27,241 nucleotides of DNA from a virus: positions 1 through 27,241 of IMG/VR virus record IMGVR_UViG_3300025030_000369. One strand, given 5' to 3'. Both the position numbers and the translations under genes were made by a program. The notes under the pieces were generated by a model. It searched no databases, was not told where the DNA came from, and was given only the letters and a program-made list of their open reading frames with translations. Of this stretch, positions 1 through 27,241 are shown one piece after another (the stretch's first letter is position 1; the number at the start of each line of letters is the position of its first letter).

Positions 1-162
1 ATAGAGCCAAAGGAAAAAATCCGCCTGCTCATTGAGCAAAACATCGGATTGTCTAAAATTTTAGATTTGTTGGAAACGAGATACAGGGTCAGTAAATTCA
101 GCAAAAATGGGGAAGAAATAATTTTAATTGAAGAAAAAGATGGAACAACCACCAATCATTAA
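1..162 (+). CDS. C-terminal fragment of an unknown protein
   Basis: The window opens inside an open reading frame that runs in frame 1 to a TAA at 160-162, leaving 53 residues. The fragment is rich in Lys, Glu, Ile and Leu and looks like a small helix followed by a short strand and a polar tail ending in TTTNH. No family is recognised. It overlaps the start of the next gene by 23 bases, which suggests translational coupling in the packaging operon. The N-terminus lies outside the window, so size and function cannot be judged. Confidence 0.6.
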   Translation: MEPKEKIRLLIEQNIGLSKILDLLETRYRVSKFSKNGEEIILIEEKDGTTTNH

Positions 163-427
163 AACATCAAGATTAAGCGAAATGAAGGAATTAACAAAAG
201 AAGGACAGGCAGGACTATTAACCATAATGCTTAACGATGAAATTCAGGCATTGCTTGCTAATGAATTGAATTATCGGGTATTATCGGAAATGGTGGCTCA
301 AGATGCTTCACAAGGCAATTTAGCAGGAATGGAAAAAACGAGAAAATGGGTAGAAGCAAATAAAAAACAAATAAAGATAATAAGAGAATTTATTAAAGAG
401 ATTGAAAATGGAAAATATAAAATATGA
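140..427 (+). CDS. Small helical protein of unknown function upstream of terminase
   Basis: A 95-residue protein starting MEQPPIIKTSRLSEM and ending ENGKYKI. It is predicted mainly alpha-helical, with alternating charged and hydrophobic residues and no Cys, signal or TM segment. I chose ATG 140; an in-frame TTG at 128 would add four residues (MKKK) but has no better ribosome site. It lies two genes upstream of the small terminase and overlaps the preceding gene. The family is not recognised; position suggests an accessory packaging or early-late boundary protein, but this is inference only. Confidence 0.65.
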   Translation: MEQPPIIKTSRLSEMKELTKEGQAGLLTIMLNDEIQALLANELNYRVLSEMVAQDASQGNLAGMEKTRKWVEANKKQIKIIREFIKEIENGKYKI

Positions 428-467
428 AGGTCGGAAAATATAAAAACAATAATTTTCTGTATAAATT

Positions 468-659
468 ATGCCAGCAGTTTCTAAAAAGCAACAACGAGCA
501 ATGGCAATGGCATTAGCAGCTAAACAAGGCAAGATGCCCGAATCAAAACTTCATCCCGACACAAGAGCAATGATGCACTCTATGTCGGAAAAACAACTGA
601 AAGAATACGCCTCTACGCCAAGAAAGGGTTTGCCGTTAATAAAAAAAGCAAAAAAATGA
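468..659 (+). CDS. DUF3008-like small basic protein
   Basis: A 63-residue basic protein that opens MPAVSKKQQRAMAMALAAKQ and closes with KEYASTPRKGLPLIKKAKK. This pattern (MPA.SKKQQ+AM..ALAAK.G at the N-terminus, a helix ending in EYAST, then KGLP) is the signature of DUF3008 proteins, small proteins often found next to phage terminase genes. Function of the family is not established; a nucleic-acid-binding role is plausible from the charge. Its TGA overlaps the next ATG as ATGA, so translation is probably coupled to the small terminase. Confidence 0.75.
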   Translation: MPAVSKKQQRAMAMALAAKQGKMPESKLHPDTRAMMHSMSEKQLKEYASTPRKGLPLIKKAKK

Positions 660-1012
660 AAAAGAGGAGATACACGCAACGCCAACAAAAGCTTGTTAAG
701 TTAATATCGGATAATTTAGGGAATCAGGGCTTCACAAGAACTATGGTTGATATGATGTTGGAATCGGGATATTCCAAAAAAACCGCTTACGAGCAAACAG
801 AAATTCTTAGGGGTATTAAGGATAAGGTAGAACCAATAGTTGCTAAACTGATTACAGAGAGAGATAGAGCGATTGAAGCAATGAAGGGTAAAATAGGTCA
901 AGCGAAATATCGTGATTTAGCCGATGCCACCGATAAGTTGATTAAGAATATTCAATTACTATCGGGCAAAGAAACTGATAAAAGTGAGATGACGATAAAA
1001 TGGGAGAAATAA
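656..1012 (+). CDS. terS: Terminase small subunit (TerS) candidate
   Basis: A 118-residue protein with an N-terminal helix-turn-helix-like region (residues 3-50: QRQQKLVKLISDN, then an MLESGYSKKTAYEQ turn) followed by a long helix and a polar C-terminus. HTH plus oligomerising helices in about 120 residues, placed immediately before TerL and overlapping it by 13 bases, is the usual TerS arrangement. TerS proteins recognise the packaging start on concatemeric DNA and deliver it to the large subunit. The start overlaps the upstream stop (ATGA). The call rests on the HTH pattern and context. Confidence 0.8.
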   Translation: MKKRRYTQRQQKLVKLISDNLGNQGFTRTMVDMMLESGYSKKTAYEQTEILRGIKDKVEPIVAKLITERDRAIEAMKGKIGQAKYRDLADATDKLIKNIQLLSGKETDKSEMTIKWEK

Positions 1013-2439
1013 CTGTGCCCTATAAACCACGAAATTGGGCGAAGAAGCTACACGAAAGCTATAAGAGATTTTTTTCATTAGTTATTCATAGGCGTGGTGG
1101 CAAGACGACAGGAATAATCAACCACATGCAAAGGTGTGCGTTAGACGATGCTCGAGAACGGGCAAGAATGAAGTTTCTGATGTCAACAATTTCAGATAAT
1201 CTTTTAGAGAAGTTATTACTCAATAGATTCTATGGAATAGTTTATCCTACCTATAAGCAAGCAAAACTTGTGGCGTGGGATATGCTTAAGTTTTATGCCA
1301 AAAATATACCCCACAAGGCGAATGAAGTTGATTTGCGTATAATATACCCCAACCAAGCTAAAATTCAGTTATTCGGGGCAGACAATCCCGACAGTTTGCG
1401 AGGTGCTCCATTCTGGGGATTGGGATTTGACGAATACTCTCAACAGCCAGCAAATATCTTTTCTGAAGTATTATCAAAGAGTTTAGCCGATCATTTAGGA
1501 TTTGCTATTTTTGCTGGAACTATTAAGGGAAAGAATCAGTTATTCCGAACAAACGAAGTGGCAAAAGCCAACCCAGAAGAATGGGATTATATTTGGCAGG
1601 ATATAGACCAAACTTTAACAACCGAGAATGATGAAACTTTGTTGCTTCTTCGTAGAGCATTAGAGGACGATAAAAGGCTTGTAGAACAAGGAATGATGAC
1701 TCAGGAAGAATTTGACCAAGAATGGTATTTGTCAACCGAAGCGGCAATTAAGGGTGCTTATTATCTGAGCCAAATATCGTTAGCCAGAAAGCGAGGAAGA
1801 ATAGGGATCGTGCCTTACGACCAAGCATTAAAAGTTCATACTATTTGGGATTTGGGAGTTGGGCAGGCAATGGGGATTGGATTTTTCCAAAGAATGGGTA
1901 TTCAGACAAGAATGATTGATTACTGGGAAGGCGATAACAAGGAAGGAATACCAACGGCTATTAAGGAAATACGGAGAAAACCCTATATTTATGGGAAACA
2001 CTTTGCTCCACACGATATAAACGCCACAGACGCTTCCACTGAAAAAACAAGAAAGCAAACAGCTAAAGAGTTGGGTGTAGAGTTTGAAGAAGTGCCAAAA
2101 TTGTCGGTTGACGAAGGAATTGGAAAAGCGAAGTTGATGTGGAATCATTTATGGGTTGATGAAAAAAATTGTCAAGTGTGGATTGATTATGTTTCTCAAT
2201 ATCATCAAGAATGGGATGATAAGAGGGGAATGTTTATTGAATCCCCTTATCACGATTTTACTTCTCACGCCGCAGATATTTTGCGTTACGCTTCAATTAT
2301 TGAAGACCAGATGGGAAATGAAGAAGAAAAAGGATACAAACAACCACCCCATCAAGCAGAATCGGAATATGAGGGGGGCGAGAATATAGACGAATGGGGC
2401 AATAGAATAATAACTGAAGAAGAATTAGGCAAAATGTAA
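1000..2439 (+). CDS. terL: Terminase large subunit (TerL), ATPase-nuclease
   Basis: A 479-residue DNA-packaging motor. The ATPase domain shows a Walker A at residues 31-37 (RRGGKTT) and a Walker B ending D144-E145 (WGLGFDEY), preceded by the LFGADNPDSLRG segment common in phage terminases. The RNase H-like nuclease domain shows candidate metal ligands D284 (TIWDLGVG), D339 (APHDI) and D419/D426 (SPYHDFTSHAADILRYA). The protein docks on the portal, hydrolyses ATP to pump DNA and cuts the concatemer. Between Walker A and the PTYKQAK segment there are roughly 25 residues (about 50-78) that look extra relative to the usual spacing. The start overlaps TerS by 13 bases. Full length, no frameshift seen. 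Confidence 0.95.
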   Translation: MGEITVPYKPRNWAKKLHESYKRFFSLVIHRRGGKTTGIINHMQRCALDDARERARMKFLMSTISDNLLEKLLLNRFYGIVYPTYKQAKLVAWDMLKFYAKNIPHKANEVDLRIIYPNQAKIQLFGADNPDSLRGAPFWGLGFDEYSQQPANIFSEVLSKSLADHLGFAIFAGTIKGKNQLFRTNEVAKANPEEWDYIWQDIDQTLTTENDETLLLLRRALEDDKRLVEQGMMTQEEFDQEWYLSTEAAIKGAYYLSQISLARKRGRIGIVPYDQALKVHTIWDLGVGQAMGIGFFQRMGIQTRMIDYWEGDNKEGIPTAIKEIRRKPYIYGKHFAPHDINATDASTEKTRKQTAKELGVEFEEVPKLSVDEGIGKAKLMWNHLWVDEKNCQVWIDYVSQYHQEWDDKRGMFIESPYHDFTSHAADILRYASIIEDQMGNEEEKGYKQPPHQAESEYEGGENIDEWGNRIITEEELGKM

Positions 2440-2440
2440 T

Positions 2441-2557
2441 ATGCCATTGTTACTTCCATTGGGCATTATAGCGTTCCTTATTTTTGTGGTTCATATTCCA
2501 GTATGGATTATAGTAGTGGGATTTTTTCTTTTTATACTTGTATTAGCTAAAGATTAA
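2441..2557 (+). CDS. Tiny hydrophobic membrane peptide
   Basis: A 38-residue ORF starting one base after the TerL stop and ending KD-stop. Nearly all residues are Leu, Ile, Val, Phe or Trp, with a proline at 20 between two hydrophobic stretches (residues 3-18 and 21-35), so it could span the membrane once or as a tight hairpin. No Shine-Dalgarno is visible, as for most genes here. It might be a small holin-like or accessory membrane peptide; function is unknown. Support is the clean stop-start spacing and the consistent hydrophobic composition. Confidence 0.5.
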   Translation: MPLLLPLGIIAFLIFVVHIPVWIIVVGFFLFILVLAKD

Positions 2558-2574
2558 ATTATGAAACTACTAAA

Positions 2575-2865
2575 ATGAATGATAAGATTGAAGAGATTAA
2601 AGAAGAAGTATTAAGAGAACAAAAAATCAAAAAATTGGATTTGGAAATCCAAAAATACGATAGGGGATTTGAATACGAGATTGTTCAAATCAGAAATGAT
2701 TTTGAGAAAGAGTGCATAAAGGCGACAGAAGAAATCGTCAGAAATGAAAAAATAATTAGTCCCGAAACCCAAAGGAAAATAATATCAACATTAGGCAGGT
2801 TAAAAATCTTTTATATGGAAATTGAATTGAAATATCTTAAAAATACTTCCAAAAATGAGGAATAA
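2575..2865 (+). CDS. Small coiled-coil protein
   Basis: A 96-residue, strongly charged protein made mostly of Glu, Lys, Ile and Leu with heptad-like spacing through residues 2-60, predicted to be a continuous helix or coiled coil. No catalytic motif or membrane segment. It lies between TerL and the portal and overlaps the following zinc-ribbon ORF by 11 bases. Family not recognised. Confidence 0.65.
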   Translation: MNDKIEEIKEEVLREQKIKKLDLEIQKYDRGFEYEIVQIRNDFEKECIKATEEIVRNEKIISPETQRKIISTLGRLKIFYMEIELKYLKNTSKNEE

Positions 2866-3016
2866 ATATAAAGTTATTTGTCAGAAATGCGGTTCAATAT
2901 TATTCAAGAAGAAAGAATTTTTTTTAGAAATAGGAGAAATAAAATGTATAAATTGTGGTTTAATTAAAATGCCCGAAGAGGTTTTGTTAAAAGAAAATAA
3001 AACAAAAAGGGGATAA
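2855..3016 (+). CDS. Small zinc-ribbon protein
   Basis: A 53-residue protein with two CxxC knuckles, C9-x2-C12 (ICQKCGS) and C31-x2-C34 (IKCINCG), spaced 18 residues apart. This is the layout of a single rubredoxin-like zinc ribbon, as in small Com-type phage regulators and other mini zinc proteins. It overlaps the coiled-coil gene by 11 bases (stop of one within the start of the other), so the two are probably co-translated. It probably binds one Zn2+; a nucleic-acid or protein partner is likely but unknown. It is the last gene before the portal leader. Confidence 0.65.
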   Translation: MRNKYKVICQKCGSILFKKKEFFLEIGEIKCINCGLIKMPEEVLLKENKTKRG

Positions 3017-3045
3017 CTCCAAAATTTACCTATAAAAACGGAAAT

Positions 3046-3073
3046 TTGACATAGTATGAGCTAATGCTATTAT
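3046..3073 (+). promoter_or_regulatory. Sigma70-type promoter ahead of the portal leader
   Basis: TTGACA at 3046-3051 (perfect -35), 16-nt spacer, TATTAT at 3068-3073 (-10) with a TG one base upstream (extended -10, 3065-3066). It lies in a 167-base intergenic gap. Transcription would start near 3080. The -35 region extends to TTGACATAGT, a 10-mer repeated at the promoter at 26274. Confidence 0.8.
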
Positions 3074-3079
3074 TGAATA

Positions 3080-3183
3080 ACGATTGAAAAATCGTGGCTG
3101 GCGACTAAGGTCAAGTAGCTGGGGTTACGACTCCGAAACTTTCCTAATCATTTTTTGGTTGGTGAAGTTTCGGAGTTTTTTAT
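3080..3183 (+). ncRNA. Structured leader RNA / attenuator upstream of portal
   Basis: From the predicted start near 3080 the RNA would begin with a 6-bp hairpin closed by GAAA (ACGATT 3080-3085 with AATCGT 3090-3095), then about 34 nt containing GTC/GAC complementary patches, then the terminator-like hairpin at 3130-3176. The transcript up to the T-run is about 100 nt. Because promoter and terminator both precede the portal start, the leader must either be a stand-alone small RNA or a conditional attenuator. No known riboswitch class is recognised. Confidence 0.6.
3130..3181 (+). terminator. Intrinsic terminator hairpin that contains the portal SD
   Basis: A perfect 12-bp stem (ACTCCGAAACTT at 3130-3141 with AAGTTTCGGAGT at 3165-3176) is followed by a T-run 3176-3181. 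The loop folds further: 3143-3150 pairs with 3156-3162 with one bulge. The 3' arm includes GGAG at 3172-3175, the only Shine-Dalgarno for the portal ATG at 3184 (8-nt spacing). Forming the hairpin would therefore both stop transcription and hide the ribosome site. Confidence 0.85.
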
Positions 3184-5130
3184 ATGCCATCAAAAGAAAC
3201 CATAATCAAAATTTCCCAGCGGCAAGTGGAAACCTGTCTTGAATTTCGTCAGCCACGAATGGACGAAATCAAGCGGAGCGAAGATGCTTATTTGGGTAAA
3301 ACAAAACCTGCTCTGAAGGGACGATTTAATATACCCTTGCCGATTGTGGAGGGATTTGTGGAAACCTTGATGTCTAAAATAGACGATACAATCAAGGTTG
3401 ATTTCAAAAAAGGAAGGGAAAGCACATTAAAAGCATCAAAAAAAATAACTTCTGCGTGGGAAAAAGATTCGGCTCCTGATAGAGGAGCATACAATGAAGC
3501 TGATTTAGACGCTAAAAAGCTGGCTATTTTTAGTGGATTCGGGGCATTAAAATTAATCCCCTCGTCAAATCCATATTTTCAAAAACTATCAGCCATAGAT
3601 TACTACGATTTTATTTTTGAACCATACGGAGGCAAGAATATAGATGAACATCTTTTCAAAGGGCAACTAAACATTTTCAAATCAAAACAAGAATTGATAG
3701 ATGGTGCGAAGGCAGGTATTTACGATTCAACCCAAGTTCAGATTCTTATTTCCCAAACAACCGAACAAAGAAAAGTTTTAGTTCAAGAGCAAAGGAAAAA
3801 TAAACTGAACAGATTTTTAGCAATAGGAATAAACCCCGAGAATTATAGTTATGTAGGAAGTGATATTTTAAACCTAACCGAGTTAATAACCAGGGTTGAG
3901 GGCAAAGATTACTATGTTTTATTTGACCAAGAAATTGGACATTGGATTAGAATCAAACCATTAAAAGAAATATATAAATCAGAATTATCGCCTTATATAG
4001 TTTGGCATACGGAAAGAAACCCAACCAATTTTTTATGCCGTGCTCCTGTTGATGGAATAAGACCTGTGGCAGAAGCTTTAAGAATATTGGTAAATCAGAA
4101 CTTTGACAATATCCAAAAGAGAAACTGGGATATGATTTTTTACAATGCCAAGAAAATCATAAATCCTGCTCAATTGGAATACAGACCACATGGAGTGATT
4201 TCTGTGCGACTTAAAGATGGTGAGTCGATGGACTCTGCCTACGCCAAAATGGAAACGCCCGACACTACCAATATTACGCTGAATTTAGCCCAATGGTTGA
4301 CCAATTTGATGGGAGAAAAAACAGGCGTGACATCAGGTCAAGCAGGGATAGCCGAAGAGGATAAGGTTGGCATATATTTTGGCAATATCCAACAGGCGGC
4401 TGATAGATTCGGATTACTTAATAAGTTTTATACTCAAGCCCATATCAATATAGCTAAAAGATATAAGGCGAATTTAAGCCAATTTATGCCACCCCGAAAG
4501 TTTATGGTGCGATTCATTGGTTTAAGCGGGTTACAGGAAGAGGAATTGAAGCGAGAAGAAGTTGATTCGGAATTGGAAATTCAGGTCACCAGTGTCAATA
4601 CCGAAGCTAAAATAAGCGAAGTGGCAAATACAAAACGACTTAATGCTTTAGATAGGTTTCTTAAAGATCCTGAGCTGAAAATACAAGTAAGTCCTAAATT
4701 TTTAGCCGAAGAAATATTGCGAACAGGAGAATATACCGAAGACCAGATAAAGTTTGCCTTGAGCAAAGAAGAATCGGCAGATGCCGAGCTTTTATCAGAG
4801 GCGGCTAAAGCGATTGAAGAGATTTTATTAGGAAAACAACCATCTCTTAATCGTGGGGCGAATATGGCTTTTGTGAAAAAGATAAGGGATTATGCCACCG
4901 ATACCGAAGAATTAACAGAGGAGGAATACGCCAAACTAATGGAATACGCTTATCAGCATTTAGAAATTGTGGCTAAAAACGAGGAGGAAAAACAATTGCT
5001 TGAAATGAGGACTCAAATGATGCAAGGAGGAATGGGGCAAACTCCAATCAATAATCAGCCAATAAATAATCAATTGCCAACAATGCCACAAAAAGAAACG
5101 GCAAATGCTGGAATGATATCCAATGACTAA
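3184..5130 (+). CDS. Portal protein
   Basis: A 648-residue protein directly after TerL and before scaffold and capsid genes, the fixed portal position. It shows the portal pattern: an N-terminal helical region leading into RFNIPLPIVEGFVETLMSKI, a central alpha/beta clip region (SPYIVWHTERNP, RAPVDGIRPVAEALRILVNQN), a long helix with EKTGVTSGQAGI.., and a charged helical C-terminus that ends in a Gln/Asn/Met-rich tail (NNQPINNQ). Portals form the dodecameric DNA channel at one capsid vertex and bind TerL. Translation starts at ATG 3184 with GGAG at 3172-3175 inside a terminator hairpin. Its end overlaps the next start by 8 bases. Length is typical of podovirus portals. Confidence 0.88.
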   Translation: MPSKETIIKISQRQVETCLEFRQPRMDEIKRSEDAYLGKTKPALKGRFNIPLPIVEGFVETLMSKIDDTIKVDFKKGRESTLKASKKITSAWEKDSAPDRGAYNEADLDAKKLAIFSGFGALKLIPSSNPYFQKLSAIDYYDFIFEPYGGKNIDEHLFKGQLNIFKSKQELIDGAKAGIYDSTQVQILISQTTEQRKVLVQEQRKNKLNRFLAIGINPENYSYVGSDILNLTELITRVEGKDYYVLFDQEIGHWIRIKPLKEIYKSELSPYIVWHTERNPTNFLCRAPVDGIRPVAEALRILVNQNFDNIQKRNWDMIFYNAKKIINPAQLEYRPHGVISVRLKDGESMDSAYAKMETPDTTNITLNLAQWLTNLMGEKTGVTSGQAGIAEEDKVGIYFGNIQQAADRFGLLNKFYTQAHINIAKRYKANLSQFMPPRKFMVRFIGLSGLQEEELKREEVDSELEIQVTSVNTEAKISEVANTKRLNALDRFLKDPELKIQVSPKFLAEEILRTGEYTEDQIKFALSKEESADAELLSEAAKAIEEILLGKQPSLNRGANMAFVKKIRDYATDTEELTEEEYAKLMEYAYQHLEIVAKNEEEKQLLEMRTQMMQGGMGQTPINNQPINNQLPTMPQKETANAGMISND

Positions 5131-5515
5131 CTCAAAACAAATCATAAAACGAATCGATGATTTAATAGGTAAATTTAGCAATCCTGCCGACCCTTCTGAT
5201 GTTGAAACTTTGAGAGAATGGAGAAAAGAAGTAGAGCGTGAAATGCTTAACGATTCAATCAGGGAAACCCCGTCAATTAAACTGGTTGTAGAAAAACTAA
5301 AAGACGATGTAGCTGAAATGACCTATTTATTAAATCACGCCAAATCGCAAAAATTACCTGATACAGAACGGGATAGAATTATCGATAAGAAAGAATTGTA
5401 TCTATGGTTTTTAGGCATTTTTGCTGGAAATGATAAAGTAATTGAAGAAATAGAGAAAAAAGTAAAGGTCGAAGAAGAATTTTTTGAGCAGAATAAAGAA
5501 AGTTATATTTCTTAA
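5123..5515 (+). CDS. Helical protein of unknown function between portal and scaffold
   Basis: A 130-residue acidic helical protein (starts MTNSKQIIKRIDDLIG). No Cys, TM or recognised motif; the middle contains EKLKDDVAEMTYLLNHA, consistent with helix pairs. It overlaps the portal stop as ATGACTAA, so its translation is coupled to the portal. Possibly a portal-associated or head accessory protein; not recognised. Confidence 0.7.
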   Translation: MTNSKQIIKRIDDLIGKFSNPADPSDVETLREWRKEVEREMLNDSIRETPSIKLVVEKLKDDVAEMTYLLNHAKSQKLPDTERDRIIDKKELYLWFLGIFAGNDKVIEEIEKKVKVEEEFFEQNKESYIS

Positions 5516-5531
5516 TATAAAAAAACTTAGT

Positions 5532-6002
5532 ATGAAAAAAGAAGAAATAAAAGAAGAATTGGACAGACTTGGTATAGAATACGATGACAATGCTCCAAAA
5601 TCTGATTTACAGGATTCATTAGATAAGAAATTAGAAGAGAAAGACAAAGAAGAAAAGGAAGGGATAGAAGAACCCAAGAATACCGAAAAAGTAGCAGGAG
5701 AAACCGAAGAAAGGGCGAAAGCTACCGCTTCGGAAGAACAAATTGGCAGAGTAGCCAGAGATGATGAGAAGCGTAGGAATTCTCTGCGATTAAATGGCAA
5801 ATTTCAACTTTTACATCTAATCGGAGACAATAGATGCCGAATTGTTGGTAAAAGAGGACAATGGATTAGTCCCGTATTGCCGTTATCTGATGCCTCAAAA
5901 TTGGAATCGGAATTTAACCGAAAAGACCCCGAACAAAAAGAAGCGGTTAGAAATTCATTAAAAGGAAAATACGCCCAAGCATTGCCAGAAGAAATTAAAT
6001 AA
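5532..6002 (+). CDS. Protein with N-terminal HeH/LEM-like domain
   Basis: A 156-residue protein. Residues 1-30 (MKKEEIKEELDRLGIEYDDN, then APKSDLQDSLDKKL) match the helix-extension-helix (HeH/LEM-like) motif seen in small phage head-region proteins. A Glu/Lys-rich linker (31-85) follows, then a compact C-terminal part (LNGKFQLLHLIGDNRCRIVGKRGQW) that looks like a small beta domain. I use ATG 5532 because the HeH motif begins there; a TTG at 5484 would add 16 residues overlapping the upstream gene. It could be a head-completion or capsid-associated protein. No strong ribosome site is visible. Confidence 0.65.
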   Translation: MKKEEIKEELDRLGIEYDDNAPKSDLQDSLDKKLEEKDKEEKEGIEEPKNTEKVAGETEERAKATASEEQIGRVARDDEKRRNSLRLNGKFQLLHLIGDNRCRIVGKRGQWISPVLPLSDASKLESEFNRKDPEQKEAVRNSLKGKYAQALPEEIK

Positions 6003-6033
6003 AAAATAGGTTAGAGTTTATCCTTAAAACCAT

Positions 6034-6062
6034 TTGAGGGTCGGTCACCCCTTAAATATAAC
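6034..6062 (+). promoter_or_regulatory. Candidate promoter ahead of scaffold/capsid genes
   Basis: TTGAGG at 6034-6039, a 17-nt spacer, and TATAAC at 6057-6062 lie in the 84-base gap before the scaffold gene. The -35 matches TTGA only, the -10 matches 5 of 6. The same stretch can fold as a hairpin (TTTGAGGGT with ACCCCTTAAA, loop CGGTC, one bulge). The direct repeat TTAGAGTTT flanks it (about 6011 and 6067). Weak-to-moderate evidence. Confidence 0.4.
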
Positions 6063-6086
6063 CAGTTTAGAGTTTCAAATAAACCT

Positions 6087-7109
6087 ATGTCTCAAGAACA
6101 GAAGACAAACAGGGCAATTGAGTCCCCCGATGAAGCGACTCAAAAAGTTATCGAGGATTTAAGAAAAGAAGGCAATGAATTTGAAGGTTTGGAAAGCGAA
6201 CCCAAATCTAATAATGAAGAGCCTCCGAAGCCAAATCCCGATGACCTATTGAAAACAGCTCTTGCTAAAGAATCCGATAAACTTTCCGAAGAGGAAAAGT
6301 CGCTTATTAAATCTCAAAAAGATAAATTAAGCGATGAAGACAAAACAAAATTCGGAGAATTATTGGAAGAAAAAACCCCGAAGGAAGAAGAACCCGAAAA
6401 CAGGGAAATAAGAATCCCCGAATGGAAGATTCAAATGGATAAAAGACGGGAGAAACAAAAGCAAGAAAAAGACGAAGAGCTTCGGGAAAACATTAATAAT
6501 TTAACAAAGGAAATAGAAGAACTAAAAAAGACCAAACTTCCTGAACCGAAAAAAGATAATAAAGCCGAACATCCCGTTGATAAGAAATTGGTGGAAATAA
6601 AGGAGAAATATAAAGATGTCGTTGACCCCGAATTGATTGATGATATTTTCTCTGCTATTCCTCGTGAAACGCCAAAATTTGAACTTCCCAAAGAATTAAC
6701 CGAGAGGTTAGATTCTTTAGAAGGATTAAAAAAGGCGAAAGACCAGGAATTAGAAGATTTCCGCTATTCAGAGGGCTTCAAAGAAAAAGTAGTTCCCTTT
6801 ATCAAACAGGAATTTCCTTATGCTAAAGATGAGGACATAAAGGCGATTGAAACGAAACTCAAAGAACATTATTTTGATGAGCGTTACATAAACTTAACGC
6901 TTAAAGAGATATATTTCCTTAAAAAGCAGGAACTTGATAAGGAAATATCTCCAGCCGATGAAAAAGGTGGAGAATTGGGGAAAAAGGGAATTTTAAGGGG
7001 GGGGAAAATGATTGACCCTGAAGAGATTTCTGATGAGGAATTTGCTAAATTGCCACAAGAAGAACAACAGAAAGTCATTGACTACAAAACGGCAAAGGAG
7101 AGGTCTTGA
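6087..7109 (+). CDS. Scaffolding protein candidate
   Basis: A 340-residue, very charged, Cys-free, mostly helical protein between the portal and the major capsid protein. The first 130 residues are disordered and rich in Glu, Lys, Pro and Ser; residues 105-160 form a coiled coil (EKDEELRENINNLTKEIEEL); a more compact helical domain (200-290) and an acidic C-terminal segment (DPEEISDEEFAKLPQEEQQK) follow. Phage scaffolds have this composition and place, and act as internal assembly chaperones that leave or are cleaved before packaging. No protease gene is seen nearby, so exit without cleavage is possible. Its stop (TGA 7107-7109) overlaps the TTG start of the capsid gene. Confidence 0.7.
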   Translation: MSQEQKTNRAIESPDEATQKVIEDLRKEGNEFEGLESEPKSNNEEPPKPNPDDLLKTALAKESDKLSEEEKSLIKSQKDKLSDEDKTKFGELLEEKTPKEEEPENREIRIPEWKIQMDKRREKQKQEKDEELRENINNLTKEIEELKKTKLPEPKKDNKAEHPVDKKLVEIKEKYKDVVDPELIDDIFSAIPRETPKFELPKELTERLDSLEGLKKAKDQELEDFRYSEGFKEKVVPFIKQEFPYAKDEDIKAIETKLKEHYFDERYINLTLKEIYFLKKQELDKEISPADEKGGELGKKGILRGGKMIDPEEISDEEFAKLPQEEQQKVIDYKTAKERS

Positions 7110-8338
7110 TAGTTCTTCAAACTTATATGGCGAATAGCTTAACAGCGGCTTCGCCTACATATTGGTCAGCAAATGCTGGAATTAAGCTTTACAAAACGAT
7201 TATCTTTCGTGCCATTACTGACTTCAGCGAAGAATCCCTTATTAAAAATAACGGGAGAATCGTTGATAGACCATATCGAGCCGATGTGGTCGGAGAGGAT
7301 TATACGAAAGGAACCGCTTTGACAGCACAAGATTTGACATATTCCAGCGACCAATTGACCCTCAACAAACTTAAGGCTTTGTTGATGTATGTAGACGATG
7401 TGGATAAATTACAGAACAAGTATAATACCGTTCGTCTTTGGGCAGAAGAAGCGGGAAGACGACTTGGTATTATAGCCGATGGGGATATTCTTTATGAAGC
7501 TTGGAATGCTCAATCAGCCAATGAAATAGACGCTTCGGAATTAGGAGGAACAGCCACAGAAGGAATTTCTTTGACTACTTCCAATGTTGCTGAAGTATTT
7601 GGAGAAATAAACGAGATTTTAGACAACGAGAATGTTCCTGACGATGAGAGATACCTTGTGATTTCTTCGTTATTCCGAAACAAATTATGGCAGTATATTG
7701 GAGGCAAAGAATCTCAACTTGGTGACAAGACGGGAGAAACAGGCAATATCGGTCAATATGCTGGATTGAAGCTGTATAAAAGCACCAACTCAACCAGCTC
7801 TGCCAGATGGACTCCTGCCGATAATCCTACTGATGAAGACACCATAACCGTTGAGGGAATCACCTTCACTTTCCAATCAGTGATTGGAGCAGTCGCTGGT
7901 AATATTCTTCAAACTACTTCATTAGCAGTAACGATCGATAACATCGTTGCTTTGATTAACGCAGGAGGTGTTGGCGATGATACGAATTATGTTTCCCTTT
8001 CAACTGCTAATCAAAGAACCGTTCAGAACTGGGTGGCAGTAGACGGAGCGACTTATCTGGAAATAAGATTCAAAGGAGTAGCCAACCCAACCACTTCTGG
8101 TTCAGAATCGGCTGATACTTGGGATGCCAAATATGAGATTCAATCATTATTATTTGGCAGGAAAAACGGAATATCAGCCGCCATTCAGACAGACCCAATG
8201 GTCGATGTTGCGATGGCATCCACTGTTTCTGCAGGAAAGAGAGGAACTAATGTCTTGCCCTTACTTGTATATGGGGTCAAAACATTTAATCAGGGGACGA
8301 AAGAAATCGGAAGATTGGAGATAAGAACCGATAGCTAA
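7106..8338 (+). CDS. Major capsid protein with an inserted beta domain
   Basis: A 410-residue protein in the capsid position. The core reads as a capsid subunit: residues 30-130 (IIFRAITDFSEESLIKN, VDRPYRADVVGEDY, YVDDVDKLQNKY) and the C-terminal 348-410 (FGRKNGISAAIQTDPMVDVA, VLPLLVYGVKTF). Residues about 234-347 interrupt this with a DTITVEGITFTF...ALINAGG domain typical of phage surface add-ons. TTG 7106 is chosen because AGGAG at 7096-7100 sits 5 nt upstream and the TTG overlaps the scaffold stop; ATG 7127 (MANSLTAASPT) has no SD but may be the true N-terminus. The protein would form the icosahedral shell. Confidence 0.85.
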   Translation: MIVLQTYMANSLTAASPTYWSANAGIKLYKTIIFRAITDFSEESLIKNNGRIVDRPYRADVVGEDYTKGTALTAQDLTYSSDQLTLNKLKALLMYVDDVDKLQNKYNTVRLWAEEAGRRLGIIADGDILYEAWNAQSANEIDASELGGTATEGISLTTSNVAEVFGEINEILDNENVPDDERYLVISSLFRNKLWQYIGGKESQLGDKTGETGNIGQYAGLKLYKSTNSTSSARWTPADNPTDEDTITVEGITFTFQSVIGAVAGNILQTTSLAVTIDNIVALINAGGVGDDTNYVSLSTANQRTVQNWVAVDGATYLEIRFKGVANPTTSGSESADTWDAKYEIQSLLFGRKNGISAAIQTDPMVDVAMASTVSAGKRGTNVLPLLVYGVKTFNQGTKEIGRLEIRTDS

Positions 8339-8355
8339 ATCTAACTAAAATCTGA

Positions 8356-8381
8356 GGGGCGGACGGGAAACTGCCCGCCCC
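8356..8381 (+). promoter_or_regulatory. GC-rich hairpin after the capsid gene
   Basis: GGGGCGG (8356-8362) pairs with CCGCCCC (8375-8381) around a 12-nt loop, 17 bases after the capsid stop and one base before the next ATG at 8383. There is no T-run, so it is not a classic terminator. It could stabilise the 3' end of capsid mRNA and lower translation of the gene that follows. Confidence 0.6.
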
Positions 8382-8382
8382 A

Positions 8383-9048
8383 ATGAAAACAAAAACCATG
8401 AATAAAACATTAACATTCTTATTGGTTGGCGTTGTTAGTTTGGTTATCGGTTTGGTTATAGGAATTGCTCTCAATAAATCGGTTCCACTTGGCGGTTTAG
8501 TTCATAACATCCAAGAAGACTTTAAGGAAGGAATAACGGTTGATACAACGGAAGTTATTGATGGTTCGGGAAATTGGAAAAATTCTGCAAGCTCTACAGC
8601 TCGTTTCCAATTAGAGGGGGAAACAAATCTTCAAAGAGTTATCTTTGGTGGGGCAACCACAACAATAAGCGTTGGGACGACAACTGTTCTAACTGCCGCA
8701 AATGTTTGTGATAACATTAGAATAGAATTTGCCCCGTTGGATGTTGACTCAGCTTCAACGAGTTTGCCAGCCGCTTCAGACCTAACTGCTGATTGTTTAG
8801 AGCAAGACGGAGATACCATTTCGTTGTTTTTAGTAACCAATACAACGACAGATGGATATAGGATATATTTTGCCACATCTTCCACTGATTTGGCTACTGG
8901 AACAACATGGCATATATTATCTGCCGCCTCAACAACCGATACGCCTACTTATCTCCAGGCAACAAGCGAAAATTGGATAAAGGCGACATTTCACCGCTTA
9001 ACCAGTTCTTTGGTTGATGTCATCTTTGAAAGATTGAGTAACCAATAA
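8383..9048 (+). CDS. Membrane-anchored or exported Ser/Thr-rich protein
   Basis: A 221-residue protein with a positive N-terminus and one hydrophobic segment (residues 8-29, LTFLLVGVVSLVIGLVIG), then a predicted extracellular beta-rich domain very high in Thr, Ser and Ala. Two Cys (NVCDNI and ADCLEQ) could form a disulfide outside the cytoplasm. The style matches predicted surface proteins of Patescibacteria-like genomes. It follows the capsid gene and may be a virion decoration or a cell-surface protein made during infection. ATG 8383 and ATG 8398 are both possible; neither has an SD. Not assigned to a family. Confidence 0.6.
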   Translation: MKTKTMNKTLTFLLVGVVSLVIGLVIGIALNKSVPLGGLVHNIQEDFKEGITVDTTEVIDGSGNWKNSASSTARFQLEGETNLQRVIFGGATTTISVGTTTVLTAANVCDNIRIEFAPLDVDSASTSLPAASDLTADCLEQDGDTISLFLVTNTTTDGYRIYFATSSTDLATGTTWHILSAASTTDTPTYLQATSENWIKATFHRLTSSLVDVIFERLSNQ

Positions 9049-9054
9049 AAAACT

Positions 9055-9498
9055 ATGAGCAAAAAACTACCCATAATCGCATCAATTGCTGGAGTAGTGC
9101 TCTTGTTTATGGTGATTTTGGCGGGGCAAAAAGGAATAAATCCACTTGGCTCCGCCGATTTCATCATTACAAGAAGTGGGATTACCAATTCATCTACTGA
9201 TGCGTCAACCGAATCGGAGAATGCTTCTTCTTCAAAAATAATGAGTGCTAATTCTGGAGGAACATACAGAAGAATTCAGAACATTGGTGATTATGAAGTA
9301 TATATCGCTTTTCCAGACAACGGAAAGTCAACTACTACTTATTGGCAAACAGGAATAAGATTAGCCACTTCGGGAGAATCAGGTGAAGATTTCACTTATT
9401 ATGAGATGCCAACTCCAGGAGGATTTTTCTGGGGTGGAGAAATATGGGCAACAGCCACCACCTCATCAAGCACTCTTATTTTAATGGAGGGAAGATAA
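9055..9498 (+). CDS. Small anchored beta-domain protein
   Basis: A 147-residue protein with an N-terminal TM or signal segment (residues 5-23, LPIIASIAGVVLLFMVILA), a Ser/Thr/Asn-rich spacer (40-65) and a C-terminal beta domain starting SGGTYRRIQNIGDYEVYIAF. That last motif resembles small phage decoration domains in which a strand reading RRIQN.GD..VYIAF is followed by an ordered turn and a Gly-rich loop. It lies 6 bases after the previous gene and 1 base before the next, and probably works with them. Whether it is on virions or on the cell envelope is open. Confidence 0.6.
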   Translation: MSKKLPIIASIAGVVLLFMVILAGQKGINPLGSADFIITRSGITNSSTDASTESENASSSKIMSANSGGTYRRIQNIGDYEVYIAFPDNGKSTTTYWQTGIRLATSGESGEDFTYYEMPTPGGFFWGGEIWATATTSSSTLILMEGR

Positions 9499-9499
9499 A

Positions 9500-10327
9500 A
9501 TGCTACAAGTAGAACCAAAGGAAACATATCCAATAACACGCTATCTTGAAGACCCAACCGATACTGCGACTCGTTATGTAAGAGCATTGGTTTACAAACC
9601 ACGAACCAATGAGCTTTTGGCAACCCTTAACCTTACGGATAGGGGTAGCCAAAGGTTTGATTACAATTACGAAATTCCTGCTGATGTTTCAGGGCAAGGA
9701 TATTTTCTTCAGATTATTGTTAAAGTTTATGACGATTCGGCATATACAACTGAAAGCAATCGTTATGAGAGAAAAGAAATAAATCTTTTGGTCCAGCAAA
9801 GGTGGAATCAAGCGTTTGGTTCTGGGGGAGGGGGGATAGATATTAACTATAAAAAAATTCAGGAAATTATCAGAGATGAAGTTAAAAATGAATTTGCTAA
9901 ATTGCCAAAGCCAGAAAAACCAAAAGAAGTCAATTTAAGAGATTTAGAGGATAGATTGGCAATTGCCAAAGACAGAATAATCAGTGAAATCAAATCAATC
10001 AAAATTCCTGAACAGGAAAAAGTTGATTTTGGATTAGTAATAAAAACAATCAAAGACATTAAAATTCCCGAACATGATGAATTTGATTATTCAATGATAA
10101 CGGATACTATTGGCGATTTGAAATCTATTCTTCAGAATGAATTTTACGAAAAAGCAGAAACAATCAAAAATCTATTTAATGATTTATTTGAAGAATTAAA
10201 AAAGCCCCTTATCTTTACATTGCCAGAGGGAGCAAAAATGAATCGGGAAGAAAATAAAGAAAAGGAGAAAGAAACCGAAGAACACCTTAAAATAAATTTT
10301 AGAGATTATTTCAAAAATAGATTATGA
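9500..10327 (+). CDS. Two-domain protein: beta domain plus long coiled coil
   Basis: A 275-residue protein. Residues 1-105 form a predicted beta-sandwich (RYVRALVYKPRTNELLATL, YFLQIIVKVYDDSAY). A glycine linker (FGSGGGG, about 106-112) leads to a long charged helical half (113-275) with repeated IKIPE motifs (SIKIPEQEKVDFGL and DIKIPEHDEFDYSM) that are likely internal duplicates. GGAGG at 9486-9490 gives a reasonable ribosome site for ATG 9500. Unlike its neighbours it has no TM or signal, so it may be cytoplasmic or virion-internal and may join the anchored proteins. Family unknown. Overlaps the next start by 4 bases (ATGA). Confidence 0.6.
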   Translation: MLQVEPKETYPITRYLEDPTDTATRYVRALVYKPRTNELLATLNLTDRGSQRFDYNYEIPADVSGQGYFLQIIVKVYDDSAYTTESNRYERKEINLLVQQRWNQAFGSGGGGIDINYKKIQEIIRDEVKNEFAKLPKPEKPKEVNLRDLEDRLAIAKDRIISEIKSIKIPEQEKVDFGLVIKTIKDIKIPEHDEFDYSMITDTIGDLKSILQNEFYEKAETIKNLFNDLFEELKKPLIFTLPEGAKMNREENKEKEKETEEHLKINFRDYFKNRL

Positions 10328-12411
10328 AAAGAATTATTGTGTTGTCAATAATTTTGGCATTATTCCCCCATTTTGGATATGCCCAAGTATTGCCACCTTT
10401 GTTTCCTTCGGGGAATTATTTAATACCGAGAGATTCAGCGTGGATTATTGGTTCGAGCACAGTGGAAATGTTGGCAAACACCTCTACAATTAGTTATTTA
10501 ACCGTTACAACCTGCGTAGGATGTGCTGGCGGCACTTCCTACGACCCCACTTGGCTCTTAAACGGCACTTCCCTTTATGCCACAGACACGATAAGTTATG
10601 TCGGAATTGGCACAGTCGCCCCGACTTCGTTATTAGAACTTCAGGGCGGAAATTTGGTTGTGGGTGGGATAGCGAGCACAACCATTAAGGGAGATGGAAA
10701 CAACAGCATATTTGAAAGTGGAATAAACCTTTATTCTGATGCGAATATATATGGCGGTTCTGCTTTCGCTTTTTATGACAGCTCCGACACTTTTCTTAAT
10801 TATTTTTATACCGATACTGAGGGAGTGTTGCGGCTTAATAACGGTGCGATTGATTATTTTTTTGGCACGCAGGAAGGCAAAATCGGCATAGGAGATGGAA
10901 ACCCCATCTCAACCCTTGACATTCTCGGAACTTTCAATGTGGGAACGAATACGGCAGATTGGTTTACGATTGATGAGAACGGGTTTGTCGGCATCGGGAC
11001 GACCACTCCTTCCTTTGGTTTGGAGCTGATGGCATCTTCCACAGATGGCTATTTCGGCATAAGCAACAATAACCTTTCAGGAAATATATTCGTCGTTGAT
11101 GGAGATGGGAATATAGGATTTTCAGGAAATATAGCCACTGGCACTTGGAATGGAACAGCTATTGCCGATGCTTATGTGGCAGACGACATTACGCTTACGA
11201 ATATAACCCAGATAACCAACCGCTTGCTTTCCAGTTTAGACGGCACATTGAATTTCGCTTCCACCACGGGAACGATTGACATTTCTGACAGAACCAATCT
11301 GGCGGCTGGGACTCTGATAACTTTGGCTGACGACACCTTAAATGTAACGAACGATTTGGCTCAATTTTCCAACGCCACCAGCGTATTTGTCGCTTATCCA
11401 GACATTGCCGCCACCAACACCTCTTTTGAGATAAAACTCGCTTCGTCAACTTTTTGGGGCGACAATACCGACATTGTTTTTGCCTCAAGCTCTAACTGGG
11501 ACATTGCTCAAGGATTGGTGTCGGCTTCCTCAACGAACTGGGATTTAGCTTATGGGAGAATCCCTGCCACTTTGGTTCTTAACGATTTAATCATTGCGAC
11601 ATCAACTTCGGCTTTTTCAAGGTTGGCGGCGGGTTCAGACGGGCAGGTATTGAAAATGTCGGGCACGGAATTGGTCTGGGGAACGGACAATACGGGCGGA
11701 ACGGGCGACCCTGTTTGGATTCAGGACGGAACAGATGTGTATTCCACCAATACCGCCAGCCATATAATCGTTGGAACGACAACCGCCCAGAACTACTTCA
11801 CCATAGGAACCACGACCGATAACTGGCTGACTATGAGCAATGCTGGCGTTTTTACCATTTTCGGAAACGCTAACTTTAACACAATAGCTTCGGGAACCTG
11901 GAATGGGGCGGTAATTGATACCGCTTATATTGCTTCTTCTTCGGCTTGGGATTTGACGGAAGGAATTGTAACGGCATCTTCTTCAAATTGGGATATAACG
12001 CAGGGAATTGTAACGGCTTCCTCGTCTAATTGGGATTTAACTTATGGAACGGTAAACGCTTCTTCCTCTAACTGGGATTTAGGTTTTACCAACGCCAGAA
12101 CAAAATCCATTTCTTTTTCAATGTCATCAACCACGATGGCTGAATTAGCTCAAATGCCCGTTTTGGTTCCTAACAAACCCGTAACTTTATTTGAAATCGG
12201 CTGTAAGGTTATTGGAGGCACTTCAAGGGAATTTCAACTGACTGACGGAACAAATGTAACGGAAAAAATAACTTGTACCACGACTTATGCGACAAGCACG
12301 GTTGCCGTCAACGGAACTTTTACGGGATACGAAGATATGTTTGCCTTGACAGGAACTTCAACGGGCGATGTTAATTGGCTTCACGGAACAGCCCGATACA
12401 CGCTGGATTAA
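10324..12411 (+). CDS. Fibre-like protein with signal peptide and 14-residue repeats
   Basis: A 695-residue protein with a clear signal peptide (MKRIIVLSIILALFPHFGYA, cleavage after AYA-like GYA/Q). The mature part is Thr/Ser/Gly-rich with fibre motifs: VGIGTTTP-type triads, SGTWNGTAI / SGTWNGAVI turns, and two clusters of a 14-residue repeat (ASSSNWDLTYGxVx) at 11440-11565 and 11932-12087. A C-terminal domain (residues 590-695) carries two Cys (IGCKVIG, ITCTTTY) and ends TARYTLD. Such repeats suit a trimeric fibre or surface stalk with a terminal adhesion domain. A Sec signal peptide is unusual for a phage tail fibre, so it may be displayed on the infected cell. Codon use is G+C-richer than the surrounding genes. 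Confidence 0.65.
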   Translation: MKRIIVLSIILALFPHFGYAQVLPPLFPSGNYLIPRDSAWIIGSSTVEMLANTSTISYLTVTTCVGCAGGTSYDPTWLLNGTSLYATDTISYVGIGTVAPTSLLELQGGNLVVGGIASTTIKGDGNNSIFESGINLYSDANIYGGSAFAFYDSSDTFLNYFYTDTEGVLRLNNGAIDYFFGTQEGKIGIGDGNPISTLDILGTFNVGTNTADWFTIDENGFVGIGTTTPSFGLELMASSTDGYFGISNNNLSGNIFVVDGDGNIGFSGNIATGTWNGTAIADAYVADDITLTNITQITNRLLSSLDGTLNFASTTGTIDISDRTNLAAGTLITLADDTLNVTNDLAQFSNATSVFVAYPDIAATNTSFEIKLASSTFWGDNTDIVFASSSNWDIAQGLVSASSTNWDLAYGRIPATLVLNDLIIATSTSAFSRLAAGSDGQVLKMSGTELVWGTDNTGGTGDPVWIQDGTDVYSTNTASHIIVGTTTAQNYFTIGTTTDNWLTMSNAGVFTIFGNANFNTIASGTWNGAVIDTAYIASSSAWDLTEGIVTASSSNWDITQGIVTASSSNWDLTYGTVNASSSNWDLGFTNARTKSISFSMSSTTMAELAQMPVLVPNKPVTLFEIGCKVIGGTSREFQLTDGTNVTEKITCTTTYATSTVAVNGTFTGYEDMFALTGTSTGDVNWLHGTARYTLD
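11440..11565 (+). repeat. 42-bp tandem repeats, cluster 1 (3 units)
   Basis: Three 14-codon units start at 11440, 11482 and 11524 (ASSTFWGDNTDIVF, ASSSNWDIAQGLVS, ASSTNWDLAYGRIP). Protein-level identity is stronger than DNA identity, so the units are old or under selection for structure. Confidence 0.75.
11932..12087 (+). repeat. 42-bp tandem repeats, cluster 2 (3.7 units)
   Basis: Units start at 11932, 11974, 12016 and 12058 (ASSSAWDLTEGIVT, ASSSNWDITQGIVT, ASSSNWDLTYGTVN, then partial ASSSNWDLGF). Same family as cluster 1 and probably a beta-helical or trimeric stalk. Confidence 0.85.
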
Positions 12412-12413
12412 AT

Positions 12414-13757
12414 ATGAATTGGGTCAAACAAAAATTAAATTGGGTAAAAAATAAAATAAAGCGTTTTTGGAAATGGCTATTAGTGGGCGGGGTTGGAATA
12501 GTTATGGCGGCGACATTGATTCCGCAGGATTCTATTCTAACCATTCAGAACAGGGCTGATGCAATAGACCAAGAAATAAAATCCAAATATACTAATGCGG
12601 TTGAAATAATAGATAAAAGAACCCTAACGGGCAAGACTTACAACTTGGGTGAGGGTAGATACTTATTGAAATCCACTATCGGGCGGCTTCACTATCAAGA
12701 TTCGCAAGGACAATTTCAAAATATTGATATAACCAAAAGAGCGTCTGATTTGGCGGGATTTGAAAGCGTGGTAGACACCGCGCCTTACAAACTTTACATC
12801 TCCGACAAAGGCGACAGGCGGATTTATCCCGACAGAAACAAGCCAGAATATATTGATTTGCCGACCCCTGATTGGCTGAATGGAAAAAAGGGGACTTGGG
12901 TTTCAGACCGAGAACTGAAGTGGACTAATCCGAATTATGATGTCTCGCTGATTTTAAGAGAAGACCGAATTAAATTTTTGGCGGTAATTAAAAAACCGAT
13001 TTCCCAAACCAGCTTCAGCTTTAATGTTTCGGAAAACGGGGCACAGCTTTTTAACTATTTGGGCGGGCTTACTTACTGGGACAGCTCGGAAGTTCCTGTT
13101 ATCAGGGATTTAGGAATGACTTACGAGAACGGGACTTTGACTTTAAGCTGGGATTTTTCGGGAATGGTTTATCCGATTTATGTTGACCCGACTTTTGCCC
13201 CCACTGCTGGAACGGATGATGTGATGAGGTGGGGAGCGACAGAGTTTAGGACTACTGATGCAAGCATCCACATTGGGCTTATCGGCGGCACTTCTTATAG
13301 CAGCGAAATTAGATTTCCCAGCGTTAATATCCCGCAAGGCAGCACAATTAACTCCGCCTATATCACTTTTATTTGCGGATTTAGCGGTTCTTCAAATACG
13401 GTTAGTTCAACAGTATATCTTGAGGATGCGGACGACTCTGATATAATAGACGATTATTCGGAATTTGACGCCGCCGCATTGACCGCGGGAACTGCTTGGA
13501 ACTCAATTCCTGGTTGGACAGTCGGTAATCCTTATGATACTCCAGATTTTACTGCCGATGTTCAAACAGTAATAAACAGAGCGGGCTGGGTATCTAATAA
13601 TGCTTTTGGGGTATTTATTAAGGACGCCGGCTCAACTGCCGCCCGATTCTATGCCGCCTATAATAACACCACCTATACCGAACCCGTATTGACGGTTACT
13701 TGGACAGAGCCTGGCGGAGTAGTTAATTTGCCAGTGATAATTATTGAAGAAGAATAA
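12414..13757 (+). CDS. Membrane-anchored protein with C-terminal jelly-roll-like domain
   Basis: A 447-residue protein. An amphipathic, Lys/Trp-rich N-terminus (MNWVKQKLNWVKNKIKRFWK) precedes one TM (about 20-36). Residues 55-250 form an unrecognised domain (KTYNLGEGRYLLKSTIGR; YWDSSEVPVIRDLGMTY; YPIYVDPT). The last 170 residues (EIRFPSVNIPQGSTINSAY; DFTADVQTVINRAGW; YTEPVLTVTW) match the DNRLRE-type jelly-roll pattern of exported proteins, a carbohydrate-binding-like fold. ATG 12414 is preferred to an in-frame TTG at 12375 inside the upstream gene. It is probably a surface or virion adhesion protein partnered with the fibre upstream. Function not proven. Confidence 0.65.
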   Translation: MNWVKQKLNWVKNKIKRFWKWLLVGGVGIVMAATLIPQDSILTIQNRADAIDQEIKSKYTNAVEIIDKRTLTGKTYNLGEGRYLLKSTIGRLHYQDSQGQFQNIDITKRASDLAGFESVVDTAPYKLYISDKGDRRIYPDRNKPEYIDLPTPDWLNGKKGTWVSDRELKWTNPNYDVSLILREDRIKFLAVIKKPISQTSFSFNVSENGAQLFNYLGGLTYWDSSEVPVIRDLGMTYENGTLTLSWDFSGMVYPIYVDPTFAPTAGTDDVMRWGATEFRTTDASIHIGLIGGTSYSSEIRFPSVNIPQGSTINSAYITFICGFSGSSNTVSSTVYLEDADDSDIIDDYSEFDAAALTAGTAWNSIPGWTVGNPYDTPDFTADVQTVINRAGWVSNNAFGVFIKDAGSTAARFYAAYNNTTYTEPVLTVTWTEPGGVVNLPVIIIEEE

Positions 13758-13763
13758 AAATTT

Positions 13764-14042
13764 ATGGCTGATTTTGAAAAAGGCGAAGATATGAGATTGC
13801 CGAAAATACCGATAAAGATTTGGCTGGTTTTGGGTGGATTGTTTCTGCTGGCTTCGCTGGCTTGGAACGGGTGGGGGCTGTGGGAGAAGGAAAAGGGGAA
13901 GATTTATCAGCAAGGGCAAGAACAGGGCAGGCAGGAAGTAAACAATTTTATTATCGGACAATTACAAACAACTGGTAGATTACAAATTAAGATCAATACG
14001 TCAGAAGGCGAGAAAGTAATCGTTTTGATTCCACAACCATAA
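13764..14042 (+). CDS. Small single-TM protein
   Basis: A 92-residue protein with one TM (residues 19-38, WLVLGGLFLLASLAWNGWGL) followed by a charged segment with repeated Gln (EKEKGKIYQQGQEQGRQEV) and a short C-terminal strand (EKVIVLIPQP). Topology N-in is likely from charges. Such TM-plus-helix proteins include inner-membrane spanins, but it lacks the usual length and partner gene. ATG 13764 or ATG 13791 (MRLPKIP) could start it. Its stop TAA shares a base with the next ATG, so it is coupled to the papain-like gene. Confidence 0.65.
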   Translation: MADFEKGEDMRLPKIPIKIWLVLGGLFLLASLAWNGWGLWEKEKGKIYQQGQEQGRQEVNNFIIGQLQTTGRLQIKINTSEGEKVIVLIPQP

Positions 14043-14905
14043 TGACAGATGAAACAAAACAAATAAAAGGCGGGTTAATTTACAAAAAACCCGATAAAAG
14101 AAACTTCAACTTTGGCAAAGTATTTGGCACGATTGATCTGTCGGAAATTCCTGCTGATTTTATAGTGGCGGAACCGAAACAGAAAGATCAGGGAGATACG
14201 GATTTCTGTAGTGCCTTCAGCTCTACCTCCGCTTCAGAACCGCAAGAGGGAGTTGAGTTAAACCCATTTTGGCAATTCGCAGTTAGCAAGGTGATTTCTG
14301 GCGACCCTGAAGCGTGGGGACAGACGCTGGAAAACGCCATTAAGGTTCATACAAAATACGGTGCGATTAACGAAAGCGATTTTGACAGAGGAGAGTTTGG
14401 AGACGAGGAATTGAGATATATTAAAAATTATCCCGAAGAATTATTTGAAAAAGCTGAAGAATATAAAAAACAGAGCTATTTTGAGGCGAAAGGGTATAAG
14501 GAAACCTTTGACTCATACAGGGCGTGCTTGTGGGCAAACAGAACGACAAAACGGCTGCTTATTACGGGTGTAATACTTCACGATAGCTGGATTGACAGCC
14601 AAGACGGAATTATTAAGGAATCAGGCAATCCCGTAAGCGGAGATGCTTGTATCATCATCGGGCAAAAGACAATAGACGGAGAACCATATCTGATAGCTCA
14701 ATTATCTGCAGGAGAAAAAATAGGAGACAAAGGCAAACTTTATTATTCAAGGGAAATGATAAATAAGTATTTTAATTTCGGTGGTTTCTTATTTGTTGAT
14801 ATGTTGCCAGGAGAAGCCAAAAAGAAAGCGTGGTCGGTTTGGCGGAGGATATGGGAAAGCGTAAAAAAAAATATAAGATGGTATTTTGAGGAAATATTCA
14901 AATAA
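14042..14905 (+). CDS. Papain-like (C1A-fold) protein with incomplete catalytic set
   Basis: A 287-residue protein with a papain-family outline: DLSEIPADF (mature N-terminus pattern), the oxyanion Gln and nucleophile region KDQGDTDFCSAFS (Q50, C56), and late strands SGDACIIIGQ and YLIAQLSAGEKIGDKGKLYY. In active enzymes the latter read as G-H-A and N-S-W-G; here the His position is D201 and the Asn position is L221, and W is A. So the Cys is kept but the usual His and Asn are absent. No signal peptide. The C-terminus ends in a Trp/Lys-rich amphipathic helix. It may be an inactive binding domain or use other residues. Position among tail genes suggests a virion component. Confidence 0.7.
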   Translation: MTDETKQIKGGLIYKKPDKRNFNFGKVFGTIDLSEIPADFIVAEPKQKDQGDTDFCSAFSSTSASEPQEGVELNPFWQFAVSKVISGDPEAWGQTLENAIKVHTKYGAINESDFDRGEFGDEELRYIKNYPEELFEKAEEYKKQSYFEAKGYKETFDSYRACLWANRTTKRLLITGVILHDSWIDSQDGIIKESGNPVSGDACIIIGQKTIDGEPYLIAQLSAGEKIGDKGKLYYSREMINKYFNFGGFLFVDMLPGEAKKKAWSVWRRIWESVKKNIRWYFEEIFK

Positions 14906-14908
14906 AAT

Positions 14909-15607
14909 ATGGAAGGATTAGCAATAAAAACATTCGTTGAAACTGGATTATTAGATGGCCAAACGATAAACGATACATTCTTTTATCAACTTTTGAATAT
15001 CGCTAAAACCAAGATTGAAGCGGAAAGAAACTGGATGGTTTTGAAAAAACAGGATAGTTCACAAACTGAAAATTCTGGCGATACATTTTTGACGACAAAA
15101 ACATTGCCTTCTGATTTTGCCAATATGATTAAATTGTTCACGGCGAAATCAGATGGTTCTGGGCAGATTTTTTACACTCCAATTCCCTTTGACCAAAGAT
15201 ACGCTTATCAGAATTCATCGAGAGTATTTTGGATAGATATTGCTAACAAAACATTTGGACTTTGTGGGACGCATAATGAAAGCCGAACAATACATTTAAT
15301 TTACCGAAGCACAAGCACAGATATTTCTTCGGAAACTTCGTGGGTTTTTCCTTCAAGATTTCACGGAATACTGGGATTTATGGTGGCAGTAATGTTTAAG
15401 GGAGGTGTAGATTACGATGAAATTAACGCAATCCAGGCAATTCAAAATGACAAAGATTCAAAAGAATTATGGCAAGCATTGATTGATTGGGACGATGATT
15501 TAAGATTAGGAGAAATGAATAACCAATACGACAGAGGAACATCGGTTGATTCCGATGGTTTGCCAATAGCCGACCCATCGTTTCAAGAAGATATAGGATT
15601 ATACTAA
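14909..15607 (+). CDS. Head-tail adaptor (neck) protein
   Basis: A 232-residue mostly helical protein just before the nozzle gene. The N-terminal helix pair (TINDTFFYQLLNIAKTKIEAE, then RNWMVLKKQD), the LPSDFANMIKLF strand segment, FPSRFHGILGFMVAVMF and a C-terminal acidic helix fit podovirus adaptors of the P22 gp4 / T7 gp11 type, which form a ring beneath the portal. Identity is by pattern and order, not close sequence. Expected to oligomerise as 12 copies and join portal to nozzle. Confidence 0.7.
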   Translation: MEGLAIKTFVETGLLDGQTINDTFFYQLLNIAKTKIEAERNWMVLKKQDSSQTENSGDTFLTTKTLPSDFANMIKLFTAKSDGSGQIFYTPIPFDQRYAYQNSSRVFWIDIANKTFGLCGTHNESRTIHLIYRSTSTDISSETSWVFPSRFHGILGFMVAVMFKGGVDYDEINAIQAIQNDKDSKELWQALIDWDDDLRLGEMNNQYDRGTSVDSDGLPIADPSFQEDIGLY

Positions 15608-15608
15608 A

Positions 15609-17522
15609 ATGTCAAGAATACCAGATTACATCATAGATAGGGAACAAAATAAAAAAGGGTTGTTTTCACCAGGTTGGATTAACGAATTGGACGCAAAAAC
15701 TATTCCCGAAGGGGCAATTTCCGATGGGCTTAATTGGATAGTCAAGGCCGATAAAATTGAATTAAGGCACGGATATAAATTATTGGGAGCAGATGTGGGA
15801 GTAGGTCAAGTTAGTGGATTAAAAGTAGGAATTGACGCTAATGGAGATGAGGTTCTTTTCAAAACAAGAAGCAGAAAAATAGAGTATATGCTTCCCGATG
15901 ATGCCGATTGGACAGAAGTGGGGACTGATTCTTTGCCAGCAGGAGCAAATGCCGATGAAATATCTATTGAGTTATACACCAATTTAGCTGGTAATTCAAT
16001 CTATTTTTCAAGTCCGAATAGCGGAATTTATAAGATAATGTTGGCAAATCCTGATACTTTAATTGATTTACTTTCAACGACTTTTAAGGGGAAAATTAGA
16101 ATTAAAGGGAATGCTATGCTTTTATGGGATAGGTTGGGTTCTGCTGGGCAGAAGGATAAAACAGGATTGTATCGGTCAAAATTGGATAAAGACACTTATG
16201 CTGATTACACTTTGGTTTCCGCCGAAAATATAGGAACGGGAGACGGAACAACCAAAACATTCGCTGACATTTTAGCATTTAAGGCGGCTGGAAGTAAAAG
16301 AAGTTGTTTTGGAATTTCGGCAACCGATGGAACTGAAACATTCAGCGACAATTATGATGGAACATTGACTGGCTCATTGGGAGGAACGGGAACGATTAAC
16401 TATGCCACAGGAGCGATTAGCATAACATTTAATACCGCCCCCGAAAATTTACAAGCTCTTACTTGCGATTATTATTGGGAAGACCCGACATCGGGAGGAA
16501 TAGCCGATTTTACGGCACCCACTTCTCCGAGAGTGGCGGCAGAAAGCTTTATTTTAAGACAAGACGAGGGGGGTGGAAATTTCCAAAATATTGGTGAATA
16601 TAACAACGATTATTATTGTTTTCATAAAACTAAAACTTGGAAAACCACTATTTCTGCAGATGATACGGAAGCAAGTAATTTGCTTTATAGGGAGAAGGTA
16701 GGCATACCAAATTGGCGAGCATTATGCGAAACGGGCGAGGGTATTTATTATATCGATACTTCCGAACAGAATAATATCCGACTTTGGCAGATTGCTTTAA
16801 CAATTTACAATACAGAGGCAGTGCCTCAAAAGATTTCTGATTTAATTGATTTATCGGGATTTTCTTTCACAAAAGCAGTTCTTAAGGAATTTGGTGATTA
16901 TGTAGTTATTGCTTGTCGTTTATCTTCGGCAACCCAAAATAACCGAATGCTTTTTTACGATAGAAAATTGAAATTATGGAATCCTCCAACGGATTTACAG
17001 GCATCGGTTTTGGATATTTTTAACGGAGCATTGATTGGAGGGGATTCTACTACTAATAATGTTTATGAATTGTTAAGCGGAGTGGACGATGATGATTCCG
17101 CTATTCCGAATTTCATTACTTTTAACGATAGCAATTTAAACAAAGATGGATTAAAATTTCCTCGCAGATTTATCATCAGAGGAGAAATACAAAGAGACCA
17201 ATTATTAAAAATTTACGCTTCAATAGATAATGGAGCATTTGTAGAAATTGGAGAAGTAAATGGCAATGACGATTATGTAAATAAAGGTACAAGAGTATTG
17301 GTAGGAACAAATGTAGTAGGGACAAAAGAAGTTGGGGGTGGTGGTTCAGGAATTTACGCCAATTATTATGAAAGAGAAATAAATATCACAGGATTGGTTG
17401 ATAAATTAGAAAGAATAAAAATTAAATTTGAGGCGACCCAAGTCGGATATGTGTCGGTATCAAGATTTGGGTTCAAGGATATAAGAGATAAAGGCAGAAA
17501 ATTGCCTGCCAAATATATTTAA
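15609..17522 (+). CDS. Tail nozzle / stabilisation protein (beta-propeller type)
   Basis: A 637-residue beta-rich protein following the adaptor by one base. Features such as DAKTIPEGAISDGLNWIVKAD, repeated strand-turn units (YFSSPNSGIYKIML; IYYIDTSEQNNIRLW; MLFYDRKLKLWNPP) and a C-terminal Ig-like part fit the P22 gp10 / T7 gp12 nozzle family, which closes the tail. Residues 208-291 (GTGDGTTKTFADILAF ... TGAISITFNTAPENLQAL) form an inserted beta module common as an add-on in phage proteins. The nozzle would contact fibres and gate DNA exit. Full length. Confidence 0.75.
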   Translation: MSRIPDYIIDREQNKKGLFSPGWINELDAKTIPEGAISDGLNWIVKADKIELRHGYKLLGADVGVGQVSGLKVGIDANGDEVLFKTRSRKIEYMLPDDADWTEVGTDSLPAGANADEISIELYTNLAGNSIYFSSPNSGIYKIMLANPDTLIDLLSTTFKGKIRIKGNAMLLWDRLGSAGQKDKTGLYRSKLDKDTYADYTLVSAENIGTGDGTTKTFADILAFKAAGSKRSCFGISATDGTETFSDNYDGTLTGSLGGTGTINYATGAISITFNTAPENLQALTCDYYWEDPTSGGIADFTAPTSPRVAAESFILRQDEGGGNFQNIGEYNNDYYCFHKTKTWKTTISADDTEASNLLYREKVGIPNWRALCETGEGIYYIDTSEQNNIRLWQIALTIYNTEAVPQKISDLIDLSGFSFTKAVLKEFGDYVVIACRLSSATQNNRMLFYDRKLKLWNPPTDLQASVLDIFNGALIGGDSTTNNVYELLSGVDDDDSAIPNFITFNDSNLNKDGLKFPRRFIIRGEIQRDQLLKIYASIDNGAFVEIGEVNGNDDYVNKGTRVLVGTNVVGTKEVGGGGSGIYANYYEREINITGLVDKLERIKIKFEATQVGYVSVSRFGFKDIRDKGRKLPAKYI

Positions 17523-17525
17523 TTT

Positions 17526-18923
17526 ATGGAAACAATCATAATAAAAATTATAGCAGGATTAACAGCGATTAGTATTGCGTTTGCTGGGTTTTTAGGATTT
17601 GTTCCTAAAAAAGACTTGGATGAGGCTTCACAAGCGGTCAAGGAATTACAAATTCAGGTTGAGGAAATTTCTTCTTCTTTAATGGATTTCATAAATTCCA
17701 CCAATAAAAATTTAAATAACTTGGGAGCAACTATTCCCGTAACCGTTGCTTTATTTGAATCTTCTCTTGCTTCAAAAATTAGCTCAACAGATACATCTCT
17801 AACATTAGTTTCTGCTTCAACAACAATAGGAACAGACCTTGATGGATATATGTGTTTTACGATAGACGAAGGAACGGCAGTTGAAGAATTCACTTGTGGA
17901 AATGCTTCGGGAACGGCAATTACCTCTCTAATAAGAGGAGTTGACCCTATTGACGGAGACGCTACCAATACTACTCTTATGAAAGAGCATAGAAGAGGTT
18001 CTGCGATTAAAATAACCAATTATCCCCAGCTTGCCATTATTTCAAGGGTGCTTAATGGAGATGAAACTCTTCCGAATATACTGACCTATAATTCCTCTCC
18101 GAATTTTACGGCTGGAAGCAATCAATTAGGAACGATTTATTATATAGATACGGTTGCCACTTCGGGAGCGGCTTTCGCTTCAACAACCGTGGCAGGCATT
18201 TTGGAAATAGCCACTGCCGACCAGATTTTGGCAGGGGATGCCACCGATACCACAGGTGGTTATCTTGTTATATCAACCGAAAGCATGGCAAGCACGACTC
18301 AAAACGCTTCAACTTCGGTGATAACGACCAATGGAAGCGGAAAACTTAATCAGGATTTTTTGGATTTGACCTCGGCATTTACCTTTTCTGGAGCTGTTGA
18401 TTTTACGGGCGAGCTAATAGCCACTTCCACTTTGGATGTGGGAGGAGCTTTCGGCGCTTCTTCAACTTCGCAGTTTTTTGGGAATATCACGGCAACGGCT
18501 GCCACCAATACTTTCGGCTGGACGCAGTTTGACACTTTTATTCCTTTATTGCCGACAGCTACGGCAACGGAACAATACCATATCGCCTCTAAAGCTTATG
18601 TGGACGAAAGCACGGGATTGGGAACTTGGTCTACAAGCTCGGTTGTGAGTAATGATTCAACTACGACAGACAGCGTAAGGCAAGCGGCAAGCGATTTGCT
18701 TGCCTGCGTTGATGTGGAAATGGAGGACGGAGCGAGGTCGGTTATAGGATATGCCGATTCCAATGCTTCTCCGACAACAAGAATAGCAAGCGATTACGCG
18801 ATAGATAACAACGATCTTTCTCAAGCAGGATTTTGTATGCCAATTAAAAATACTCAATTCTGGTATTTTGACGATAGTCGTCAAGGTCAAGGTACAACAA
18901 CGGTAAGCTGGATAGCGTTCTAA
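17526..18923 (+). CDS. Membrane-anchored fibre-like protein
   Basis: A 465-residue protein with an N-terminal hydrophobic segment (residues 4-26, IIIKIIAGLTAISIAFAGFLGF), a short coiled coil (31-65), then Ser/Thr-rich fibre repeats (STTIGTDLDGYMCF; AGILEIATADQILAGDATDT; GAFGASSTSQFFGNITATAA) and a C-terminal tip with two Cys (LLACVDVEMEDG, GFCMPIKN). Residues 74-165 (VALFESSLASKISSTDTSL...SLIRGVDP) form a beta module. It lies between nozzle and internal proteins, where receptor-binding proteins often lie. The anchor is unusual for a virion fibre. Could be an adhesin of the virion or of the infected cell. Confidence 0.6.
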   Translation: METIIIKIIAGLTAISIAFAGFLGFVPKKDLDEASQAVKELQIQVEEISSSLMDFINSTNKNLNNLGATIPVTVALFESSLASKISSTDTSLTLVSASTTIGTDLDGYMCFTIDEGTAVEEFTCGNASGTAITSLIRGVDPIDGDATNTTLMKEHRRGSAIKITNYPQLAIISRVLNGDETLPNILTYNSSPNFTAGSNQLGTIYYIDTVATSGAAFASTTVAGILEIATADQILAGDATDTTGGYLVISTESMASTTQNASTSVITTNGSGKLNQDFLDLTSAFTFSGAVDFTGELIATSTLDVGGAFGASSTSQFFGNITATAATNTFGWTQFDTFIPLLPTATATEQYHIASKAYVDESTGLGTWSTSSVVSNDSTTTDSVRQAASDLLACVDVEMEDGARSVIGYADSNASPTTRIASDYAIDNNDLSQAGFCMPIKNTQFWYFDDSRQGQGTTTVSWIAF

Positions 18924-18926
18924 AAT

Positions 18927-20267
18927 ATGCCATATATACTTAAATATCAAAACAAAGAAGGAAAAACTCTGGAAAAAACACTTATGGAAGGATTAAGTGA
19001 AACGGCTCAAAAAGCCAATCTTGAGTATTGGGCGAAAAGTCATCCCGATGAAGTTTCTTCTTATCAATTAAAGCAAACGGGAATTTCCGAAGCACCAGAA
19101 ACAAGAGAAGCGAGAACCAATCAATCTCCCATTGATTTTTTGAGGGATACTTTGGCAAGCGGATTAACAAGGGCATACGGAGAAGTAGAAAGTCCAGAAG
19201 ATATTCAGACTGGTATTCAAAAACGGAAACAGGAAACAACCGAATTATTCAATCAACGGCTTAAAGAGATAGAGGAAATGGTGGCTAATAGGATTCTGCG
19301 AGAACGGGAACTGGAAACGCAAAAATTGGGCGAGGCAAGAGGGATTAACATTAGGGCTGGATTAGTCGGTTCTTCATTTGCCGAAGGAAGAAATATCGGA
19401 ATCAAACAGAAAACAACGGGGGTAATCGGTGAAGTAGAAAGAGCGGGAACGATAGAAAAAGGGAAAGTTTCTGCCGATTTGAATATTGCTATTTCTAATT
19501 TGGAAGATTTGCAGAATGAAAGAATAAAAAATGCCAGATTGGAACAGCAGGGATTATTGGAAAAAGGAGTGGAATTTTTAGAAAAACAGAGAATAAGAGG
19601 ATTGGATGTTCTAAGAGCAGCCGCAAAAGTTTCCCAAATAACATGGGATAAATTTAAGGAAAGCGGGGCATTGGATGAAATAATACAATCAACTGGCGAA
19701 AGCGAAGAATGGTTAAAATGGGAATTTCAAGGGAATCAACCCCAACCAGAAAAACCTACATATCATTTTGACAATAAAAACAATTTAGTTGTAATAGACC
19801 AAGACCCAGAAACAGGCAACAGAAGAATAACCGCTTATAGTCCCGAAGATTTGGGATTAGATATGCCGACCGATTCAAAACCTGTTTCTTTTGACACTGA
19901 AACGGGAGATAAAGTTTTCTACGATGAAAATCAATTACAAGATATTATGGCAAAAAGTGGAGATATTAACGAATTAAAACTTTATACGATGAAAGGAATG
20001 GGGAAAATGACAGAAAAATTCAATCTGAATACAGCGATCGCGGATATGACAAAACGAATGAATCAACCAGGAATAAGAGGAAAAGACCGCTATATTTCTC
20101 CCCAAAGTTGGGACGAAGCAATAACGGCGTGGACTTCGGCTGGCGGAAAATTAGATGACTTTATAAAGAATTTTAAATATCTGGTCAATCCGGCAGATCC
20201 GCAGGATTATTACGGAATGGGTGGCAAAACGGAAGAAAAGACGGATATAATAAATCCCTTTGAATAA
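18927..20267 (+). CDS. Helical internal virion protein candidate
   Basis: A 446-residue protein, long charged helices in residues 85-240 (KRKQETTELFNQRLKEIEEM, KNARLEQQGLLEKGVEFLEK) with a glycine hinge (GLVGSSFAEGRNIG) that resembles peripentonal or ejected-protein helices, and a C-terminal domain (380-446) ending NPFE. No Cys, signal or catalytic motif. In short-tailed phages the genes after the nozzle and fibres encode internal proteins ejected with DNA. It sits 3 bases before the 967-residue protein, its likely partner. Function inferred from context. Confidence 0.6.
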   Translation: MPYILKYQNKEGKTLEKTLMEGLSETAQKANLEYWAKSHPDEVSSYQLKQTGISEAPETREARTNQSPIDFLRDTLASGLTRAYGEVESPEDIQTGIQKRKQETTELFNQRLKEIEEMVANRILRERELETQKLGEARGINIRAGLVGSSFAEGRNIGIKQKTTGVIGEVERAGTIEKGKVSADLNIAISNLEDLQNERIKNARLEQQGLLEKGVEFLEKQRIRGLDVLRAAAKVSQITWDKFKESGALDEIIQSTGESEEWLKWEFQGNQPQPEKPTYHFDNKNNLVVIDQDPETGNRRITAYSPEDLGLDMPTDSKPVSFDTETGDKVFYDENQLQDIMAKSGDINELKLYTMKGMGKMTEKFNLNTAIADMTKRMNQPGIRGKDRYISPQSWDEAITAWTSAGGKLDDFIKNFKYLVNPADPQDYYGMGGKTEEKTDIINPFE

Positions 20268-20270
20268 AAT

Positions 20271-23174
20271 ATGTTTGAAAATTTGTTTAGAGTGAAATCT
20301 CAACCAACCCAAACTCAAAAATCTGAAACTTTTAATATGTTTGAGGGGCTTTTTGCCGAGAAACCGAAAACAATCCAGCCAAAATGGACTTTCAAGACCG
20401 AACCTGAAACGAATTTAGGTTTGCCTCCGCTTGGCGGGGTTAGAACGACAACTCCCATCCAAACCGAAGAAGACACAACCAAAATAGCGACAAGTATTTT
20501 AAGAGAAGCTACGGGGATACCGACTGGAGTTAGATTGGCTACAAAAGTTAGCGGGAAAAAAGAGTTTATTCCAGAAACAAAATTGGAAAAGTTTTTATTA
20601 GGAAAGGAACCATTAAAAGCTCCATCAGGAGCATTCCAAACTGGATTAGAAGTAGCATCGGCAATACCTATTTTACCGATCGGGAAGATAAAACCGGTTA
20701 TTAAGCCATTGGTTAAAGCTGTTTCTAAAATCGCGCCATCCGCACAAAAAGCGATAAAATGGGCGATTTCAGCCGAAAAGGGGATAATCCCCAAAGTTAA
20801 GGTTGCAGAGGAGTTTAAGGTTGGTGATATTTTAGACCCACAAGGAAAAACAAATATGGCTGGGAAGGTGAAAATAAGAAAGATAGAAGGAAATAGTTTA
20901 TACTTTACAGATGCTAAAGGCACTGATTATTCAGGAATTTCACGCTCGGATGTTAGGAATCTTATCAAGGGAGGTAGTTGGAAAAAAGTTAGTCAAGCAG
21001 TAGGCGAACCCATAATACCTCAAGAACTTGAAATTAAAAAGGTTTCTGGGGCGATGATGGGAAAACCCGGATATGTGGTTTTTGACAAAACTGGCAAATC
21101 AGTTAGCCCATTTTTCAGCACAGAAAAACAATCCATTGACTTCTTCGCCCAAGCAGTTAAGGGAATGGGAGAAGTGAAAGCGGAAGTTAAACCAGTTCAA
21201 ACGGCAGTCCAAAAATTAACCCAAGCATTAAAAGAATCTGGCCCAGTAAGGAAAGAACAGGAGGCATTATATTCTGCCGAAAGGGCGAGAAGAACAGCAC
21301 GGGTAGTGGCTATGGGTGAAAAAGTCCCGGGAGAAAAAGGATTCTTCGCCCAATTAGGGCAATTAAAGGGTTCTTTGCCAAAGGCCAAGTTTAAGGCGAT
21401 CCGTAGCAAGTTCTCCCAAACAGAGGTGGATTCATTGTTTGATTTAGTGGAAAAAGCAAAGATACTTCCTTTTGAAAAAATATCAGTAAAAACTGGATTG
21501 GCTGGTTTGTTTGAAGGGAGAATACCTACTAAAAGCGAATTGGCATTATTTAATGAGGTTTTCCCCAAAGAATTAGTTGAAGAAATTTTAAATAAAAGGC
21601 CATTCATCCAAAAATTATTTGGGGCATTGGGACAGATAATCAATACTCCAAGAGCAATTATGGCATCTGTTGACCTTTCAGCGCCATTAAGACAAGGTAT
21701 TTTCTTAATAGGCAGACCGAAACAATTTCTTCAGTCATTCGGAAGTATGTTTAAATATGCCTTTTCTGAAAAAGCGTATGTAGGACTGGAACAATCTATA
21801 AAATCTAAACCCACTTATGAGCTGATGAGGAGAGCGAAACTCGCTTTTACTGATTTAGGAAGCGCATTGACTTCCCGCGAGGAAGTGATTATGGCCAATC
21901 TGCCAGAAAAAATCCCTATTTTAGGAAGGGTTTTCCGGGGTTCTAACAGGGCTTATACTGGATTTTTGAATAAACTTCGGGCCGATGTTTTTGACGATAT
22001 AGTAAGAAAGGCGCAAATTACAGGAAAGAAATTGACTGATACCGAATTGGAGGGGTTGGGAAAGTTTATCAATGCCGCAACTGGCAGGGGAGATATAGGA
22101 CAACTTCAAAAAGCGTCTTCCGTTTTGAATGCGGCATTCTTTTCTCCTCGGCTTATGGCTTCAAGAATCAATCTTCTGAATATTTATTTTTATGCGACTC
22201 TTCCGCCAATAGCCAGAAAGGAAGCACTTAAATCCTTATTTTCTTTTGCAGGTATAGCTGGCTCTATTCTTGGACTCGCAAAAATAGGCGGAGTTGATGT
22301 CGGGGCTGATCCGAGAAGTGCGGATTTCGGCAAGATAAAGATAGGGAATACAAGATATGATATTTTGGGTGGATTTCAGCAATACCTACGACTTGCCGGA
22401 CAATTATTAACTGGAGAAATCGTAAGTTCAACCACGGGAAGGACTATGACGCTTGGAGAAGGATATAAACCTCTTACGAGAAAAGATATTTTACTTAGAT
22501 TTTTTGAAAACAAAACATCACCGATAGCTTCTTTCATCATTGGGTTGATGACTGGCACAACTGGGGTGGGAGAAAACTTTGATTTGCCGACAGAAATAAC
22601 AAATCGCTTTATTCCTATGGTTGTTCAAGATATGTATGACTTAACCCAAGAAAAGGGCGCAGAAGGTATTCTGATGGGATTACCCGCTATATTCGGAATG
22701 GGTGTTCAAACATACGGAAAACAAGAATTAAAGTTCGGAGAAAGTGCTATCGGAGAACCAACGGCTCAAATCAAATCAGTTCAAGGGTTAGGTGAGAAAA
22801 TAAGAGAATTGGTTTTGGGGCAATTACCGCTCGGCAGTTCAAAGGGGTTTAGCGTTGAATCATATTTTGATCAATTAAGCGATTTACCGAGAGAGGAAGC
22901 GGCAGATATTTTCAGCAAGATTTCCGAAGCAAATCCAGACCTTGCCAAAAAACTTTCTGATGTCGTAAAAGAAAGAGAATTGGGGATAACTGTCAAAGAT
23001 AAGGACTTAAAATCAAAAGGCGTAGCTTCTGGCGACAGGGCGTTAGCGATTAAAAAAGAATTGGATAATTTAAAAACAAAGGAAGAAAAAGCGGCTTTGT
23101 GGAATGACTATACAAAAAAGGGTATTATTACAAAAGAAGTGGCAAGGCAACTGATGACTCTATTAAAAAAGTAG
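20271..23174 (+). CDS. Large internal virion (ejection) protein
   Basis: A 967-residue protein. The N-terminus begins MFENLFRVKS, and a similar MFEGLF follows at residue 23. Residues about 525-720 carry a conserved phage pattern: TSREEVIMANLPEKIPILG, SNRAYTGFLNKLRADVFDD, FFSPRLMASRINLLN, DPRSADFGKIKIGNTRYDIL, GGFQQYLRLAGQL. This block is shared by very large phage and prophage proteins that are packaged and ejected, and is membrane-active in character (hydrophobic stretch SLFSFAGIAGSILGLAKIGG). The ends are Lys/Glu-rich helices. It probably helps form the trans-envelope conduit. No lysozyme motif is seen. The stop abuts the convergent minus-strand gene without spacing. Confidence 0.75.
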   Translation: MFENLFRVKSQPTQTQKSETFNMFEGLFAEKPKTIQPKWTFKTEPETNLGLPPLGGVRTTTPIQTEEDTTKIATSILREATGIPTGVRLATKVSGKKEFIPETKLEKFLLGKEPLKAPSGAFQTGLEVASAIPILPIGKIKPVIKPLVKAVSKIAPSAQKAIKWAISAEKGIIPKVKVAEEFKVGDILDPQGKTNMAGKVKIRKIEGNSLYFTDAKGTDYSGISRSDVRNLIKGGSWKKVSQAVGEPIIPQELEIKKVSGAMMGKPGYVVFDKTGKSVSPFFSTEKQSIDFFAQAVKGMGEVKAEVKPVQTAVQKLTQALKESGPVRKEQEALYSAERARRTARVVAMGEKVPGEKGFFAQLGQLKGSLPKAKFKAIRSKFSQTEVDSLFDLVEKAKILPFEKISVKTGLAGLFEGRIPTKSELALFNEVFPKELVEEILNKRPFIQKLFGALGQIINTPRAIMASVDLSAPLRQGIFLIGRPKQFLQSFGSMFKYAFSEKAYVGLEQSIKSKPTYELMRRAKLAFTDLGSALTSREEVIMANLPEKIPILGRVFRGSNRAYTGFLNKLRADVFDDIVRKAQITGKKLTDTELEGLGKFINAATGRGDIGQLQKASSVLNAAFFSPRLMASRINLLNIYFYATLPPIARKEALKSLFSFAGIAGSILGLAKIGGVDVGADPRSADFGKIKIGNTRYDILGGFQQYLRLAGQLLTGEIVSSTTGRTMTLGEGYKPLTRKDILLRFFENKTSPIASFIIGLMTGTTGVGENFDLPTEITNRFIPMVVQDMYDLTQEKGAEGILMGLPAIFGMGVQTYGKQELKFGESAIGEPTAQIKSVQGLGEKIRELVLGQLPLGSSKGFSVESYFDQLSDLPREEAADIFSKISEANPDLAKKLSDVVKERELGITVKDKDLKSKGVASGDRALAIKKELDNLKTKEEKAALWNDYTKKGIITKEVARQLMTLLKK

Positions 23175-23339
23175 TTATCTACGGGGATCGTCTCCTCCAC
23201 CGACAGAATAAGGAAAAGGAGGTGCATCAGATTTATAGATTATTTTTATAGGTTGATTAATCCACCAAAGAATAAAAATTCCGAAAGAAACTATGAAAAT
23301 AGCAGTCAATAATGGATATTTTTTAAGAAATAATTTCAT
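23175..23339 (-). CDS. Minus-strand 54-residue single-TM protein
   Basis: The only gene found on the minus strand. It starts at the ATG complementary to 23337-23339, has one N-terminal TM (residues 9-27, PLLTAIFIVSFGIFILWWI), a short polar stretch, and ends PYSVGGGDDPRR at a TAA directly abutting the stop of the 967-residue gene (23174). Hydrophobic and Pro/Gly content are coherent with a real peptide. A candidate promoter TTGACT (minus strand, 23377-23372) with TTTGAT at 17 nt lies just upstream. It may be an immunity, holin-control or superinfection-exclusion peptide; this is speculation. Confidence 0.55.
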   Translation of the reverse strand: MKLFLKKYPLLTAIFIVSFGIFILWWINQPIKIIYKSDAPPFPYSVGGGDDPRR

Positions 23340-23348
23340 TATATCTTT

Positions 23349-23377
23349 ATCAAACCATAACCAAGCAACATAGTCAA
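23349..23377 (-). promoter_or_regulatory. Candidate minus-strand promoter
   Basis: On the minus strand TTGACT (complement of 23372-23377), 17 nt, TTTGAT (complement of 23349-23354). -35 matches 5/6 and -10 matches 4/6. It would start transcription only a few bases before the minus-strand ATG. Moderate-to-weak. Confidence 0.35.
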
Positions 23378-23414
23378 TAACCTATGATTATTGCCACTAA
23401 ATAAATATGCCAAC

Positions 23415-23491
23415 TAACGGGTGAGCCAAAGGGTATAAAGTTTTCGGGTGTTTACTCCCTTAAATTGAGGCCTCCGTTATCCTCTTTATAC
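23415..23491 (+). ncRNA. Structured leader with pseudoknot-compatible pairings
   Basis: Two perfect interleaved stems: TAACGG (23415-23420) with CCGTTA (23474-23479), and GTATAAAG (23433-23440) with CTTTATAC (23484-23491). The first can extend by AGCC/GGcCT (23424-23427 with 23469-23473). A further hairpin (TTTc-GGG...CCC-tt-AAA, 23442-23464) lies inside. The order 5'1-5'2-3'1-3'2 is that of an H-type pseudoknot or of alternative folds. It ends two bases before ATG 23494, which has no SD. No known RNA family is recognised. Confidence 0.5.
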
Positions 23492-23493
23492 AC

Positions 23494-23811
23494 ATGGAAA
23501 CCTTCAGCCCCGAATTATTACAAATCGGTTCAATCGGACTTATAGCAATCTTTGCCATCAAAGAAGTTTTCGCTTACCTGAAAGTCAAGAAAACGGACAA
23601 CGCTTACCCGACCATAGCCGAGTGCAATCTGAAGCACCAATATCTGAATGAACACATAGAGAAAATCCACGCTGATATTCACGATATAAACGAAAACCAT
23701 ATTGACCATATAGAAAAAATCGTCCTGCCTAAAATTGAAAGCGATTTAACAAGGATATTCCAAATCTTGGAAGACAGGTTGCCCCGAAAAAATAGAGATT
23801 TAACGATTTGA
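23494..23811 (+). CDS. Holin-like / XhlA-like small membrane protein
   Basis: A 105-residue protein with an N-terminal hydrophobic helix (residues 8-28, LQIGSIGLIAIFAIKEVFAYL), a polar spacer, and a helical C-terminal half rich in His, Asp and Ile (HIEKIHADIHDINENHIDHI) with coiled-coil spacing. Single-TM plus coiled-coil proteins at the head of lysis cassettes include XhlA-type hemolysin/holin accessory proteins. The amidase lies four genes downstream, which supports a lysis role. Expression is likely influenced by the structured leader that ends two bases before its ATG. Confidence 0.6.
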   Translation: METFSPELLQIGSIGLIAIFAIKEVFAYLKVKKTDNAYPTIAECNLKHQYLNEHIEKIHADIHDINENHIDHIEKIVLPKIESDLTRIFQILEDRLPRKNRDLTI

Positions 23812-23861
23812 TTGGTAGGTTTGGGAGATGATTGGCAGTTATTTGAGAAAGGAGGAATCCG

Positions 23862-24072
23862 ATGCCAGAAGAGCCGATGTGTTCGGTCTGGTTCATCAGC
23901 CGAGACGACCAGGATTATCAAGGGAGCCTTGCCCGCCAAGTTCGTCAACGAGATTCTGTCTGGCGACAATAGGATTGACAGCAAAGTCGTCTTAAAACTG
24001 GCGGGCGGCGAACGGATTGAACTGCTGAACATCTTGGCTGAAATAAGAACCTGCGGATGCGCTCTAAACTGA
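23862..24072 (+). CDS. Small protein with apparent +1 frameshift
   Basis: ATG 23862 has one of the best ribosome sites in the window (AAAGGAGGAA, 23848-23857), but its own frame closes at TAG 23970-23972 after 36 codons (MPEEPMCSVWFISRDDQ...). A different frame, open without a start near the SD, continues to TGA 24070-24072 and reads like a real protein: TTRIIKGALPAKFVNEILSG then VVLKLAGGERIELLNILAEI, ending RTCGCALN. Joining the two by a +1 step around 23900-23920 gives about 69 residues. An indel or programmed frameshift is possible. No family recognised. Base composition is G+C-richer than the neighbouring genes. Confidence 0.4.
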
Positions 24073-24085
24073 AAGGAGGCAAGCA

Positions 24086-24349
24086 ATGAAACAATGCCCT
24101 TTCTGTTACGGGAATATGGAGGGACAAAGCACGCTTCTGCTGACCTTTGTCTGGAAAAAAAAGCCAGTGGAGGTTCACGCAAGGTGCGCCGCCCTCTATG
24201 TGGAAAGGGAAAGGCGGGAGAATCCCAGACCCGAACCGCAACCGAGCAATGTGCGAATGTGCGTCAACTGCGGAAGGCTGTTCGGATCAAATGACAAAAG
24301 CGAAGTCTGCCCCGACTGCGGAAGAAACATTGAACGGCTGGGCTCGTAG
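24086..24349 (+). CDS. Zinc-ribbon protein with two Cys clusters
   Basis: An 87-residue protein with a CPFC knuckle at residues 4-7 plus a VHARC segment (about residues 30-34), and a C-terminal ribbon (CVNCGRLFGSNDKSEVCPDC, two CxxC pairs 14 residues apart). This suggests two zinc sites. The SD AAAGGAGG (24072-24079) is strong and well placed before ATG 24086. It lies between lysis-region genes. It may be a regulator or adaptor; no family is assigned. Confidence 0.65.
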   Translation: MKQCPFCYGNMEGQSTLLLTFVWKKKPVEVHARCAALYVERERRENPRPEPQPSNVRMCVNCGRLFGSNDKSEVCPDCGRNIERLGS

Positions 24350-24394
24350 TTCTTTATGGGCTTGCCAGCTCAACCCGAAAGAACTGGCTATATT

Positions 24395-24550
24395 ATGACG
24401 CAACAAAAAGCGGTGGAAATAATGCGGGAATTTCTTACAATGGACGACGAGCAATTTATTCTTTTTAGAGTTTTTGAGTTAAAACAATATCTTGGCGAGT
24501 TTGCCAAAGAATTAAAAGAGAAATCAAAAAATGGAAAGAAAACCAGATAA
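24395..24550 (+). CDS. Small helical protein before amidase
   Basis: A 51-residue helical protein (MTQQKAVEIMREFLTMDDEQ...), acidic in the middle and Lys-rich at the C-terminus (KEKSKNGKKTR). An in-frame ATG at 24356 would add 13 residues with no SD; ATG 24395 starts the regular helix. Overlaps the amidase start by 20 bases. Function unknown; could be an accessory of the lysis cassette. Confidence 0.5.
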   Translation: MTQQKAVEIMREFLTMDDEQFILFRVFELKQYLGEFAKELKEKSKNGKKTR

Positions 24551-25169
24551 AAATAATCCCTCTTGGCTGATAATCCATCACGCAGGAGGGCTCGCCACCG
24601 ACCCCGAATGGGATTCTTCGGGATTAACGATTAAACAGATTGATGATTATCATAAACAGAAATGGCCTTATTTCGTTAGCCAGTTCGGATTTTGGGCAGG
24701 ATACCATTACATCATTACCAAAGATGGCAGGGTAACCCAAACCAGACCAAACGATGAAGAGGGAGCTCATACTGTTGGTCTCAATACTTCCAGTATCGGA
24801 ATATGTCTTACGGGTAACTTCTCCCGAAAAGGAAAAAATGGAACTCCGAATGAGGAACAAAAAATATCCTTTGCCAATTTAGCTTCGGAATTGATGAAAA
24901 AATATGATATTCCTTTAAGTAGAATAGTGCCCCACAGAGTTTTCGGGAAAACTTCTTGCTACGGGAAAAATTTAATGGAAAACTGGGCGAGAAATCAAGT
25001 AGCGTTAAGAATAAGCACGGAAGAAATAAAAATAAAACTTCTGCGTGAAAAAATATCTCTTATTGAAAAACTGATTCAGATTTATACGATTCTGCTTCGG
25101 CAAATGAAAGCCAGTAAATCGGGAAGAGTTCTTGGAGGATTCGGATCGGAGTGGCACGAAGCGCAATAA
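24531..25169 (+). CDS. N-acetylmuramoyl-L-alanine amidase (Amidase_2)
   Basis: A 212-residue zinc amidase that cuts the bond between N-acetylmuramic acid and L-Ala in peptidoglycan. The fold shows LIIHHAGG (zinc ligand H16), the substrate strand GYHYIITKDGRV (Y58), GAHTVGLNTSSIGICLTGNF, and VPHRVFGKTSCYG with zinc ligands H135 and C143, matching the His-His-Cys set of Amidase_2/T7-lysozyme-like enzymes. The C-terminal 55 residues form a helical tail. No signal peptide, so a holin is needed to release it. It is the main endolysin candidate. Confidence 0.92.
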   Translation: MERKPDKNNPSWLIIHHAGGLATDPEWDSSGLTIKQIDDYHKQKWPYFVSQFGFWAGYHYIITKDGRVTQTRPNDEEGAHTVGLNTSSIGICLTGNFSRKGKNGTPNEEQKISFANLASELMKKYDIPLSRIVPHRVFGKTSCYGKNLMENWARNQVALRISTEEIKIKLLREKISLIEKLIQIYTILLRQMKASKSGRVLGGFGSEWHEAQ

Positions 25170-25203
25170 CAAAGGTCGGGTTAAAATAATAAAATAAAAA
25201 ATT

Positions 25204-25401
25204 ATGAATTTAGATTGGAATATAATAAAATCAAGAACGATTCAGATATTAACGATTTTGCTCGCCGTCAATGTCATCCCCGAAGTTCGGCAGGCGATAC
25301 CACCAAATGTCCTCTCGGTGATTGACGCAATTTTGATTGCCTTGGCTGGATATTTTAGAATCAATCCGAAGCAATCGCTGGGAGGATTAAAAAAGAAATA
25401 A
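25204..25401 (+). CDS. Holin-like two-helix membrane protein
   Basis: A 65-residue protein with two hydrophobic segments (residues 12-27, TIQILTILLAVNVIPE, and 37-52, LSVIDAILIALAGYFR) and a basic tail (QSLGGLKKK). The second segment ends in YFRINPKQ, a pattern common in small phage membrane proteins. Immediately after the amidase, this is a good holin or lysis-membrane candidate. Its TAA is followed at once by an ATG (25402). Confidence 0.65.
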   Translation: MNLDWNIIKSRTIQILTILLAVNVIPEVRQAIPPNVLSVIDAILIALAGYFRINPKQSLGGLKKK

Positions 25402-25482
25402 ATGGTCGGATTAATAATTAAAACATTTCTTATTGCGTCTTCAATCCTTTACTGGATTTGGATATTCAATATGATTCTTTAA
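25402..25482 (+). CDS. 26-residue membrane peptide
   Basis: ATG 25402 follows the preceding TAA without a gap. The 26 residues (MVGLIIKTFLIASSILYWIW, then IFNMIL) are almost wholly hydrophobic and could cross the membrane once. Too short to classify; tight stop-start coupling with the holin-like gene supports translation. Confidence 0.4.
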   Translation: MVGLIIKTFLIASSILYWIWIFNMIL

Positions 25483-25483
25483 T

Positions 25484-25522
25484 ATGGCAAAAGGCAAAAA
25501 GTCAAAAAAGGGAAAGAAATAA
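25484..25522 (+). CDS. 12-residue Lys-rich peptide ORF
   Basis: ATG 25484 to TAA 25520-25522 encodes MAKGKKSKKGKK. The ORF begins one base after the previous stop. Such a short basic peptide may be a real micro-ORF or chance. Listed because no other reading of the stretch is apparent. Confidence 0.25.
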   Translation: MAKGKKSKKGKK

Positions 25523-25541
25523 AAAAAGCCCCTTTCGGGGC
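25521..25541 (-). terminator. Minus-strand intrinsic terminator
   Basis: On the minus strand a GCCCC-GAAA-GGGGC hairpin (complement of 25541-25528) is followed by seven T (complement of 25527-25521), the form of an intrinsic terminator. On the plus strand there is no T-run after the hairpin, so leftward transcription is the natural reading. Confidence 0.8.
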
Positions 25542-25596
25542 AGAGATTTATCGAAAGACAATGCTGACGACTTCTCTTGATTAAAAGACGGAATAA
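25521..25596 (-). ncRNA. Candidate minus-strand small RNA
   Basis: Between the minus-strand promoter (25628-25602) and terminator (25541-25521) lies an untranslated stretch of about 75 nt. It can fold as CTTTT-AATC-AAGAG near its 5' end and has AGAGA/TCTCT arms before the terminator hairpin. No ORF longer than a few codons fits. It would be a short phage regulatory RNA; targets unknown. Confidence 0.5.
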
Positions 25597-25601
25597 AGAT
25601 T

Positions 25602-25628
25602 GTTTTATTACGCCAAATAGAATGTCAA
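25602..25628 (-). promoter_or_regulatory. Minus-strand TTGACA promoter
   Basis: Minus strand: TTGACA (complement of 25623-25628), 15-nt spacer, TAAAAC (complement of 25602-25607). The -35 is followed by T, giving TTGACAT as in the other two promoters. The 15-nt spacer is shorter than ideal. Start near 25595, with a terminator about 70 nt downstream. Confidence 0.55.
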
Positions 25629-26040
25629 AAAAATAATTGGCTTCCTGGTGATAGCTTTCCTTGTCGCTTCCTTACCAGCTCAAGCCCCACAACCGCCCAC
25701 AATGCCCGGATTGGTAGTAATACTCGGAAATACCCTGAAAGCCTCTGTAGCGTTGAATTTTCCCCTTAAAGTGGGGGTTCTGGCGAGCAAGACAGACATC
25801 GCAGACGAGATTTGGGAAACAATCCAGTGCGAATCGGGCTGGAATAATTCGGCTGTTGGAAAAAAGGGAGAAATAGGCGTAGCCCAATTTCTGCCTTCAA
25901 CTTGGTCTTGGATGTCGGAACTTGCTAATTTTAATGGCGATATTTATAATGGACAAGACCAGTTATGGTTGATGGAATGGGCTTGGAACAATCCTCCTTT
26001 ACAAGAACATTGGTCGTGCTATAAAAAGGTCGGAAAATAA
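25622..26040 (+). CDS. Lytic transglycosylase-like lysozyme (start region frameshifted)
   Basis: The open frame from GTG 25648 gives 130 residues with a short hydrophobic N-terminus and a lysozyme-like domain: catalytic Glu in IQCESGWN (E62 from GTG), AVGKKGEIGVAQFLPSTW, and Trp-rich strands near the C-terminus, fitting soluble lytic transglycosylases that cut glycan strands. ATG 25622 precedes an A7 tract; as written its frame stops after four codons (MSKK), but one more A would join it to the open frame and create an excellent signal peptide (MSKKIIGFLVIAFLVASL, cut after PAQA). Neither start has a clear SD. I give the span from the ATG; the GTG start at 25648 is the intact alternative. Confidence 0.65.
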
Positions 26041-26066
26041 AATAACTTATGATGGGAGAAAAACCT

Positions 26067-26195
26067 ATGACTGAATTTTTTATGGAAGAACCAACCGCCC
26101 CAGAAGGGGAAGAAGAAAAAGTTGAAACCCCACAGGGGGGAGAAACCGAAGCCCCGAAGGAAGAAGAACCCGAAGCAGGAGAAGAAAAGGAATAG
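26067..26195 (+). CDS. Short very acidic peptide
   Basis: A 42-residue ORF starting ATG 26067 with GGGAG at 26054-26058 (8-nt spacing); an upstream ATG 26049 would add six residues. More than a third is Glu, with repeats of GEEE/EEEP and Pro, predicted disordered. Repeated acidic tails occur in phage inhibitors and DNA mimics, but nothing specific is recognised. It ends just before a terminator. Confidence 0.5.
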   Translation: MTEFFMEEPTAPEGEEEKVETPQGGETEAPKEEEPEAGEEKE

Positions 26196-26208
26196 TAAGA
26201 AGACCAGG

Positions 26209-26229
26209 AACCGCCGCGAGGCGGTTTTT
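26209..26229 (+). terminator. Intrinsic terminator after lysis/late block
   Basis: AACCGCC (26209-26215) pairs with GGCGGTT (26220-26226) with loop GCGA and is followed by TTTTT (26225-26229). It closes the rightward late transcript before the next promoter at 26274. Confidence 0.9.
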
Positions 26230-26273
26230 GGTTGGGTGTGGATAAGGGGCGACTTTAAGAGGAATTTTAGGAC

Positions 26274-26301
26274 TTGACATAGTTGCTGGATAGAATAAAA
26301 T
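26274..26301 (+). promoter_or_regulatory. Sigma70-type promoter ahead of replication initiator
   Basis: TTGACA at 26274-26279, 16-nt spacer, TAAAAT at 26296-26301. The -35 region reads TTGACATAGT, identical over 10 bases to the promoter at 3046. Predicted start near 26308. Confidence 0.8.
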
Positions 26302-26307
26302 AAATTA

Positions 26308-26420
26308 TATGGTCAAAATAATGAGAAACAATTTAATAAATAATTATCGGCAACAGGCCGGAATTGTCTATAGGTTCTCATTAACCTTGACCACGATTCC
26401 GGCCTTTTGCTTGTAAAAAT
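26308..26420 (+). ncRNA. Attenuator-like leader of replication initiator
   Basis: Stem A: GGTCAA (26311-26316) with TTGACC (26387-26392) and TAATGAGAA (26319-26327) with TTCTCATTA (26375-26383), 15 bp with an internal loop. Stem B: GGCCGGAAT (26356-26364) with ATTCCGGCC (26396-26404), 9 bp, followed by TTTT (26405-26408), a terminator. A small hairpin inside A (AATT..CGG/CCG..AATT, 26342-26365) uses the 5' arm of B, so A plus this hairpin and B are alternatives. The layout is that of a terminator/antiterminator switch. No known family recognised. Confidence 0.6.
26356..26408 (+). terminator. Terminator hairpin within initiator leader
   Basis: Perfect 9-bp GC-rich stem GGCCGGAAT/ATTCCGGCC with a 31-nt loop, followed by TTTTGCTTG. 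The loop is long and the T-run short (4), so termination may be partial or conditional. It lies 12 bases before ATG 26421. Confidence 0.6.
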
Positions 26421-27101
26421 ATGGAACAAGAAAAACTTATAAAAATAGATGATGAAAGCAAGGATAAAAGGTATTTTACTATTATCCCAAATTTCATTCT
26501 TAATCATTCAACAGCAATAGACCAAGCTCTTTATTCTCAAATGAAAAGATTGACGGAAGAAGAAGGCAAAAATATCTGTTATCCGTCTTTTAATTATTTA
26601 ATGAAACAACTAAAAATTGGAAAAGGTAATTTAAGAAAATCAATAAAATATCTTATAAAAAACAGATGGATAGATGATACTGGGAAAAGAAGGGTTAGGA
26701 CAAAAGGCGGTTATCAAATGATTCAATCTTATAAAATAAACGATATTTGGAAGTTGAATATGGAATACTATCAAAGGGGTCAAGGGGGTGCTGAAAATAC
26801 TCCCCTTGCTGAAAATCAAGGGGGTTCTGAAACTATCAAAGGGGGTGCTGAAAATGAGCAAGGGGGTGCTGGTTATGTCGCCATAAGAAGAACCATTAAA
26901 GAAGAACCATTAAAGAATAACAATAAAGAAATTTGTTTTTTATTAAAAGATTGGAACGAACGACAACTTTCCCCAATTGCCAACTTTATACCAGAAAATA
27001 TAGTCAATAAATATGGGGTGGTAAAAATCGGGAATCTATTTAAGAAGTTTGGGCCGGTGAATAATGGGTTCAGTCAATTTTTAAGCGAATTAAAAAAATA
27101 A
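26421..27101 (+). CDS. Replication initiator (lambda O-like HTH protein)
   Basis: A 226-residue protein. The N-terminal 100 residues (YFTIIPNFILNHSTAIDQAL; YPSFNYLMKQLKIGKGNLRK; SIKYLIKNRWID) form the winged-helix domain found in phage replication initiators. A Gly/Gln/Glu linker (residues 118-155: QGGAEN, QGGSET, KGGAEN, QGGAGY) is encoded by DNA iterons, as in phage O-type initiators whose gene contains the origin. The C-terminal part may recruit helicase. Initiators bind iterons to open DNA and load the replicative helicase. Its leader carries an attenuator-like structure. No SD. Confidence 0.75.
   Translation: MEQEKLIKIDDESKDKRYFTIIPNFILNHSTAIDQALYSQMKRLTEEEGKNICYPSFNYLMKQLKIGKGNLRKSIKYLIKNRWIDDTGKRRVRTKGGYQMIQSYKINDIWKLNMEYYQRGQGGAENTPLAENQGGSETIKGGAENEQGGAGYVAIRRTIKEEPLKNNNKEICFLLKDWNERQLSPIANFIPENIVNKYGVVKIGNLFKKFGPVNNGFSQFLSELKK
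26781..26876 (+). repeat. Iterons: candidate replication origin
   Basis: Four direct copies of CAAGGGGGTGCTGAAAAT or near variants at 26781-26798, 26817-26834, 26837-26855 and 26859-26876, with a partial copy before the first and a short reverse-oriented CTCCCCTTG piece (26800-26808). The last three are spaced 21 bp apart (two helical turns; 7 codons), the first 36 bp before the second. Iterons inside the initiator gene mark an O-type origin. Confidence 0.7.
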
Positions 27102-27113
27102 AATGAAAAAAGA

Positions 27114-27241
27114 ATGGAAATAGTATTTTGGTTATTAGTTGCCCATTTTATCGCTGACTATCCATTGCAAACAGCCGAAATGGGGAAATATAAAAATCCG
27201 AGAAATCAGCCCGTTCCGCCAGACATAAAAGCGAAACCAGT
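27114..27241 (+). CDS. DUF3307-like membrane protein, N-terminal part
   Basis: The window ends inside this gene; 42 residues are visible. MEIVFWLLVAHFIADYPLQT then AEMGKYKNPR matches the start of DUF3307 proteins (a hydrophobic stretch with AHF+ADY.LQT), multi-TM proteins found in phages and bacteria whose function is unknown. A short ATG..TAG (MKKEWK) at 27103-27123 overlaps in another frame and is not counted. No SD is visible. Confidence 0.65.
   Translation, partial: MEIVFWLLVAHFIADYPLQTAEMGKYKNPRNQPVPPDIKAKP

Follow-up and report, generated by a model that had tools for sequence, protein, structure and literature searches.

Plasmids provide the classic examples of replication initiators controlled by RNA. 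The initiator leaders of the IncI-alpha plasmid ColIb-P9 and of IncB and IncL/M plasmids are controlled at the level of translation, through an antisense Inc RNA and sequestration of the ribosome site. In phage lambda, the pR'-tR' unit places a promoter, a leader of 100-200 nt and a terminator before an operon, with Q as the antiterminator. In ColIb-P9 repY-repZ, a leader pseudoknot governs initiator synthesis; work on this system is cited in PMC10724649. Leader peptides are coupled to plasmid rep genes (PMC5304414), and pIP501 uses attenuation by RNAIII, in which premature termination in the leader limits replication (PMC4981023).

Here we analysed 27,241 bases of virus DNA (the window), a source record that is probably incomplete, and describe a predicted leader before a replication initiator gene in which two helices, S1 (arms A and A') and S2 (arms B and B'), follow the order A-B-A'-B' along the transcript. 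Like ColIb-P9, the locus has a short leader frame that ends by the initiator start, at a distance of 4 nt in the window and in the related phage L022 and with an overlap in L163. It differs from ColIb-P9 in its terminator-like stem, its start codon at the predicted RNA 5' end, and its lack of a Shine-Dalgarno sequence and of a conserved antisense promoter; in a consensus scan of four phages, a promoter-like site for a ColIb-P9-type antisense RNA over the leader was seen only in the window. Premature termination in the initiator mRNA leader, predicted here, is shared with pIP501 and pT181, but these systems require an antisense RNA (RNAIII, countertranscript), of which the consensus scan gave no conserved case at our locus. 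The promoter-leader-terminator-operon layout is also that of lambda pR'-tR', whereas lambda has no conserved A-A' pairing, and here replication genes would be gated too. As in the trp and his attenuators, a leader frame overlaps alternative terminator and antiterminator stems; unlike in them, the order is A-B-A'-B' rather than 1-2-3-4 and the start codon lies at the predicted RNA end. No run of control codons is common to the four leader peptides that we compared, and the downstream genes are replication genes. Rfam returned no match in the whole window, and positions 26200-26500 gave only chance-level scores (E 0.08-10, far below the gathering scores). A survey of the literature on related terms, whose partial coverage makes it weak evidence, returned no account of a phage element of this kind.

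A leader with two interleaved helices precedes the initiator gene

The leader is located between a small acidic ORF and ORF 26421-27101 (Table 1). The preliminary description of this DNA had placed here a strong promoter, a 15-bp stem, a terminator stem, a hairpin whose 3' arm doubles as the 5' arm of the terminator, and a replication initiator downstream. We recovered all of these, the two stems within 1-2 nt of the positions first given; the hairpin (CGGCAACAGGCCG, 26348-26360) indeed uses the terminator 5' arm and is visible in the S1 fold. We inferred transcription to start 7-8 nt past the -10 element, which places the predicted start at 26308-26309.

Table 1 Features of the replication leader and of the second module in the window.
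Feature	Coordinates	Strand	Remarks
Second promoter-leader-terminator module	3046..3183	+	TTGACATAG -35 region; before ORF 3184, head of the structural genes
Promoter TTGACA-16-TAAAAT, sigma-70-type	26274..26301	+	11/12 consensus positions, top score in its part of the window
Predicted leader RNA, ~100 nt if ending at the T-run	26309..26408	+	fold z -4.0; counterparts in three phages
Candidate leaderless leader ORF, 35 codons, MVKIMRNNLINNYRQQAGIVYRFSLTLTTIPAFCL then stop	26309..26416	+	stop 4 nt before initiator ATG
S1 5' arm (A), TGGTCAA-aa-TAATGAGAA	26310..26327	+	compensatory change, 13/14 aligned S1 pairs, four phages
Linker L1, motif CAATTTAAT (CAATTTWAW-like in 4/4 long forms)	26328..26354	+	sequence comparison
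S2 5' arm (B), terminator-like stem	26355..26367	+	
Inner hairpin P3, GGTT-CTCATT-AACC; loop is core of S1 3' arm	26373..26386	+	MFE folds
S1 3' arm (A'), TTCTCATTA-acc-TTGACCA	26375..26393	+	
S2 3' arm (B'), then TTTT at 26405-26408	26393..26405	+	
Replication initiator (HTH_36; DnaD/O-like)	26421..27101	+	PF13730 and PHROG 428/186/270; no Shine-Dalgarno

S1 comprises 16 bp in two segments, 26310-26316 with 26387-26393 (7 bp) and 26319-26327 with 26375-26383 (9 bp), which are separated by an internal loop (AA / ACC). S2 comprises 13 bp including one T-G pair (26355-26367 with 26393-26405), and a single base, 26393, is common to both helices. S2 can be extended by GCAA/TTGC pairing (26350-26353 with 26407-26410); because the stem then takes up part of the T-run, S2 is only moderate as an intrinsic terminator, and termination at the window S2, with a T-run four long and partly pairable, may be weak. 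Hairpin P3 has counterparts in the predicted folds of L022 (CGGTT-TTCACG-AGCCG) and L163 (CGGA-AGTGATTC-TCCG). On the minus strand, the window also carries an antisense promoter-like sequence at 26343-26370 (TAGACA-16-GATAAT, 10/12, shuffle fraction 0.02).

The leader region is considerably more stable than shuffled sequence (fold z = -4.2; 0/200 shuffles equally stable), and relative to shuffles the transcript that contains only S1 scored z = -5.2 and the full leader z = -4.0. In all six elements considered below, S1 is the predicted fold of transcripts ending at A', and S2 then competes with S1 in the predicted folds of the full transcripts. For the window, a predicted energy of -25.9 kcal/mol was obtained both for the best fold that contains S1 and for the S2 hairpin. 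These energies and the order of synthesis support the earlier proposal that the two folds compete. That proposal had also allowed for a pseudoknot, and coexistence of S1 and S2 in this form, with A' running directly into B', is sterically conceivable in the long forms of the element, whose linker L1 measures 20-27 nt. The linker is 2 nt in the two short forms, L134 and L215, and S1 and S2 are therefore mutually exclusive there.

The element recurs in related phages with unrelated letters

We gathered about 100 related phage contigs via terminase, capsid and portal-position proteins, many of them whole or nearly whole. A first scan for promoter, terminator and start codon revealed modules in L022, L015, L091, L133, L163 and others, and the module before the L022 initiator has a leader with ATATGGTYAA and CAATTTWAT in common with the window. 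We then used a descriptor of two interleaved helices (A-B-A'-B') ending in TTTT, which was composed after the window, L022 and L163 had been viewed and which then detected L090, L134 and L215. The best matches in a scan of 1.73 Mb were L022/L018, L163, L090/L113 and the window. In 2.08 Mb (174 loci), nine matches scored at least 27.5, of which eight were promoter-linked, at six distinct places, compared with a mean of 0.1 match, and 0.0 with a promoter, in ten dinucleotide shuffles of the whole set. In a separate set, five named phages whose capsid or initiator genes are similar, the one descriptor match, at 13476-13612 of MW202577 (L234), was rejected because it is actually a ATGACGGATA repeat array; this array spans 13454-13650 downstream of a helicase gene and imitates the descriptor.

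Four elements are long forms (window, L022, L163 and L090) with unrelated stem sequences, and in the three relatives a promoter of the same type stands at an equal distance from the structure. In the two short forms, S1 has 12 bp and S2 about 17 bp. These lie directly after a promoter, with no recognised replication gene behind and no leader ORF; they are on the minus strands of L134 and L215, from 16677 and 3563 counted on the reverse complement.

Covariation across related phages, on which the preliminary description had made its reading depend, proved positive, as three other phages maintain both stems through compensatory changes. Across the four long forms, 56/56 cells of S1 pair, with double changes in 13 of the 14 pairs, and 47/48 cells of S2 pair, with double changes in 10 of the 12; pairing falls to 39-51% when arms are swapped. 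Arm pairs were counted by script, as the MAFFT alignment of the arms was misregistered. Since the arms had been selected by the descriptor, this count illustrates the covariation and the shuffled null is the actual test. Taken together, these comparisons indicate that, at the level of sequence, the element is real, conserved and non-random.

Other searches defined how far the element could be traced. A DNA similarity search of phages and plasmids gave AT-rich chance matches only, and a 51-base exact pattern gave none. A motif pattern built from two copies matched, among 41 stretches, only the L022 phage's own records. The element was absent from all five of the named phages mentioned above. 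A first scan for duplexes between terminator loops and upstream sequence was dropped, as it was too permissive in GC-rich phages. By eye, L015 has two leaders whose terminator loops pair with upstream segments, one on the plus strand at 9628-9760 before an HTH_36 initiator (ACCGGGAG/CTCCCGGT) and one on the minus strand at 16812-16975 (reverse-complement count) before an HNH-like gene (AACTTGGGGT/ACCCCAAGTT).

Each of the four long forms stands before a replication operon, and the initiators of these operons come from different families. Behind the leader lies a PHROG 428-like, HTH_36 initiator in the window, a PHROG 186-like initiator followed by a DnaB-like helicase in L022, a replisome organizer (PHROG 6251) in L163, and two small ORFs, a DnaD-like loader (PHROG 2514) and DnaB in L090. 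No relatives of the window's initiator protein were detected by tblastn in IMG/VR and INPHARED. The initiator gene of the window contains iteron-like direct repeats (four 20-nt copies, 26780-26877), as does that of L022 (three 19-nt copies, 22-23 nt apart, 1662-1725), and weaker ones occur in L163 and L090. By analogy with lambda O, these repeats suggest that the replication origin lies inside the initiator gene. A near-identical contig, L025, prolongs the window leftward and has short tandem repeats (GGCAATTCTCAGCAGTCT-like) at its start, positions 1-140.

A candidate leaderless frame spans the structure

In 4/4 long forms, an ATG stands 7-8 nt past the -10 element, at the predicted RNA 5' end, and the S1 5' arm starts at this ATG or a few bases from it. 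The frames that it opens have 32-48 codons and stay open through the whole structure in all four, while the eight alternative frames are all closed. Judged by shuffles, the openness of each frame has a chance of 0.13-0.20 (product ~7e-4), which alone is only modestly significant. In the window and L022, 4 nt separate the stop codon from the next gene. In L090 the frame stops 12 nt before a 65-aa ORF, with the initiator two genes later, and in L163 it overlaps the initiator and stops inside that gene. The four leader peptides have no residues in common and no two of the sequences are close. The CAATTTWAW motif is read in different frames, which suggests an RNA or DNA signal rather than a peptide, and the short variants without a leader ORF imply that the A-B-A'-B' part does not require the ORF.

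Shine-Dalgarno sites are scarce across the window. Of 97 strong promoters in these phages, 16 have an ATG 6-8 nt past the -10 element, a count that takes in the long forms as well as duplicate records, versus about 4 expected. The ORFs that begin near a promoter in this way, in the window and about 10 related contigs, have 26-124 codons. Leaderless genes thus look common in this phage group, and translation of the leader frame as a leaderless mRNA is plausible.

A second module lies before the structural genes

The -35 region TTGACATAG has only two exact copies in the window, one in each module promoter. In the second module, the leader measures about 100 nt, the terminator hairpin is strong and carries T6, and ORF 3184 comes directly after it. 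This ORF should be the portal gene by its position between terminase and capsid; a PHROG search with it gave no match. A recognisable counterpart of the module follows the terminase in L133 (4598-4789), and other modules stand before the portal-position gene in L022 and before a large ORF in L091, although the second module is not universal among the relatives. We looked for S1 in the structural-gene leader (3080-3183) and found only weak A/U and G/U pairing; lacking a convincing S1, this leader was kept separate from the A-B-A'-B' set.

Proposed mechanism and alternative explanations

By prediction and covariation, the element has what characterizes an attenuator, namely competing helices, the later of which is terminator-like, before a gene. 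We consider it reasonably probable that a co-transcriptional attenuator built on A-B-A'-B' controls the replication operon; coupling to a ribosome that starts at the candidate leaderless AUG is likely as well, but less certain. In this model, the polymerase would make A, B and A' first, so that the A:A' antiterminator forms with B trapped in its loop, as the predicted folding suggests. When B' emerges, the B:B' terminator would compete at nearly equal energy, with A' held in its loop. Because the energies are nearly equal, the outcome would be decided by timing and by anything that contacts arm A.

In the long form, what touches A may be a ribosome. The AUG lies at or beside the RNA start, and the frame crosses A, B, A' and B' and ends beside an initiator AUG without Shine-Dalgarno sequence. 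With a ribosome trailing the polymerase, the terminator would be melted and the ribosome brought to the initiator start. A ribosome stalled at A would favour termination, and in RNA that folds before a ribosome loads, the start codon would be concealed within S1. Both the amount of initiator and the transcription across the iteron-like region inside its gene would be set by the output. The earlier reading of the leader as a terminator/antiterminator switch before the initiator is partly supported, strengthened by covariation and competition, with its termination part based on prediction; it had overlooked the 5'-end frame, P3 and the second module. The role in copy number or lytic timing that it put forward is plausible under this model.

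Among the alternatives, the element could instead specify a stable, separately terminated small RNA that folds S1 and S2 into an H-type pseudoknot and acts in trans, the initiator merely following it. It has its own promoter and a terminator-like end, the 5' end is locked in S1, and the linker of the long forms is long enough for both helices together. We nevertheless regard this as unlikely, given that 4/4 long forms stand directly before replication operons, a position that a trans-acting RNA does not need, that an open frame runs through the structure in all of them, and that the helices cannot coexist in the short variants.

Factor-dependent processive antitermination, in which a terminator near the promoter would hold the operon back until the polymerase is modified by a phage antiterminator, in the manner of lambda Q at pR'-tR', would account for two modules with an identical TTGACATAG start before the replication and the structural genes, and for the similar modules in L022, L133 and L091. 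It leaves the conservation of S1 unexplained, however, and no Q-family antiterminator (Phage_antitermQ or Antiterm; PF06530, PF03589) was detected in 13 relatives, many of them fragmentary, nor Antiterm (PF03589) in the window, whereas the E. coli control was positive; an antiterminator of another kind could still be present. We rank it below the small RNA, as a rather unlikely explanation.

Improbable, in our estimate, is a same-strand copy-number sensor, in which the A' arm of a terminated leader would bind in trans to arm A of the following leader while this is being transcribed, block S1 and force termination. P3 would then be a kissing element; in the window, L022 and L163, its 6-8 nt loop is complementary to arm A. 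If true, template dosage would feed back on initiator synthesis without an antisense gene.

Lower still we place attenuation or translational control of the initiator by an antisense RNA, as in pT181, pIP501, R1 and ColIb-P9. The gene class and layout are the same as in those plasmids, and RNA from the minus-strand promoter-like site of the window would cover arm A, but the consensus scan showed no comparable promoter in L022, L163 or L090 (shuffle fractions 0.23, 0.37 and 1.0).

Chance hairpins in AT-rich intergenic DNA, where any single stem could arise, are a highly improbable explanation, as in 10 shuffles of the 2.08 Mb no promoter-linked case reached the score of the six real elements and the fold z is -4 to -5.

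Implications for phage replication control

That the same two folds occur in the same place with quite different letters in three distantly related phages argues that the gate is probably real, and the attenuator reading would make the element an on/off gate on phage DNA replication, probably of a kind not catalogued before. What is conserved is a structured, covarying leader before the replication operons of uncultured tailed phages. As the RNA is retained while the initiator family behind it differs, it appears to be a portable control module. The element also offers a case of a 5'-terminal start codon seemingly built into a terminator/antiterminator switch, and such a switch would allow a direct test of whether leaderless translation acts as a sensor of transcription.
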